Part shown: in pieces, positions 1-64,000 of the stretch
Numbering within the stretch: the stretch's first letter is position 1
How the letters are laid out: each line of letters opens with the position of its first letter
Source of the DNA: Prillingera fragicola
Taxonomy: Eukaryota > Basidiomycota > Tremellomycetes > Trichosporonales > Trichosporonaceae
Length of the DNA: 64,000 nt
Assembly: GCA_002335605.1 (NCBI GenBank)
Contig: BEDY01000003.1
Location: 434,001 to 498,000 of the forward strand
Reading direction: 5' to 3'
The notes under the pieces: model-generated
The model's database searches: none
The model's input: the letters and a program-made list of their open reading frames with translations, nothing else
What the model was told of the DNA's origin: nothing
Made by a program: the position numbers and the translations under genes

Positions 1-473
1 TAGCAAGAGAGCAGGGAGCGTACCGTCTAGTCCCCAGTCTGACATGATCATCTGTCTTCCGTATCGTGCATATTCGTCGAGGTCTAGTGGCCAGTCTGAG
101 GTAGATGTGGACATGGTGGATGGAGTAAATGTAGCCTTCGGCTTCAAGTTTTGGCGTGTGTCACAACATTGCCAGTCAGGTTTGATCCGAAATTTACCCG
201 GCACTCTACCCCTCTGCCAACTCACTCTCTTACTGTTCGTTCTCACTCGATATGAATGCTTCTAATGTGTACATTGCACTGCTCTCTGACGCCTCTTACA
301 CATCCTCACTCCTTGGTCTCAACGACGCTCGCATGACGGCACAGATTCAAGCTATCCATCCAGCTATAATACAACGAGCACACTGGCGCCTCGCTTGTCA
401 ACACCAACAAACGGTCGCAACCGCCGAACAAGGTCAAACTTCAAACAGCTCCCACGCCGCATCATCCTTTGTC
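1..473. other. Left-edge intergenic sequence
   Basis: No convincing gene was seen here. The short open frames lack splice-supported extensions or recognisable protein sequence. The block holds the 3' flank of the amino-acid permease that ends at 474 on the minus strand. Confidence 0.5.
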
Positions 474-2046
474 TCAACACCTAGTTACCCGCATTGTCGG
501 CGCACGAGAACGGCTGCGTCGTCTTGCCCTCCACAATGTCTTGCGGATCGCAACGATGGACGCCCAGATACCTGTCCCAATGAAGAAGAATGACAGCAGG
601 ATCATGGCCAGGTTGAGGGCGTGGACAATCTTTTGCTTGAACGACAACGCCTCACCGGTGATGCGGCGAACGCGGCGCATCTCCCAGTAAAACATGTATC
701 CCTCGACGGTGACTGACAGCGGGGTCGCGAGGAACGCGCCGATGAGGGACAGCAGGTTGTTGAACACGGGAATGGCCTCTGCGATCAAGAAACTGATGGA
801 CGCGTTGGTGACGATACAGCCAATCCAGACTGCGTAGTGGGTGAACGTCCCGTGCGTGAGGTGGCGGGTACCGCGGAGGAAGCGGACAAAGGCCAGCTTT
901 GCCGGGATGTGCGTGTTGAGAACCGCACCCATGATGAGGCCCGGGAGAGCGATGCCGTAGCAAATCTTCTTGAAGAGCTTGCCGGCCGAGCCAAGGGCGG
1001 GGGAGGAGACGTCGGTGCCACAGTAGTGGTAAACGACAGCGCCAACGATCTGGAACGTAAGTTGATGAATGCGAGGGAAGCGGCTTACCATGTAGCAGGA
1101 GATGACGACAGTCTGGCAAATCATGAGCGAGCGAGTGTACATCTTTGGCTCGCGCATCTCAGAGACGATTGAGAAGAAAGCTGGGGTGCCGGCGTACGAG
1201 AAGATGATTGCCGCAATGGCCGCGCATGCCTCGCCAAAGGTCGACTTGGGAATCACATGGATGGTGGGCTTCCAGTCGATGATGTCGGGGGACACGGAGC
1301 TGGGGCGATCCTGCTGCGATACGGCAATGGTCAGGATGATGACCGAGACCAGGATACCGGTGACGCCGACCCAGGTGAGCCAACTGATACGGTCGAGGGT
1401 ACGGATCGACGCGACGATAGCAACGATTGCTGCCGAGATGAACACAAAGATGGCAGTGCACAGCGAGTGCTCCGTGAGCGCGTTCCAGGCCGTCGACATG
1501 GCTAGCAATCCTGCACCAGCGACAAACACGAGGTATAGCCAGTAGCCGACAAACAGAATCTCACGGCCAATTGGCCCCCAGATAAGGAACCCCACGTCGG
1601 CGAGCGTGTACACCTCCGGGTGGGCCAGCTTGAACATGCCGACAATGTAGTCGGTCCAGGTGATCATGACGCCGATAAACGCAATCACGATCAGGCCAGG
1701 CAAGAATCCAAGCGTGTGGATGTAGGACGGCTATTCGTCAGCCTGTGCTTCCAAAGGAGCAACTCACCATTCCGAGAATACCGAGTCCAATCTGGATCTT
1801 GATCATGACGACAATAGTGCGCACCCACCCCAGACCACGGTAGTTTGGCCCCTTGCCATCGAGCTCGCCCCAAACAGCGTCGACCTCGTTCCCATCCTCT
1901 GCCCTGCCGGCGGGGCCGACATGCGAGCTGTACGCATCTTTTTCCTTTGACTCGAAAGTGTACTGGTCCATCGACTGGCGGTCGTGCACATGCACGGCAT
2001 CGCTGTGGTGCGCGTGCTGGTTGTGGTGTTTGTCGTCGCCGAACAT
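474..2046 (-). CDS. AAAP-family amino-acid permease
   Basis: Predicted multi-pass membrane transporter of the amino acid/auxin permease (Aa_trans) family, expected to move amino acids by proton coupling at the plasma or vacuolar membrane. My model has three exons, 1768..2046, 1089..1730 and 474..1049, giving 498 aa. The introns are 37 and 39 nt with CTGAC-type branch points; the second is in frame and would otherwise be read through as spurious protein. After the N-terminal tail comes the family-typical start of TM1 (IGLGILGMPSYIHTLGF), then about ten hydrophobic segments and a final segment near GTGIWASI. The N-terminal tail of about 70 residues is polar and His-rich, with nine His within residues 7-22. 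Substrate cannot be predicted. The Arg-rich C-terminal tail after the last helix is less certain. Confidence 0.85.
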
Positions 2047-3536
2047 TGTCTTGTGGTCGTGAGATCAGTTAATCTCAATCTCGGGGAGGGGAAGAGCTGA
2101 TAGCCCGCCTCGGTAGCGCCAGAGATATACTCGTGCGCTCTGGGGCTAGGCAACTAATCCCACGGGTACCGGGAAATGCCGTGCATCTCGCGCATGCCCG
2201 TGGTGGCCAGTGGAGCTCACAAACCATCCGAGGAACCTCAAGGTCCTCAGACGACGCTAGCAAGGTGTGTGTATCATCTGGGTGGGCAGGCCGAGACGCC
2301 GCTTAATCGGGCTCGATGTCGTTAGGATCTCTCACTCGACGGCCTGCCGAACCCGGCACAGCGGCTATCGGTTCTCTGGATCCTCTCCTTCTGCACGGGG
2401 TTGCCCGTATCCATGTGCGTGCGCGCTTTAAACGACGGATTGGAACATGTTGCTCGTCGTACGCCGCTGCTGCCAGGCACCATTGAAACATCTCGTCAGG
2501 CCTCTACTCTCGTCCTCGAAAGCAAAGATGGACATGCCGCGGCGCTACCTGCAGTAACCGCGACTTGGAATTACGCGGAAAAGCACTGACGGATCGATAG
2601 CCCACATCACATGACACCCGTTCGTCTCTCTGCAACCCAACGACGCATCGGATCCAATGGAGCATGTTGTTTTCCAACTCTGAAGGAGGAGGGTGACACC
2701 GAGCGGTTATCTCCCCTGAACCCCACTACCCCACTCTCTCCCACCCTGGAGGGTTATGTCAGCTGACAGACCATGTGAGAGTTCCTGCATCTTGGCGAGG
2801 GTACCGACCAGGCAGCGGTGGAAATCACCCTTTGACCGCCGTTCTCAGTACAAGCACGGTGGTCTCGCCCTGCGCCGAGACAGGAGGGCGGCTTGGACAC
2901 ACTGCTGCGGGGTTGCCCAGTCGGACGGGGTTACGGATGTCCATGGGGTGAGTGTGTCCTGCCCGCAAAACCATGTCATGGACGCGCGACGCGCCGACGA
3001 TAGCCGGCAAACTTGCTTGGGCAAGCCGCTCAGAGCCGCTGGACCGTGTCGTTCATGGCGAGCGGTATTGGCTATCGATGTGCGCGATATCTTTGGTGGA
3101 TCTTGGCGCTGTCATTAGGGCGTCACGGACTGGGTGCGCGCGGCGCTCAGCTAAGCGCTATCGAGTCCCAAACGGAGGACGTGAGCGAGGATCGCGACCG
3201 GATAACACCAAATCGCCATTTAGCAGTTCCTTGCACGCCTCGTTTCTTCGACTCAGCGCCGTTCAGCTCGGAACTGCAAAGCCGCGGGTTGGCCACTTGC
3301 TGTACAGCTATTGAGAAAGGTAAGCGATGCTAAGCGATGGCGTGGTAGTTCCCAGCGGACGAGGCATGAGACGTGCGCGCGAGATGGTGGAAGCAAGCAA
3401 AGACTACTGACTCACGCTCTCATTGACAGTCGTCGCATCACGCTTGCACAACACGTAGTCTCTGCCAACGCGGCTATTACCCTTATACCCTCAACGCCTC
3501 TCGCGGCTAGTCTAACACAAAACACGCATCTTGTCA
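2047..3536. other. 1.5-kb intergenic region
   Basis: This lies upstream of the permease start (2046, minus) and downstream of the 3537..4513 gene. Open frames are short, overlap one another and show no domain, and I found no donor/branch/acceptor set joining them. It probably holds the permease promoter. No RNA gene or repeat was recognised. Confidence 0.5.
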
Positions 3537-4513
3537 CTACACAGCCTCAACGGGCCAAGGATAAGGCTCCTGGTTCCAGTAGAGCCTGCTTATCAGCCAT
3601 ACCCCAACTACCGTCACTCACCGAAGACCAGGCCTCTGACACATCTCATGAATGATCCCCGCAACGTCTTGCTCAAAGTATCCCCCCCACCCCCCGTCAA
3701 TGAGCACAATCACCATGCCAAACTTGAACGGCCACCATGCCGGCCCAAGATGGCTGCCGCTGCGGTAATAGTGCTGCGCGATGACTGTGTTTCCACGTCA
3801 GACAGCAAGTCGCCCATGTTGAGCAGGCACTCACTCCCCCGGCTCTGAAAGTATCTCTCCAGGACCAATGTCAGCTGCGCCTGCCGCCCCTTGGTCAATG
3901 TGTGGTTGAAGCAGAACCTAAACTTCTTGCACTCGTCAGCCTCCATCCTCCAACTGCCGTCCACCTCGAGGCAAGGACGTACCCTGTTGCCCATCCCCCG
4001 CACAGGCGCAGGCGCATACATCAGTGGAGAGCCGCACGCACCGCTGAGCCCGTACATGCTGCGCTCCAGCCCGCCGCCGTGCTCCTGCCCCCGGGCCGGG
4101 TATCCCGACGGAAGGCGGAGGTACGCGCTCGATCCTCTCCTAGACACCGTCCGGTGCGCCGTCGAAAATCGCGTAGGGTACTCGTCGTCGGTCACGTCTG
4201 ACCCCGGGGCGGGTTCGTGGAGGATGTGTCGCTGAGGGTTGAGGTTGGCTAAGCGGAGGTCGGATTTGACGTCGCCGCCGGTCGAGATGTTGAAGGATGT
4301 TGGGGAGCAGGAGAGGTTGAGGCGGAATGATAGTCCCGCTGCGTGTTGGGATGGTGGAGTACCAGGATCGGGTGTCGGTGGCGATGGGTGGCGATGATCA
4401 TGAGATGGCCAGTGGCGCTGACGCAATCTGGCCTTTAAGCATGCTACAGCGTAAGGCTGGTGCACCATGTTGCCAGTGATGGGGGAAACTGAGGCAGTGT
4501 GAGATGAACCCAT
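3537..4513 (-). CDS. Unrecognised spliced protein-coding gene
   Basis: I do not recognise this protein. The model has four exons, 3983..4513, 3835..3925, 3622..3784 and 3537..3585, giving about 277 aa. Three introns of 57, 50 and 36 nt each have a GTACGT or GTGAGT donor, a CTGAC/CTGAT branch point and an AG acceptor, which is the main reason to believe the gene is real. After splicing, the C-terminal half reads as ordered protein rich in aromatics, with the motifs LVLERYFQSRG, AQHYYRSG, PAWWPFKFG and GGWGGYFEQDV. The first 130 residues look disordered (Ser/Pro/Arg-rich), so the true start may lie further in or in a missed upstream exon. There is no signal peptide or clear membrane segment. 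Confidence 0.5.
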
Positions 4514-5197
4514 GATTACGCATCACACAAGTTGTGGGGACGGTGCAGCCGTGGGTCGCTCGCTGCAGTGGGCTTACGGGATGTCCGCCGGGTGAGGAGG
4601 GGGCTGTGCGTGCAAGAAGCATACATGGCGTCGTGAGCACTGATGTATACCGGCCGTATTGTGCTCGTGCGTTGCGTGGGGACTGCCATCGTGCATTCCA
4701 GAATGCAAGGGCAGGAGACTATAAGGCAATGGTTACTGCTTGCAGCCCGCGGAGGTGCCACAGACCAGACGAGGAGCGAAGGATGTTCGTTGGCCTACGA
4801 TACTCTGAATCCAGCCTTCAGCATCCACTTTTCCTGGGCCTATGTAGTCCGCTCGGGTTGGCTCGGACGAGTTCAGCTCGCTCTTGTACCACCGACTGCG
4901 CCGGCAGTACTGGCATATGTCATCTCCGCAATTAATTATCGAATTATTTCGCGAGACGCTCCAGCGGCCTGAAGCTTTACACTCCTAAACGACAAGACAG
5001 CGACGATATAGTGGCTACCAGAGATCAATTGTTAGTTTGGAAGTGAGATTCTCTGGCAGATGTCGAATGGCCCATTGGATTGGTCGAATGGCCGTTTGCT
5101 CACTTGGAGAGAAGCGGACAAGAACGGATGGCGATATATCCATCAGTCCGTCTACAGCTTGCACCCAGCAGCAACAGCAAGCTTTTAACCCATGCAT
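4514..5197. other. Intergenic region
   Basis: This contains the presumed promoter of the minus-strand gene starting at 4513 and the 3' flank of the Rossmann-fold gene ending at 5198. An open frame at 4534..4935 (+) has no recognisable sequence or supporting introns and was not called. Confidence 0.5.
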
Positions 5198-6052
5198 TCA
5201 ACCAGTGAACGCATCAATCTTCTCCCTAGCACACTTCTCGACCTCGGCCTTGACGTCCCCAGACCCGTCCATGACGTCAAGAGTGAGGCCAGCGGTTCCC
5301 GGCTCGTGGAGACAAGCAAGTAGCACCTCGGCGACGGCTGCGCGGCTCGTAGACTCGAGCTGCGTGATGCCGACCTCTACGCCCTTGGCCATTTCCTCGG
5401 TCAGGCGGCCGGGACGGAGGACGGTAAAGTCGAGCTTGTCCTTGCGCTTCTGCAGGTCGAGCTCGGAGGCGAGCTTGGCCTTCATGTCTGGGGTGTCAGC
5501 TTCACTGGACGGCGTGGAGATCTCAGATATAACAAGCCGCCTCCGGAGCTCAGACGCAGAGACGAGTAACTCACAAGGCCCAATCGCGCTCCACACACGC
5601 TCGCTCATAGCCTTGCTGGCGTCGTTATAGTGGCTCGGCGCCTCCTTGGAGACATCACGCGTGTCCACAGCCGAAACGAGAAGAATACGACGCACGCCGG
5701 CCTTTTCACACGCATCAAACACCTTGACGCTGCCGAGATAGTCGACGGCGTGCGCGCGCTCGGCGCCGCCCTTGCCGCCCGCGCCGGCGCTGAAGACGAC
5801 GGCGTCAGCGGCAGTCTGCTGGAACAGCGTGACAATCTCGTCCACGGTGGCTTCCTCGAGTGAGAGGACTTTTACACTCGCGCCGAGGTTTTTGAGTTCT
5901 TCAGTGCTGGCGTGAATTAGTAAGCGGTCTTTGGAAGGCAGAGCTTACTGGTCATTGTTGCGGACGACGCCGTAGACCGTGTTGTTGGGTGCGGCGAGGG
6001 AGGTGAAGAGACGGGCGACCTTGCCGCCGCCGCCAAAGACTACAATGTGCAT
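5198..6052 (-). CDS. NAD(P)-binding Rossmann-fold protein (atypical SDR)
   Basis: Likely a cytosolic NAD(P)-binding protein of the atypical short-chain dehydrogenase/NmrA-like class (NAD(P)H-binding, YwnB-like); substrate and reaction cannot be given. Three exons, 5949..6052, 5575..5906 and 5488-side exon 5198..5487, encode 241 aa. Introns of 42 and 87 nt join in frame (NNDHTEEL and AIGPYMKAK across the junctions). The N terminus MHIVVFGGGGKVARLF carries the glycine-rich dinucleotide loop directly after the first strand. VVFSAGAGG, ILLVSAVDT and LRPGRLTEE follow the usual strand order of the family. The chosen ATG sits just before the first beta strand, as expected. The length fits single-domain members. 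Confidence 0.85.
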
Positions 6053-6314
6053 GTTTGATAGGTGCGTGTGGGGAATAGGGAGTGTGGAGCGTGCGTGAAT
6101 GAAGAAGAGTGCGTCTTTTAGAGTTGGGAGCGAGAGAGAGTCGTGCGAGGACGTGCCATGGAGTTAGCCGGTGGAGGTTGTAATTCATGAGGTCATCGCT
6201 CACTGAATGAGGTGGACATTCTCCGATGCTGACGACCCTCGGTTATCTAGACAAAGTGACTTCGAGGATAGCAAGAACTGCTCAAGTCCATATTACAGTA
6301 CGACGTGTATAATG

Positions 6315-7982
6315 CTAGATCTTCCTCACCCCCGCCGCATTCCTCTCAACCCCATCAGAGGTCGAGTCGCTCAACCGCCTCCAAAAGCCCTTTTCTTCCA
6401 ACTCCCAATTCTCACACCCCATCTCCCGCAACCACTCCTCGAGCTCCCCCCACTCTTTGTACTTTTGCCCAATCTTGCCATCAGTCGTCTCCTGCACTTT
6501 CCTAAACCGCGCTGCCATTTTGCGCAAACTGGCACGGTCACCGGCGTGCGCGCGGATACGCGCCCACTGGGCATCACTGAGCGCGCCGTAATCTCTTGAC
6601 GCGTGGCGGGCGATGAGGAGCTGGACCTCGGGCGGCAGCTCCAGCAGGGGAAAGACACCCGGCGGCGGCCGTGTAGCAGGGGCCATCTCGGGCGTGACGC
6701 TGTCCAGCACCCGCGTCGCCGTCTCCTCTGGTGTCGGCTCGCGCGCGTGCAGAATGATACGCGTCGGGGCGAGACAGCGCCATGCCGCCTCCTGCACGCG
6801 CAGGGTGAGCTTGCCATTGCGCTTCTGCAGCTGCGGCACGCGTTTCTCGACCTGCGACATGAGCGAGTCAGGGTGTGAGTCGGGCGGCTCATAGTCCTCG
6901 GGATCGGGCGGGGTCTTGGCCGCAGTCGGTGGTGGGGACGGGGGGCCAGGTGCTGTAGGATCGTCGGCGTCCCAGTCCACACCATCGTTCCAGTCCACGG
7001 CTCCCGGGACGCCGCCGCCGCCGTTTCCGTTACTCGGAGGGATGGGAATGGCGTTGGCGTGCAAGCCGATGCGCGAGATGGAAAAGTTTGCTTCCTCGAT
7101 AGCGTCGAGAATCGCAGTGACACCCTTTCGTCCTAGAGCATTGTCGTTCAAGCTCAGCATCTGAAGATGCTGCGAGCGCGGGGAGCGAATATACTCGCAC
7201 AGCGCGGGTACCACGAGCGGCGTGAGTGTGCCCGACGACATGTGCAGTTCCCGGAGATACGGCGCGTTGAGCAAGCTAAACATCTGCGACACGGCGTCGT
7301 CGTTGAGGGGGTTGGTAGTGAGCGACAACTTGTTGAGGTGCGAGGCATTCAAGCGCTCAACAACCAGACCGGCGACCTTGTCCAACTGGAAGAGTCAGCA
7401 TGTTGGTCGAAAACATACCACCACACGCGACGGCCACATGGAAGACGATGTAGGAGGTTTCCACAACGGGACGTGGTGCACACGTGTACGACATGGGGAG
7501 CACGCATGGTGGCCACAGTGGGCGCGCCAGCGGGCCAAACGACGTAACGAGAAACTCAACCCCGCCAGCCCACACATCTGTTCACCAACGTAGACTCACA
7601 GTAATGTTGTTACTCTGCATCAGCAGCTCGCGCATAGCCAGGTCCTTGGAGATGTAATACGCCGCAGCATTGATCCCCTGGTCGCCCACGCCGTTATGCG
7701 CGAGATTGATCGACGTCATCCCCCACAGCTCGGCGCCGCTGTTCTTGCTGAAATGCCTGCGCTGCGCTGCAATCCCTTCAAAGAGCGCGACGGCACCGTT
7801 GTCCCCCAGCTGGTTGTGGCCCGCGTCTAGGCGCCGGAACTGTGGCCGGATCTCCATCACCATCATACGGGCTTGGATGTCAGTTTAACGAAGGGAGAAG
7901 AGCACCCACCGCCCGAGACACCGCTGATGTGCTGGTCCGAGAAGGATATGAGGTCCGAGGACACGGGGAAGCTCCTGATCAT
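6315..7982 (-). CDS. Leucine-rich-repeat protein (ribonuclease-inhibitor type)
   Basis: An LRR protein of the ribonuclease-inhibitor/RanGAP-like class, probably a protein-interaction scaffold; the partner is unknown. Three exons, 7910..7982, 7600..7871 and 6315..7385, encode 471 aa. Introns are 38 and 214 nt; the second is unusually long for this locus. Repeats include LDAGHNQLGDNGA, INLAHNGVGDQGI, LSLTTNPLNDDAV and LSLNDNALGRKGV, in the 28-residue style. The C-terminal 200 residues are Pro/Asp-rich and then helical and charged, without a known domain. PPP1R37-like proteins have a similar layout, but I cannot assign orthology. The start at 7982 gives a short conserved-looking leader (MIRSFPVSSDL). 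Confidence 0.8.
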
Positions 7983-8441
7983 CGTGACGAGCTTTCCCGT
8001 GGTTGATGCGCGTGTTGTAGAGTCTATGGAGAGAGCTGACGAGACAGTGGGAAGTGTGGAGAGGAGGATGCGATGCGGGGCCGCGTGTTGAACTGCGAGG
8101 CGTTGCGGGGGTGCACGGGACTCGGGTGGCAATTGAGTGCCCGCCAGTCGGACCCGGGTATATCGGCTGGGTGAGAGATAAGGCTGTAGCTGGCGTTGGA
8201 GGGGTCGTCGGGTCGTGCAAGTCGTGGATGCGGTAGATGGGCCTGTGGATGAGTGTCCTGTGGAGTTGTTCTGCGCGATGATGCTGTGTGTGGTTGGTAC
8301 AGAGGGAGCATACGGGGCTGTTGCTCGTCGTTGACAGACGCGTGCACCATGGCCGACAGCCAGTGAGGTCATTGGCTTGGAGGTTTCCCACGGTGGCGCC
8401 TCGGGTCACTATCATTCATGCCGAATCTACCTCATTTGTCG
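7983..8441. other. Intergenic region between LRR gene and Spo22-like gene
   Basis: Presumed promoter of the minus-strand LRR gene and 3' flank of the Spo22-like gene (stop at 8442). A long minus-strand open frame runs into the LRR first exon from here but reads as low-complexity sequence. Nothing else was recognised. Confidence 0.5.
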
Positions 8442-11400
8442 CTAATTGCCCTTTGACACATCCTGCGCAAGTTCGACCTTGTTGAGAAGCTTCCTGCAGC
8501 ACGTCAGACAGGATCACGTGGACGACTCACTGATAGTAATCGACCATCTGACCGTCAGCACTCATACTCAACAAGAAGCTCACCATCTTACGCTGCCCTG
8601 CAGCCGCCGGCACACTCTCCGAAAGTGACAGTGCAAGCTCACACCATAGCTTGGCCTTGTCCAGTTTTTCAGGCCTGCACGTCAGTCTCAACTGACAGCT
8701 ATGCTCACCCAAACTGCTCCAGGCCCTTGTTCCAAGCAGTCGCAACCATCCACTGCACCTCTTCAGCTGGATAGCCCTTCCGGCCAGCCTCGGTCTTGAG
8801 GACGGACTCAGCCTTGGCGAGGAAATGGACGGCCTTGTCGTCGTCTTCAGGCTTGGAGCGGTGGAGGAGGATGGAGACGAGGGATCGGTTCCAGCGCGCA
8901 AAATGCTTGATGTCGATTGTGGAGGCGGTCGTGGAGACCTGGAGGACGCGCTGGTTCGTGAGTTTGGTCGAGGGGAGAACCCACCTCCAGAATCCGGCAA
9001 GTCACTGTTCTATTAGCCTGCACCTTGACGAAATATTACACAAAGCTTACAAGACGTTGGGCAGCTGGGCTGCAGAGACTGGGAGTCAGCTCATCTCGGA
9101 AGCTCGACTGACGAGAATGGTGACGATAGACTCCATGACATGATTGGAGTCATACCCGTTCTGGCTCCCCTCAACACTAGCCTGGCCTGTCAGCTCTATC
9201 ATTTGTCTCACTCACCCTAGCGGCCATCTCCAAGGCTTCCCAGTCACCCTGCTCACACAGCAGCTCACATTCGAGCACCATGAGTGTACTGAGCATGCTG
9301 CCAATCTTGTCCGCCTTGACTCCCTTGTTGACTGTACTGATTGCCTCGCGCACCTCGGGAATGTAACTGACCAGCGACACGAGGAGCGCCGCCTTCTCAT
9401 CGCTGACTGCGAGCTCGCGGTGAACGAACACTAAGGTCAGTTCGGCGACAACATGGCAAAGACGTACGTTTGCCGCAAAAGCATGCAAACATGGCCGTAG
9501 CGCGCTGGAGGGGAAGCTGTGGATCAATGTCAAGAGCGCCGCTGCTCTGGTACAGGGTCATCATCTAGAGTCAGCTCCAGCGCAGCGATGACTCTCACTT
9601 GCGCTGCCGTGTCGAACACGTTGGACAGCAGCCCCGGGGACCACGACGTGGCTCCCTCGACGCCGGCGTTGTATGCTGCTCTGTCGGCACCGTCTCGGTA
9701 ACTGCAGCTTACCAGTCTTGTACAGCCACGCAATGGCCTTGAGATGCTCTTGCGTCTCGCCTGACTGAATGAGTTGATCGATCATCGCGTGAGCTGGCAT
9801 CAGCGTGGCCGGGGAATGTCCTCACCAGCTTGAAGATAGTGCAGCAGAGCATCACCAAGGGGGCCCCTGCAAGATTAGCTGCCGTTTCAAGCGTAAATAC
9901 ACTTTTCTTCAGCCTTGCGCAGTTCCTCGAGAGTGATGTTGACAAGGCAGCTGGCACGTCGATAAGCGCTTTCCGCGATTGTGCAGACATACCGAATCAG
10001 CGTCAGGCCGTGCACCTGTACTGAGCTAGCGCTCTCAGGCCGCGACATTGCAGTAAGAAGAGCAGCCAGACAAGCAGTTAGTGCCCCGTGCTGGGCATTC
10101 TCGTTGGCCACCTGCGCCATGAGGAGGAGCTGTTTTCCATCCAGGTCGGGACAGTTGAGGATGGCCTCGATTGCGGAAGTGGCCGCCACTTCGCGCCCCT
10201 GGCGAGCTGCAACAAGAAAGCAGAGGTATTGGGTTGATGCCTCGTTGGGGGGGCACATGTCAAGTTGCGCCTGAGCGCCTGCAAAATCAGAGGCATGGAT
10301 GAAGGCCAGTGCTGCCTTGCTGGTTGTGTCAGCGCTGGCGGCGGGAGACGCATTCACCGGCGACACTTGGAGAAATTGTCCCTGCCGCATTCCTTAAAGG
10401 CAGAATGCGCTGCGAGACTGTCTGTGGACGGTCAGGTGGGAAGCCAACTGAGACGTACACCACTGTGCAGACTGAGCATGCTGCTTGCTCTGAAAGGTTT
10501 TCTCGCCGAAACTCCAAATGACAGTCTGACAAGCCGTGACAGCGGTCTTGTCTGTGAGTTGCAGGGATGCTGCTCCGATTTCTGTCATTAGCTCGGCCGT
10601 TATCAGAACTCACTGTCAAGAGCCTGAGTGACAATTCGGAGAGCCGATTGGGTGTCCTGTTCGAGCTTGCGAACGCCAAGGAGAATGCCGAGTGTAATCC
10701 TTGCTGTGAATTGATGGCCATCCGTCTCCTTGACCGACCGGATGAGCAGTTCCTGCCTGCCCAGGGTCTGGAGGTCCTTGCTGCTATGTCAGCGAAGAGA
10801 TTGTACAAGGACGTACTATTTGGTGACCCCAGCGACTTCCCCAAGGATTCTGGTATTCAGCTCCTGTGTGTCAAGCAACTCACTCGGAGACGCTGTCGTC
10901 CGACCAAGGCATGGTCTGAATCAGGCTGATAAGGGCTTTTGATCAGCGAATGTTCGTCGGAAAAACGTACCTGAACGGACTTCTCCCTCCTTCGCTTGTT
11001 GCTGCTGAACAACGTGAAGTTGAAGAGACTTGATCTCTTGAACACTCTGAGGATCCTGCGAGGTTGGTTACAGTAACTTCTGGCAGACACATACCATTGT
11101 GTTGAGCAGAATGGATAACTCTGAGAGGCTGCTTGATACACGACGCAGTCCAGCCTCATCCAGAGCGGGTTTGGCAAGCTCTGCCCTGACTGAAGATGAG
11201 TTCGTCTTCCACACTCGCACTCACCAGCAGCACGGAAGAGCGCAATCTGGCTTTTCAGCGGTCTGCTGCCCGAGAACACGATAACACCACTCACCTTGAG
11301 CTCCTGTACTCCGAGAATTCCACCCAGTGCTTCGACCTTGCCCAGAACGTCCAAACCAGTCTGCAGCCACAAGCACGCCTCGTCAAGCTGATTAGGAAGC

Positions 11401-12477
11401 TGGCGCAGCTGATTGCCGGTCTCCCAGAAGTGCCCTGCAATATTGCGCAGCTGGTTGTTAACACCTGCCGTAGCGGCCTGACAATCCCCACTCACTGGTT
11501 CTGGACCAAGCACCCCCTTCTGGTCTACCACTGAGATTATGAGCGAGCGTCAGCCAAGCATACACTGACCTGCCGCTTTCTGGAGCATGGTGAAAGCAAG
11601 CGTTTCGTTGTTTTCCTTGATTGCCTGCATTCAATTAGTTCAAAGATTTTCAACAGCTGACCGACCACATGGTATCGAGATGAATAGTAGGCCATCAGCG
11701 CATGGAGGCGATCCTTGGCTTCGCCAACTCCTTCCTCCCCAGAGACATCCGAAAGCCCGGCTTCTAGCTGCAAATGTCAGGGTTGTTCTGACAAGTCTGC
11801 ATACCTCGGCGGCCGCAATGCACACGTTTCCAGCCTTGATCGTGTCTCCAGCATCTCCTGGTCAGTACGGCAGTGGTATCTCATCATCTCACCGAGAAGC
11901 GCAGTCGTCGTCTTGGCCGCTAGGTTCAGGAGTCGTACACGATCTAGGTTGTGAGACAGTTGCTGGATAGTTAGAGTTTAACGTACATGGTCCATAGGAG
12001 TTTACGGTTGACGCTGCCTCGATGAGTTTGAAGCCTGCGTACTGCACTGCAGGAGTGGTCAGCTGTGGATTTAACAAGGGAACACACGGTGTGCTAGGAC
12101 CAGACGATCAGACTGCTCGCCTGGGGCGCTGAGAAGCCTCATGGAGTCTCGAGCAAAGTTGTAGAGGTTGACACCTGTGGCATGAGGGACCTTGGTGCGA
12201 GCGCTGTGAGCCTACCTTCAGCGTCAAGCCAGTCGCCTCGCCGATTTGCCTCGCCGCCTTCCCTTGACGTGGAGGTGCGCTTGCCATAGTGGTGAGCAGC
12301 GACAGAGAGTGCGTTGAGAGCTTGAGAGATGCGGGTCTTGTCAGATGCGGAAGTGGAGGGGTTAGTGGGTACGAGATGGAGGAGAGCTTGGAGATCATAG
12401 AGCGCGTCTAGGGCCATCAGCGAGGGAAGGTCGTTCCTGGACGAACCTTGAATGCCAACAAAGCTGCCTTTGACCAT
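8442..12477 (-). CDS. SPO22: Spo22/Zip4-like meiotic TPR protein
   Basis: Predicted homologue of Spo22/Zip4, a TPR scaffold of the ZMM group that promotes crossovers and synapsis on meiotic chromosomes. The minus strand can be spliced into about 30 exons with 29 introns, mostly 31-50 nt, giving about 960 aa, close to the roughly 975 aa of yeast Spo22. Exon 1 is 12216..12477 and the last is 8442..8493 (ending KGN-stop). Micro-exons include 9051..9064 (14 nt) and 8531..8547 (17 nt). Family-like landmarks after splicing are VNLYNFARDSMRLL, YAGFKLIEAAST, LNLAAKTTTALLG, AKDRLHALMAYYSS, DEACLWLQTGLDVL, HLKAIAWLYKT and RWNRSLVSILL. Helical repeats fill the length; there is no membrane segment. Some exon joins, especially 13-14 and 24-26, are the best of several options. 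Identity is inferred from repeat style, not alignment. Confidence 0.75.
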
Positions 12478-13046
12478 GCTGAGGAGGTGTTGACAAGTGA
12501 ACGGGGTGAAGAGAAATAGTTAATGAGAGCTAATTCTGCACTCTTAGCCTCTTGGAAGTAGTCTGTGCTTGCACTTGTGCAGTGAGAAGAAGAATGAGAA
12601 TGAGAGAACAGGAGAGAGGTGGATGATTGTCGGAATGTGGTGGCAAATGAACACTGCGGTGCCCCACATTTTCCATTCTGCGATAAGAGCGGCGGTTGAC
12701 GCGTACAGTTGCCAGAAAAGGTAGTAACGCCTCGTGTCAGACCCTGAGTGCCCTGAATGTGCCCCATCCTCCTTCCCCCGCGCACCCCTGCTCACCCAGT
12801 GTAGCCGTGCGCCTGATAGCGTCCTTCCTCGCCTAGCTGCATGCTGCCGACTGACAGTGGTCTCCCTCCTGGTCACTCTCATACACTCTCTCACTACTAC
12901 TGTCATTCTCTTGCTTCTCATCCACATCCTCTTACAGCTCGACAGCTCTTCTTGCGCCATCCCTTCCAGCGCATAACCCATTCGGACACTGGCAGCCAGG
13001 GCCACACCAACCTCAACACCTCGCCGCCACCCATTTGCCACCCACC
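12478..13046. promoter_or_regulatory. Divergent promoter, Spo22-like / FHA protein
   Basis: This 569-bp gap separates two divergent starts (12477 minus, 13047 plus). It is rich in pyrimidine runs on the plus strand near 12880-12960, as is common upstream of fungal starts. No specific operator was identified. Confidence 0.4.
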
Positions 13047-15579
13047 ATGGTGACCTGGTCGCGCCCTCTGGGCCAACCCACAGAGCCTTGGCCAAACCAG
13101 CCCACTGTCATTACGGGTGACAGTGAGTCTTATCCTGTCTTATCTTGCTCTTGCTCCGTATACTGACAGCGCTCAGCCGTGTACATGCGCTTGGTCACCC
13201 TCAACGGTCCGACCTCGGCTACTACAACTCGGAACGTGACCCTGGACGAGCTCCTTGTCAAGTCCTCCAGCAAGCCCAGTGGCAAGCTTGCAGATGGTGG
13301 TCTTCTAATCGGTCGTCGCTCATCTGGAGCTCTTTCTGATGTAAGTCGTGTGCGTGCTCGTCGACGCTTTCGGCGACGACTCCAGCATCTCCCCTGCACC
13401 CTGCCGCGGCTCATTGCCGGCCCAGCCCCTGGCTATTCACCAGTGGCACGTGCAACTCCCCGCTTGCCCCATCTGTCTCAGCCCCTAGGTGGCTCAAAGC
13501 TGACTCTCAAAGGTATTCAATGCACGCGTTCTGTCTCGCAACCATGCTCAGTTCCTCGTGGACTGCAAGGGTCATGTCTGTGTTATCGACCTGGGAAGCA
13601 TGCACGGCACAACACTCGAGCGTGGCAGTGGCAGAATGATGCCCTGGTTCATTTCAACCACTTCCGCCACCCAGGTCTCTGACGGCGATGTGCTCGTCTT
13701 TGGCAAAGCTATCGATGTGCGTGGCATTATGCACGAGCCAGTTCGTGTACGCGTTCAGCTTCGCTACGCCGCGTCCAACGGTGCGGGCCGCGTCAGTGTC
13801 ACCGATTTTGCCGGTGTCAAGGACGTTGCCGCTATCAACGTCAGTATCAATGGCGAGGCGTCCCTTGCCACGGAGCCGTCGGCGACCCCGACAATCTCAG
13901 TGACTCCTGCAACTGAGGAGGCGCCTCGCCGCAACAGCTATGGCCTCAACCCCTCGGTGGTGTACGAGTCCGAGCCAGAGGAAGAGTTTCCGCGTGGCCC
14001 ACCATGTGAGGGCTTTGCTCAGCCTATTCCAGCTCCTGCCACTCAATTCGATGGGGTTGTCGTGATTGATGATGACACTAGTTCGGAACAGGAGGTCCAG
14101 TTTGTTAAAGCGACTCAGGACGCCGCGGGTTCTCAGCAATCTCCCATTGTCCTGGACGGCGAGACTCCAGAGGCGGACGAGCAAGTACCCAACGTCACGA
14201 TTGTGAATGTGACCTTCAATGGTGAACCGGTTGCCGTTCAAGAGGTCACAGGGCTGTCACTCTTTGGTGATTATGCCGACGACAGCGACGTCTCCAGCCG
14301 CGGCTCGGTTGTTGATGAACACGATCGCCAGGACGATAACGCAAGCGCTCAGTCTGACGACGAGATGGCTTCCAATGCTGGCTCTGACGGTAACGACTCG
14401 GAGGGCCACGAGTCTGTCACGTACAACTTTGCGGACATGTTTGGTCTGGCCGTCCAGAGTGAAGACGAGTCTGCTCTCTCCAACTCTGACATTGAGAACG
14501 ACCACTCTGAAGGTGACGCGCAAGTCTTTGAAAGCGGCGAGGAAGACGTCGGCGAAGACGGCTTCGGCGACGACGCCTCCGGCCTCAGTGATGCTGCCTC
14601 GGCTGTTGATGAGGGCGACATCGGCTATCCTCGCGACAGTCTTGCTGGTCTCTTTGGCAGCGAAGATGAGGACGGTGACAATTTCTTCTATGCGAACGGC
14701 TATCCTGACGTGGAGGAAGGGAACGAGTCCGAGTCCGAGTCCGAGCACGATGGCGGAACCAAGTATTTGGACGACGATGACAGCGAGGACGAGTCCTACC
14801 GCGAGGGTGGCAGTGAGCTTGACGACGACGCCGCTGACGACGTCTCTGAGGACGACGCCTCCGAGGAAGAAGACGAAGAGCAGCACATCAACTCGACTGA
14901 CCTCCACCGCCCATTCATCTGGTGCGCCGAGGCAGGCTGCACCTGCAGTCTTCCGTCCCTTCCTCGTCTTCCCATGTCACTCGAGAGCACTAGCACGCGC
15001 GTGTTCACGCCAATGATGTCGCCACCTCACTCAACGGAGAACTCGCCACAGCGCGAGGATATCCAGCTCGAGTCGCTCAGCACGCCTTCTGCGCGCCCGC
15101 CTACTGTCATTGGCCTCGCCACGCCACCCTCGCCCCAGGCCGTCCTCAAGGTGTCAGTCGACACGTCCGAGCAAGACGTCGAGCCTGTTTCCATTCCAGC
15201 CTTGTCGCCGGCTCGCGGCAGCAAGCGCAAGCATGACGAGGTCGTAGAGCTCACCGAAAGCGACAGCCGCAAGAAGCACGAGGCGGACCCCACCAGCCTC
15301 GAACACGCACGCGGCACGGACCTAGCTGCGATCATGACCCAAGCCGCAGCCGAGCTCACTGACAAGGCGACCAACACTGCCGCCGAGCCACCAGTCGCCC
15401 CCGCGGCGCCAACAGCGCCAACAGAGCGCCCGCCCAAGCGCCGCCGCATCTCCCACGGCCTGGGCTATGTCCGCCGCTGCATCCGTACGGCCGCGCCCAA
15501 GGTCGGCCTCGTCGCCCTCGGTGTCGTGCTCGGGAGTGCCGGCACGATCAGTGCTTTGCTGACCTTTGCGGATGAGTGA
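13047..15579 (+). CDS. Tail-anchored FHA-domain protein
   Basis: Phosphothreonine-binding FHA protein apparently anchored in a membrane by its C terminus. Exons 13047..13122, 13177..13340 and 13513..15579 encode 768 aa. The second intron (172 nt) separates FHA strands; across the junctions the domain (about residues 27-140) shows GGLLIGRRSSG, LSRNHAQF and DLGSMHGTTLE, the standard phospho-binding loops. Residues about 150-620 are highly acidic, Ser/Asp/Glu-rich and probably disordered. A basic patch (KRKHDE, then RPPKRRRIS) precedes a single hydrophobic segment at about residues 743-764 with only three residues after it, the signature of a tail anchor. FHA plus tail anchor resembles SLMAP/Far10 of the STRIPAK complex, but the coiled coil of those proteins is not evident, so orthology is uncertain. 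The ATG has a strong context (CCACCATGG). Confidence 0.85.
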
Positions 15580-15784
15580 GCCGCCAGGCCGGCACAGTCG
15601 GCCGTCCCTTGTACAGTAACCCAGTTATGTATAGCAGTAATCAGCGAACGAATGATCTGAGCAGCAGGAGTGATAAAGAGTCAACGCATACATCGTTTAC
15701 CGTTATAGAGTCAGACTATCGAAAAAAGACGAACACGGAGCGGGTCGTCCCCGCTCTCCTCACTCGCCGTCGCATTCTACAAGT

Positions 15785-18236
15785 CTAGCCACGGAACCCG
15801 CCCGTGGAGCCAAACCCGCCCGCGCCGCGCATCGTGACGTCGAGGTCGTCCACAGCCTGGATCGGCGCCAAGTGGCACTTCTCGAGGATGAGCTGCGCGA
15901 CGCGGTCGCCTGCCGCGACGTCAAAGTCGGTGTCGGCGTGGTTGAACAGGAGCACGCCGACTGGTCCGCGATAGTCGGCGTCGATGACGCCGGCGCCGAC
16001 GTCGATTGCGTGCTTTGACGCCAGGCCCGAGCGCGGGGCTATCCGCCCGTACGTGCCCTCGGGGACGGCGATGGAGATTTGCGTCTCGACGAGCGCCTTG
16101 CCGCGTTTCGGGATCGTGGTGTCGGCGGCAGCGTAGAGGTCGTAGCCGGCTGAGAGCGGGGAGCCGCGCGTGGGCAGCTTGGCCGAGCTCGAGAGGAGCT
16201 TGACGAGGAGCGTGTCGGTCGGCGGCTTGACGTCGCCGTTGCTCGAGTCGGGGGTCTTGCCTGCGACGGCTGCGGCGAGGCCAGCGCCCGCGCCGGCGAC
16301 ACTGGCGGCAGCTACGCCGCGGGCCGAGGCCGGCTCGGGCTCGTCGTCGCTCGACTCGTCGGGCTGCTCAATCTCAAGGCTCTTGGCCTCCTCCTTGGGC
16401 TCGGGCTCGGGCGTCGGCTCACGTGGAGTCGCGGCGACGGGCGTCGCCGGCTTGGACTCCTTGGGGGTTGGGGGAGTGGACTCCTTGGGGGCGGACTCCT
16501 TGGGGGTAGGCGGGACAGACTCCTTGGGAGTAGCGGCACCCGAGGCTGGGGCCGAGCTCGCAGCAGCAGCAGCGACCTTGGCGACAGGGGTAGCAGCAAT
16601 GGGGGCCGTGTTGGCCGACGGCTGGTTGGTCTCGAGGTCTACCATGTTGGGGCGGACATTCTTGCCGCCAAACCAGTCACCAGCAGTGAGCGCCGGTTCG
16701 GCCGAGTTGGCTGCCGGGTAGAGGTCGGTCTGGAACCCCTCGGCCTTGCGGGGGACGACAAACGCGAGAGACTCGATGGACGAGCCGGCGAGCTTGTACC
16801 CGCGAGCAATCTCGTTGTGGTTGCACTCGAGGGCGCGGCGGGGGATGAACCCGATACCGCGCTGGGGGTCCGAAGTCTTGTACTCGTTGAGAAAGTGGAA
16901 CTGGTCGTCGGCAAACTCGTAGTACCGAATGTTACCGTCGCCCTTGCCCGAGAGGAAGAGGACGTCGTTGCCCTCGGCAAAGAAGGGAATGATGATACCC
17001 GATGACGAGTCGAGCGACTGGGTGTCGAGGTTGGTCAGGCCCGCAGTGTCCCAGAGCGAGAGCTGGCGGTCCGACATTTTGCTGAATCCAGTGGTGGCGA
17101 TACGGTCGCGGTCGCCGAGCCAGACAACGCGCGAGCCCTTGATACCGCCGTGGCCGTCAGTGACGCGCACAGCGTCGGCACCCGCACGGGGGTCGAAGAG
17201 ACGCAGCTTGCGGTCGCGACACGTCGTGGCAAGGGTGGTGCCGACAGAGTTCCACGCAATGCTCTGGATCGAGTCCTTGTGACCCGCAAGCGACAGCACG
17301 GGGGCGTCCTGGTTACCCTCGAGATCCCAGACGCGCACGAGGTGGTCGCCCGAGGCCGAGGTGAGGAGGTTGGAAGCAGCAGGGTGGAACACCACCTGGC
17401 CGACCTTGCGGCCGCCAGCGTTCAGCTTGCCGCTCGGTGCGAGGTCCTCGGGTGCCCAGTGGTCCTCTCCCCAGCCGTCAAACATGTTGTCCTCGACGCG
17501 CCACAGGAAGACTGACACCGTTAGTGCTGCAACCATGTCCAAGGCTGAAGCGCGTGCCGAGCCACTTCTCGTGCGACTCACTCTTGCCATCCTCTCCACC
17601 AGAAACAACAAGGTTGTCATCAAAAGGCGACCAAGCAGTGTCGAGCCTGCCCGTCAGCCCCTCCCGCCAAGGTCAACTCACACAGGCCCAGTATGGCTGC
17701 GCGCCAGCGGCAGAATATCCGGCAGCTTGGTAGGGAAGTGCGGCGCCGCGGGCGGCGTGTTGGGCGAAAAGCTAGGCAGGATCGCAAACGCCTTCACAGT
17801 GTTAGCTCCCTCGCGCACGCACACGAGCACAAGCTGGACTCACGCCTCCACCCGACACCTGCCAGTTCACGGCAATGTATTTCTGCCCGTCAGCTCGTCC
17901 CCCGCGTCTACGCCCCGCCTCAGCCCAAGCCTCAGCGACTTGGGCCTCGGCATCGGCGTCGCCTCGCGCGACCTACTCCAGAGGCAGTAACGAGGTCCGT
18001 ATCCCAGGCGCTCCCGCTGATCTTGGCGTTCTCATAGTTGACCTTCGAGCGGGAGCCGTAGACGTGGCGATATTTGGACTGCGGTGTTAGTTGACGTCAA
18101 CTACGTGCTGCTGCTGCTGATAGGGGAGGGGGACGATGGGGGAGGGGAACGATGAGGCGCGGCGACATCATCGGTCTCGGCCACTGCTGCTGAATGCAGC
18201 TACTGGGATACGTACAGGGCGCACGAATCGCGACAT
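15785..18236 (-). CDS. Coronin-dUTPase fusion protein
   Basis: Two proteins in one. Residues 1-400 are coronin, an actin-binding WD40 propeller: N-terminal [15 protein letters not shown], then [39 protein letters not shown], the GNIRYYE strand and the coronin extension [16 protein letters not shown]. Residues about 408-543 are a linker rich in Pro/Ala/Lys/Glu with PTPKES repeats. Residues 544-687 are a whole dUTPase (dUTP to dUMP plus pyrophosphate) with motifs AGYDL (567-571), [26 protein letters not shown] and [10 protein letters not shown]. Exons are 18216..18236, 17977..18078, 17844..17882, 17682..17791, 17582..17646 and 15785..17511, giving 687 aa. The last exon carries most of the propeller, the linker and the dUTPase in one open frame. 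Coronin's usual C-terminal coiled coil is missing. No in-frame Met lies between Met402 and the dUTPase start, so a free dUTPase would need other means. Confidence 0.93.
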
Positions 18237-18531
18237 GGTGATGGCCGGCAATGGAGGTTGGAGAGAGTCAGAGTTGGATGGGAGAGTATCGCGACGACGC
18301 TGAGGTGGATGGTACACGCATGGGATAGACAGCGCGGCACTCTGGCGCGTCATTCATTGGCCGGGTCACCGTGGGAAAGCCGCCTCTATCCACTGGTACT
18401 TGTCTCGTGCAGCTTGAAACCGCTGCATGCATACAACTCCTGCATTGCACTGGTATATAATATGCCATGGTCTACGGATCAACCGCCTGGTGCCAGCAAC
18501 TGCTACTAATAATAAAAAACGAGCCTGCGTA
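18237..18531. promoter_or_regulatory. Presumed coronin-dUTPase promoter
   Basis: This lies upstream of the minus-strand start at 18236. A TATA-like stretch (TATATAAT on plus, about 18451-18460) is roughly 215 bp upstream of that ATG. The gap also holds the 3' flank of the retropepsin-like gene (stop at 18532). Confidence 0.35.
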
Positions 18532-19880
18532 TCAAGTAATAGTAATAACCTCGCCCTTTGCGTCGCGCAGAACAACCAGGTCGCACGGAATCGTCTCGCC
18601 ATTGTCCATGTAGGTGAGCGCGGTGGGGTCCATGGGGTCCACCCTGCGGAGGTCAGCCACAGTCCATAACAGGGAGAGAACTACCCACTTGATGTTCATC
18701 TTCTCAATCCATGAGCGTCCGAGCACGACGTCAAAGTGCTGCTCCTCGGAGAGCATCGCCGAGTGCACGCCAGTGTGTGAGCCGACAGTAATGGAAACGT
18801 TGCCAAGGACTTTGAGACCGCCGTAGCCGCCCATGCCGGGTGTTTGCTGGGGTGTCAGCGGTGTCCCAACTCATAAGGGTAGACTAACCTTTGGCGAGAT
18901 GAGGCCGTGACGCGTCGCGAACGCACGCGACAAGTAGACGTGACGATATCCCGACTTGAGCAGCATGCGCACTGTCGTCAGCTCTGTCGTACACTTGCAC
19001 ACACCATTCTCAACACCGCCAACGTTGCCAACAACCGTCCTGACGCCGTTGTTCGAGTGGAACTGATCGTCAGCTGTCGCCCTTCCATAGTTCACGCCCT
19101 CGGCAACATACCTCGTTAAAGTTGCGCCTCAGCACTTCGCCCATCGGCTCGGCATCGTCATCACCCCACTTGCTCCGCCTTGAGCGTGTGCTGAGCCCAG
19201 TCTTGACACTCCGTCCCGTAACACTCCGCGCCTGGTTCTTGACCGCGTTCGGGACACACACACTCGTCGAGGCCGTCAGCCGATCCTGCGGCACGCGCAA
19301 GTGTGCCCCAGCAGCCGAGCCAGCAACAGACGGCGCGCGGGGTGTAGCGCTGCGCAAAAGTTTCCGCTCCCGGTTCTTCTCCTCTGTGCGCGCCTGCAGC
19401 TGTGCGCTCGCGCTCGTGTATGTCGGCGGCGGCGCGGATCCGTTTGCGCGGTGGTGCGATGCGTGCGAGTGGTTGAAGTGCTGGTGCTGCGACTGGGCGT
19501 GGGGCTGAACGACGTGCAGGGTGATGCTCGGCGAGTGGTTTGTCTCGGCCTCGGTACGGAAACGGGCCGTGACGATCGCAAGATCGTCGTCTGCGCATTT
19601 TGTTAGTTTACAACTACATTTGTTGACGGTTTGAACGACGTACCATCCTCGAGTGCCCAGCGATCGCCTTCAAACTCGTACACGATCCCTGCGCCATCCT
19701 TGCGGCTGCGGATGGCGTCGGCGTCCTTGGTCGAAAGACGAGCCTTTTCAATGATGCGGTCGATTAGTGTGCTGCAGTTGTCGGCATCTGGGGGTGTCAG
19801 TGACGCGTTGGGAGGTTGAGCCTACCTTTGGCTGCTAGGGCAAATGTCTTTGAGGGTGCGTGGACGTTGTATATGAACAT
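18532..19880 (-). CDS. Retropepsin-like protein lacking the catalytic Asp
   Basis: A spliced gene of six exons: 19826..19880, 19644..19787, 19112..19590, 18889..19062, 18689..18846 and 18532..18643, giving 373 aa. Residues 1-100 resemble a PB1-like ubiquitin fold (MFIYNVHAPSKTF; WALEDDDDLAIVTARF). A His-rich, basic, probably disordered middle follows. The C-terminal part, about 227-373, has the layout of a single-domain retropepsin: MLLKSGYRHVYLSRAFATRHGL, where retropepsins have a D(T/S)G motif, then HFDVVLGRSWIEKMNI, which matches the conserved hydrophobic LGxxW block. Lys262 replaces the catalytic Asp, so proteolysis is not expected. No gag or reverse-transcriptase sequence is adjacent, so it looks like a host gene. 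Function is unknown. An upstream in-frame extension exists, but 19880 gives the better N terminus. Confidence 0.75.
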
Positions 19881-20552
19881 GATGAGCAAGAGGTGTGGAG
19901 AGAGTGTGAGGATGCAAAGGACCAGTGGAGTTGATGATGGAGAAAGAAGTACGAAGACGACTCCGAAATGAGGCAAAGAGAACGGGACTGGGCAGGTCAG
20001 AAGGAACATACATGACTAGAACGGGCGATCCGGCGTGTTTTGACACGTGGCATGACGTATACAAGCCGAAGATCAGCCCCCACGCCTGACCAGGGTGAAA
20101 AGGCACGCCAGGATGGTCGGTAATGTGCTTGCACGCCTTTTCACATTTAGTGGCAGTTAGGCTCCCGTATTCCCACGGGATACGGATATGCCTGGACATA
20201 TGTTTTACGTAATCAATGTTAGTGTGCCGCAAGTAGCCGAAGAGCCCCGGCTTTGAGCGAGGTGGGGTGGGCTTCGGGCATGGGCGACGACGACTTGTTC
20301 ACATGATCTCTCTCTTGCTGCTCTCTCTCCCGCCCACTGCAGCAGCACTCGTAGCACTCGTAGCAGACTGCATTCTCGGTGCATCACGTCCTCCGCTTAC
20401 TACTCGGCCGGAACCGCGTCCTCCTCCCTCCTGGCCCCAGCCCACCTATGCATTCCCCACCATCTCATTCGCTCGCACCTCTCTAGTCTCAACCAGCTAG
20501 TCTCTTTGCAACATCCACCTAAAACTAACATTCACACTCTACACCACCTGCA
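19881..20552. promoter_or_regulatory. Divergent promoter, retropepsin-like / catalase
   Basis: This 672-bp gap separates divergent starts at 19880 (minus) and 20553 (plus). It contains an imperfect palindrome at 20165-20185 (CCGTAT...ATACGG around CCCACGGG) and a pyrimidine-rich stretch at about 20300-20340 before the catalase start. No known stress element was identified with confidence. Confidence 0.45.
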
Positions 20553-22534
20553 ATGACTCCCAAGCCCAAAGACTACGACGCCGACCGCGCGGCCAACTCG
20601 TCTGGCGCAACCTACACCGCTGGCAACGGCGCCCCCGTCCCACACCCCTATGCCTCGCAGCGAGCAGGCAACGGTGGCCTCCTGCTCCAGGACTTTCACC
20701 TCATCGACCTCCTCGCCCACTTTGACCGCGAGCGTATCCCCGAGCGTGTCGTCCACGCCAAGGGATCCGGTGCCCACGGCGTGTTTGAGTGTACCGAGGG
20801 TCTCGAGGACTTGTGTCTTGCCGACTTGTTCAAGAAGGGCTCAAAGTGCCCGGTAACCATTCGCTTCTCGACGGTCGGTGGCGAGTCGGGATCCAGCGAC
20901 AATGCACGCGACCCCCGTGGCTTTGCTGTCAAGTTTAAGACCAACGAGGGTAACTGGGACTTTGTATGTCGCTTGGCAAAGGTGGGCATGTGCTGACGGC
21001 TTAGGTTGGAAACAACACCCCAGTCTTCTTCCTGCGCGACCCGGCAAAGTTCCCTCACTTTATCCACACCCAGAAGCGCCACCCTGCTACCCACCTGGGC
21101 GGCGGTGATGACGCTACCATGTTCTGGGACTACCTCAGCAACAACCCCGAGTCGGTTCATCAGGTTATGGTGAGTAGCCTCTGTGGCGCTGGTCATTAGA
21201 TGGCTGTGGTGGGCGCCACATTTCTGAGCGGCGCATCACTTGGTTCAGACGCACCTTCCAGGAGCGTTGGGCCGCGTGCCGTGATAGCAGGGTTCCCAGC
21301 AGCTACTCGCGACTTGATTTTCCGCGTCCGGTGCTAACGTCCAGATCCTCATGTCTGACCGCGGCATCCCCGATGGCTTCCGTCACATGCACGGCTACTA
21401 CGGCCACACGCTCAAGATTGCCAACTCCAAGGGCGACTGGGTGTACGCCCAGTTCCACCTGCGCTCGGACCAGGGCATCAAGACGCTCACCAACGACGCC
21501 GCGGCCAAGCTCGGCGCCGACCACGGCCAAAAGGACCTCTACTACGCCATTGACGGCGGCGACTTCCCGTCCTGGACCCTGCACGTGCAGACCATGACCC
21601 CGCAGCAGGCTGTAGACGCCTGGGAGAAGAAGGGCATCAACGTGCACGACCTCACTCATATTTGGCCCCACGGTGACTACCCCCTGCGCAAGATTGGAAA
21701 GGTTACGCTCAACGAGAATGCCAAGGTGCGTGAGCGGCGAGTGGAGCCGTTGCGGGTGGCCACGAGCACGACTCGTGCGATGCCCCTTGTGTTAACACCT
21801 CCAGAACTACTTTGCCGAGATCGAGCAAGCCGCCTTCTCCCCCTCGCACATGGTCCCCGGCATCGAGGCGACTGCGGACCCAGTGCTGCAGTCGCGCCTG
21901 TTCTCCTACCCGGACACGCACCGCCACCGCCTGGGTGCCAACTACCAGCAGCTTCCCGTCAACCAGCCCGCCCCCGGCGTGCAGGTCGGCAACTTCCAGC
22001 GCGACGGCCCGATGGCGTTCTACAACCAAGGCGAGCGCGCAAACTACCTGTCGACAAAGGACACGATCAAGTTTGCGCCGGCAAAGGTCAACGTCGACAA
22101 GGTCCACGGCGACTTTGTCTCTGGTGCAGTGACCTTTTTGTCTGAAATCCGTAAAGAAGACTTCAACGCCCCGCGCAACCTGTGGGAAAAAGTGTTCAGC
22201 GAGGGCGAGCGCTCGCGCTGGATCGAGACCGTCGCAGGCCACATGAGCACGGTAAAGGACAAGGAGATTATCAAGCGCCAGATCGCAATCTTCCGCGAGG
22301 CGTCCGAGGACCTCGCTAGCCGGTTGGAGAAGGCGACCGGCGTGCAGGGGTACAAGACTATCAAGGGCATGAAGTTTAACGGCTCCCACAACGTGAGTCC
22401 CAGCCCAGCGGCGCTGTCGCAGTTTCGAGCATGGCTGACACCCACAGGGTATGGGCGACCAGCCCATTCCCGCCAACACGCTCAAGTCGGCGTCGGGCGT
22501 GCCGCAGAACGGCGCCCCGCGCGGCAAGCTCTAG
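20553..22534 (+). CDS. Monofunctional heme catalase
   Basis: Catalase, converting hydrogen peroxide to water and oxygen. Exons 20553..20963, 21005..21169, 21345..21725, 21805..22392 and 22448..22534 are all phase 0, giving 543 aa, the size of small-subunit (clade 3) fungal catalases. Visible motifs are [16 protein letters not shown] with the distal His, [31 protein letters not shown], and [14 protein letters not shown] with the proximal heme Tyr. The end, PRGKL, is only a weak match to a PTS1 peroxisomal signal (usually SKL-like), so peroxisomal or cytosolic location is open. Introns are 41, 175, 79 and 55 nt; intron 2 is long for this locus. It is divergent from the retropepsin-like gene. 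Confidence 0.95.
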
Positions 22535-22770
22535 CCCCCGGGTGTGCAGCAGGTGTGAAGCGAGAGAGTGCATTGATGGAAGAAAATGAGCGAAAAAGCA
22601 GAAAGAATAACCACGAAGGGAGCAGCGAGATGTTTAGAGCAGAGGATGCATTTGCGTTTCTGTTACCCGCCTGTACACTCGCAGCTGCCCATTCCTAACC
22701 CGCCGCTCCAGAGTTAAGCGGCGACCATGTCCAAAACACTGCTTGCATCTACTGAAGAACCGCTACAAAT
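22535..22770. other. Convergent 3' gap, catalase / Yta7
   Basis: This short region holds the two 3' ends. It is A-rich just after the catalase stop (22560-22615). No gene was seen. Confidence 0.4.
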
Positions 22771-25700
22771 CTAAACCCGACCAAACGCCTCCTCCTCCTC
22801 GCGCGCCTCCCTCTCCGCCCTCCTCACCTCTTCGACCTCTTTGACAAACCTGTCCACGGCGCCGCGCAGCTCCTCGACGAGGCGCGTGCGGTCCCACGAC
22901 TGGCGGGACCGCCACACGCGATCCAGGAGGGAGGCGCGGAGCTGCTCCAGCTCTTCCACTGTTAGTGGCGACGTGACGTGTTTGAGCGTCGCGGCGAGCG
23001 AGGAGATGGCCTGGGTCGGGAGCACGAGGGGCGGGTAGACTGGCGTCGGCGTCGGGGTGCGCTGGAGCTCGGTCACGGCTACCTCCGCCGTGGCTGGTTC
23101 GGTAGGCTCGGTGGCCGGCTCGGGAGCGACCGGAGGGGTGGCCTCGACGGCGGGCGTGCCGTTCGTAGCGGCCGCGGGGTCCGGCGCATCGACGTCCATG
23201 TCGTTCTCGCGCGGGCGTTTCTCCACCGGCGCGCCAGTCTCGTCGTCGCCTTCACGCACACGCTTGCCGTTCGTGAGGGCGTCGCTTTCCTCGGCGGCAG
23301 GCGCTCCCTCCACGACGGAAGCACCCTCAACAGTCGCGCCGTCAGCGGCGCCTTCGGCGCCTCCGTTCGCAGCAGCCTTCTCCGCCTCAGCCTTGTCCCG
23401 CTCCTCCTTCTCCTTTGCCTCACGCGCCTTGGCCCGCTCAGCTTTCTGCGCAATACGGCGCTGGGCATAGCGCTCAAACTCGGGCGTCCACTTGGGGTCA
23501 AACGCCTGCACGTGCATGCGCGCATGCGCGGCCATCTCCGAGACCTTGAGCTGCCTGTCGGCGTCCATACTGTGGGCGGCATTGTCCTCGATGAGAGAAA
23601 TGTCCGACAAAAAGTCGGCGGGCGTGTAGTACTTGTGTCGTATGAGTTTGCGATGGATCGTGTCCATGTCCATGTCGTGGGCTTGCCATATGGGCGCGGC
23701 AGCGGCGTCGTCGGGGGCGGCTTCAAGTTGGGCCTGAGCTTGGATCTGCTCGCATCCCTCGGGAGCTTCGGCGCCGGGAACAGGGGCGCTCTCGGTAGTA
23801 GCAGCGATGGTCTCCACAATGGGCGGCGGCGGCATTTCCATGCCACTGGGCTCGGGCATGACGATGACCTCAGCGAGCTGGCCGTTGGGTAGCTCGGCAA
23901 CGGCCATGGCAGGCGTTATAGGCGGAGGCACCTGCGCGGCAGCAGCCTGCTCAGTCATGTATTGAGAGTACGCGAACGCGTCCTCCTTGATGAGCGCGAC
24001 GGGGCGGCGGTACTTTTTCATAAACTCTTGCACGAGCGACGAAAAGCTGACGAAAAGCATGTTGCGCGCGGCCATGTCACGCTCAACCTCGCGGGCGACT
24101 TCGGCGGCAGAAGGCTGGCGAGGAGGGAGGGGTGGTGCGGGGGGAAGAATCTCGAGGATGCGGCGCTTGCGGGGTACACCATCTGGGAAGCCAGTGGGCG
24201 GCAGCTCGACGGCCTTCATGAGCTCGGAGAAGAAGTCCTCGCGCTGGTCGGCATCAGGCGTGCCGAGCTCGATGCGGTTCTCGTCGCCAAAGCCAAACCA
24301 CGAGCGCACGTCGGGTGGGAGCGTGGTGATCGGGCCATCGACGATGGCGAGCAGGAGCACGGGGTCAGACGGGGGGATGCCGTCGAGCAGGGCGCGAGTT
24401 GTAGCGCGGGCTGTCTCCGAGACAGTCCCCGACCACTGCCCCAGCGAGGGAATGAAGATGATACTCGGCTGATGGCGCTTGGCCTCGACGAATAGCTGCA
24501 CGATCGCAGCCTCGGTCGTTCTTGCCGAGTCACTCATGAGCGTGGCAAGGTCAAACGACTGGACGTGGAAGCCTTCCAGGTGGTGCAGGATCGCCGGGCC
24601 AAGGTACTGCTGGCCTGCGCCGGCAGGGCCGTGGATCAGCAGCCGGGGGCGGTAGGTGCGGAGCTTATCGAGCGACTGGAGCATAATCTCCTTTTCAAAC
24701 GTGTCACCGTCCTCGTCCTCAAACTCGGCCTCCTCGAGCGCCGTGCGCTTCTTGACAGGAGGAAGGGCGAGGTCCATGGCAGTCTTGATGCGTTCAAGCT
24801 GGCTGGAGAGGAGAGGCACAAGCTGCATTGGCAGCTGGATGGCCGCCGAGGCAGTCGACCGTGCAGATGAGGGCACAATTTCTGAGCATTAGCACTGATT
24901 GACTCAGGTGACTCACTCTTTACGGCAAGCATAAAGTCCTTGGGTTGCACGTGCACGGAGCCAGCCTGGACCTGCAGGCGGTCGGCCGTCTTGTAGATCT
25001 GCGGGTAGCGGCGCTGGATCGCATTCAGCGCTGCCTCGGTACACAGAGCGCGCAAGTCGGCACCACCGTAGCCCTTGGTGAGCGTCGACAGAGTGTCGAG
25101 CATCGTAGGCGGCAGCGCGGGCTCCCAGTTGCGCGTGTTGATCGAGATGATCTGGCGCCTTGCATCCTTGTTAGGCAGAGGAAAGTAGAACTCGCGATCA
25201 AAACGGCCAGGACGACGCAGAGCGGGGTCGACGGCGTCGGGCCTGTTGGTGGCTCCGATGACGATGACTTGTCCGCGACCGTCCATGCCGTCCATGAGGG
25301 CGAGCAGGGTCGACACGAGACTGGCATGAATCTGGTCTTGCTTGGAGCTACGCACGGGGGCCAGGCCATCAATCTCGTCAAAGAAGATGATACTCGGTTG
25401 CGACGCGCGGGCCTCTTCAAATAGCATACGCAACTGGCGCTCGGCTTCACCAACCCACTTGGACAGCACATCGGCACCCTTACGCATGAAGAAGGCAATC
25501 TTGGTGTTGCCGTTGCTGCATGAGGCTGCGAGCGCACGCGCCAGGAGCGTCTTTCCGGTACCAGGAGGGCCGTGGAAGAGCACGCCACGCGGGGGAGTGA
25601 TGCCAAACTGCTGGAAGAGTTCGGGATAGAGCAGAGGAAGAGCAACCATCTCCTTGAGCTGGTTAATGTGGTTATCCAATCCACCGACACGGTCAAAGGT

Positions 25701-27554
25701 GACGTTGACGTCCACACCCAGGGGGTCGGCGTCGGCCAAGTTGGACTTGGGGTTGACACGACCAAAGTTGGGAACGTCGGTCGGGCCAGGAGCAGAGCGG
25801 TTCATTGTACCCGGTCCTGGTCCAGCAGCAGCGTTTGCGCCACCAGCCATCTGAAGGTCGTTGTCCTGGATGTCAGCGGCGTCGGAAAGAGAGTCACTCA
25901 CAGAGTCAGAGGAGTCGGGATCGCCCATGGCCTGAGCCAAGTCCTTGCCCTTCATCGACCAAGGCAGCTTGCCCATGGCACCGAAGCGGGCACCAGCCGC
26001 AAAGCTTGCGCTTGCAGAGGGGCGGCCACGGCGGGGTCCAGAGACGGCAGCGATAGAGTCCATGAGCACGTCTGCGGCCTCGGCCTTGGCGAGCTCTGCT
26101 GAAATGTCCATGGGCGGGAGCTCATAGTTGGGACGGGATCCACGCTTACGCAGGTTACGCTTGGCGCCATACTCGTCGTCAGAGTCCTCGGCGCGGCGTG
26201 TGGAGCGGCGAGTGGCGCGCTCTCTTGTGGCCTGACGTGTTCGGCGGCTCTTGCGAGGGCCATCGTCGCTGACAAACGAGTCGGCGTCATCGTCGTCCAG
26301 GTACTCGGGTGGACTCGCAGGTTCCTCTGCAGACGACGCCTCGGACTCGGTGGGAGCAAAGGATTCGGCATCGGCCGATGAGTGGCGAGCGCGGTCCCGC
26401 TGGCTTCTGGTCATCTCCTCCTCGCCACCCCCGCCGTTGGCCTCGGCCCCAGGTGTGTGCTCGTCCTCATCGTCGGGGTCGACAATGATCTTGCGTCGAG
26501 GCGGAGCCCTGCCGCTCCTCTTCACTTCGGGGGCGGACACGGGGCTGGTCTCGTACATCTTCTCCTCAAAGTCGTCCTCAGCAAAGCGTTCCGGCGCCTT
26601 GTGAGCGCGCGACGAACGTCGTGTTCCACGCGTCTCAAGGACAGGTGCCGGTTGCAAAGGCTCGTCGGCTTCGCCATCCGCGTCCTCTTCGAACCCTCCG
26701 TCGGCATCCTCGTCTACAAGTGGACGGCGGGCTGCTCGTCCCGAGCGGCGAGTGGGCTGAGGATCAAAGTCATCCTCGTCCTCGTCATCCTCGGCGTACG
26801 TTGTGCGAGCCGCGGCTTGTCGGCGTGGGCGGCCGCCCGCGGGCTCCTTCTCTGGGCTAATGTCCTCAAAGGGCTCGCTCCTGCCGCTTCGTCTACCGCG
26901 AGCCATTGCGGGTTCTTGGGGCTGTGGGACTGGCACACGAAGCTTGATGCGAGGGACGGTCGTGGACGGCACGATGGGAGGCTGCTCGGGGACAACGCCT
27001 TTCGAATCAAATGGTTCGACCGGTGAAAGCTGAGATGGCAGCTGCTGGGACACCTGCAATGGTTGTTGCTGCAGGTGTTGTTGTTGTTGCTGCTGTTGCT
27101 GTTGTTGCTGCTGTAGCACCTGTTGGGTCCAAACAGGAGACTGGCCGGCGGCAGCGGAGACGGGCGAGTGCTGAGGAAGAGGGGAGACGCTGTACGACTG
27201 CTGGGGCGAGAGATGCGATGGTGTTCCGTACGAATTGGCTAGTTGATGTTCCTGTTGGTACGGATGGCCTTGATACTGTCCTGGACCTGGAATGGGGCCA
27301 AAGTTGCCTTGCTGCTGTTGAGGCTGCCAGTCAAGCTGGTTTTGATACAGGGGATGCTGCTGCGGCTGCGGCGCGGGATAGTGTTGCTGGGGAGGATAGC
27401 CTTGGAGAGGGAAGGGCGGCTGGGCGTAGGGATGGGGCGGTTGCTGGCCGGATGGTTGGTGATATTGTTCGCCGACGCCGTATTGATGAGGATGGACGGG
27501 GTGTGGGGAGGGAAAGTTTGGATCTTCGGGTGGATACCCTGGTGTTGGTGCCAT
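22771..27554 (-). CDS. YTA7: Yta7/ATAD2-type AAA-ATPase with bromodomain
   Basis: Chromatin AAA-ATPase of the Yta7/ATAD2/Abo1 family, which remodels histone H3-H4 and limits silencing spread. Two ORFs join through a 35-nt intron at 24882..24916. A second, in-frame 36-nt intron is likely at 25866..25901 (GTGAGT donor, CTGAC branch). The coding model is 25902..27554, 24917..25865 and 22771..24881, about 1570 aa. N-terminal 330 residues are Gln/Pro-rich with a polyglutamine run; a long acidic and basic region follows. AAA1 has Walker A GPPGTGKT and Walker B IIFFDEIDG. AAA2 is degenerate (GPAGAGQQY; IIFIPSLGQW), as usual in this family. A bromodomain-like region starts near LFVSFSSLVQEFMKKYRRP and resumes at MDMDTIHRKL after a Pro/Ala-rich insert. 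The start used (27554, MAPTPGYPP) is one choice; an upstream Met at 27773 is open in frame. Confidence 0.92.
27060..27118. repeat. CAA/CAG microsatellite encoding polyglutamine
   Basis: On the minus strand the codons are a mixed CAA/CAG run that encodes 12 consecutive Gln, followed by HLQQQ in the Yta7-like N terminus. Plus-strand sequence is a TTG/CTG repeat. Confidence 0.9.
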
Positions 27555-28126
27555 CAGGGGGCCATTGGGTTGGGAGTCGGTGTGCAGTGCAGTGGATGTG
27601 GGCAAGGGGAATTGGATGTGGAGTGGGTGTCCGTTGGTGGATGAAGAAGGTAAAGGCAGCAAGGGATGGGTAATGGTCGACGCGTCGAAACAAATGACGA
27701 CCACTGTGGGTGCCGGCAGCCAGGCAGTGGTGGCAGCCACCCTGGATCCACCACCCACACCCATGTGGCACACGACTCACACTCACCTTCCTATCGACTC
27801 GTACTCTTATGCATGCATTCTCTTCAGTATTTGGCATCTAAACTGTCCTTGCTCTGAACTGTCTTCTACACTTGCACTAAAGCTCTGTTGGAAGCTCACT
27901 ATGAGCAACATTAGAGCGCATACTGTGCAAGCCTAACAGTCCCCGCTGCGCCCCCACCAGCGCTGGCGCCATTCGCCACCCAAATGGGGTCCACCCCTCG
28001 TCGCCATGCACATCTACCCACTTCACACCACCTCTCCGGCATCACCCTCATTTGTATCCACACCTACATTACTCACTTTCTCAACTATCCCCTTGCGGCG
28101 CGTCCGCATAGCAGGCCCACTCCGTC
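27555..28126. promoter_or_regulatory. Divergent promoter, Yta7 / Vid30-type
   Basis: The 572-bp gap lies between starts at 27554 (minus) and 28127 (plus). The Yta7 reading frame stays open to 27773, so part of this may be coding or 5' leader. The plus-strand side is pyrimidine-rich (28010-28110). Confidence 0.4.
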
Positions 28127-31100
28127 ATGGATCCCTCTGGTCTTCGAGGGGCTCGGCTGAACCCACTCGACGCATTGGAACCCACAGATGTCGACCTCCC
28201 AGAAGGTCTCTCTGAGCTCTTGAGCCACTTTGTGCCCCCCATGCCTTCAGGCTATCAACCCTCGCCAGTCGTACCGCCCTCACGCCGCAGCACATTTGCT
28301 TCATCGCGCCGCGGCCCACGCGCATCAACAGCTAGCGTCCTGGAACGCGAACAGCCTGAAGCTCCTGCAGATGATGATGACGACCTCCCCTCCCAGCGAC
28401 GCGGCAGTAGTCTCACTCTAGAGCACCTGCTCGGAATGCCTCCGCGTCTCCCTCCCTCCCCTCCAACTGAAGGCGCAGAGCAGCGCGCACGACACATTCT
28501 CTCTGTTCCCGACACTGCTCGCCGCTCATCTGCCTTTCGGTCCGGACCACTAGGCATGAGCTTTCCGAACGGACGGATCGACGACTCTGCGCGAGGACGC
28601 GCTAACCGGGAAGCGGGTCGCAGAGAAGGCGACCACGAACGGGAAGTCTATCCTTGGACAAACGCCATGGCCACCGCAAGCCGCGCAGGCTACCGTAGTA
28701 CTGGCTCTTCGGCAGACTCTAGGTATCTCGATTTCATCCAGCATCACAACTCGGTGGCCCAGAGTGCCATGACGCGGCGCATACTCAACCCCCAGCCCCA
28801 ACAGGCTTCACCGCCAGGCAACCACATGTCGTGGGCGAGCCTGGTGCCGCGCAGCAGCAATGAGAGGATAGCGTCTACAACCTTGCGGCGGCGATCCACG
28901 ACCGAGCGTGCCTCGACCGAGGAACGCAGCGACGAGCGCCAGCGCCCACAGGATCGCAGCAGTGCCCTTGGTGGGTCACGCAGGACGTTTGCTTTGCCCT
29001 TAGAGATCGCACAGAGTCCGCCCCTCGACGATGACATTCGGGAGACTGTCGGTGCTAGCGCCAACGAGGATGATGCCGCGGAGGCAGAGGGAGAGGGAGA
29101 GCACGAGACGGAGGACATGTCGCGCTGGGGGCAGTACCACTTTGTCTCGCCTCTCGTCGCCGCGAGTCTCGCGCTTCGGTCCAACGGTGGGCCATTGTTC
29201 TCACAGGATCTGGCCGAACTCGATGCTTGGGGAGAGCCGCCTGGGGCGGGGGCGTCGCTCACGCGCGGCAGATATAATCGCCGCCGAGGCAGCATGCGAT
29301 CTCGTCTGAATGCTCCTCGACTTGATGACGACGACGACGAGGCTCTGATCGACTTTACGCCTCGTTCCCGTGTCCGTTCGTGGACGCCGACCAATCTCGG
29401 CGAGAGCTCTTCGCCAGTCATTGTCGGCAGTCAGCGTGGCGTTCGCCGCCGACGCCGCTCAAGTGCAGGAGAGGACGTAGCAGGCAAAGCCCCCCAGAAC
29501 GCGCATCCGCTCCCACCGGCAATCAAGCGCCAGAAGCGACAGCCGGCCATCCCCGCCGCACGCCCAAGCTACGTCGACTACTCGGCCTTGCCGTCTGTAC
29601 CGCGCATGCCTGGCGACCTGGCAGTGCCCGGCCCACGGTCGTTTCTCGAACGCTCAACAATCGAGTCGGAAGGCCTCCCGCCGCGACGAGTCATTAAATT
29701 CTCGTCACACAACCGCCGGATCTCCAACAAGGATGAAGATGCGCGGGCTCTCCGATCCGACAGGCCTATCCCTCACTTTATCGGAGTGCACTACTATGAA
29801 GTTGAAATTCTGAGCCGCGGCCAGATGGGATACATTAGTGTTGGTTGGATGCGCCGGGATGTCAACCTCGAGAGGCTAGTTGGTTGGGACCAGGGAGCCT
29901 GGGGATGGCACGGCGATGACGGAAAGAGCTTCGAGGGGAGTGGAGATGGCGTTGACTTTAGCGAGCCTTGGGATGGTAAGTGACAACGTGTGGCATTGCG
30001 CTGACGAACAGATGGGGACACTGTCGGCTGTGGTATCGACTTTACCACCCGCAAGGCCTTCTTCACGCGCAACGGCAAGCTCGTCGGCACGACATTCAAG
30101 AACATGCCGCACAGCTTGCACCCAGCTGTCGGCTTGCGCGCGCCTGGCGAGTCGGTTGCGGTCAACTTTGCCGGCCCGTTCAAGTTTGACATTGAAGCGC
30201 ACGTCGCCAAGATTCGCGACGGTGTTCGTGCCCACCCATTGTTGAAGAGGAAGCAGGGCGCTTTCTCCGACCTGCCACTCAAGACCAAGGTGCCGCGGCT
30301 TGTTGGCGTGCCGCTGCACACGGACGAGAACGAGAAGCTCAAGGGTAAAGGCAAAGCCAAGGCTGTGGCCGACGACGAGCCACCAGCCTACCTCCCCGCA
30401 GACTCGGCGCTGCGTGACTCTGGATCGCGCGCGACTGCTGCCCTGGTACTGGACCACCTCGAGCACGCCGGGCACGCCGAGGTCTTTGCGCTGCTCAAGG
30501 CTTCCATGGCCAAGCGCGGCTGGCTCGCTCCCTCTGACTCAAAGCTCCCTGCCGCGCCCGCCGACGTCGCCGACGACAAGGTCACAGCGGACAACTACCC
30601 CTCACCATCCGCAGCTGTCCTGGCACTTGCAACAATCCTCAAATCTCAAGGCCGCATCCCCTGGGCTCTCCTCACATCCCTCGACCCCAAGTCGGCGGCC
30701 ACCACAGGCCCAAACGCGGCGCTCGGCCACCGCCTCAAAGTCCACGACTTTGCCTCCCTCTGCCTCGCCTCCCTAGGCGACGACGACGACGACATGGACG
30801 ACACCACAGTCAGCCTGGGCCGGGACCTCCGGCGCCTGGCGCGCGACGACGCCTGGGGTCCCGCCGAGATGGCCCTCCTCGACGACGCGGGGGCCCTGCT
30901 CGCAGGCCCAAACGACGCCGTCCAAGCGCGCCTCGCCCACGCGAGGCAAACGGACGCCATCGCGCTCGAGCGTGCGATGCGCGACCACCTGGGGCTCAAA
31001 CATCGATCATTCCTTGAGCTCGCGATCGCGCAGACTGGCCTCGTGAGGGAAAGCCTGGACGCGAGGGGGGACGGCGCGGTGGCATTTGTCGGCCTGCACA

Positions 31101-31408
31101 CTATCCTCCCCCGCGCGCCTGTGCCTGTTGACGAGGACGCGGAGGGCATGGACATGGACGAGGCTGTGGACGACGACGACGCCGAGGAGGATGTAGTTGC
31201 TGCCGAGGCAGCGCACGAACGCCCGTTTAGTGGCGCCGAGGTGCCGCTCCTCGAGGATCTCATCCAGCTCGACACGCCTGCTGAGCCCGCCCCTGTCAGT
31301 GATGCCGAGGACGACGACGAGGAGGAGGCAGAGGGCACAGAGTCCCCCGACGTCGTCGAGCTTCATGCCGTCCCGGCCTATCCCGCGATGGACTTGTACG
31401 AGGTCTAG
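28127..31408 (+). CDS. SPRY-domain protein of RanBPM/Vid30 (GID/CTLH) type
   Basis: Predicted scaffold related to RanBP9/10 and yeast Gid1/Vid30, a core part of the GID/CTLH E3 ubiquitin ligase. Exons 28127..29975 and 30012..31408 (36-nt intron) encode 1081 aa. Residues 1-500 are disordered and Arg/Ser/Pro-rich. A SPRY domain occupies about 510-690, with GVHYYEVEILSRG, GYISVGWMRR, GWHGDDGKSFEG, VGCGIDFTTRKAFFTRNGK and HPAVGLRAPGESVAVNF. After a gap, LVLDHLEHAGHAEVFALL resembles a LisH helix pair; the C-terminal 300 residues are helical with acidic tracts, where CTLH/CRA helices would be expected, but they are not clear by eye. The intron splits the SPRY domain. Confidence 0.8.
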
Positions 31409-31523
31409 CGCATGTATTATTTGTAGCCCGCCACAGGTGGGAATGAGTCTTGTGTCAATGTGTTTGTGTGTGTGTACAGTTTTTGCATCTCGTCTCTCTG
31501 CCATGATGCCATCTACACTAAAA
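31409..31523. other. Convergent 3' gap
   Basis: A 115-bp gap between the stop of the SPRY gene and the stop of ARS2. It contains a short GT-rich stretch at about 31453-31476. No gene. Confidence 0.4.
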
Positions 31524-33969
31524 CTAGTACGGCAACCCCCCGTCGCCGGCGCCTCCGGGCTCGTCGAGATCCTGATAGCTGATCCGGCCCCTGCGCGCGC
31601 GCGGGTCCTCGCCGCCAGCCGGCGCAGGTGGGAGGGCGGGTGCGTCCCAGTCCCTGTTCTTTGGTGGTGATCCCATGGGTGCTGCGGCGCCGGATCCCGA
31701 GCCCGAGCCGGACGACGACGAGCCGCCCTGCATCATCATCTGCATGTGCATCATCATCATCATTTGCTGCTGCATGGCCATGTTGAAGCCTGGCTGGTTG
31801 GCTGCGGGGCCAAACATTGCTGCGGCAGCTTTGGTGGGGTTGAACGCTGGGAGCGTGCCGGCCATCGGTGGGAGCTGGTCGTCGATCGCCGCCGGCGTGC
31901 TGGCAGAGGGCTGCATGTGCTGCGGATCGCGGCAGAAGGCGTTGAAAATGGCCAGGTCGTCGACCTTGTCCTGGATATCGCCAGGGTGGCGGGTGAGGAC
32001 GTGCTTGATGACAAACTGGGGCGCCGAGAAGAGCTTGGGGCACTGCTTGCAGCGGTACTTGTCCTGCGACTCCTGCTTGATGCTCGGCGCAGTCAGGCGG
32101 CGGGTCTCGTCCTCGATGTCCCGGCCGCCGTACTCGACAATGTCAATGTCATCGTCGATCAAGCCGCGGACTTTGAGGTCGAGATTCTCAATCCAGCGCT
32201 CATCACTGCTCTTGGACGGGTACGCGAAACGCTTGCCGTCCTTGCCATCCTTGCCGTCCTTGCGCTCGGTGGTAGAGTCGCGACGCTCGGGCTCGCGCTC
32301 ACGGCTCTCACCATCGCCGCCTTCAATAACCTCGTCACCGTCGCCTTTGGTCTCGGTCTTGTCCTCTCCGCGGCCATTCTCCTCGGCAGCTGCCTGAGGC
32401 TCCTCAGGACGCGCACGAACATGGCCAACACACTTGCGCTGCAGCTCCTCGGGGAAAGCAGTTGCGACTACGCAGTAGTAACAAGTATTGAGGCCATGGC
32501 GGAGATACGACACGTACTGGTCGAGCGTAATCTTGGCCTTGCGCACACGCTGGTCCTCGTCGAGATCGTCGCCATCCAGGCTGTCGCGAGCAAGCAGACG
32601 GGCAACAACGTCGGCGACAACATCAGAACCCCGCTCGCGCAGACCGGGAACAGTCTCCTTGGCCTCGCCTTCTCCCTCCTCGGCCTTGTCCTCGGGCTTG
32701 TCCTCACCCTCGGTCGCCTCCACGGGCGACTCCTCCTTCTCGAGAAGCTCGTCCTCGAGCGAGCGCGCAATGTCGCGAGCCTGAACAACGTCCGTCTCCA
32801 AGCGCTGCAGAGTGTGCGAGATCGCTGGAGCAACGCGTATGCGTCCAACTATAGGTGTCGCGTTCACGCCCATGTGGAAGGTGAAATTGTCCACCTTGGA
32901 GCCATCGATAGTCGTAACAGCGTCATCGACGTTGACGCCTTCAGCGTACTGCGCCCATCCGACACGGTGGAAGCCCCGCTTCGCCGATGGCTCCGAGAGC
33001 GCGAGCCACTGGAATCCCTCGTGCTTGGCAAACACCTCCTCGAGCTCCTTGCGGCGTGTTGAGGGTGGGACAGTCTTGACAAAGACTTGACCAGGGCGTG
33101 GTGGAACCTCGATCTTGAGTGGGTCGAAGCCGTCCTCGCCAAGAGCACGATCCAGGCCTTCTGGCTCCTCGCGCTGGCCCATCTTGTCCTCAGTCTGTTC
33201 GAAATCCACGTCGTCCCACTTGCCATCGCGCAGCTCGGTAATGTACTGCTCGGCGGTAGGCACACGTCCCTGACGGTTGACCCTCCGGCGGAGGGCAGCG
33301 GCTTCCGGGGCGGGAGAGTAGCGCTCCTTGAACCATGCCTCGTCGCGGTGTGTCAAGTAAATGCCAAAGAGTTGCCTCGAAGTGTACTCTTTCCGGTACC
33401 GCTCGTAACGCTTGGCCATGCCATGCTTCTCAATGAGGACAGACTCAGGCAAGAGGCCGCTCTCGACGTCGCTGCGGATGCGCCGCAAGTCCTCGTCATC
33501 TGAGCGAGCGGTCTGGGGATGCGACGAGCGGAACCACTCGGCAAACTGCTTAAAGGGCAAGAGATAGTCGAGACTGGCGGGATCGGGCAGAGACTGATAC
33601 CGCGACGGAGGGGAAGGGGAACGGACACGTTGGCGCTGGTGGGAATATCCAGGCGAAGGGGAGCGACGGCGCTTGCGGTCTGTGAGAGTGTCAGTCTCCA
33701 TGTCAAGCCCAGTCACAACTCTGCGCACCATAGTCGTCTGACCAGCGGTCGTCATACTCCCTCCGTCCGCCGCCCTCGTAATGACGGTCTGCGTCATAGC
33801 CACGCGGGGGTCCGTCCATGTGAGGAGGAACATCGGCGTGGCGAGGGGGGGCAGGAGCAAATCCGCTACGGGAGAATCCAGGACGCGAATCGTCACCTTC
33901 GCGCTGGGGAGAGCGAATAGGCGAGTCGCCAGATTGTGGACGCTCGGGCAATGAAGAGTAGCCGGACAT
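31524..33969 (-). CDS. ARS2/SERRATE-like RNA-processing protein
   Basis: Homologue of ARS2 (SERRATE in plants, Pir2 in fission yeast), a nuclear zinc-finger scaffold that links the cap-binding complex to RNA processing or decay. Exons 33720..33969 and 31524..33679 (40-nt intron, weak GTTGTG donor) encode 801 aa. N terminus: Arg/Pro/Asp-rich low complexity with an RKRRRSPSP motif. The SERRATE/Ars2 N-terminal helix block is LLPFKQFAEWFRSSH; an RRM-like fold spans KTVPPSTRRKELEEVF to FHRVGWAQY. Two zinc-binding blocks are seen: the ARS2 CYYC motif in GLNTCYYCVVA, and the C2H2 finger YRCKQCPKLF with H...H in KHVLTRH. The C-terminal ISYQDLDEPGG matches the family's short conserved tail. A Met/Gln run precedes it. 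Confidence 0.92.
31734..31779. repeat. ATG-triplet repeat encoding a Met-rich run in ARS2
   Basis: Plus strand is rich in CAT triplets; on minus it reads MQQQMMMMMHMQMMMQ. It is an in-frame triplet microsatellite inside the ARS2 C-terminal region. Confidence 0.85.
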
Positions 33970-34682
33970 TTTCTAGACGTCAGCGCAGCCTTGACGATGA
34001 ACCTACAGTTCTAACTGTACAGATGCTGAATGTACTTGATTAGGGGCTATGCTAGTGTTGAAGATAGCCGCGAGGTGAATTCAACTGGGATTGTGTAATG
34101 ACGAACAGAACGTTGTGAGCGACATGACTAGGAAGTTGGCAAATGATATCTACCTGTAAGGGATCTGTAGGCGTGCCGTTCCAAGTGGCAGTGTCTCGGT
34201 AGTCTGCGCGGCAGCTATAGCAGCAAGCGGACGACGGCGATGTTTGAGACAGACTGCTACCAATGGAAGGATTGGTATGGAAGGAGGATCACCTGTAGTG
34301 GAGGAGATTGTGTTCGAGCTGCTTGGTCGCGCGTCGGTCCAGCCCAAGGGCGCTTCAGGGCACAACCCACGTGGCAGGAAATTACTCCAAGATGCCGCAA
34401 TGTGAAGGAGTGTGGCAGCGCTGATTTGGGCGGAATCAAATAATGCGGCTTTGCGGCTAGTGGATTGGGCCCCGGATTGTCAATGCCCTGAAATGCCCCG
34501 CCGAAGCCCCCGGCAACTCGGTCGTTGTCGGTCCGTCGAGTGTCGTCACCTGCCCATCATTGTCAAGACCGGTCAATACTATTCTCTCTCTCTCTCACTG
34601 CTGCTGCTTCGTTCATCTCTCTTACTGTTCTTTCTCTTCATCCCTCCTTCTTCCCACACTCTAGCCCACTTCCCCTCCAACC
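33970..34682. promoter_or_regulatory. Divergent promoter, ARS2 / NIPSNAP
   Basis: 713 bp between starts at 33969 (minus) and 34683 (plus). A TCTCTC run at 34583-34597 and further C/T-rich sequence up to 34680 precede the NIPSNAP ATG, typical of fungal core promoters and leaders. No other site was identified. Confidence 0.45.
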
Positions 34683-35866
34683 ATGATTCGCAGGGCTCTT
34701 GTAAGCAGCCCTCTTAACGCGAGCCGCGCCTTTGCATTCGCGCCCATGCGCTCGCTGCACAACACTGCCATCACTCTTGCACCTCCCAACAAGCCAGAGG
34801 CTGCTGCCGAAGGAGCTGCCGCCACTGAGGGCGAGGCCGAGCCACCCAAGAAGGCATCGCTCATTGGAGTGAGTACGCGCGCCGGACACGCAATGCGACA
34901 ATGCTGACCCAGACAGTCTCTGTTCTACGGCTCCGACAAGGCCAAGGCCGAGGGCGACGTTCATCTCCCTGAAGGCCAGCACTCCAAGCTCGTTGGCCGC
35001 GGCAAGTACGTTCACGAGAAGATTACCCACGCCGTAATTCCAGCCAAGAGGGACGAGTACGTCGAGGCTGCTGAAAAGTACTTTACAACCCTCATCAAGG
35101 ACCACGAGCAGCTCGGCGGAGTCAAGCTCACTGGAAGCTGGGAGACGATTATCGGCGCTGTTGGAAACTTTACCCACATCCTGGAGCACGATGGATATGC
35201 CGGTTATGACGAGATGCGCGTTGCGGCAGCCAACAACAAGGTGAGTGGCGTCGCTCAGGACAGCGGCCATCGGAACTGACCCCCACATAGACTCTCCGGG
35301 AGCACGAGAAGGCGTTCCTTGCGTGCGTTCAGACTCGCGAGCACCAGATCGTGTCCGAGTTCTCCTTCTGGCCTTCTTCGCCTCCCCACAACAGCGGCTA
35401 CCCTAATGGCGGCATCTACGAGATGCGCACCTACCAGCTTCAGCCCGGCAAGTTGCTCGAGTGGGAGACTTCGTGGCGTCGTGGAATCGAGGCTCGTCGC
35501 CGCTTTGTCGTGAGTATCTCGGATCATGCAGAGGTTCTATGGCTGACATCTTCTAGGAGCCCGTGGGAGCATTCTTCGCCCAGATCGGTCAGCTGCACGA
35601 GGTCCACCACCTGTGGCAGTACCCGTAAGTCACTATTAGCTTTCGTGTGGTCAAGGCTGACGCTCGGGACAGGGACATGGCTGCACGCAAGGCGACCAGG
35701 GAGAAGGCTTGGGGTGTTGGAAGCTGGGCAAACACCGTCAAAGAGGTAAGGCGCTTTCGGGACCACTGCTCAGAGCGCGCGCTGACGGCTAAACCAGACT
35801 GTGTCGGTCACCAAGTCGATGCAGACCTCGATCATGGTTCCCTGCAGTTGGAGCCCGCTGCATTGA
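34683..35866 (+). CDS. NIPSNAP-family mitochondrial protein
   Basis: NIPSNAP family protein, mitochondrial in animals and fungi; biochemical role unclear (linked to mitophagy signalling in mammals). Six exons, 34683..34868, 34917..35240, 35291..35509, 35557..35624, 35673..35745 and 35798..35866, encode 312 aa. The first 35 residues are basic, Ser/Ala-rich and lack acids (MIRRALVSSP...MRSLHNT), a good mitochondrial presequence. Core motifs are KYVHEKITHAVIPAKRDEY, LTGSWETIIGAVGNFTHILEHDGY, IYEMRTYQLQPGKLLEWE and LHEVHHLWQYPDMAARKATREKAW, giving the two dimeric alpha-beta-barrel halves. The protein ends VPCSWSPLH, a conserved NIPSNAP-style C terminus. Confidence 0.95.
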
Positions 35867-36453
35867 GGTGGGAGACTTGGCGGCAGCAACCCTGCATCAA
35901 CATTATTTACCCAGGCTGTAGTAGAGCGCGTGAATACGGGCGCAACGAAGGGCAATTATGCGGTTGTGTGAATGAAACTCGGGTATATGACAGATGGACT
36001 CAAACTTGGAGCACTGACTCGCACGCTGACAACGTGAGAACTGATTAGGCCAGATCGCACACCGTCTACCGCTTGTACCCACCTACGACACATTCATTCA
36101 GCTTCACACCGTCAATCGTGTCTTCCTGCTTGGCTGGTAATGGTCAACGACCCGTCTCTGGGGCGCGTGGGATGACGTGTGGCAGGGGTCCGTGCGCAGT
36201 GTGTGTACTCCTGGTGGTGGCAAAACAGTGTAATAGTGTAGGATCATTGTTGTTGACTTTGCCTTCCTCCACTCACTCTCACTCTCCTCTACTCCCCATT
36301 CCTCTTGGAACACCATTTACTCTGCACCTCTTGAGGTGCTCCAACACACAGCAAGTCGTACCCTTATCCCTCCTCTCTCCTTCACACCGTCCTCCGTCAA
36401 TCTCCATCTGGCTGTGGGCGTCACTCCGACCCGGGCTGTGCCCAGCAAGCACC
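35867..36453. other. Intergenic region
   Basis: Tandem genes on the plus strand flank this gap. It holds the 3' flank of NIPSNAP and the presumed promoter of the coiled-coil gene, with C/T-rich stretches at 36260-36310 and 36360-36400. Confidence 0.45.
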
Positions 36454-39400
36454 ATGCCTTCCGCCCAGCCGCCGCGCAACATATTCAACAAGGCAGCGTT
36501 TCCCAGAGAGCCTACCCCTATAGCGTTTGGGTTCGCCCAGCCAGGCTACTCTCGCAAGGTTGGCTCCCTCGCTGTCCCCGACTCTAGCCTCACCAGTACC
36601 CCCGGCGCCTCCGGCTCTGGGTTTACCAGCCGCGACCCCGAGGCGGCCACGCACAAAGACGAAGTCATACCGCCCCCCGCTCCCTTCCACGACGCTCCGG
36701 CACCTCATTTCCCGACTGGATTCCCCTCGAACCGCGGCCCTTTTGCGTTTGGCAGAAAGAGCCCCATCTCTGCCTCGTCAACGTCGAGCACACCTCGCCG
36801 TTCTGTACCTCTTCTTTTCCCTCCACCACAAGAAACCATGAAGCAGCCTTCAGTTGAGGCTGACAAGCACCCCGAGGACAGCTCCACGATGGCCGTCGAT
36901 GAGTCCGGCGACGAGTGCAATCTCCAGCAGGATGTCAAACCACTCGTTCTTCGTCGTCCGCCTTCCCCGGACTCTCTTGCGCACCAGCGCCAGGCTGGAT
37001 CGGAGCAGGAGCGCGTGCAACAGCTCATTGACGATACCGACCCGTTTCGCCCACATGCCATGGACATGCTTTCCTCCCCGCCTGGTGGCCACCGGCAGCA
37101 GTCGTTCCCCGAGTTTGAGTTAGAGGATGGGTTTGAGGCATCTCGCAGGTTTGAGCCTGAGTAAGCCCCAGATTTGGAATCGCCGTGCTGATACCTCAGT
37201 TTCAGAGGACAGGACGTGTTCGACGCGCCGATGGCACACAGCCCGTTCGCCCCCGTCAACGGACTTGAACCGCTTGACTCCGAGGCCAAGAGGGGTTCCA
37301 CCTTCCTTCTCCAAAGATCCGTCGAGCACCACATTGACCGGGAAGGCTCTCGTCAAAGTCATCGCAGACACGATGGGCGCCACATCCAGGTCAAACAGGA
37401 GACGAGCCGCGACCGTGGCAAAATGTCCCACTCACGCTCACCGGAGCGATATAACCCCCTGCAGGAGGCTGCAAGGCAGATGGAGGAGAACGAGGAGCAA
37501 ATCCAGCTCTTGCGCAACGACAATGACGAGCTCACAATTCGGCTTGAGACCCTGGAGAAAGAGAAGGCCGAGCTGGACGGCCTGGTCAAGAGTCTGCGCA
37601 CCGAGCTTCAGGTCGCCAAGGGGGATAACGAGACGGTCAAGCTGGCCAAGGAGAACTCGATCAAGAGTGCGCGTGCCCAAGTTGCCAAGTTGGCTGCTAG
37701 CGTCAGGGTGACTGAGGCTACGGTTTCTGAACTCAAGAGGGTGACTGTGGTGCGGCAGAAGGCGCAAGACGCTGCCTTGGCGAGTGCGGGCGAAGCAAAG
37801 GAGGGGTTGAGCAAAGAGCTTGCACAATGCAAGGATGGTGAGTGCGTGGCAAGGCCGTGACTGATCAGCAGCTCTGGTTACCACTGCCAAGGAAGCGGCT
37901 GCCGCTGGGCGAAAGGCTGTGGCGAGCCTGAAGGCCCAGGAGGAGGAGAAGGTCAAGATCATTGAGGAGCTTACTGACAGTGAGTGTCTCAAGATCGGCA
38001 ATGGCTAAGGACAGAAATTAATGATCTCACGGCGTCGCTGAAGGTGGAGGAAGCTCGCAGCCAGCAGCTTGCCGAGCAGCATGACAAGCTGATGAGCTCC
38101 TTTGGTGGGGACTTTGAAACATTCATGTCTCAGCTGAGAGAGTAAGTGCGCATATGGTACAACAGCCTGACACACCAGACTGTCCAAGAGCGGATATCTC
38201 ACTGCTGATGTCGTGACTAGCCTCAAGAATGAGATTGCGAGCAGGGAGTCAGAGTAAGCCTCACACAGGCAGGGACCACAACAACAAGGCACAGCCTGCA
38301 AGGAGCTTGCCACGAGGTGTCAGCCAAGGAGGAAATCATCGCCGACCTCACAGCCCAGATCGAGGCGAGCAAGGGCTCTGTGATGGAGGTCCAAAAGTCT
38401 CTTGATGCACAGGCGGTGCAGCATGAGAAGGAGATGCAGGCCTTCAAGGCTCTGCAGGTGGAGACAGAGGCAAAGTTGTCGGCTGAAAGGAATCAGTGGG
38501 TCTCCTCTCCTTGGGATGCGCTAACGAAAGGCTGCAAGCACAAAACGAGGCTCTCACTCGCCAGACCCAGGAGCTGCAGACAGCTCTGGTGGAGACAGAC
38601 GCCTCCGCGAGGGAGAAGGAGATGTCGCTCCGCGAAGCCATTACCGTCGCCAAGGCTGATTGCCGAGCTCAACACTCGCCTCAAGGACAAGGAGAGTCAC
38701 ATCAAGAGTTTGGATGCGCTTGTCAAGTCTGCCGAGGGTTCTGCCAAGGCGGTCAGAGAGGAGCTCGATGCGCAAAAGAGTGCGATGCAGATGGCGGTGA
38801 GTTCTCCTCGATCGTCTCAGCTGATGATAGTCTTCAACCTATGCGTCGGAGGTTGAGGATCTCCGTTCCGCGCTCTCCACCGTGGGTTCACCCACACGTT
38901 ATGTTGCTGACATGTAAGGAACGGGCCAAAGCCAAGAACCTCGGCAGCCTCCAAGTCACAGTCCAAGTTCAAGAAGCCGAGCTCAAGTCACTGACAACTG
39001 AGCTCAGTGCCAAGTCAGCCGACGTGCTGTCTCTCACTGGAGATCTTGGTAAGAGGCAGCAGGAAGTGGCCACGCTTTCGGAGAAGCTTGAGGCACAGAT
39101 CAAGCGACGACCGGAAGGAACTGCGTTGTCTAGGTGGCATGCGAAGAAAATGGTAATTATTTCGTGTTTTTTTTTTCACAACTGGTGCTAACGCTACAGA
39201 CTGCCGAGGACACAGGTGAGCTGCATGGTGTAGGCATGCTGACCATAAGAACTTGTCACTGCTGTTGAATGTGAGTACACAGCCAGTGTGTGTGGCTCAC
39301 AGCAGCTGTCGCGCAGAGGGAAGTGGCAGACAAGGCCTCCCGAATTCAGATGCTACAGACGATGCTGGAGCAGGCTCAGGCGAGGGCTGCCCCTCCACCC

Positions 39401-40090
39401 ACGGAAGCGGCACTTGCAACACCACTGACAGTGAGAGATGTTATCGACCAATGCTGACCGCAGAATGCCAAGGCTCCACGCGCTCCAAGACTGCCGCCCC
39501 CACCAAGCTCACCGCTCACGGCCACGGAAGTAGGTCCAACATTCAGTGTCAACTGACCACAGCTCCTCTCCTCGCCCAAGCCCACATCCCCGCGGCACCC
39601 AGCCTCTCCGACTCGCCCACCCCAGACCCAGCTCGCAGGTGGCAAGCGTAAGCTTCTTGACATGGACCAAGCAGCGGACGCGTGCGAGGACCGCTTCCGC
39701 GACGACGGCATCGGACAGTTCAGCAGCAGTGGCACTCGTGGCGCTACCCCACCGCCTGTGCCGAGCACGAGCAAGACCAGCAGCAAGCCTCCCCTCAAGA
39801 AGATGGACACCAAGAAGGCGGATCCCAAGAAAGTGGAACTCAAGAAGGCCCCGGCAAAGCCAAAGTTGCCACTGAGCACGGCAGCCAAGCCGAGCAGCGT
39901 CGCAAAGCCCAGTAACAATGCCAAGCCAAGTCGCAAAGTGAGTTCTGCCCAAAGCTGTGCTGACAGACAGTCCGCTCGCCTTTCGACCACGACGCCAGCA
40001 CCCCCTGGTCCCTCGCAGGCCAATGTGCCAGCCGGTACCCTCGTCCCGGCCTCGCAGGACGAGCCCACGGCTTCGGCGTCTCAGATTTGA
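36454..40090 (+). CDS. Long coiled-coil protein, unknown role, apparent frameshift
   Basis: I do not recognise the family. The splice model has 15 exons from 36454..37160 to 39971..40090, with introns mostly 32-47 nt and micro-exons of 16 nt (39200..39215) and 21 nt (39250..39270). It gives about 1041 aa: disordered N-terminal 320 residues (Pro/Ser-rich, start MPSAQPPRNIF), then about 500 residues of coiled coil (for example QIQLLRNDNDELTIRLETLEK, split here as two parts around NDNDE), and a basic Pro/Lys/Ser-rich tail. Exon phases agree except in exon 7 (38531..38796): the coil reads ...REAITVAK in one frame and resumes LIAELNTRLKDKE one base later near 38654. The summed exon length is one base over a multiple of three. 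This may be a sequencing indel, a real mutation, or an intron I missed. Architecture suits a structural or tethering protein; no specific function is claimed. Confidence 0.7.
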
Positions 40091-40157
40091 TCACTCGTAC
40101 AATTTGTACTACTTGGCCAATAGGCGCCATGCATAGTATCATGTCTACAACTTCTCT

Positions 40158-41417
40158 TTATGCACTACTAACCAAGCCTTCGGCCTTAGCAAAAGCGTCG
40201 AGCGCCTTGCCAACAGCCTGCTTATCCTGCTCCCCACCAAGAGCATTCCTCACAGCCCGCCGCCCAAGTTCTACCAACTCTGCCCGCCCGAGCCGAAAGT
40301 GCGTAGCAGCATGCAAGTGCTCCTCCGAGCTGCTCGCTCCAAACACCCCTACGTCGTCCGTACCGAGTGACAAGGCGCCGCCAGACGCCCACCACCATCC
40401 GAAATGATGATCCACGAAGCCGGCCGCACACTGGTCAGAAGCCGGGAGCATGCCAGCGAGGACGTTGCACGAGAGACACAGTTCAGGCGCAATGCCTTCG
40501 GCGAGGATACGGTAGCGCATAGCGCCTGGTACGTGGATGGCGTGTCCCAACCGCACAGGGTGCCAGGAGAGGAGTTCTTCGAGCTCGTCCTCGCGCGACG
40601 ACGCTGGGACCTCGGCAAAGTGCAGCACGCACGGGAGGCCGGCCTTGTGTGCGCGTTGGAAGGGTGGGCGGAGCGCGGCGATGCCTTCTGCGGCACCGTT
40701 TGCGGCTGGCGCGTTCGGGTCGCCGCACACGTCGAGGCCGACGACGGGGTGGCCCTCGCCTTTGAGCTTGAGGGCTAGGTCTACTGTCGCGTTGGCTGCT
40801 GCTGCGTCGTGCTTTGCGCGGTCCACGCTGAGAATTAGATGGACGCGCATACGGTCTCCGGACGGCGACGCGTTCCATGCTCCAAGCTCTGAGAGGACGG
40901 CGCGGATCGTCTCCTCTGCCGTGGTCGCGCCCGTGGGACTCCCTGGCGCGCCCCCTGTGCCGGCTAGAGGACGCGGGGTGGTGCGGAGCTCAAGGTAGGT
41001 GACGCCGTCGTCGGCGAACATCTGAAGCACCGCGCGAGTCGCACGGGTCAGTGCGTGGGGAGTGTTGATGAGGTGGTAAATGTAGGTGTTGAAGTGGCTG
41101 AAGAAGCTGTATCGTCAGAAATGATGCGTTGGGGACATACGCGTCAATGCCTTGCGCGCCACTTGGGTCAGCGAGAGCCGTTGCAGGGGGTTCGAGGGCA
41201 AGATCTGGCTCTGCAGCGCGGCGTTCCTCCCAGATCATCTGCAGGACGTCGCGAGTGATACTGCCAGTGAGGTGCGCGTGGAGCTACGGGTCAGCGATCG
41301 GCAGTGATACCGACGCGCACGCCAGGTGGTACACACCTCGACCTTGGGCAGCCTCTGACAGAAGTCGAGATCCGGAGCAGAGCTCGATCCCGCGCTTGTC
41401 GTGTTCGTCGTAGCCAT
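40158..41417 (-). CDS. Adenosine deaminase-like protein (ADAL/N6-methyl-AMP deaminase type)
   Basis: Metal-dependent deaminase of the ADAL/MAPDA group, which in plants and animals removes methylamine from N6-methyl-AMP to give IMP. Exons 41337..41417, 41141..41283 and 40158..41106 encode 390 aa. Motifs in order: PKVELHAHLTGSI (metal-binding HxH), YLELRTTPR, VGLDVCGDP, LHFAEVP, RLGHAIHV, LSCNVLAG and SLGTDDVGVFG (metal-binding and catalytic Asp pair). The YLELRTTPR and TDDVGVF forms point to ADAL rather than classical adenosine deaminase or adenine deaminase. It is divergent, 186 bp away, from a methyltransferase gene. Confidence 0.88.
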
Positions 41418-41603
41418 TGTATGTAGTGTCAAATCGCTTATAGTGTGATAATGCAACGTCAACAACATACTTGGTCGACCTCCACTTTCCATCCACCCGC
41501 CCAGTCGATTTTCCGCGGCACAATGTTGACACTCGACTCGAAGTCCACTCAACTCTCGCGTCGCCGTCTCATTAGCAACTGGACCCCACCCAGAGCCACA
41601 AAG
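41418..41603. promoter_or_regulatory. Short divergent promoter, ADAL-like / METTL21-like
   Basis: Only 186 bp separate the two chosen ATGs. An upstream in-frame Met for the methyltransferase at 41523 would shrink this to 105 bp. Confidence 0.45.
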
Positions 41604-42374
41604 ATGGACCCTCCCCTTCCTGCTCCCTTCACCAAACACCTTGCGACGCTGCACCACCCCCTCCCACGCAGCACAACCACCCTCGCCCTCCGCCAACAGG
41701 CCCACACCGCCGAAGGTGAGAGCACGGGCACGACCGGCTCGACCCTCTGGCTCGGCGGCCAGGTCCTGAGCGCCTACCTCGCCTCCCTCCCCCAGTTCAA
41801 GCCCGGGCCAAACGGGAAGCGGAAACGCGCACTCGAGCTCGGCGCGGGGATAGGCTACTGCTCCCTCGTCCTCGCGAGCCAGGGGTACGATGTTGTCGCG
41901 ACGGATATCGAGCCGGCGCTCTCGACCGTGCTCGCGCCCAACGTGCATGCCAATGCGGGTGTCATTGGGGGTATCCCTGGTGCGGGCGCGGTGATGGCAC
42001 AGGAGTGTGACTGGCTCAAGATCCAGGCCGAGGACGAGGCGGGTGTCGCGAAGGAAGAGGAGGAGAATGACCTGATCGTGACCGCCGACACTATCTATGC
42101 CAACGACATGGCGCCGCCCCTTTGGGCCGCGTTGAAGCGCTACGGTCGGCGCGTGGGTGGCGACGACGCAAAGTCGCCCACAATCTATGTCGCGCTCGAA
42201 CGGCGGGATCCAAAGCTCACCGACTTTGCGTTGCAGATGGGCCGAGACGCAGGGTGTGAGTTGCGCCGCGTCAGTGCGGGGCGGATGGGGAAGAGTATCC
42301 AGCAGGCTGGGTGGGGGTGGGATGCTGCCGAGTGGTCTGATGTGGAGATCTGGAAGGGTAAATGGCGATCATAG
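41604..42374 (+). CDS. METTL21-like (Methyltransf_16) methyltransferase
   Basis: SAM-dependent class I methyltransferase of the METTL21/Methyltransf_16 family, whose studied members methylate lysines on proteins such as chaperones and translation factors; the substrate here is unknown. A single exon encodes 256 aa. Motifs are TGSTLWLGGQVLSAYL before the core, motif I LELGAGIGYCSL, the acidic strand-2 end VVATDIEP, and DLIVTADTIYANDMAPPLWAAL at the motif-IV position. The ATG at 41604 has a good context (AAAGATGG); an upstream Met at 41523 would add 27 residues. The C terminus WKGKWRS is intact. Confidence 0.85.
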   Translation: MDPPLPAPFTKHLATLHHPLPRSTTTLALRQQAHTAEGESTGTTGSTLWLGGQVLSAYLASLPQFKPGPNGKRKRALELGAGIGYCSLVLASQGYDVVATDIEPALSTVLAPNVHANAGVIGGIPGAGAVMAQECDWLKIQAEDEAGVAKEEEENDLIVTADTIYANDMAPPLWAALKRYGRRVGGDDAKSPTIYVALERRDPKLTDFALQMGRDAGCELRRVSAGRMGKSIQQAGWGWDAAEWSDVEIWKGKWRS

Positions 42375-42633
42375 AGTCTAGATGGACATGTATTTCTAGC
42401 AGCGCATGGGAAACAAGCAATGCATAATGCAGGGGGCGCCGAGGCGCCGGATGGGTGGCTCAGCCATGGGTAGCGGTTATCAAGTCTATTTAACGGCAGT
42501 GTCGCTAAGAAAGTGTCTGCCCGTGTGGGTGGCAGGCATGGTCCGTCGTTATGAAGGTGCGTGGGCGTAGCCGTTGTCGGCAGGGCGTGAAGGTGAGAGG
42601 GAGGAAGGAGGATGGGGATGGAGAAGAAAAGAA
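42375..42633. other. Convergent 3' gap
   Basis: Holds the 3' flanks of the methyltransferase and KRE6/SKN1 genes. No gene recognised. Confidence 0.4.
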
Positions 42634-44684
42634 TTAACATCCGAGAAGCTTGTTCTTAGGGAACTCCTGGCCTGCAGAATTGTTAGCTCTGTACTCTCCT
42701 CACTGGCAAGACACTCACCACCAAGAGCCCACGTAGTGATGTTGGGATTGTTGTAGATGTCCTTGAACTGCTCAATGTACGCGGCGGTCGGGCGCTCGGG
42801 CGGGTCGCAGCCAATCTCGCCAGAGCCGTCGGCGAGCTGGTAGACGCGAATGTAATCGACACGGAGATAGTTGGGGAAGACCATGTGGTCAAAGTCGACA
42901 GTCTCGAAATTGTTCGACATGCCCAAGTTGAAAATCAAGGACATGGGCTCTTGCGAGATGAGGCGCTGGTCAACCTCGGTCAACGCGTTCGGTCCAACGG
43001 CTGCAGCCTCCATGCGCCATGAAGGTTTGCCCATGTTGACCCATTCGACGTGGCCCTTGCTGGGGTCGTCCAGGTAGGCAACCCACTCGACGCCAAAGAC
43101 TCCAAAGTCCTGCGACTCCAAGTAGTAGATGTCCATGTCCGTGTAAGACAAACCAGATACGGCCTGCTGGTAGACACCACCAAGATATGTGTTCCAGTGG
43201 GTAACGTCGCGGTCGTAAATCGTCACGTACGCCTTGGATGTGTTCAGGAACTCGTACGAGGCATCGTAAGGAGCGACCTGAGCCGACTGAGATACCAAAC
43301 CGCGTGGGATGGTGACGTCCACCTGGGCCTCAATCATGTCGATTTCCACAGCACCACGACCTGTTTTGTAGTCGGGGCCAGGATGAGGCGTACCTTCACA
43401 GTTGCACGCGGAAATGCGCTGGCCGGGAAGGAATGACAGTGCGCCGTTGTTTTGGTTGGGGTCACCCGTGTTGAGGGCGGCCAGGGGGCCAGTGCCATTG
43501 ACATATGTCTGATTGGGAAGGATGCCGACGTCGCAAGCGTTGTACGAGTAAGGCCACAGACCCTCAGTAGTGCCACCATAGCCTGGGCGACCGAGGTTGC
43601 CCATGGTCCAGATACCTGGCCAGAATCCACTAGTCTTTGGAGTTCCAGGAAGCGAGACGCGGGCCTCAATGTACGCATTCTTGAAGAAACACAGCTGGTT
43701 CCAAGACTGGAGCATGCCAGACTTGAACATGAGGTTGTTGTAAGGTTCCTGGGCGAGGGTGATGACGAGGTGACCGTCCTTTGTCGTGATCTGATCGGGG
43801 TGGTACCACTCAAAGTCACTAATCTGTCAGTCAAGTCCATACAGTGGTGCTTACTTTGTCGGCCAGTAGTGAATGTCGACACCAGTAAAGTAGGGGTCGT
43901 CTCCTGGGTAAAACGTGCGTCCGTCACGCTCAAACTCGTCCGAGAACACCAGCTTCCACTGGGCACCGTCTGTGCCGACACGAAGAGTATTCTTGACATC
44001 GTCGGGAGTATCGCGGTCAATCAGCTGAGGAAAGTTGGGAATTTCTGGAATCTGTCCAGAGGCATTGAGACCACCGAGGTTGTAGCCACCGGCAGTTCCG
44101 GCACCAATCGAGTTCTTGTCGTCATAGTACCAGTCGATGATGGGGTAGCCGGCAAACAGCACAACAAAGCCCGCAAGAAGAACAAAAAGGGTCAGACCAT
44201 TGGCCCATCCTCGCCATGATTGGAGAATGAACGGTGATGACAGATCCTTTTCGTCCTCTGCTGTGAATGTGTGCAGCTTGTCATCGAGGTCGCCCTGGTC
44301 TATGCCTGCTAGACCGAGGACACCAGTGCCCCATGTGCTGTGTCGCAAGGGAGCGGATTCTGCGGCTGCCGATTTGGTGAATCGCCCAGACGCCATCTGG
44401 GGAGACGCGTTGGCCGAGGCAGCGTAATTTGTTGCAGAGGAGAAAGAAGACGCGGATGCCTGGGGGCCGTAACCACCAGCGGCGGGGCCGTAGCCCCCAG
44501 CGGTGGGGCCGTAGCGAGGCCCACCATTGGGGCCATAGTGGACGTTTGAGCTCATCTGTTCGCTGGAGTTGAGAGACGTTTCAGACGAACGATAATGGGA
44601 CATTCCCGGAGTCTGCGCTCCAGCCAAAAGCGGCACTTCGCCAGAGGGACTGTCCTTACTGAACTGCTTGAAGTATCGTGGCAT
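42634..44684 (-). CDS. Beta-1,6-glucan synthesis protein, KRE6/SKN1 family
   Basis: Type II membrane glycoprotein of the KRE6/SKN1 family (GH16-like), needed for cell-wall beta-1,6-glucan and acting in the secretory path or at the plasma membrane. Exons 43855..44684, 42719..43818 and 42634..42671 encode 655 aa. Cytosolic N terminus of about 160 residues has Gly-Tyr-Gly-Pro repeats (GGYGPAAGGYGP); one membrane segment at about 163-183 (FVLLAGFVVLFAGY) is followed by the lumenal domain. GH16-like features are SDEFERDGRTFYPGDDPYF, YIEARVSLPG, SGFWPGIWTMGNLG and the catalytic-type EIDMIEAQ (ExDxxE). The last 38-nt exon supplies EFPKNKLLGC, the conserved family end. Several N-glycosylation sequons lie in the lumenal part. 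Confidence 0.95.
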
Positions 44685-47666
44685 CCACGGAGAGGGGCAA
44701 AGTGATTAAGTGGCGGTGCGAGGGAACGAAACGCGATTACGCGGGTGAAGAGAACAGGACGTGCCGTGCGGAGGATGGTGCGGTAATGGTGACGATCAGG
44801 AATAATGTTGAGCGGGTGGCCAGAGTGTCGTCGTTGCACAAGTGAGAGGAAGAGTGATGAAAGAGGAAGCAGCAGGTGGTTAGCGAACTACTACTACACA
44901 TGAGCCACCACCCCTTTGTGGATCCAGTCTAGGCACCCATTCCAAGAGAGTGCCCCGTCATTGCCTCTTTCCACTCGTCCTCCGCCGCAAACGGACCCAT
45001 GACGACTCACCAGATTTGTTGGTATGAATCCAGCACTCTTCTTTGATCCGTGAGTGCGGTTGAACATTATAGAGATCAGGTGGTCCGCGCCCAAAGGCGA
45101 GAGCTTGTTTCGGCTGCTGCACGAAACGCAGAGAGGGGTCGTGAGGTAAAGGTAGTGCGGCGGCGACTGGGCTCTCTACAGAATGTTCGGCCGCGAGGAA
45201 ACCAGGTGGCGATTGAACAAGGAGGCGCGCTGATGATGGCTAGCAAGCTCGTTTGGGAGCGCTTGGTAGCTGCGGCGGTTGCTGTGTCTGTCCAGAGAAA
45301 GGCGCAAGGGCGGAGAAAAGAGTGGATATGACGACGATGCGATGATTTCCGGCAGGTGGTGGTCGTGGGTCACGAGATGGCAAGTAGGCTAACGTCCGAA
45401 CAAGGAAAGGAACAAGAGCAGAGGGACAGGCAGTGCTGCGACGGAAGCTGCCCCAAACAGCGTTTTTACACAGGGCGAAGAGTGCTACTGCCAGAAAAGG
45501 TGCTAGTTGTCTGGCGCAGCAGTAGTCGATGATGTGTAGTGATTGATGATGTGTGTGCAATGTGCGATTGGTGCCCAGTTGACAAGGTGCAGTAGAGATC
45601 AGAGGACAAGCTCTGCAGTGCGCACTGGGGGAGCAGCAGCCAGGGAGGGGCAAGGGGCGGCGGCAGACGACAGTCAGGTAGCGCAAGTGTATCAGGGCCA
45701 AGGGTCAGAAGGGCACGCCAGGCTCTGTGCACACCGCCGTGCAGTAATCTCGGTGGCGCGGACTGACTGGGCTACCTCCCTCCGCAGCAGCTGCTTTGCA
45801 TACCCCTTTTCGTCTCGAGACTGTCACTGCCATGCTACCAAAGTCAAGTCTCTGTTGCACCATACAGGAGGACTGCACAACACCCAGAGGCCAGAGACAT
45901 GGTGGGCCAAAATAAAGAAAAATACCACGGTTACGCAAATGTCCCTGAATAAACGAGTGGGTCAGGGCGTACCCCCCGTTTCATCCATAGCTTCTCTGCT
46001 CGTCTTCCTCCACTCACTCTAGTGCATAAACTCTACTTTTCACCTCTGACGACAGCGTACGTACTACATTTGTACATTTACTCTTGCTCTACTCTATCCA
46101 GCACAGCCCAGCTCCAGTGGCCAGTGGATCTCCCCGCCGTCTGCAGATACAGATTCGGGCTTACGTAGAGAGTGGGACCTGCCGGACAGCATACCAGATC
46201 GCCCTCGTTGTGTCTTCTGGCCCTCTTTATTTAGGCCCAATTCGTTGGTACCAAGTGGCACCGATGGATGCAACACCGACTGCTGCGCAGACCTGTTCCA
46301 GCTGGTCCAGACCATGTGCGGCGCGGCGGCGTCGAGTGCGACGAGTAGAGGCGCATTGAAGCAGCCTAGTTGTTCGGCCCAAGGCTGGCCACGTCGATCC
46401 CTGGGCTTGCGTTGACCAGTACGGCCGCTACACGCGCGTCAAGAGTGCCATGTACGCGCCGCTGCTCAGGTGTGTAGAGCTTTTTCCGACCCCGGCCGTG
46501 CACCGACTGCGGCCCTGTGCGAGCCAGATGGTACCTATGTGACGACAGGCATCACCACACTGTGCTTCTTCCACCCTGACAAGACACTGCATGTCCTGAC
46601 ATGGCGCTATATTCGGACAGCGAGAACGGAGCGCGTCTTGGCTAGCTTTCAATCATTGACACGCCATTACTCGCGTGGAGATCGCGCGAGACACGCGTGT
46701 TGTCCTACGTGAGCAGTGAACCGGCGGCATCTGTCCAAGTTCAGGACAATTTGAGGAGGGAATCATGTTCCCTTTTACCCTTTACTCAAAGTGCGCGAGA
46801 CGGGTACCGTGCGCGGGTTCCCGAGGTGCCGGCTGGTACGCAGTACGCAGTGCCCGCTCGCATGCGTTCCAGCGTGCCCGACGCGTGCAGCGCGTACCGT
46901 GACGCAGCACGACGCACTCGAATTCCCACAGCCCAAGGTGACATTACTCCCTCCGCGTGCCAACGGGAACGGTACCCCGAACAGTCAAGCATACTTCCTC
47001 CCGTATTGTCATTCTACTCACTGAGAATCCAGACTCTCTGACCTCCAACGACGCGTGGGCCAAGCATCACCACGTACCGAAGATGGTGTATCACTTGTTC
47101 CTGCTCGAGCCCGACCCTGCGATCAGTGCGACACCTACGATAGCGCTTGTTCTCTTCTTTGAGCTGTTCAGGATGCTGGCTTCCAAAGGGTAGGCAGTGG
47201 CCCGAGCACCGCCCATACATCTTAACCAGATCAAGCTCGGTTCAAGCCTTGTTTCGGCCACGGGCCAGGGGGAGGGAGAGCTCAAGCATGTGCTGACAGA
47301 CTCGGTGTGATTGACCGACCCGTCACAGCGCCACCCAGTGACGACTCCCTAGACCGTTTTGCGTTCTGGGCAGGCTCGAGCGTCGTGCGCGCGTAAGCTG
47401 GTATTGCTGACAGCCCAATGCTTTATTGACATCTATGCACCTTGCTCTCTTACTTCTCATCTCCTCATTTCCGCTCGTCGACCTCCAGGCTCTTGCGGCA
47501 GCCGTTCTCCTCGCCGCTACCACGTTCATTACACCCCCACATTCATTTCAACCCCGCGCTCTGGCATCTGCTCTCCTCACGTCAACCTACGTCCTTCTCA
47601 ACTAGATCCATTACACAACACGATAACTATCATAACCCCTTGACTAGAAGATCCTCGCCTCTGATC
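44685..47666. other. Largest intergenic region (3 kb), divergent
   Basis: Between KRE6/SKN1 (start 44684, minus) and the membrane protein (start 47667, plus). Open frames are many but short, overlap on both strands and lack recognisable protein or splice support. C/T-rich leader-like sequence flanks both starts. Three ACGCGT hexamers lie within 46693-47056. No tRNA or transposon was recognised. It probably holds two long promoters or an unrecognised non-coding transcript. Confidence 0.45.
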
Positions 47667-48865
47667 ATGTTTCCTCAGCGATACGCATCTCCGCGCCCTA
47701 CAGAACAACAGCGACCCAGCAACAACAATCTCGCGAACCCTTTTGATGAGCCAGCCTACCAAATGTCGCGCGAGTCTGCCAATTTCATCGCTATCGGTGG
47801 CCTAATGACGAACAGCAAATGGGACGACGACGACTACGACCGCCCTCCGCCTTCCCCGCGCGGCACCGGGCGTCCTCGCGCGGGCACCACGGCAGCGCAG
47901 CACCTTCCACCTCAGCCAGCCAGACATTCCCCCGCTCAGAGGGTTCGCAGTGTCAAGGGCCAGTTTGACAACGACTACAGCGACGACGAGGGCCGTATCG
48001 CGTTCAACCCCCGGGGTATGCCCCACAACGGTGTGAATCACCACAACAACGCGCCACAGCGGGCCCGAGCGCCGCCACCTGGCCCAGGACCTGCGCAGTA
48101 TACCCAAGCTCACCCCGGCCAAGGCCAGCCCCGCGCACTCACCCGCCCTCCCCTCCAGCAGCGGGGTCCTCACCCTCAACCCCTGGTCGTCGACTTTCCC
48201 TCCCCCAACATGCCCCTATCTCCGCGCCCGCACACGCCCCCCAACCAGGTGCGCAGGCAGCAGCACACCCCACCCACCCCCGACACGCCGAGCAGCCACA
48301 CGCACAGCAGCAAACCCGACCTCAGCGTCCAGATACTGCTGCAGAACCAGCCCCCAATCTCACCCATGCTCGCGGCCCCGCCCCGCGCGCACTTCTCCCC
48401 GCTCACCCCGCCGCCGTCGCCGGGGCACAGCATCACCGCCTTTGACATTATGCGGGAGAAGAAGGCGACGTTCCGCGAAGGCGACGAGGAGGTGTTTTCC
48501 CCCTTCTCGCCGCGCGCGCGCCAGGCCGGCCCCCGCGCCGCGGGGAGGTCGGGGCTTCGCCCCAAGAGCGTCGCGGATATGTGGAAGCGCATGTCGACGA
48601 TGCAGCGGACCGAGACCGAGAGTGGGTGGATGATGGAGACGAGGAGGAGTGTGTGGCGCAACCCCTATTTCGTCTTTCCGCTTGTCATCGTGAGTGTGCT
48701 GATACGAGGGGAGCTGACGGGCAGACCCTCCTGGCTGTTGCTGCTATTGTCGTTTATCTCGTCATTCGTATCGCCAAGCAGCCAGAGCTCGGCGCGCCAG
48801 ACTACTACACCACCCCTGTGGCGGCTGCGACGGTCGCGGCAGTGACCGGCAAGGTTTATCCATAG
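47667..48865 (+). CDS. Single-pass membrane protein with long disordered N terminus
   Basis: Family not recognised. Exons 47667..48689 and 48725..48865 (35-nt intron) encode 387 aa. Residues 1-320 are Pro/Arg/His/Gln-rich and likely disordered and cytosolic, with NPFDEP near the N terminus and a conserved-looking block SVADMWKRMSTMQRTE before the membrane. One hydrophobic segment at about 332-356 (FVFPLVITLLAVAAIVVYLVI) is created across the splice junction. The short C-terminal tail ends GKVYP. It has no signal peptide, so the N terminus is probably cytosolic. Confidence 0.75.
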
Positions 48866-49271
48866 TCTTTGGGCTTTTTTGTTGATCATCTTTTCATTCT
48901 TATCTCATTATCATCTCCTGCCACATCCCACCTCGCACGCCCCTCCTCCTCTCCTGCATCGCCAGCTCCCATCATTCTTCGCATCTCCTTACCTGCCTCA
49001 CCCATGTTCTTGTTCATAGCATAGTATACCTCGAGTATCGTATACCCGAGTCGGGTAGGATGCAACAGCTGCGCTGCTTCGTGCGTTCTTCATCAGTACT
49101 GCAGTGGCGTCTGTAGCGTCAGTGCTCGACGGCAGGGGTCTCCGGATCCTAGCACGCAGTGTCGCTAGGACCAGCAGCGCCAGTCCGCAGCGCGCCGCCA
49201 GACCTTTGCTTGCGCATTCGCATTATGCTGGCATCTCAGTCGTGGGTATACAATCGTATCCTGTCTCTCGC
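48866..49271. other. Convergent 3' region
   Basis: 406 bp between the stops of the membrane protein and calcineurin B. C/T-rich on the plus strand around 48890-48990. No gene seen. Confidence 0.45.
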
Positions 49272-50151
49272 CTAGAACAGGTCCTCGAGCGTCATCTGCT
49301 TGACAATGTCGGTGCTCGCGACCATGTCGGTAAACTCCTCAAACGAGAGCTTTCCGTCACTACAGTATTAGCTCATACCCTCGCTAAAGTAGACGTACCC
49401 ATCCTTGTCCGCCTCCATGATTGTCTTGTCGACAATCTGCTGCAGCTGCTGGTCCTTGAGGTTGTTGCCGACCATCTGCTTGAGCACGAGATACAGCTCG
49501 CCGTTGGAAATGTAGCCGTCGCGGTCAATGTCGTACACCTTGAACGCGACTGCTGCGTCAGTCTACCGAGGCTAGTCGCGTTAGACATTAAACTCACAAC
49601 GAAGCTTCTCGTCGCGCCCTCCCTTTGAGCTGAACGCGCTGAGGCCGCCGACAAACTCCTGGAAGTCGACGGTGCCGCTTCCACTGCGGCGAGTTAGTTA
49701 CGTTACTCGGATGCAACGCGGTGGCTCACTCCTCGTCAAAGATGGCAATCATGCGGTGCGCCAGTGGGTTGTTGGCGATCTGAGGAATCTGCAGGAACTC
49801 GTCCTTGTCAATCGAACCAGACCCGTCCTTGTCCAGCTTCATGAAACGCTTCTTCAAGCGGAGGAGCTCGGGACCCGAGACTGGTGGCCGAAAGGTATAG
49901 ATAAACAGTGTAGGCATGCACCCATGAACGAGTGCAGGGGATGCCGGATATGTAGATGGTCGAGGAGGAGAATTGACGCGTGGACAAGATCACATGGTGC
50001 GAGCACGGGCACATACCGCAGCAGATGATTCAGAGCAACAGCAAGACGTAGAAAAGACACGGTCAGCGCAGGCTTCCTCCCTCATGTCAATATACGCACA
50101 GTTTGAGTTCTTCTCGAGGCTGGAGAAGACACTTGATTCAGCCTGACCCAT
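49272..50151 (-). CDS. CNB1: Calcineurin regulatory subunit B
   Basis: Calcium-binding regulatory subunit of the phosphatase calcineurin, with four EF hands. Exons 50100..50151, 49730..49880, 49598..49683, 49399..49549 and 49272..49359 encode 175 aa, the usual length. The N-terminal MGQAES has Gly2 and suits myristoylation. EF loops: [39 protein letters not shown] and [13 protein letters not shown], all with intact calcium-ligand positions. Intron 1 (219 nt) is long and splits Asn-Phe before the first helix, [16 protein letters not shown]. The protein ends MTLEDLF. It is divergent from the CSC1-like channel gene. Confidence 0.97.
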
Positions 50152-50825
50152 GGTGGCGTGAGACTTGTGTCGTGCGGGAGGTGAAGGGAGTGAAGAGAAG
50201 GTGGTGGGGGTGACGCCGGTGCGCGGAGACTTTGGAGTGGGATGAGCTGACGACCTAGAGCCCAGAAAGATGAAAGACGATAAACCTGCGCGTGGTGTTG
50301 AAAGAGGCGGAGTGTATGGAGAGATTGAAGTCGACGAGTAGACGACGCGGTCGGTCGAGCGACTGGCTGGCACGTCTGACGCACAGGCGCGGATTGCCGT
50401 AATGACATTCCCATTAGAATTGCCCACATTACATGAATTGATATTACAAAGTAGGAGATTACAAAACACACGAATTGGATAAGCTTGTCTCCTATTCAGT
50501 CCCGAGCAGCCGTGCCAAGTCCCTTTTTGTTGCGGCTCACTGGCATGTAGTCAGTTGCAGAACAGTTTAGCAATGCTTGTGCTGTACCAGCAGATCACAA
50601 TGCTGCATCGAGCCGCTGCTGCAGCTACTTTGCACAATGTTCATTGCTTGTCTCGCGCGTTGGGCGCTCGGCCTGGCTGGCTAGCGTTGCGGGCCGCCAC
50701 TCAGGCACCGACGTCATTCAGCGACACCCAACCTCGATCAATCCTATCGACCCATCTCTCTTTCTCTACCATCTCTCTCAACAACACACTTGCCCGGCTT
50801 CCAGCTTTCACTTCCGTTCGAGAAG
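50152..50825. promoter_or_regulatory. Divergent promoter, calcineurin B / CSC1-like channel
   Basis: 674 bp between the two starts. An AT-rich patch at 50400-50470 and a C/T-rich run at 50755-50800 before the plus-strand ATG are visible. No calcineurin-response element was identified by eye. Confidence 0.45.
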
Positions 50826-53800
50826 ATGGAGCACTGGGTAGCATTACTGGGAAACGATGGCGATTCGCCAGGGGAGGTGCCAGGAGGCCTGCCTGGGTCC
50901 AGTGAGTACACCTGCCTGCCCGTCTTTTGTCACGCTCAGTACTGATGTTTACAAGAAAAGCTTGAAGGACCATGGTTCACTACCCAGCTCGTGATCTCGC
51001 TGGCCTTGGGAGTCACTTCTTTTTTCCTCTTCTGCTTTCTCCGCACGCGTTGGCCGATGGTATACATGCCGAGGACCAAGCTCAAGGGTGAGTTGCGCCG
51101 CGGGCTTGAGAGCTCTATACTCACTGGGCCTAAGACTTTAGTCCAGCACCTGCACACTGGCCTGATCTGCAGCACACCTCCACTGCCTCGCGATTCTTTG
51201 GCTGGATTATGCCAACTTTGCGAACAAGCGACTTTATTGTTCTGCAAACAGTCGGTCTTGACGCCTCGGTGGTAAGCTGCGTGACACAGGAAAACGCTGA
51301 CAGCAGCTCCTGAGCTTCTTCCGCATGGCATTCTTCGTCTTTCTGGCATTTTCAGTGCTGGCTACTCCCGTGCTCATCCCGCTCTACATCTTTGTAAGCT
51401 GCAGACTGTCGGCATCGCTGACAGGCAGGGCGGAGGAAGGCCAGACTCTTCGGTGCCAGCGCCTCCCACCAACGGCACGAACGACACTGATTTGACCTAC
51501 TTGGCCACGTACCACCCGTTCATCAACCACACGGATACCGGTCTGCATGAGTTTTTCCAGGACCCCACAACGGCGGCATACATTCAGCTCACATTTGCTG
51601 TCATCTTCACGGCCCTTACTCTCAAGTTCCTTCACGGCAACTTTCACAGGTTCATCTCCTCCCGCCAGACGTTTGCTCTGCAGCTCATTCACTCTGTGTC
51701 TGCGCGTACAGTCATTGTGACGGACGTTCCCGCACACCTTCAAGGCGACCGCGCTTTGGCGGAATACTTTGAAGGCTGCGGTTGGGACGTCGAGTCTGTT
51801 AGCATCTGTCGTCATGCTCGTCCTCTGAGGGAGGCAGTGAAGCGGCGCACGGAGGCTCTTCTGGCTCTGGAACGCGCATGGGTTGAGTGGGTTGGCAACC
51901 CTGCCAAAGCGGAGGGATACGATCCCGAAGTATATCGCAAGCTTAAGGGTTCCGGCGAGCAGGAACCTCTTATCCAGTTCAACGATGATGCCGGACAGGA
52001 GACAGAACCGGCAACCGACCCGGAGGCTCTCCACGACCGATACAGCAGCATCAAGACTGACCGCCCGCGACCCATGGTCCGCCCTCGCATGTTTGGCGTC
52101 AAGGTTGATGCGATCAATTATTGGCAGAACAAGTTCTTCGCTGGCGACGCCGACGTAAAGAGGCTTCGTAAGACGGGCAATTTCACACCAAGCACAACCG
52201 CTTTCGTTACCTTTGAAGATGTGCGCTCCGCGCAGGCGTCTTCACAAGTTGTTCACTACCCCGTCCACTCGCGGGTTGTTACCAAGCCCGCTCCCGAGCC
52301 CCGCGATGTCATCTGGGGTATGGTAACGATGCCTCGCCGCGAAGCACAGATTCGTGACATGATCGTCATGGCGTTCATGGTCGTCCTTCTCTTCTTCTGG
52401 TCGGCCCCATTCGCTGCTCTGTCCGCAATTCTGACCCAGCGCAAGGAGGTGAAGAAGTACGCTCCTTGGCTCGCGCGCATCATGAAGAAGTACCCACCTC
52501 TCAACGCCTTCCTCCAGAACTCGTTGCCCATTCTCGCCGTCACCGCCTTTAACGCACTGCTTCCCTTCTTCCTCGAATTCTTGTCTTACTACCAGGGCTT
52601 CAAGGCTCGCAGCACTGTCGAGTGCTCTCTCACACGGAAGCACTATCTCTTCCTCCTGATCTCGGTCCTCTTTGTCTTCCTGTTCGCCAACGCGTATCTG
52701 ACAATCATCTGGGAGCTGGCCGACGCGCCGATGAAGATCCCCGAGAAGCTTGCTGCCGGCCTCCAATCGTCGCAGCTTAGCAACTACATGATCTCATACG
52801 TCATGCTCCAGGCAGTCGGCTTGATGCCCTTGCAGCTCCTCAACATTGGGCCTCTCTGTGGTCTCGCCTGGGGCAGGCTCTGGGCCAAGACGCCGCGTGA
52901 ATACGCCGAGGTCAACGCTCCTCCTCTCATCAACTACGGCTGGGTTTACCCCCAGGCGCTCCTCGTCTTCACTCTGACTATGGTCTACAGCGTCATCTCG
53001 CCACGTATCCTGTGGTTCGGCACCATTTACTTTGGCTTTTCGTACATTGTCTACAAGTACAAGTTGCTGTTCGTCTACTTTAAGCCTTACGAGTCGAACG
53101 GCGAGGCGTGGAAAATCACCTTTGATCGCATTCTATGGTCGCTCGTCATCTTCCAGATCTTTATGATCGGCTTGTTCACTCTTCGCCAGTTCTTCATCGC
53201 CACCGCAATGATGGGCCTGCTTCTCCTCTACACACTCTGGTGGGGCTACGTCATGGCGACCGACTTTGGACCGCTCAGCAAATACCTGGCCCTCAGCAGC
53301 GTTTGCGAGGTGCAGCGTGGTGAGACGCCCGAGGTTCCCGGCATCGGGGACGTCGACAACAATGACGGCACCTTGCGCTCTCAGAGTAAGCTCAATCACC
53401 GCCGCTACGCTGTCAACGACGGTACACTCTACGTCGCCCCTTCGGATCGTTGCACCGATTACTCGCAGCCCCCGATGAACAACTTCTTCCCCGGTGTGCT
53501 CAACACCGGCAAGCGCCGTTACGCTCAGCCTGCCCTCTCCGGCAAGCTACCGCAGCCGTGGCTCCCGGCCAAGGATCGCCCTCCCGCCTTCGGAGACGGC
53601 GCAGCCTCGCGCCGCGGTGTCGTACTCAGCCTCCGCCGCAAGGTCGGCAAGAAGCTGCGTGGCAAGCAAGCCCAGCAAGAGTCAGGACTCCCTACCGTCC
53701 CCGACGACTGGAATACTGGCGGCGACTCCAGCGCGCCCAGTGGCTCCAACAGCCGACCCGCCGACTCTACAAGCAGCACCGATGCCACAACTCGGTCCAG

Positions 53801-54068
53801 CTTCCCAGCATGGTCAACTCCTGCCAACCCATGGAGCGATCCCACGCCGCCCCCCTCTGAAGCCCCCGTGCCGTCACGCAAGCTATCCTTTGACATGGGT
53901 TCGGGTATTATAGCGCTGCCCGACGAGCACATCTGGGACGACGACGAGGATGACGATGACGACGACGACGATACCCCCGCCGACAACAGCGAATCGCCCG
54001 AGAGCCCATCCACGTATTTCCACCGGCCGAACCGCAAACGAACCCTCAGCGGGACGTCTGGCTTGTAG
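50826..54068 (+). CDS. CSC1/OSCA-type calcium-permeable stress-gated channel
   Basis: Member of the CSC1/OSCA/TMEM63 (DUF221, RSN1_7TM) family of mechanically or osmotically gated cation channels. Exons 50826..50901, 50956..51087, 51147..51271, 51304..51393 and 51429..54068 encode 1020 aa. N-terminal TM segments are QLVISLALGVTSFFLFCFL, the FFRMAFFVFLAFSVLATPVLIPLYIF region and YIQLTFAVIFTALTLKF, followed by the cytosolic RRM-like loop (SARTVIVTDVPAHL; TAFVTFEDVRSAQAS). The channel core includes VIWGMVTMPRREAQIRDM and then about seven TM helices to TLWWGYVMATDFGPLS. The C-terminal 250 residues are cytosolic, basic then acidic with an Asp run. Exon 4 has a CAGCAG acceptor that could shift by one codon. 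Confidence 0.94.
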
Positions 54069-54189
54069 AGTTTCTCGAAACTAGTCACAATGTTTATGCA
54101 TGTACATCGGAAAGAATGGCTCTCGTATGGCGAGAGATGATGCGGGTTGGTGTCAATGCAGAGGGAGAAAATGAGAGTATCACGTGAGG
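54069..54189. other. Convergent 3' gap
   Basis: 121 bp between the stops of the CSC1-like and Cdc16 genes. No gene. Confidence 0.4.
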
Positions 54190-56574
54190 CTAGTCCTCCT
54201 CGATGTCCATGCTCGACTCGTCAGCCGTCACGTCGACGAATCGTGAGCGCGCCCCGGCGCGCATAGAGGGGAGGCCGCGGCGCGGCGTCGAGCTTCCACC
54301 GACACTCTCCTGGATGACAGACAGAGACATGTTGACGCCGCTGATGCTTGCGCTCGTCTCGCCTGCCTCGTCGAGCGTCGCCGGGTCGGCTTCGACAGGC
54401 AAAGGTCCGAACGACGGGTTGCCCTTGGGGACCGCAAAGGGGTCCATTTCCTCCTCTGCAATGGCGGCGGGCAGGCCGGGGAGGGTGGTTGGGCGGAGGA
54501 GCTCGACCTGCTCGCTAAGCGCCATTTCTAGGAGGACGGTCGCGACGGGGTCCTGTGGTGAGAGGGCGAGGGCAGAGTGGTACAGCCTGATGGCGCCGCG
54601 GACATCGCCTTCCAGCTGCGAGATCATGGCCTGAGACGCATAGGCGACGGCATTGGTTGGGTCGAGGCGGATGCAGGAGGCGTAAGCTGCCCGTGCCTCG
54701 GGCCAGTGACGGGTAACGCGAAGGGCATGGCCGAGGTTGCAGTGAGTTACAGCCCAGGCGGTTGCGCTGGCTTGAATCTCGCCGGCGCCAGCGATGGCGC
54801 GCTGGAAGTAGTCGATAGCGGCTCGGTAGTCTTCGCGGTCGTAGGCTGCGACGCCGAGCTCGTTGAGCAGCAAGGGGTCCACGGGCTGTAAGGATGCGGC
54901 GGTGGTGAAATACTCGTCGGCGAGGACAGAGTTGGAGAGTTGGAGCTGCTGTTGGCCAATGAAGAGGTAGGTGAGGTGAGATCCGGGGAACAAGCGAGCC
55001 GCAGTAGAGTAGGCGGTGATGGCAAGCTCGTGCTCGCCTTCCCACGCAAATGCGTGGGCAAATGCTATCCATGCTGGTGCGAAACGCTGATCAATGAGGT
55101 TTGCCTTTGAGAAGTGACGACGTGCCTCCGCCCAGCGCTTGCCCGACAGGTACCACAAGCCAACAGCGTACCAGGTTGATGCCGAGTGGGGCTCGTCCTT
55201 GACGAGTTCATGCGAGAGGAGGAAGAGACTCGAGTGCAGGCGAGGAATGTGGTGCATACACGTGAGGTGCAGCTGGAGCGCAGCGGCATGACCGGGAATG
55301 CGCTTGAGAATCTTGGACGTGACGACGTAGCACTCTTCCCACTTGTACCGGGCAAACAACTCATCGGCGAGGCCAACCAGTACATCTGCATTGTCGGACA
55401 GAGCGTAGGTGTTGGCGAGCTCGGAGCGGATAGCCGCAATCTCAGCCACGTGGGCGTCCTTGCGCAACTTGGAGAGGTACATGAGGCGGACAAAGTGAGC
55501 GTCCTCCGGCTTGAGCTGCTTGGCGAATGCAAGGTTGCTGATAAAATCCCACTCCTCGTCGGCTTTCATCAGCTGGCCCTCGACCAGTTGGTGGAATGCG
55601 TCATAATTCTTGACGTCGAGCACGAGTGCCTCCACGAAGCTCTCCTTCGCCTTGGCCATGGACGACAAGCGCATGTGCAGAATGCCTCGCAGGTAGCAAA
55701 TGGTCGAGTAGAGCTTGACACCCTCGTCGGCGGCAGGCCGGCTCGCATCGCCTGGCTCGCGGAATGCGGTCGACTCGGCCACAATCTCGAGAGCCTCGTG
55801 ATACTTCTCCTGGGCAATAAGACATTCGGCGGCGAGAGAGCGACAGGCCAGCGAAGTAGTCACAAGACGGCGCCCCGGGCCGTCCTCCTGCATCCCATTC
55901 ACTCCCTCGTCGGTTCCCTTGCCCTTGCCCTTCGGGTGACACGGTGGAGGTAATGGGTCGCAGAGAAGACGCTCAGCGCGCAAGTAGTTGCCTTGCAAAT
56001 AGTGCGCCTGGGCGAGCCAAAAAGCGTCGTTGTCTTCTCCTGGAAGGTCAGAACTCTAAAATCATAATGCGCGCTCACCTGTCCATGTCAAGATCTTGTC
56101 GCCCCAGAACGCCGCCGTGTCGTAGCGATGCTGGACAATGGCGTCATGGCGCCAAAGACGCATGGAATCGATCATGTTCCAACTTCCCTCGCCGTCCTCA
56201 TCCTCATCCTCAATCCTGGTCTCCTCTCCCAAACGCGACCGGCTGCGCGTGCGCGGCTCACTGTCAGGTGCCAGCCGACCAGCGACGGTGGACGGCCCTG
56301 GACCACCTCCAGCGCTTCGAGGCAGCGATGATCGCGTGCGTGGCGACATCTGGGTCATGCCCATCCCTCCCTGCTCAACAGCAGAGAGACGGTTTGGCCG
56401 CGCCTTGAATGGAGACAGCGCAAAGCTCGTGTCCGACATGGAGCTGTCTCCTGGGTTGAGGCTGAATGATGCCGACAGCGACGGCCTCGAGGTGCTCCCT
56501 GGTGGTGGACGCCGGCGAAGGAGCGCTGGCGGCGGGGTGTACTGACCCCCCTGAGGCGGGGTATGTGTAGTCAT
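54190..56574 (-). CDS. CDC16: APC/C subunit Cdc16 (Apc6/Cut9), TPR protein
   Basis: Scaffold TPR subunit of the anaphase-promoting complex, the E3 ligase that drives mitotic exit. Exons 56079..56574 and 54190..56039 (39-nt intron) encode 781 aa. N-terminal 140 residues are Pro/Ser/Arg-rich. TPR helices then run through most of the protein: RHDAIVQHRYDTAAFWGDKIL, AQAHYLQGNYLRAERLL, STWYAVGLWYLSGKRWAEARRHF, AFAHAFAWEGEHELAITAY, LFIGQQQLQLSNSVLADEYF, LNELGVAAYDREDYRAAIDYF and HCNLGHALRVTRHWPEARAAY. The order and spacing match Cut9/Cdc16. The tail after the TPRs is acidic and Ser-rich and ends MDIEED. Confidence 0.93.
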
Positions 56575-56819
56575 GATGTTTTGACGTAGTGAATGCAAGT
56601 GATGGCACCACTCGTCTGATGTTGTTGTCAGCATGATGCATCATCCCACCCACCCAGGCAATAACAAACAAGCACCCACAGGCACTGGCAGTGGGTGGGT
56701 CAACGTGCCACACTCGATTTCTCCGTAAAATACCGCCGAGTGTCTCCGACGCCGGTTGACCCGCTCTTCACCATCTCCAGTGCCCTCCATCCTTACCCAA
56801 CCCACCAAAACCACTCAAC
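56575..56819. promoter_or_regulatory. Divergent promoter, Cdc16 / ATP synthase epsilon
   Basis: 245 bp between the two starts. C/T- and CCA-rich toward the plus-strand ATG. No operator recognised. Confidence 0.4.
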
Positions 56820-57651
56820 ATGTCGGCCTGGCGCGAGTTTATGTCGTGCGTACCATCGCCGGACCGGCATGGCTCATAAGAGTCGGGCTGTCCGCGAAAG
56901 AATTGCCCAAACAGCGCTGACTGAAATGCTCTTTGACATCTGAAACCCGACCAATCCTGTAACCCCACCGCGATTCCACTCCTCCACCAACTGGTCCTGC
57001 CTGTCTACCTTGTCTCGGAATCGCACCTCCCTATTCTTGAACGACTGCTTCTCTCTTGCCTCCCTCGTCCACGGCCTGTGCGTCTACTTGTGCTTGGCCT
57101 CTCTTGCGTCTTCGATTGGTTACTTTTCATCGGCACCTTCATTGCCTCGCCCTATCATTACTTTCGACTACAGGTGGAACAAGTACACCCAGATCGCCTC
57201 GCGTGCGGTCCGCACCGCTCTCGCTGAGTCAGAGCGCGTCGCTGCTGAGAAGCGCGCCGTCGTCGGCGTGTGAGTACGACGTGGAGGTGGAGAACGGCAC
57301 GGATGGGCAGGAGGGTGGAATGGAAAGGTGTGCGTCGACGGCGGTCCGTCGGTCCGCGGGACCGATGAAGCGAGGGAGCATGCGTGCTATCTCTGTCACC
57401 TTAGCGGGGCAGAATGGACACTCGGGGGTGAGCCACCGTGCTGGTGGCCCTGGCTCTTGAGCTGGCTCGTTCTCCCGAGCACATGGCGTTGCGCACACCA
57501 GACCAGGAGGAGTTGAATGCCGTGGCGTTGTCCAAAGCCCTGGTACCAGAATGCGGAGGCTGACGCTGTTCACAGCAAGTTCCAGACCTGGGAGAACGGA
57601 ACCCCCTCGGATTCGCAGTTCGTCGTCCAGCCCAAGGAGCAGAAGGCTTAG
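56820..57651 (+). CDS. ATP15: Mitochondrial ATP synthase epsilon subunit
   Basis: Small subunit of the F1 central stalk of mitochondrial ATP synthase. Exons 56820..56845, 57174..57269 and 57576..57651 encode only 65 aa, the usual size. Sequence: MSAWREFMSWNKYTQIA, then AVRTALAESERVAAEK, then VKFQTWENG and a C-terminal QPKEQKA. The N-terminal SxWR and the NKYxQIAxRxVR block are typical. No cleavable presequence is seen, as in yeast. The two introns are 328 and 306 nt, several-fold longer than most introns here, so two thirds or more of the gene is intron. The gene is missed if only open frames above 60 codons are read. Confidence 0.93.
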
Positions 57652-58633
57652 GGACCTCGAATCGTCATCAACTAGAGGAATGCAAAGATGAACCAGTAGC
57701 AGACGGCGCGATATTAGTGTAAAGCTACATTCGGGCGATATTGGGTGAGGGCTTGGCGTTGAGGATCTCTGCAGGATCTGCGTCTTGATGGGACGGGGCG
57801 TCTTCTCTGGTGATCTGGTGATCGTCGCAAGGCTGGACACTGTTCCCACTGTGTTCGGCGTGCACATGACATGCAATGGGGCAGCGCATTGTCTGTGGCA
57901 TGACAGATGTTCCACAGCGCCACAGAGCAGTGGTGCGTCAAGTGTCAAGTGGAAGACCTGGGATCACGCCCAGCAGCACAGTCTGCAGTTGTCTGTCAGA
58001 TAGTCGATACATGCGTGTGCGCGAGGTTGTGGAGCAGGTCTGGGCGTGTCGATTGGTCTCACGTTCATCGCGATACACGGCAACGATGCACGCATCAGGC
58101 CGCCATCGCTTAGTTGCGGAGTTACTTGCCCTGGTGCTCCGAGGCCTTGCAGACGCGGGACTCGCGTACACGCGTTGTGTGAGGAGCTTGAGTAGTGATG
58201 AGCACAATCGCGATACTTCATCATGGCAGTGTCCACTGCCATGCTGCAGCTACCTGTCGTGGTCACAAGTAGGCGTGGCGAGTTCCACGCACCGAGGTCA
58301 TACAGACCAGAGCATCAAGGGGTGGCATGTCGTTGGTGGTGCGGGGCAACGACACCACCCACCCGACACGGGATAATTTGCTTCCGCAGTCACGGATCTC
58401 CCTTTGTCATCTTAGGGACCCCCAGCCCAGCCCTTCATTGTCGCGTTCCCTCTCATTCACCACCATACCCACCTCCGTCTCGGCCCTCGCCTCTCCTTCT
58501 CTGCTCGCTGCCAACTCTCCGCAGCAGGCGTTGTGCACTCTGCGCTACCGCCGCCTCGTCTAGGTCGCTGCCCGTCGTCAACCTCCGACCACCGTCGCTC
58601 TCACCCAAACCTGATCTCAGGAGCCCTTTGACG
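57652..58633. other. Intergenic region
   Basis: 982 bp between the ATP synthase epsilon stop and the Cdc4-like start, both plus strand. Short overlapping frames only. C/T-rich leader-like sequence at 58430-58560. No RNA gene or repeat recognised. Confidence 0.45.
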
Positions 58634-60936
58634 ATGCAGCACGCCCGGACTCGGCAGTGGACGCCGCCGGCCTGCCCACCGTCACCGCCCAATGGTCCCC
58701 AAGCGCGGTCTTCTCGCGCAGCGGCACCAGCAAGTGGTAGCTCGGCATCAGACATGGCGCAACCTGCATGCTTTCGACGTGCAGGCGAAGAGATTGACGG
58801 CGTAGCGCGCACGTTCGCAGATCTTGCACTACCCCACCCGCAGCCACCTCCCACCCCGCTTCCAGTTTCTTCACCGGGATCGGGTTTGAGCTCTGCACTT
58901 GCCCTGTCGACTTCGCCTCCCCACTCCTCACACACGGTAGCACCGGTCAACATTCCTGCACAGGCATTGTCACCGCCTACGCCGGCTCCTAGCCCGACGC
59001 CCACCGAGCGCTGGTCGTATGCGCCACTGCATGGTCCAGGGAGTGATCACAGTCATGACGACGAGCTCGCGGCAGGAGCTGGCGATGTCAAGGGTAAGTC
59101 TGATAGATTTGCATGTGCGCAATTGGGGCTAATAGCGCAGTGGCCGCCGCTCTGATGGATCAGTTCCGAGGTCTATCAAAGGACGAACGCTTCTCATTCC
59201 TGGCGTCACTTGTGGGCGAGCTGCAATTGAATGAGGCGCTCGTGATTTCGAGCAAGATATCGCCACGCCTCAAGCGTGACTTTTTGAGTGACCTCCCAGT
59301 GGAGCTGGCCCTTCACTGTGTCAGCTTTATTGACGACGCAAGGACGCTCGGTCGTGCCATGCAGGTCTGCAAATACTGGAGCGACTTGCTCCAAGATGAG
59401 CGTCTGTGGCGGGAAATGTTCAACCGACGATTGTATCGCCCCACGCTCTCTCAGACGCACGTGCCACACTCGCCTCCTTCAGTTGTGAATGCGACCACTA
59501 CTCAGTCTGGTCCTGCAGGCTCGACCGGAGGGCTTCCCCCGTCATGGCAGCGCAAGTTCACACCTCAGATTCGCCGCCCCCTCCAGCAGGCGCAGTCATT
59601 CCGCGACCGTTTCCGTGACGCATACCTGACCGAGTCCAACTGGCTCAACGGAGGCAGGCTTCTCACGATGCACTCGTCCATGGGTGACAGCGTTGTGACA
59701 TCACTGGTTGTGAATGACGAGTACATAGTCATTGGAATGGCCAACTCGAAGATCCACGTCTTTGACGCCGCCACTGGTCACTACCGCATTTCCCTTCTTG
59801 GCCACGACCTGGGTGTATGGGCCTTGGTCCTCGTGTCCCCTCGTCCCCGCACGGACAGGCGCCCAGTCTACGAGAAGAACGAGAAGAATGGTCGTCGTGC
59901 CCCAGACAACTCGCGACGTGCTTCCTTCAATGGCGGCGAGTTCACCCAGGGCTTCTCGGTGCCACCATTCCGTTCTTCTTCCGCCGCCGGTAACGACCGT
60001 GACCGTCACCAAGGTGACCGCCCCCGTGGTCGTGCCACGCAGCGCATGCGTTCCAGCGACGTCTGCGGTGCCGCCGCCGGCTGGGGCATCAAGCGCACCC
60101 TTGTCGTCAGTGGTGGTTGTGACCGCGAGGTCCGCGTTTGGGATATTGTCACTGGCGAGTGCGTCTACTCGCTCCGCGGACACTCGTCGACCATTCGATG
60201 CCTCAAGGTCCTCGACGGCCGTCCCATTGCCGTTTCTGGCTCGCGCGACTTTACCCTTCGCGTCTGGGACATTGACCGTGGACGCATGCTGCGTGTTCTT
60301 GAGGGACACGAGCAGAGTGTTCGCTGCATCGAGGTGGCCGGCAACCAGGTTGTTAGTGGCAGTTACGATTTTACCTGCCGTCTCTGGGACATTGACACCG
60401 GGGAGTGTCTCCAGGTGTTTGAGGGTCACTACCACCAGATCTACGCAGTTGCGTTTGACGGTGAGCGCGTCGTGTCGGGTTCGCTCGACTCGACGGTCCG
60501 CGTCTGGGACGCTGGCACTGGAAACTGCCTTGCCATTCTCCAGGGACACACGTCGCTCGTAGGTCAGCTGCAGCTTTCGGGCGACCGCCTGATTACTGGT
60601 GGCTCGGACGGCCGCGTCATTGTCTTCGACCTGAACGACTACTCGTGCATTTACCGTCTCTGTGCTCACGACAACTCGGTCACTTGCCTTCAGTTTGACG
60701 ACCGCTTTATTGTATCTGGCGGTAACGACGGCCGCGTCAAGCTGTGGGATGTCCGGACTGGCACTCGCATCCGTGAGCTGACACGCCCCTGCGATGCAGT
60801 GTGGCGCGTGTGCTTCCGTGACGACAAGTGTGCGATTTTGTGTCAGCGCAACGGCAAGACTGTGCTCGAGGTGCTCGGCTTCCGTCCCCAGGACGAGCAG
60901 GCCAAGGCTGGCTTCAGCCGCACTCCAGACTGGTAG
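58634..60936 (+). CDS. CDC4: Cdc4/FBXW7-like F-box and WD40 protein
   Basis: Predicted substrate receptor of an SCF ubiquitin ligase, binding phosphorylated targets through its WD40 propeller. Exons 58634..59093 and 59141..60936 (47-nt intron) encode 751 aa. N-terminal 150 residues are Pro/Ser-rich. The F-box is at about 195-240: DFLSDLPVELALHCVSFIDD then QVCKYWSDLLQDERLWREMF. A linker with an Arg/Asn/Gly-rich low-complexity insert interrupts the first propeller blades (about 395-450). WD40 blades follow: LVVSGGCDREVRVWDI, AVSGSRDFTLRVWDI, VVSGSYDFTCRLWDI, VVSGSLDSTVRVWDA, LITGGSDGRVIVFDL and IVSGGNDGRVKLWDV. The order fits Cdc4/Pop1/FBXW7; MET30-type proteins are the main alternative. Confidence 0.88.
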
Positions 60937-61470
60937 GAGCCAATGCCGCCGCCTCGCCACATCCACCTACATCCACTTCAACTCCCAGGATTGGTCAAGT
61001 TGTTATTTTACTTGTTGCGCACACAGTGCGTTCATCTCCTCACCAACCAACCCCCACTGTCTACCCGTGTGCATGTGGTCTAGATTGCTACGTACCACCC
61101 CACTTCAGGATAGTTGCTTGTACTACGTCTCAAATCAATGTCATGTTGTGTCCTATATTCATTACGTAAAGAGCATTGATCCAGGATAAACACGTAGAAA
61201 TGGCTGTCAGGAAATTAAGCCCCCGCCCAGGAGACGTCCAGCGTGGCCAGGCGTGGCACCGTGCCAACACGCGCTGCTCGTCATGGCCAGCCCAGTCACG
61301 ACCGTCGTTGCTCGCGTTGCTTACCTACTCTACCTACCAAATCTCATTCAATCACAACCACCTAACTGGAGAGCTTTATCCAACAGCTTGTCCACGTTCT
61401 GCTTCTTTCCCCGCCCCTCGCATCCCCTCTCCATCCTCGCCCCTTCCGCTTCCTGTAGGGGATCCTCAAA
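60937..61470. other. Intergenic region
   Basis: 534 bp between tandem plus-strand genes; presumed 3' flank of the Cdc4-like gene and promoter of the ArfGAP. No feature recognised. Confidence 0.45.
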
Positions 61471-63410
61471 ATGGACCCGACGAAGGCCCAGACGACTGCC
61501 GCCTTTGCGCACCTCAAGTCCCAGAAGGCGAACAAGGTGGGTCTTGGTTGTGGTTGAAGTGCGGAGGGGGGAGGGACGTGTTGGGAGTTGGGTCGCGTGG
61601 AAGCGTCACTATGCGGTCGTTGGGCGCGGCTGTTGGTGTTGTGGTGGACTATCGGCGTGTTTCTGCCGCGTCGGAGCTGTGCGGCGAGGGCCGAGGGCTG
61701 CTTGCAGCGTCAACTGCTTGGCCTAGCATGTACGCGATGAGCGGAAGAGCCAAGGAGTGGCTGCGTTGCATAGCGCTTGGACAGGGCTGGCGGCTGTCGT
61801 TAATCTCGACATCCTTCCAGCTCATCACCGTTCCTGCCCGCGTTGTGTTTTCAACCTCAAACACGCCAGCTGACATTCACAGGCATGCTTTGACTGTCTC
61901 GCCAAGAACCCCACCTGGACCTCGGTCAACTTTGGTATATACCTCTGCCTCGACTGCTCCAGTGTTCACCGTAACCTCGGCGTGCACATTTCGTTTGTGC
62001 GGTGAGTAATCTTGCGCGGGTTGTGGTTCCGAACAATTTCTGACAGTGCAGTTCCACCAACCTGGACACCTGGTCGCTTGCGCAGCTCCGAACGCTCAAG
62101 GTTGGCGGCAACGGCGCCCTCACCGAGTTCTTCAACAAGCACGGCGGAGGCAACCTTCTCCCACCGCAGAACAATGATGCCCGTGCGCGCTACACCTCGC
62201 GCCCTGCCGAGCTGTACAAGGAGGAGCTGAAGAAGCGTGTCCAGGCGGACGCACAAAGGTACCCCGATGGTATCCACATTGACGGTCTCGACCTCACGCC
62301 GATGGGTACCACCACTTCGACTCCTGCCGCTGAAGGCAAGGACGACTTCTTTGACACTTGGGACAAGGCCGCCCCTACTCCTTCGCCAAGGACATCGAAG
62401 CCTGCGTCTCCTGCCCCTCCCTCGATCGGTATCGCTCGTGCCACCCCCACTCCTCCGCCCTCTACTGCCCCACGCACCGTGACGTCGTCGTCCCTTCGCA
62501 CCGGCACCACACGGCCTGCCGTTGTCCGGCCGCAGGCTTCTCGTCTTGGTGGTGCCAAGTCATCCAAGCTCGGTGCCAAGAAGGCTGCGACCGGCATCAA
62601 CTTTGAGGAGGCTCAGCGCAAGGCGCTCGAGGAGGAGGAGCGCGTCAAGCGTCTCGGATACGACAAGAAGCGGGAGGAGGAGGAGGCTGCCGCTCTCAAG
62701 GCGCGAGAGGAGGAGGAGCGCCGCAAGAACCAGGCCTCGGGTATCCAGAGCTCGCGTTCGGCTACCCCTCTGAGCAAGGCGACGCGCGTAGAGGACAAGC
62801 CTGTACCCGTCAAGCTTGGCTTTGGACAGGTTGCCGGTGCTCCAGTTGTGGCTCAGCAAAAGTCGTAAGTGTCGTCGTCTGCGACTCTGTGCCATTGTGT
62901 GAAAGTCTGAATAGATACTGACGTAACCAGGAGGGCAGCCGAGGTCGATGACAGCGTGACTGCGGCCAAGGACCGCTTCGGAACGCAGAAGGGTGAGTGA
63001 TGACTTACAACAAGCAATAGCTGACAACGTTAGCCATCTCTTCGGACATGTACTTTGGCCGCGGCTCGTACGACCCCGAGGCCACCTCGCAGGCCCAGTC
63101 GCGCCTGCAGCAGTTCCAGGGTGCGACCGCGATCTCGTCAAACGCATACTTCGGACGTCCTGATGAGGAGGATGACGAGGACAACATGGGCGGTGGCGGT
63201 GACGGTCTGCTTGGCCTCGAGGGCAACGAGCATGTGCAGCAGCTCGAGCGCAATGTGCGCGACATGGCCGGTCGCGTCATGGCAGACCCCAACGTGCAGA
63301 ATTTGACCGACCAAATTCGTGCTGGCGCACTGAAGGTACGATGACGATGAGGGCGTATGGCTGACTATACCCAGCTGTCGGACTTTTTGGCTTCGCTCGA
63401 GCAGCGGTAA
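61471..63410 (+). CDS. GLO3: ArfGAP of the Glo3/ARFGAP2-3 type
   Basis: GTPase-activating protein for Arf1 in COPI vesicle traffic at the Golgi. Exons 61471..61536, 61883..62001, 62052..62864, 62931..62992, 63034..63335 and 63375..63410 encode 465 aa. The N-terminal ArfGAP domain has the zinc finger C-x2-C-x16-C-x2-C (CFDC...CLDC) and the arginine finger region in [16 protein letters not shown] Lys/Glu-rich coiled stretch follows at about 265-320. The C-terminal Glo3 motif is seen as two ISSxxYFG repeats ([15 protein letters not shown] and [12 protein letters not shown]), which separates Glo3 from Gcs1-type ArfGAPs. It ends [11 protein letters not shown]. Intron 1 is 346 nt, the longest in the window; the others are 41-66 nt. 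Confidence 0.94.
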
Positions 63411-64000
63411 GCTGCGTTGCAGCGTAGATCCGCGTTGTGTGGGACCTAACCTCCACCGGTCTCCCCGAGGAGACCGAGCGCGTCGCCGAAGCGCGTTGCT
63501 TGCCGAGCGGCGTGTTGACTCAAACCTAGAGCCGCTCCGTACATCCATTCATCCACACCCTAACTTAAACCTATCCCAACCTGGTCCCACTCCCACGCCT
63601 TGAGTTCCCTAGATGTCTGCCCTCGTTGCACACGAGTAGTATGAATTACGCATGCAATCCGAGTGCACGACACGGTTGTGGCGCAAGCGTTTGACAAACT
63701 ACCTAGACGGCGGAGCTGGGAAGCGGCTGTGGTGAACTCCTCGGATCGCCGTTGGGTGCTGAGAGGTAGGAAAGCTATAACAATCGCACACCAGCGTCGC
63801 TACTCTAGCTACGGGGCACTGCCATGCTTTGTGGGCCAAGTCTCTGTACACCCAACCGAGACAAGCGATGCCAGCGGTGCAAGCCGCAAGTACCTGAGTG
63901 ATCCCGACAGCCCGCAGCAACTGTTGTGTGGCTCGCCTCAACGCCATTAGATTCCTGAGCGGGATAGGTTAGAGAGTCTCCTTGACGTCGCGTAGCTGCT
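63411..64000. other. Right-edge intergenic sequence
   Basis: Downstream flank of the ArfGAP. Short overlapping frames (for example 63663..63950) have no recognisable protein. Nothing else seen before the window ends. Confidence 0.45.

Follow-up and report, generated by a model that had tools for sequence, protein, structure and literature searches.

The locus analyzed here raises the question of what a dUTPase is doing at the C-terminal end of a coronin, where related proteins carry a trimerizing coiled coil, and whether the two domains belong to one protein at all. It lies within a stretch of 64,000 nucleotides of Prillingera fragicola (GenBank GCA_002335605.1, contig BEDY01000003.1, positions 434,001 to 498,000), termed here the window, and was read as a minus-strand gene of six exons (18236 to 15785) with GT-AG introns that encodes a protein of 687 aa (Table 1). 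The splice sites are those predicted from reading the DNA, and with them exons 1–5 are joined in frame to exon 6, giving a coronin propeller, a linker and a dUTPase. The central claim of the preliminary description, that coronin and dUTPase share one frame, is borne out, as the final exon is open from the propeller to the dUTPase stop and a single open frame contains Pfam matches to both dUTPase (PF00692, E 1.1e-43) and coronin WD40_4 (PF16300, E 3.3e-14). A linker does separate the domains as had been described, but it measures ∼160 residues rather than roughly 135. The features of a short coronin, N-terminal DUF1899, propeller and WD40_4, are all present by Pfam, and over residues 1–400 the protein is 78% identical to coronin P0085. 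Its in-frame Met are found only at residues 1, 122, 258, 402, and 673, and since there is none between 402 and 673, exon 6 offers no start close to the domain from which a dUTPase by itself could be made. No stop codon precedes the dUTPase in the fusion frame of the window. The gene has a convergent neighbor on the plus strand (13504–15579), the open frame of which ends 205 bases from the stop of the fusion; by eye, its start resembles an FHA domain and the remainder is very acidic.

Table 1. Parts of the coronin-dUTPase gene, in positions of the window, with the evidence for each.
Feature	Position	Strand	Evidence or remark
Exon 1	18216..18236	-	ATG, codes MSRFVRP, donor GTACGT
Exon 2, coronin N-terminus (DUF1899)	17977..18078	-	PF08953 match at G000:C3:451980-452081 (window 17980-18081)
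Exon 3	17844..17882	-	Weak PF08953 continuation, E 0.217, below cut-off
Exon 4	17682..17791	-	DNA reading
Exon 5	17582..17646	-	DNA reading
Exon 6, remaining propeller, linker, dUTPase and stop	15785..17511	-	Inside 622-aa stop-to-stop frame
Coronin propeller share of exon 6, WD40_4 (PF16300) at end	16664..17511	-	Open-frame residues 293-335
Linker, residues 396-555, predicted disordered, coiled coil not found	16184..16663	-	Heptad count, AlphaFold2
Acidic linker motif, conserved	16340..16378	-	Alignment and pattern; Q382 and S387 invariant
dUTPase domain (PF00692), five motifs	15800..16183	-	Pfam, motif patterns

The dUTPase appears complete. Regular expressions for the five dUTPase motifs match at residues 567, 605, 618, 647, and 674 of the 687-aa protein, as the preliminary description had claimed for all five, and the domain is of single length. 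The solved sequences nearest to it are dUTPases (4oop, E 1.6e-60; 2pc5, E 1.7e-60), and the matches to solved dUTPases, including 4oop, 1q5h, and 3hhq, extend over the full-length domain with E-values of 1e-47 to 1e-60. An AlphaFold2 model of the exon-6 product (574 aa, single chain, 26 sequences, the propeller being cut by the exon border) is weak overall, with a mean pLDDT of 58.2 and a pTM of 0.46, and in it the dUTPase is beta-rich, mostly at pLDDT 70–90, with the last 15 residues loose. A single-length, five-motif dUTPase has to assemble into a homotrimer to form its active sites. That dUTPase active sites are built only in the trimer is stated too by Eckert, Hammesfahr and Kollmar (2011; PMC3203266).

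The fusion is not confined to the window. A search with the dUTPase part among proteins of fusion-like length gave 507 matches, and 29 of the 120 listed carry both PF16300 and PF00692; together with a fused fragment from a further search (P0278), at least 30 database proteins share the architecture. Those with names come from Cryptococcus (neoformans, decagattii, deuterogattii, amylolentus, depauperatus, and unnamed species), Kwoniella, Kockovaella, Papiliotrema, Naematelia, Tremella mesenterica, Dioszegia, and Cutaneotrichosporon. The five motif patterns occur in 27 of 30 fused proteins, the remaining three (P0081, P0100, P0102) failing motif 4 only, which P0081 misses by one residue (KSD for GD). 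The Cryptococcus deuterogattii models P0100 and P0102 lack pieces of the propeller in addition to motif 4, probably because of wrong introns. An alignment of 25 of the 30 fusions with the window covers the junction, and in these 26 sequences the coronin part and the dUTPase have mean pairwise identities of 0.776 and 0.774, respectively, and the linker one of 0.36; such nearly equal conservation of the two domains argues that the fusion is more than chance. One bird DUT record (P0239, Elachura formosa/Spelaeornis formosus) differs from the Papiliotrema laurentii fusion by one mismatch in 149 residues, and from its sequence is probably fungal contamination. A two-gene reading of the DNA was rejected, as orthologues share the fusion and the frame has no Met between residues 402 and 673.

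How the fused proteins differ from other coronins was assessed in a search with residues 1–400 as query, in which 2400 proteins passed and 120 were listed, 24 fused and 96 others. By a heptad count, which is a crude test of our own making and not a published program, no coiled coil was found in the linker of the window or in any of the 31 fused linkers (30 database fusions plus the window). The AlphaFold2 model shows no helix in the linker (piece residues 284–429), a low-confidence region where pLDDT is below 50 throughout, in agreement with the count and with the absence of a coiled coil noted in the preliminary description. Among the 96 non-fused coronins listed, by comparison, 90 have a coiled coil, 84 by score and six more (P0124, P0150, P0161, P0165, P0170, and P0178) by a conserved tail motif. 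The other six of the 12 tails without a score (P0121, P0122, P0183, P0186, P0207, and P0216) have neither; P0121 from Vanrija, P0122 from Saitozyma, and P0207 carry a linker of the fusion type, and the tails of P0183, P0186, and P0216 look like odd gene models. The classical trimer motif, within the last 60 residues of these 96 proteins, has R in first position in 2, K or Q in 70 and another letter in 11, and is absent from 13; K or Q is also what PMC3203266 gives for most Basidiomycota. One of the 11 motifs with another first letter sits inside the dUTPase remnant of P0122. Many fused linkers, moreover, begin with a chance string resembling the trimer motif, such as KVVDLE, and hence the motif alone is no test.

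The fused linkers have a conserved acidic motif, LEIEQPxxSxDE, which in its strict form is found in 27 of 31 and, allowing LEV and LDI, in 30 of 31, a looser look recovering P0067, P0080, and P0092 of the four missed and leaving P0093 without it even so. Q382 and S387 are invariant in the 26 aligned rows. The motif pattern is also met among the 96 non-fused coronins listed, in P0121, in P0122, and in that of Phaffia, there as LDIKQEEEDSENEDE, and P0207 has it as well (its row had been cut too far along in the pattern script), with no match to this narrow pattern in the remaining 92. Since the motif is common to the fusions and, in altered form, to the Phaffia coronin, it probably predates the acquisition of the dUTPase. 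As to its nature, we would guess at an acidic element of the Arp2/3 type or at a site for a kinase.

The genome (20.2 Mb, 17 contigs) has three PF00692 matches, one in the window and two that are exons of one gene on C2 (G000:C2:488599-489368, minus strand), a free dUTPase of five exons in which all five motifs are visible. The separate dUTPase that the preliminary description had suggested looking for therefore exists and is intact; that description had seen a threat to the fusion in such a copy if the fused one proved untranslated, and nothing shows the latter. The fused enzyme need not be the only dUTPase of the cell, and the fusion is not refuted. Among fusion-bearing species a free dUTPase was seen in this genome and in Cutaneotrichosporon spelunceum (P0225). 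Free dUTPases of Trichosporon asahii and Cutaneotrichosporon oleaginosum are also among the matches listed, and no coronin of either is among the 120 listed of 2400. A second coronin, likewise suggested as a check, was found too: PF16300 exceeds the cut-off at three places, the window and two on C1 that are 2.7 kb apart, and the C1 pair was read as belonging to a single tandem coronin whose propellers flank a D-glycerate 3-kinase (G000:C1:3801961-3807830; kinase match to 6ckg, E 1.6e-56). Outside the tandem gene, a homologue of the kinase (47% identical) is found at C11:483458-484135. A tandem coronin with this kinase is described for Filobasidiella in PMC3203266.

The fused dUTPases appear to have a single origin. 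A tree with the domain of the window and those of 21 of the 30 database fusions places all 22 in a single clade (96/88; recovered in 94% of 200 bootstrap trees), as would be expected from one fusion event. The tree excludes P0026, P0106, P0030, P0298, and P0047, in which the pattern used found no domain, and P0231 (the fused domain but for one residue) and P0239 (the probable contamination), both removed by hand. The clade splits into a branch of three rows, to which the window and Cutaneotrichosporon belong, and one of 19 rows that includes the named Tremellales, and the domain of the window groups with that of Cutaneotrichosporon spelunceum (96/84). Cutaneotrichosporon and Vanrija belong to the Trichosporonales by taxonomy look-up, the orders of Dioszegia and Kockovaella were likewise looked up, and the other genera of the 19-row branch we take to be Tremellales. 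By this sequence grouping, the gene of the window shares descent with the fused proteins of Cryptococcus. The neighbors of the fused clade are dUTPases of Rhizoctonia and free ones of Filobasidium (89/85, not a starred branch), and the free Trichosporonales dUTPases do not lie beside it; the AU test does not reject a tree that groups the fused and the free Trichosporonales dUTPases (p 0.22). As for timing, Phaffia rhodozyma belongs to the same class, in the order Cystofilobasidiales, and its coronin (P0139) keeps a coiled coil and lacks a dUTPase; the swap is therefore not class-wide. Either it would have occurred later than the split from Phaffia or it would have been reversed in Phaffia, the first needing fewer steps. 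Phaffia is the only member of the Cystofilobasidiales, and no coronin is named as Filobasidiales, among the 120 of 2400 matches listed.

What, then, does the dUTPase do? We consider it rather probable that it replaces the coiled coil as the trimerizing element and probably stays catalytic. The N-terminal propeller would bind F-actin, by analogy with other short coronins, the dUTPase homotrimer would do what the C-terminal coiled coil did before its loss, and three coronins would thereby be held together on long flexible linkers. Since one structure provides both trimer and active site, catalysis would be retained with the trimer, and the protein probably hydrolyzes dUTP. Bulk dUTP removal could fall to the free dUTPase that the genome encodes separately, and the fused copy could then have a mostly structural role and perhaps act as an enzyme locally. 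That the dUTPase serves as a trimerization module had been proposed in the preliminary description and is sound reasoning given the coiled-coil counts (0/31 fused against 90/96 others), but it had already been printed in 2011. Nothing was found in support of its further suggestion that nucleotide-pool control is placed on actin structures. A related idea, to which we give very little credence, is that the trimer is a nucleotide-sensitive clamp, in which dUTP or dUMP would order the C-terminal arms and alter the number of coronins held; if so, the assembly of actin patches would sense the dUTP pool or S phase.

The conserved motifs would also be expected if catalysis itself was selected, with coronin addressing the dUTPase to actin structures or keeping it cytoplasmic and the trimer a side effect. 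In keeping with such tethering, 27 of 30 fused proteins retain the five patterns, and conservation is equally high in the dUTPase and in the coronin domain. The active site, however, coincides with the trimer, so that motif conservation cannot separate this reading from replacement of the coiled coil, and the free dUTPase in the genome together with the lack of a coiled coil in all 31 fused linkers favors the structural swap, so we regard tethering as unlikely.

Slightly less likely still is that the locus gives two products by alternative splicing or an internal start, the full-length fusion plus either a coronin without the dUTPase or the dUTPase alone. Some database models would fit this. 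The closest coronin among the matches listed, P0121 of Vanrija pseudolonga (84% identical over residues 1–400), is annotated as 529 aa without a dUTPase and ends in SSVAKCK directly before the dUTPase position, possibly from an intron read through in the annotation or from true loss. In Cryptococcus bacillisporus a dUTPase of 157 aa is annotated by itself (P0231); from PSNTLL to GSTG it is one residue off the fused domain of C. decagattii P0068, from which it differs also in its own first residues. As P0231 is the fused domain of its species group, some annotation splits the locus, and the record would stem either from a gene model divided in two or from another transcript made at the fusion locus. 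By eye, only the end of the dUTPase is left in the Saitozyma model P0122, and P0207 departs from the dUTPase frame. Such odd models may, however, be annotation errors, and in the window the frame has neither a Met between residues 402 and 673 nor a stop before the dUTPase. An artefact of assembly, frameshift or gene model can be dismissed, as it is refuted by the same architecture in 30 database proteins, 25 of them aligned with the window over the junction.

The preliminary description was unsure whether this fusion had been reported, and it has been. In Eckert, Hammesfahr and Kollmar (2011; PMC3203266), a Tremellomycetes coronin with a dUTPase instead of the coiled coil is described, the Filobasidiella fusion has cDNA support from a transcript across both domains, all dUTPase motifs are present, a further free dUTPase exists in the genome, including in Cryptococcus, and section 7 predicts that the coronin trimerizes through the dUTPase. 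Fusion and trimer interpretation are thus both published, and the gene of the window is one more orthologue. No later experiment on the function of the fusion was found among the papers listed in searches of open-license literature. A Cryptococcus coronin, CNAG_05301, is listed in a septin interactome table in PMC11651612. Added to the published picture here are the one fused clade, the evidence from Phaffia that the swap is not class-wide, and the shared acidic linker motif. The fusion is also a natural experiment, with an obligate-trimer enzyme where related proteins carry a trimerizing coiled coil, and it allows one to ask whether a coronin tail needs only valency and whether an actin function was added to a DNA-metabolism enzyme.

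Compared with the short coronin Crn1 of yeast and Agaricomycetes, the protein of the window has the same propeller, DUF1899, WD40_4 and low-complexity unique region, but a dUTPase in place of the C-terminal trimerizing coiled coil. With the homotrimeric eukaryotic dUTPases (4oop, 1q5h, 3hhq) it shares the full-length domain and five motifs, although theirs is free, while that of the window stands at the end of 550 residues of coronin and linker. The tandem coronin with the inserted D-glycerate 3-kinase is likewise a coronin-enzyme fusion and is found in the same genome, but it involves another coronin class and another enzyme. The closest likeness is to the Tremellomycete fusion of Filobasidiella/Cryptococcus, which has the same domain order, no coiled coil, all motifs, an extra free dUTPase and the same trimer inference, and from which the gene of the window differs only in its species, a member of the Trichosporonales.
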